From NCBI GenBank assembly GCA_030609125.1, contig JAUWCW010000149.1, positions 1-5,679 of the forward strand: 5,679 bases of DNA. The letters run 5' to 3'. Under the pieces are notes generated by a model. That model had not been told where the DNA came from. It was given only the letters and a program-made list of their open reading frames with translations, and ran no database searches. A program made the position numbers and the translations under genes. Below, in pieces: positions 1-5,679 of this stretch (position 1 is its first letter; every line of letters starts with the position of its first letter). The stretch comes from JAUWCW01 sp030609125 [NCBI: Candidatus Rokuibacteriota bacterium] (GTDB lineage: Bacteria > JAUVQV01).

Positions 1-34
1 CCTCCGCGGTCTCCTGAAGGCTCACGCTCCCTTT

Positions 35-76
35 CAGCCGGCGTCAGTCGTCGCGGCCGGCGCACGGCTGTTTTTG
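35..76 (+). terminator. Probable rho-independent terminator of an upstream gene
   Basis: The arms CAGCCGGCG (35-43) and CGC-A-CGGCTG (61-70) pair as a 9-bp GC-rich stem with one bulged A at 64. The run TTTTTGTTT follows at once. An alternative pairing uses the two GCCGGC copies at 37-42 and 56-61. This is the classical layout of an intrinsic terminator for transcription entering from the left. One reading frame ends at a TGA at 15-17, which could be the end of that upstream gene, but too little is visible to call it. The terminator would insulate the control region that follows. Confidence 0.7.
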
Positions 77-92
77 TTTCATCGAAGCCTGT

Positions 93-113
93 GCAATTTG
101 GCGCAAGAATTGC
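93..113. repeat. Inverted repeat GCAATT-N9-AATTGC
   Basis: Perfect 6-bp arms at 93-98 and 108-113 flank a 9-nt spacer. The spacer edge contains a second small palindrome, TTGGCGCAA (98-106), that is not centred on the first. The stem is AT-rich and followed only by TTTTCAC, so it is a weak terminator candidate. A protein-binding site is equally possible. It lies about 60 bp upstream of the GTTAC repeat cluster. No function can be assigned from the sequence. Confidence 0.3.
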
Positions 114-171
114 TTTTCACTATGGTAACGGTGCGTGGGGAAAGAAGAAAAGAACAGAAGGCGGCGGACGG

Positions 172-211
172 GTTACTAATTGTTACAGGGCTGAACGTTA
201 CAATATGTTAC
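172..211 (+). promoter_or_regulatory. Four GTTAC direct repeats in two paired sites (candidate activator box)
   Basis: GTTAC occurs at 172-176, 182-186, 197-201 and 207-211. The spacing is 10, 15 and 10 bp, giving two 15-mers that both fit GTTACWAWWTGTTAC, repeated with a 25-bp period. Direct repeats one helical turn apart are the usual binding pattern of OmpR/PhoB-family response regulators, and GTTAC resembles known OmpR half-sites. The last repeat ends 3 bp before the -35 hexamer at 215-220, where an activator touching RNA polymerase would sit. That a two-component regulator controls the downstream genes is inference; no regulator gene is in the window. Confidence 0.6.
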
Positions 212-214
212 CCC

Positions 215-244
215 TTGACGCCATCACTCGGAGTGTGGTATATA
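215..244 (+). promoter_or_regulatory. Predicted sigma-70 promoter for the ATP-citrate-lyase-like genes
   Basis: TTGACG (215-220) matches the -35 consensus in five of six bases. An 18-bp spacer leads to TATATA (239-244). TGG directly before it (236-238) gives an extended -10 (TGn). Predicted transcription start is near 251, leaving a leader of about 108 nt before the ATG at 359. The GTTAC repeats abut the -35 on the upstream side, and a CRP-type palindrome lies just downstream of the predicted start. An overlapping alternative -10, TATAAC (241-246), would need a 20-bp spacer and is less likely. Confidence 0.6.
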
Positions 245-256
245 ACAAAATTCACC

Positions 257-274
257 CTGTGAAAAGCGTCACAG
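257..274. promoter_or_regulatory. CRP-type palindrome CTGTGA-N6-TCACAG
   Basis: The core TGTGA (258-262), N6 (263-268), TCACA (269-273) is an exact match to the CRP-family consensus and extends to 6-bp arms on each side. It overlaps a second small palindrome, TTCAC-CCT-GTGAA (251-263). Relative to the promoter at 215-244 it covers about +7 to +24, a position that normally represses. If the real start were near 307, with the weak -10-like CTGAAT at 295-300, the palindrome would be centred near -41.5 and would activate. The sequence alone does not decide between these. Confidence 0.55.
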
Positions 275-343
275 CTTCCATCGGGGAGATCACTCTGAAT
301 CGTCAGCGGCCGGTCAACGGCGACGGCGCAACAACAGTGAGGT

Positions 344-350
344 AGGGGGA
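344..350 (+). promoter_or_regulatory. Ribosome binding site of the small-subunit gene
   Basis: The purine-rich AGGGGGA lies 8 nt before the ATG at 359. An in-frame TGA at 338-340 excludes any earlier start, so this site and the ATG at 359 fix the N-terminus. Confidence 0.75.
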
Positions 351-358
351 AAAGAACA

Positions 359-1630
359 ATGCAGATTACCGGTTTGTGGTGGGGGAGCAAACTCCTGGAC
401 ATCGTCGAGTTTCCTCACTCCAGGGTCCTGGGTCCTGACGCGAGCGTGGACGAGATCAAGGAACTGATCAACGAGTGCGGCGAGGTTTTCATCAAGCCGA
501 TCTTCAGGGGGGGAGTGGGGAAGAAGGGCAAGGCGGGTCTGATGGGCAGGGCGAAGAACGTCACCGATGCCCTGAAGGAGAAGGAGCGGCTCTTCTTCGT
601 GGAGCACACCCACGGAAACACCCACGCCAAGGCGAACGGTGTGACCTTCGAGGGAGCGGTGCAGGCCATCGACGAGGTCTATTTCGCCATCAGCGACAGC
701 ACCAGGTACCGCGCGCCGACGATCACCATAAGCCCCTTCGGCGGCGTGGACATCGAGGAGCTGGGCAGCGACAAGATCGCCGAACGGCCTTTCGATCCGC
801 TCACCGGGCTCAAGTCCTTCCACATCGCCAACGCCCTGCAGCAGGTGAAGGCGCCGACGGAGATCATCAGCCCCCTGGTGCAGCAGCTCCCCAAACTCTG
901 GGATCTTTTCAGCAACTACGGTTTCACCACCCTGGAGCTCAACCCCATCCGGATGGGACTGAACAAGAAGGGGCGCATCGTGCCGGTGGCATGCGACTTC
1001 AAGGCCGCCTTCGACCAGGACGACCCCGCCTGGAAGCGCCTCGGGCTTCCGGAGCACCTCTTCTCGGCGGACATTTCGGAATTCGAGCAGGAGGTCAACC
1101 GGCTTCGGACCTACCAGGGGCAGAGCGACGTCTTCATCATCAACGATGAGGGGACGATCACGGCCCCGACCTTCGGCGGCGGGGCCAACGCCATGGTCAC
1201 CGAGCTTCTCGGCGACACCGCCACGATCTCGTCCGACTTCGGCGGCAACCCCCCCTACGGGAAGATGAACAGCATCTCCGACATCATGTTCAGGCACTGG
1301 ATGGACCAGACGAACGTCCTCTTCATCATAGGGGGCAAGGCGAACAACACGGATATCTACCAGACCTTCCGGGGCATTGCGGATTCTCTGCGGTCCTATA
1401 TCCAGAACCACGGTCCCAAGCCGCTCTTCGTGGTGATCGGCCGCGGCGGCCCGAACCTCATCAAGGGGATGACGTACATGCGGGACACCCTCGATTCCCT
1501 GGGGCTGCCCTATCGGATATTCGGCCACGACAGCGCCATGTCGGAGGTCATCAACTACGCCATGGCCGTCAACGACTGGATGATCAAGGAAGGCAAGGAG
1601 CAGATCGCCAGAAAGCAGGGCGGAAAATGA
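359..1630 (+). CDS. ATP-citrate-lyase-like small subunit (ATP-grasp and citrate-binding domains)
   Basis: This 423-residue protein matches the N-terminal part of animal ATP-citrate lyase and the bacterial small subunit (AclB type, about 400 residues). Residues 1-240 form the ATP-grasp part. Visible landmarks are FIKP (K46) with a glycine/lysine-rich loop at 51-64, LELNP (E193, N195) and D213, the last two at the usual Mg-nucleotide positions of succinyl-CoA synthetase beta subunits. Residues 255-415 form the citrate-binding/ligase domain. Here TFGGGAN (271-277), IIGGKANNT (323-331), Y347 and GRGGPN (361-366) line up with the human citrate-binding loop: N329, T331 and R362 match the residues usually cited as Asn346, Thr348 and Arg379. 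Citrate or a close analogue is therefore the likely substrate. It should act with the product of the next gene, 48 bp downstream, in the small-then-large order also seen in Chlorobium acl operons. No signal peptide or membrane segment is seen; cytosolic. It is intact, and the family call is firm. The exact substrate is inferred. Confidence 0.93.
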   Translation: MQITGLWWGSKLLDIVEFPHSRVLGPDASVDEIKELINECGEVFIKPIFRGGVGKKGKAGLMGRAKNVTDALKEKERLFFVEHTHGNTHAKANGVTFEGAVQAIDEVYFAISDSTRYRAPTITISPFGGVDIEELGSDKIAERPFDPLTGLKSFHIANALQQVKAPTEIISPLVQQLPKLWDLFSNYGFTTLELNPIRMGLNKKGRIVPVACDFKAAFDQDDPAWKRLGLPEHLFSADISEFEQEVNRLRTYQGQSDVFIINDEGTITAPTFGGGANAMVTELLGDTATISSDFGGNPPYGKMNSISDIMFRHWMDQTNVLFIIGGKANNTDIYQTFRGIADSLRSYIQNHGPKPLFVVIGRGGPNLIKGMTYMRDTLDSLGLPYRIFGHDSAMSEVINYAMAVNDWMIKEGKEQIARKQGGK

Positions 1631-1664
1631 GCGGGGCGGACGCGAGGATCATGAACATGACCAT

Positions 1665-1669
1665 GGAGG
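1665..1669 (+). promoter_or_regulatory. Shine-Dalgarno that decides the large-subunit start
   Basis: GGAGG directly abuts an ATG at 1670, which is too close for initiation there. It is 9 nt from the in-frame ATG at 1679, which is ideal. An in-frame TGA at 1658-1660 excludes earlier starts. The start at 1679 is therefore preferred over 1670; the difference is three residues. Confidence 0.75.
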
Positions 1670-1678
1670 ATGCGGGAG

Positions 1679-4402
1679 ATGCATAAGCAGGGTGTCGGGG
1701 AGTTTCCCTATTATGTCGGTATCAATTCCCTGAAGGAGATAGCCACCAGGAAGGACAGGGTGTGCGTGTTGAACATTCTCGGCGGCGAGAGCTCGAAGGT
1801 CACGCCCACGAGCCACGAGTACTCGGGGGGGAACGTCGTCTTCGGCACCGGGCCGGGAAAGGCGGGACAGTCCCTGGAGACGCAGCTGGGACCCATCCCG
1901 GTCTACAACAGCGTCCGTGACGGCATCCGTGCCGGCCACCGCTTCAACACCGGCGTGGTCTACCTTCCCCCGGCGGGCGTTCGCGACGGGGTTCTGGAGC
2001 TGATCCGCGCCAACAAGGATCTGAAGAAAGTCATCATCGTCACGGAGAAGGTCTCCCTCAGCGACGCCCGGATCATCAGGGCCGTTGCCCAGGTGAACGG
2101 GGTCGACATCTTCGGGGCCAACTGTCTCGGCGTGGCCGACGCGTGGAACAAGGTCCGCCTCGGCGGCGCGCTGGGAGGAAGCAAACCCGACGAGTCGCTC
2201 GTGAAGGGGTCCATCGCCATCTTTTCCAACTCGGGCAACTTCACCACCACCATCGCCGTCTACCTGCTGACCAGGGGCTGGGGGACCACGACCTCCGTCT
2301 CGAGCGGGAAGGACGTCTACATCCACTACGGGCCCAAGGAGTTCTGCTACGCCCTCGACAACGACGCCCGTTCCAAGGGGGCGGTGATGTACGTCGAGCC
2401 CGGCGGATACTACGAGTACGAGCTGGAGTGCCAGAAGCCGGTCGTCGCCTGCATCGTGGGGCGGTGGAAGTCGAAGATTTCCCGCGCCTGCGGTCACGCC
2501 GGCTCCCTGGCCGGCTCGGGAGACGACGCCAGGGCCAAGGAGCGCTGGTTCATGGACTACTTCGGGGTGGACGATATCTTCACCCCGGACAATCCCGTCT
2601 ACTCCAAGAAGGGGGCGGTGGTGACCAACATCGCTCACATCCCCGAGGCCCTCTCGGCCGTGATGGAGAACAACTGCACCGAGCCCGATTTCGAGCCCCG
2701 CGGAAATCTCTCCCTCAAGTGCTGGTTTGCCAACAACAGCGGCGTCAAGCTCCCGCCCGCGCTGGACATCAAGACCGTGGAGGCCGTGGCGCCCTACAAC
2801 GAGCAGATTGCCCTGTCGCTGCGGCAGGTGGGCGCCCAGTTCCCCCGGGAGAACCTGAAGGACGCCTCCGGCGCCTCCATGATGGATCCCAAGAGCCAGG
2901 TCACCAGGGTGCACAACATTTCTGTCCTCGAGGCGAGCCGGCACACCCTGGAGGAGAACCTGGTCATGTCCCTCGTGCGGGGCTACCCGACCGAGAAGGG
3001 AAAAGTGCTGGCCAACATAGCCCTGAACGCCGCCGTCAACATGCGCGGCGAGCCCGCCCTGGCCGCCTCGGACGCGGCGCGCGAAAACGGCAACTCCCCC
3101 AACACGGTGCTGGCCGCCGCGGCGGCGGTGACGGGACGGAAGAAGGCGGCCGGAGCCATGGAGGCGGCGGAGCTCCTGGTGGAAACCTTTCAGCACGAGC
3201 TCGGGGACGACCCCTTCAACGGCGCCGATCTGAAGGCGGCGCTGAAAAAGGTTTCGGCCGGCTCCCGGAAGAATGTGCTCCTCTCGGCCAAGGCGGACAA
3301 GAGGGCGGCGGCGGCGCTGAAGGCCATCGCCGCCGGGAAAGCCGACTCGGTCTTCACGCTCTTTGTGCGTGAGCTGGCGAAGAAGGCGAAAAAGCACGTC
3401 TCCTTCGACGCCGTCATCGCCGCCATCTGGACGACCCTCGGGTGGGAGTCCCTGAAGAGAAAGAAGATCTCGAAGGTCACCATAGGCCGGCTTCCGTGGC
3501 ACTCGCTCATGTTCAGCACCCTCGTCGGGTGCAGCGTCGGCGCCGACAGGCATGAGGACGGCTCCTTCTGCGGCGTCGCCGACGATGAGCTCACTGCCGG
3601 CTGGTCCTTCACCGAGACGGCCTTCCTGACCCTTCTCGGGAGGAAGCCGACGCAGAGCGAGCTCTTCGAGTTCACCATGATGCTGGGGCTGATCGTCTCC
3701 AACGGCCCGGGGACGATCTCGGCCCAGGGGGCGAAGGGCGCGGTGAGCGCCGATGGTCCCATGCGGCCCGAGAGGGTGCAGGTCAACAAGGGGTACGTGG
3801 GCTTTCTCACGCACACCGGCTTCGCTCACGGCGGAAACGGGTTCGAGGCTATTTCGTTTCTCCTCGACCGCTTCCGCGACCAGAAGCTGAAAGACCCGGG
3901 CGAGAAGAAGCACCGGATAAGCATCGCCCGCATTGCCAAGGAGTACGCCGAGGAGTACCTCGTGTACAAAACGAAGGAGAAGGCGGCGGGAAACCTGGAG
4001 TACGCCAAGATCCCCTGCATCAACCACCCCGTATTCAAGGGTCTCGACGTGAACATCGACCCGCGGGAGGACTTCGTGAAGGGCCTTTTCGAGGAGAAGA
4101 AGATTTACAACATCTTCCTCGAGTTCTACCACGAGCTGGTGGAGAAGCTCTTCGAGGTCGGCGTCAGCCGCAACATCTACTGCGTCAACATCGACGCCGT
4201 CATCGCCGTCATACTCCTGAAGATGCTCTGGAAGCCCCTGCACAGCGGCAAGCTCGCCGACGACGAAGCCGAGACGGCGGCCTTCACGAGCTTTCTCTTC
4301 GGCAGGATGATAGGCTCGGCGGCGGAGATCGACGACCACACCAACCGCGGCCGGGACATGGACACGAGGACGGCGGCGAGCAAATGCCGCTTCGTGAGCT
4401 GA
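1679..4402 (+). CDS. ATP-citrate-lyase-like large subunit: CoA-ligase half plus two citrate-synthase-like domains
   Basis: This 907-residue protein (910 if started at 1670) has two halves. Residues 10-335 resemble the CoA-binding and ligase domains of succinyl-CoA synthetase alpha and ATP-citrate lyase: FGTGPG (55-60), GANCLG (146-151), SNSGN (183-187), an acidic VEPGG (239-243, E240) and the phosphohistidine motif GHAGS with H273. Residues 611-900 form a citrate-synthase-like domain with H717 (AHGGN), H783 (INHP), R796 (DPR), D839 (NIDA), R876 (FGR) and R897, matching pig citrate synthase H274, H320, R329, D375, R401 and R421. Q683 replaces the His of ATP-citrate lyase (human H900). Residues about 390-606 look like a second, degenerate copy of the same fold. 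With the upstream subunit it should activate citrate through phosphate and CoA and then cleave citryl-CoA, or run the reverse. It is about 300 residues longer than the Chlorobium-type large subunit. It ends 18 bp from the convergent transposase stop, with no clear terminator between. Family firm; physiological direction and substrate inferred. Confidence 0.93.
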   Translation: MHKQGVGEFPYYVGINSLKEIATRKDRVCVLNILGGESSKVTPTSHEYSGGNVVFGTGPGKAGQSLETQLGPIPVYNSVRDGIRAGHRFNTGVVYLPPAGVRDGVLELIRANKDLKKVIIVTEKVSLSDARIIRAVAQVNGVDIFGANCLGVADAWNKVRLGGALGGSKPDESLVKGSIAIFSNSGNFTTTIAVYLLTRGWGTTTSVSSGKDVYIHYGPKEFCYALDNDARSKGAVMYVEPGGYYEYELECQKPVVACIVGRWKSKISRACGHAGSLAGSGDDARAKERWFMDYFGVDDIFTPDNPVYSKKGAVVTNIAHIPEALSAVMENNCTEPDFEPRGNLSLKCWFANNSGVKLPPALDIKTVEAVAPYNEQIALSLRQVGAQFPRENLKDASGASMMDPKSQVTRVHNISVLEASRHTLEENLVMSLVRGYPTEKGKVLANIALNAAVNMRGEPALAASDAARENGNSPNTVLAAAAAVTGRKKAAGAMEAAELLVETFQHELGDDPFNGADLKAALKKVSAGSRKNVLLSAKADKRAAAALKAIAAGKADSVFTLFVRELAKKAKKHVSFDAVIAAIWTTLGWESLKRKKISKVTIGRLPWHSLMFSTLVGCSVGADRHEDGSFCGVADDELTAGWSFTETAFLTLLGRKPTQSELFEFTMMLGLIVSNGPGTISAQGAKGAVSADGPMRPERVQVNKGYVGFLTHTGFAHGGNGFEAISFLLDRFRDQKLKDPGEKKHRISIARIAKEYAEEYLVYKTKEKAAGNLEYAKIPCINHPVFKGLDVNIDPREDFVKGLFEEKKIYNIFLEFYHELVEKLFEVGVSRNIYCVNIDAVIAVILLKMLWKPLHSGKLADDEAETAAFTSFLFGRMIGSAAEIDDHTNRGRDMDTRTAASKCRFVS

Positions 4403-4424
4403 CGGGGTCAGCTGACGGGGTCAG
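4399..4424. repeat. Tandem repeat of the 13-bp palindrome CTGACGGGGTCAG
   Basis: Two exact, directly abutting copies lie at 4399-4411 and 4412-4424. Each can fold as a hairpin, CTGAC-GGG-GTCAG, with a 5-bp stem and 3-nt loop. The first copy contains the TGA stop of the large-subunit gene (4400-4402). The second contains the stop of the minus-strand transposase (4421-4423). The sequence continues as GCACTGAAACGTGAAA. Short hairpins at the edge of a Y1/HUH transposase gene are the kind of end signal these enzymes recognise, so this is probably the right-hand (gene 3') end of the element. There is no T-run, so terminator function is doubtful. Confidence 0.75.
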
Positions 4425-5407
4425 GCACTGAAACGTGAAATAACGGCGGCCGCTTCCCGCTCCCATTGGGAGCGGAAGGCGTCGTCGCTTTCCAGTTCCT
4501 GCCCTGTTCGGCGGTAGAGGTGTGAGACGGCCGACGGGTCGGTGTGTCCGGTAACCTCGATGATCTCTCGGTTTTCCGAAGGTGTGTGTTGCCTCGCGAG
4601 CCAGACGAACATCTCTCTCGCTCTCTTGGTGTCGGGAGAACTGTCCGGGCACCCCTTCTTGATTGTCCGCACCCCGTAGTACTCACAGACGCCCTCTTTG
4701 AGGGTGTCGATGGGGATCGGCCGGAGGTAGAGACGCCGATAGGACACATTGTTGAATCGGCGGTTTCGCTCGATGCTTCCGAGACCCTTCTGAATGAAGT
4801 TTTCGTCTCCCGCGACTGCCCTGGCAACGGCCTCGTCGATAGGGTACTCATCGGGATTATCCATTCCCTCTTCGATGAAGGCGCGGTACCGGGCCGATGC
4901 TTCCGCGCGCTTCGATCCGTACCGTCTGAGAATCCAATCCGTATTGAGCCATGAGGGGGCATCCTTCATGCCGAGGTAGCTGGCGTAACTGCTCCAGGGA
5001 AACTCTTCCGCCTTTTCGACTATCCCTGCATGGTAAGGATTGAGGTGAATATAGCGGCTCAGTCCTGCGAGGTAATGTTCCGTCTTGACACAGAGTGACT
5101 TGAATCGTCCGGAGAAGACGTGGCCGATCAATCCTCTCTTCCGCCTCATGTGTCCGGCAAATACCGAGCCGGTGTAGTGCATAATCCTCGAGAGATTCCT
5201 TCCCGGGTCGGAGAGGAGGAGATGGTAGTGGTTGTCCATGATGCAGTAAGCAAAGAGCTCGATGCCGTAGCGCTCGATCCCCGTGGAGAAGATGTCGAGG
5301 AAATGTCTCTTGTCGTCCTCGCGTTCGAATATGAAGGCTCCCTTGCCTCCTCTCGACAGGACGTGGTGTGCCGCGCCTTCAACATGAATGCGCAAGGGTC
5401 GCGCCAT
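4421..5407 (-). CDS. REP-associated-type Y1/HUH transposase with DnaA-like C-terminal domain
   Basis: This is a 328-residue single-strand DNA transposase of the IS200-like/REP-associated (RAYT) group. The N-terminal Y1 domain spans about 1-150. It has the metal-binding HUH motif in MDNHYHLLL (H60, H62) and the region GHVFSGRFKS (95-104). The conserved RYIHLNPYHAGIV follows at 118-130, whose Y119 aligns with the catalytic Tyr of the E. coli REP transposase. WSSYASYLG (138-146) is also typical. Residues about 233-300 resemble the DNA-binding C-terminal domain of DnaA, with a helix-turn-helix ending GHTDPSAVSH (287-296). The start is supported by a perfect Shine-Dalgarno 9 nt upstream. It makes a nick at short hairpins and joins ends as single strands. 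The gene appears intact, with no frameshift. It is convergent with the large-subunit gene, and its third codon positions look less GC-biased than in that gene, suggesting a later arrival. Many such genes are domesticated and not mobile. Confidence 0.95.
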   Translation of the reverse strand: MARPLRIHVEGAAHHVLSRGGKGAFIFEREDDKRHFLDIFSTGIERYGIELFAYCIMDNHYHLLLSDPGRNLSRIMHYTGSVFAGHMRRKRGLIGHVFSGRFKSLCVKTEHYLAGLSRYIHLNPYHAGIVEKAEEFPWSSYASYLGMKDAPSWLNTDWILRRYGSKRAEASARYRAFIEEGMDNPDEYPIDEAVARAVAGDENFIQKGLGSIERNRRFNNVSYRRLYLRPIPIDTLKEGVCEYYGVRTIKKGCPDSSPDTKRAREMFVWLARQHTPSENREIIEVTGHTDPSAVSHLYRRTGQELESDDAFRSQWEREAAAVISRFSA

Positions 5408-5411
5408 GGAT

Positions 5412-5421
5412 GATCACCTCC
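5412..5421 (-). promoter_or_regulatory. Perfect Shine-Dalgarno of the transposase gene
   Basis: On the minus strand GGAGGTGATC is complementary to the 3' end of 16S rRNA over ten bases, and its GGAGG core sits 9 nt before the ATG. This is stronger than the sites in front of the two metabolic genes. It fixes the transposase start at 5407. No convincing -35/-10 pair is seen upstream of it on the minus strand. Confidence 0.8.
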
Positions 5422-5444
5422 GTTTGTGGTTTTCCCGCACTTTT

Positions 5445-5493
5445 TGCCTCCGTCTGCAGGAGATGATCGCAAACGGTGTGCCAAAGGGAGGCA
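5445..5493. repeat. Inverted repeat TGCCTCC / GGAGGCA
   Basis: Seven-base perfect arms lie at 5445-5451 and 5487-5493 with a 35-nt spacer, in the leader of the transposase gene. On neither strand does a T-run follow the second arm, so it is not a terminator. It could fold in the transposase mRNA leader or be chance; no function is assigned. Confidence 0.3.
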
Positions 5494-5679
5494 GGAGGGA
5501 GTTGTTGCTCAAAAACTGTTGAGTGGAGCGGACTTGGGAATATGACTGAGAAGGGGGGTGAAAGTGAGAGATATAAGGTGTGTCCCTTGAGGGAACAGGT
5601 TGGTGGTCCGCATCTCATTTTCAGGCCGTCTTCGGCCGATCTTCAATCACGGAATCCTCGAAAGATCCCTGCTATTTTT

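Follow-up and report, generated by a model that had tools for sequence, protein, structure and literature searches.

Does the large subunit of the putative ATP citrate lyase (ACL) encoded at this locus carry two lyase modules in one chain, and what would the first of them do? The reverse Krebs cycle has ACL as one of its marker enzymes. The window (i.e., the whole stretch of 5,679 nucleotides analyzed here) contains an aclB-like and an aclA-like gene, whose features are listed in Table 1. The ligase part of AclA gave 6hxq, a citryl-CoA synthetase small subunit, as its top PDB sequence match (3.3e-32), and its presumed phosphohistidine, H276 (nt 2495-2497), was His in 32/32 family members; about a quarter of the AclA chain had no family match. 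A GGAGG motif at 1665-1669 abuts the first ATG of aclA and lies 9 bases ahead of the second, and in L009 the open frame of the large subunit itself starts at the second Met (MHK...), which is therefore a plausible start of aclA (nt 1679). Residue numbers refer to the 910-aa open reading frame; those of the initial annotation of this DNA were 3 lower because they had been counted from the second Met.

Table 1. Features of the aclBA-like locus (CCL, citryl-CoA lyase)
Feature	Position (nt)	Strand	Description
aclB-like gene	359..1630	+	423 aa, ATP-grasp + citrate-binding subunit; Pfam Citrate_bind 7.2e-19, ATP-grasp_2 2e-13
aclA-like gene	1670..4402	+	910 aa; 907 aa with ATG at 1679 as start
CoA-binding + succinyl-CoA-ligase-like part of AclA	1727..2689	+	residues 20-340; Pfam CoA_binding, Succ_CoA_lig
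Linker of AclA	2822..2908	+	residues 385-413 (PR..LKDASGASMMD); common to single-CCL relatives
Copy 1, degenerate CCL module	2909..3544	+	residues 414-625; HHalign, BLASTP, fold, alignment columns
Copy 1 sites	K492 3143-3145; D580 3407-3409; T617 3518-3520	+	facing H720, D842, R879
Copy 2, presumed catalytic CCL module	3545..4399	+	residues 626-910; NCBIfam NF004869 match, invariant columns
Copy 2 sites	N678 3701-3703; H720 3827-3829; H786 4025-4027	+	
Copy 2 sites, C-terminal	R799 4064-4066; D842 4193-4195; R879 4304-4306	+	

For the family-wide comparisons, 51 aligned large subunits were reduced to 33 with <90% identity, which included the single-CCL protein L083 and thus left 32 tandem members. 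L043, L059, and L075, whose frames are partial or split, were excluded from the member set, and L082, whose C-terminus is missing, was counted for copy 1 only (n=32 for copy 1, n=31 for copy 2). The initial annotation had proposed two tandem citrate-synthase-like domains, the first of them degenerate, from paired strings that are all present: SLVRGYPTEKGKV (434-446) with TLLGRKPTQSELF (654-666), AMEAAELLVETFQ (496-508) with GFEAISFLLDRFR (724-736), and VSFDAVIAAI (577-586) with VNIDAVIAVI (839-848). The profile similarity expected between the two halves proved strong. HHalign aligned copy 1 with copy 2 of the 32 members at E 1.3e-10 (score 75.9, 197 columns), well above 100 column shuffles (maximum 24.2), a reversed profile (17.9), and six control comparisons with N-terminal AclA parts (10.5-14.6); with just 8 sequences, E was 1.9e-5 (probability 78%). 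Since the CCL of relatives with a single CCL module matched copy 1 in 32/32 members by BLASTP (shuffles, 0/640), the shared CCL identity of copy 1 was settled. Comparison of copy 1 with these relatives by HHalign gave E 1.5e-22 (3e-18 without the linker), tblastn with the single CCL returned a second, upstream match in 6 tandem genomes (E 2.3e-9 to 1.9e-6), and the copy 1 alignments were collinear across about 200-227 columns. The AclA-like protein hence has two homologous C-terminal domains, both of them CCL modules: the tandem, with a first copy that has lost catalytic residues, stood, and the module itself is citryl-CoA lyase, not citrate synthase.

Copy 2 matched the NCBIfam citryl-CoA lyase model NF004869 at E<=0.01 in 31/31 members, but the window scored 38.9 bits, below the curated cut-off of 212; the top PDB sequence match of its profile was the CCL of Hydrogenobacter thermophilus (E 4.9e-6). 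The gathering cut-off of PF00285 (27) was not reached by the whole AclA (14.9 bits) or by its 303-residue C-terminal part (18.8 bits). Copy 1 alone gave nothing significant against the citrate-synthase or CCL models of Pfam and NCBIfam in 32 members: one member each reached 0.015 (NF004865), 0.23 (NF010635), and 0.079 (PF00285), and the window had no such match. PDB sequence searches with the copy 1 segment of the window and with the 32-row copy 1 profile gave 0 matches up to E 10. Ordinary annotation cannot see copy 1.

Putative catalytic residues were confined largely to copy 2, in which H720, H786, D842, and R879 were found in 31/31 members; the first three would correspond to H274, H320, and D375 of citrate synthase. 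At the position of H720, copy 1 had His in 0/32 members, and the Lys that the initial annotation had placed opposite this His in the window does align there. The segment of the lid that holds H786 was absent from copy 1 in all 17 rows of the tree alignment, in agreement with the earlier statement that this His has no partner. Asp at the D842 position, described as retained, is present in the window but in only 23/32 members. Arg faced R879 in 1/32; the GR motifs of the two copies, which had been taken as equivalent, are not, since G606-R607 exists but aligns with E868-T869. Residues invariant in copy 1 over the 32 members were G388, R393, S400, G401, L420, P477, N478, G489, F507, and W592 (A5 numbering shifted by 384).

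In a tree with 17 of the 32 tandem members, chosen for spread, the copies formed two clades (100/100 and 100/97) that were sisters at 91/87; its root was one very long branch, for which a long-branch warning was raised, and the three single CCLs included did not form one clade. Copy 1, with a length of 183-193 in 32/32 members, directly follows the linker found in the single-CCL relatives too. Conservation by helix showed a preserved core and a decayed lid; when a preserved dimer interface was sought in this way, the interface helices of copy 1 were not separated from the others. Together, HHalign, BLASTP, the tree, and the residue columns bore out, within the family, the proposed origin of the first copy by internal duplication. 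They support copy 1 as a probable product of tandem duplication that occupies the ancestral CCL position and would have lost active-site residues and the lid segment but kept the helical core. The tandem arrangement is a property of the whole widespread family.

Structure models, built from 7 sequences, had mean pLDDT values of 62 and 53. Modeled alone, copy 1 resembled CCL and citrate synthase, as had been anticipated, with modest model confidence: its best PDB match was the H. thermophilus CCL (6hxp) at Z 11.2, and the search tool cautions that, for helical models, a Z below about 13 may say little. Foldseek found no match to this model at E 0.001 or better (best TM-score, 0.40). Whole citrate synthase chains aligned over both copies of the full-length model (e.g., 3tqg_B at 409-895, 278 residues, 3.5 Å), suggesting, from a low-confidence model, that copy 1 and copy 2 may pack against each other.

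Copy 1 is under purifying selection, with a median dN/dS of 0.073 in 25 pairs of distinct, at least 85% identical sequences. This set replaced an earlier one of 52 pairs with dS 0.05-1.2, which had contained duplicate loci as well as distant pairs similar in codon usage; dS is unreliable for such pairs, and copy 1 had reached 0.68 there.

We favor, with a probability of roughly 0.6, a type II ACL in which copy 2 would be the live lyase and copy 1 a dead tandem duplicate serving as its structural partner. AclB and the front of AclA would convert citrate, CoA, and ATP into citryl-CoA via the phosphohistidine, as predicted from family membership, and copy 2, judged by its residues, would split citryl-CoA into acetyl-CoA and oxaloacetate. 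Copy 1 would act as a built-in partner within the same chain, in place of the second CCL subunit of ordinary ACL; such structural replacement of a lyase subunit is the likely, predicted role of copy 1. With copy 1 filling that place, the lyase core would be a pseudo-symmetric assembly to which each chain contributes a live and a dead module.

Purifying selection would also be expected if copy 1 were a regulatory domain with citrate, CoA, acetyl-CoA, or a nucleotide as a ligand that it does not turn over, and with control over copy 2 or the ligase half. The frequent Asp at the D842 position fits such a role, and regulation could matter to carriers as diverse as probable Nitrospinota and the plasmids of heterotrophs, there beside carboxylate transport genes. 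However, the lid and the counterparts of the residues lining the copy 2 active site are the very parts that are least conserved in, or missing from, copy 1, and we regard regulation as unlikely. Improbable to a similar degree is a role as spacer or docking module, in which copy 1 would carry citryl-CoA or hold copy 2 in position toward the ligase half while replacing no lyase subunit. Copy 1 does sit between the ligase half and the live lyase, and the linker ahead of it belongs to the better conserved stretches (0.75), but the single-CCL relatives manage without copy 1, and the span of citrate synthase chains over both copies in the low-confidence model hints at mutual packing. We consider it very unlikely that copy 1 has remained an enzyme, be it with catalytic residues at new sites or with a different reaction: dN/dS is low and a nearby His (column 459) occurs in 11/32 members (Arg in the window), but no His, Asp, or Glu is among the invariant residues. 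A chance or low-complexity resemblance, with copy 1 an unrelated Ala-rich helical insert, would agree with the missing family-model matches but can be dismissed, as composition-keeping column and letter shuffles never came near the real scores, the alignments are collinear, and a fold search without copy 2 sequence still returned CCL.

The tandem form had a match in 47 of 60 genomes, probably of Nitrospinota. In annotated plasmid records, the large subunit is named "CoA-binding protein" or "hypothetical protein"; the plasmid carriers are heterotrophs, with the locus beside carboxylate transport genes. Among four MAG loci scanned in part (L003, L004, L007, and L008), only L007 had a Krebs-cycle gene beside aclBA, and phage records gave one short match, to the CoA-ligase part only. 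A dead lyase copy would account for the size of the large subunit and for part of the low similarity noted by others, e.g., in passages of a paper on Nitrospina gracilis (PMC3578206), and it predicts a different subunit count.

Like type I ACL (AclA/AclB, human ACLY), the protein has a CCL module behind its CoA-ligase part, together with a companion AclB. In contrast to the canonical AclA (L110, about 613-619 aa), which has one CCL module with DHG, the window family has two modules and NGPG; N678 is present in 31/31 members where L110 has the His of DHG, and L110 has Phe where copy 2 has H720. A type II ACL was reportedly proposed by Hugler and Sievert in 2011. According to sections of Thiel et al. 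2012 (PMC3522073), type II primers target the motifs VAKEEWF and NGFEAIA and detected the enzyme in tubeworm symbionts. The window, with its adjacent AclB-like and AclA-like genes, has AKERWF (289-294) and NGFEAIS (723-729) at the expected sites, about 1.3 kb apart. Nucleotide mismatches to the two primers numbered 3 and 2 in L069 and 4 and 2 in L084 (at 1318 and 1309 bases), 7 and 6 in the window, and 9 and 9, i.e., chance level, in L110. These primer-site motifs suggest that the aclBA of the window may encode type II ACL. No description of a degenerate or tandem CCL module in type II ACL was found in the portions of open-licence PMC literature consulted.

The single-CCL AclA relatives (G620, G644, and G649) share the ligase part, the linker, and a CCL with NGPG and equivalents of H720, H786, and D842, and an AclB-like gene adjoins in both loci checked; they differ in having one CCL module and 690 aa. 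Our guess is that they may be akin to the Planctomycetes fusion mentioned in part of an earlier paper (PMC5459899). The H. thermophilus CCL, which both copies resemble (copy 1 in structure, copy 2 by profile), is a separate protein, whereas here the modules lie in tandem within AclA.

Copy 2 aligned twice with the citrate synthase profile, with its C-terminal part (E 1.5e-7) and with its N-terminal 73 columns (E 1.2e-5), as though a complete CCL unit of citrate synthase were preceded by an incomplete one. This extra N-terminal unit is shorter and resembles copy 2 (E 9.4e-7) more closely than copy 1 (E 0.005), and the match between the N- and C-terminal parts of citrate synthase themselves was not significant (E 0.031). 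One duplication common to citrate synthase and tandem AclA was thus unsupported (E 0.005 and 0.031), though with copy 1 so strongly diverged it may still have occurred. The usual ACL is A4B4, and citryl-CoA lyase is tetrameric, whereas citrate synthase is dimeric. We tentatively consider, as a possibility that falls short of an even chance, that the dead and live modules together form one citrate-synthase-like protomer, which would therefore give a compact A2B2 enzyme with two active sites. With subunits of 98.6 and 46.8 kDa, such an A2B2 would come to about 291 kDa, against about 582 kDa for A4B4. If true, the family would be a living example of a possible passage from tetrameric CCL to dimeric citrate synthase, in which the CCL was duplicated in tandem and fused and the first copy decayed, with the single-CCL relatives preserving the state before duplication. 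The dead-and-live tandem resembles this step proposed for the origin of citrate synthase, and since the CCL fusion is available in its duplicated as well as its unduplicated state, the step can be tested at the bench.

The window makes up an entire contig of 5679 bases. In the AclA-like protein (910 residues), the N-terminal part comprised CoA-binding and succinyl-CoA-ligase-like domains, the front part had the citryl-CoA synthetase small subunit 6hxq as top sequence match among solved structures (3.3e-32), and the C-terminal module matched citryl-CoA lyase (CCL) models with scores under the curated cut-offs. Residues ~390-607 scanned alone gave no family match. The initial annotation had proposed two tandem homologous halves, here termed copy 1 (414-625) and copy 2 (626-910), and profile comparison bore this out: with 32 members (<90% identity), HHalign aligned the copies with an E value of 1.3e-10 (score 75.9, 197 columns), versus at most 24.2 in 100 column shuffles, 17.9 for the reversed profile, and 10.5 to 14.6 in six control comparisons involving N-terminal parts. 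With eight sequences, residues 385-612 paired with 606-910 (E 1.9e-5, probability 78%). Re-aligned copies scored 95.1, with no shuffle above 22.4; omitting the linker (385-413) lowered the score to 69.6. The transposase-like protein encoded in the same window resembled REP-associated tyrosine transposases at its N terminus (56.8 bits; cut-off 80), whereas its residues 228-315, toward the C terminus, matched the final part of DnaA (E 1.5e-6).

Coordinates of genes and sites in the window and at two other loci
Feature	Location	Coordinates	Strand
AclB-like gene	window	359-1630	+
AclA-like gene	window	1670-4402	+
N678 codon	window	3701-3703	
Transposase-like gene	window	4421-5407	-
Monomeric isocitrate dehydrogenase	L007	2289-4526	
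First CCL-like gene (321 codons)	L107 (G490:C18)	1282-2244	
Second CCL-like gene (360 codons)	L107 (G490:C18)	2232-3311	

The predicted fold agreed with this homology, in modest models that were both built on 7 sequences. AlphaFold2 modeling of residues 380-612 alone, with the copy 2 sequence absent, yielded a pLDDT of 62.3 and a pTM of 0.63, with 97 of 233 residues below 50. For this model, Foldseek found no match in the PDB at E 0.001 or better; the top match was the Hydrogenobacter thermophilus CCL 6hxp (E 3.4e-3, probability 1.00, TM 0.40), and 49 of the best 50 rows were CCL, ATP citrate lyase (ACL), or citrate or methylcitrate synthase. VIA-align superposed it on 6hxp with Z 11.2 (142 residues, 4.2 Å), which calls for caution, as Z below ~13 in helical models may reflect only a common arrangement. 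The full-length model had an overall pLDDT of 53.0; when 441-670 was divided into 23 blocks of ten residues, 21 of them had 77-92. In this model, 6hxp aligned over 407-627 with Z 16.7 for 200 residues. Citrate synthase chains covered ranges spanning both copies (3tqg_B, 409-895, 278 residues, 3.5 Å).

Within copy 2, N678, H720, H786, R799, D842, and R879 were each invariant (31/31). The loss of catalytic residues suspected in copy 1 was confirmed: none of the 32 members had His at the H720 position, which was Arg in 15 members and Lys in 5; all 17 rows of the tree alignment had a gap for the H786 segment; and the R879 position held Thr, Val, or Ala in 27/32 and Arg in 1/32. Asp was found at the D842 position in 23/32. 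At the R799 column, which lies in a poorly alignable stretch, 3/17 copy 1 rows carried Arg, window included. G606-R607, put forward as the equivalent of G878-R879, did not align with it. Where canonical AclA (L110) has the His of DHG, copy 2 has Asn, and where L110 has Phe, copy 2 has H720. We take the copy 2 set to be the citrate synthase pattern H274, H320, and D375, not the ACLY pattern. NGPG, with Asn for the DHG His of canonical ACL, was present in 31/31 copy 2 modules and 3/3 single CCLs, and this Asn could mean that the catalytic set is shifted or that the substrate is a different tricarboxylate.

Residues 415-605 corresponded to 183-193 residues in all 32 members. Among 25 close pairs, median dN/dS was 0.073 (maximum, 0.114) for copy 1 and 0.035 for both copy 2 and the ligase part; mean conservation was 0.52 for copy 1 and 0.68 for copy 2. 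Conservation in copy 1 was lowest at 508-573 (0.35-0.47) and highest (0.59-0.75) in the linker, in the helices spanning 427-436 and 477-488, and in the final two helices. Judged by its residues, copy 1 appears to be a dead enzyme, yet one that is not decaying.

The strongest evidence on copy 1 came from relatives lacking the duplication. A single-CCL protein of 690 residues was found first in G620 and later also in genomes G644 and G649; at the two loci with more flanking sequence (G620 and G649), the adjoining AclB-like gene was 35-36% identical to the window AclB. By BLASTP, copy 1 (385-625) of all 32 members matched the three single CCL modules significantly, with E values that refer to a tiny subject set; the window copy 1 reached 60.5 bits (251 columns, 25% identity), and letter-shuffled sequences of the 32 copies at most 25 bits (0/640 below 1e-3). 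HHalign yielded E 1.5e-22 (227 columns), or 3e-18 without the linker (score 151.3 versus shuffles of at most 23.4), and tblastn with a single CCL produced direct copy 1 matches, at E 2.3e-9 to 1.9e-6, in six genomes. Since the same linker precedes the single CCL and copy 1, copy 1 occupies the ancestral position and copy 2 is the additional module, the one that kept the catalytic residues. In a 17-member tree, copies 1 and 2 formed two clades (100/100 and 100/97) that were sisters (91/87), with similar branching within both and the single CCLs apart; this tree was rooted on one very long canonical branch, did not unite the single CCLs, and drew the program's long-branch warning.

Homology, active-site residue loss, and maintenance by selection are supported for copy 1. 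Rather than having a regulatory or spacer role, which is conceivable, copy 1 most likely takes the structural place of a lyase subunit; it would pair with copy 2 and might lower the subunit count. Citrate synthase offers a parallel to this reading.

Primers for type II ACL encode VAKEEWF and NGFEAIA, according to PMC3522073; their window counterparts are AKERWF and NGFEAIS. Mismatches to the primers, whose sites are ~1.3 kb apart, numbered 3 plus 2 (L069), 4 plus 2 (L084), 7 plus 6 (window), and 9 and 9 (canonical L110). Magnetococcus MC-1 has been shown to cleave citrate with only postulated type II genes present, as stated in PMC6783814. Because of this correspondence and the MC-1 activity, we call the aclBA pair a putative type II ACL; this assignment was made through published primer motifs, not through named type II sequences.

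Matches occurred in 47/60 probable Nitrospinota genomes (a few being fragments) and in 31/31 of those with completeness of 90% or more and contamination of 5% or less; six named metagenome-assembled genomes with matches overlap in part with these. Matches were further found in 10/386 genomes spread over the domain, in 10/52, 9/148 (one single-CCL), and 2/8 genomes of three further phyla, and in 1/2 of the window's own phylum. Among 72,556 plasmid records, 19 (rhizobia, Paraburkholderia, and others) had matches covering 80% or more of the query. In 9/9 annotated plasmid regions, the gene upstream of the large-subunit gene was AclB-like or of the ATP-grasp kind, and annotated di-, tri-, or 2-hydroxycarboxylate transport genes lay nearby in 7/9 (not L066 and L068), counts that refer to stretches of differing length, with four more regions unannotated. 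On plasmids of heterotrophs (L053, L054, L067, and L147-L150), the genes had transport genes for citrate, tricarballylate, dicarboxylates, or 2-hydroxycarboxylates nearby; this context suggests ATP-driven citrate use outside CO2 fixation. At L007, monomeric isocitrate dehydrogenase (TIGR00178, 1267.7 bits) was encoded directly upstream of aclBA; the neighbors scanned at L003, L004, and L008 included no Krebs-cycle genes. Overall, the neighborhoods are compatible with citrate metabolism, short of proof.

A search of 25 carrier genomes showed that 22 also encode full-length citrate synthase, with E values no worse than 2.0e-91; there was no match in G229 or G532, and G490 had CCL-type matches only. 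Locus L107 of G490 contains adjacent CCL-like genes, the second seemingly without the usual lid and NVD motifs, perhaps a live and a dead CCL as separate genes. G063 carries both canonical AclA (L110, C98, 619-codon frame) and the tandem type (C28). At L059 (G289:C76), one in-frame TAA divides the large-subunit gene, leaving open frames of 418 and 526 codons; this may reflect a pseudogene, recoding, or sequencing error.

We found no description of such a tandem or degenerate CCL module among the open-license papers that our searches covered. The tandem CCL arrangement is well supported as real, occurs widely, and gives a known enzyme type a new architectural feature. Citrate synthase has reportedly been linked to the CCL module (Verschueren 2019). 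PMC9871338 summarizes this link. A 23-sequence citrate synthase profile had two alignments to copy 2, one by its C-terminal part (E 1.5e-7) and one by its 73 N-terminal columns (E 1.2e-5), and the N-terminal unit alone scored 46.3 against copy 2 (shuffle maximum, 21.1). Profiles of citrate synthase loci L085-L106 and L108 matched the CCL N-terminal part twice. Such alignments hint that part of citrate synthase was duplicated internally; a comparison between its own two parts gave E 0.031, which is not significant and counts against the parallel. The tandem described here, comparable to this arrangement, stands within a living ACL family and alongside unduplicated relatives.
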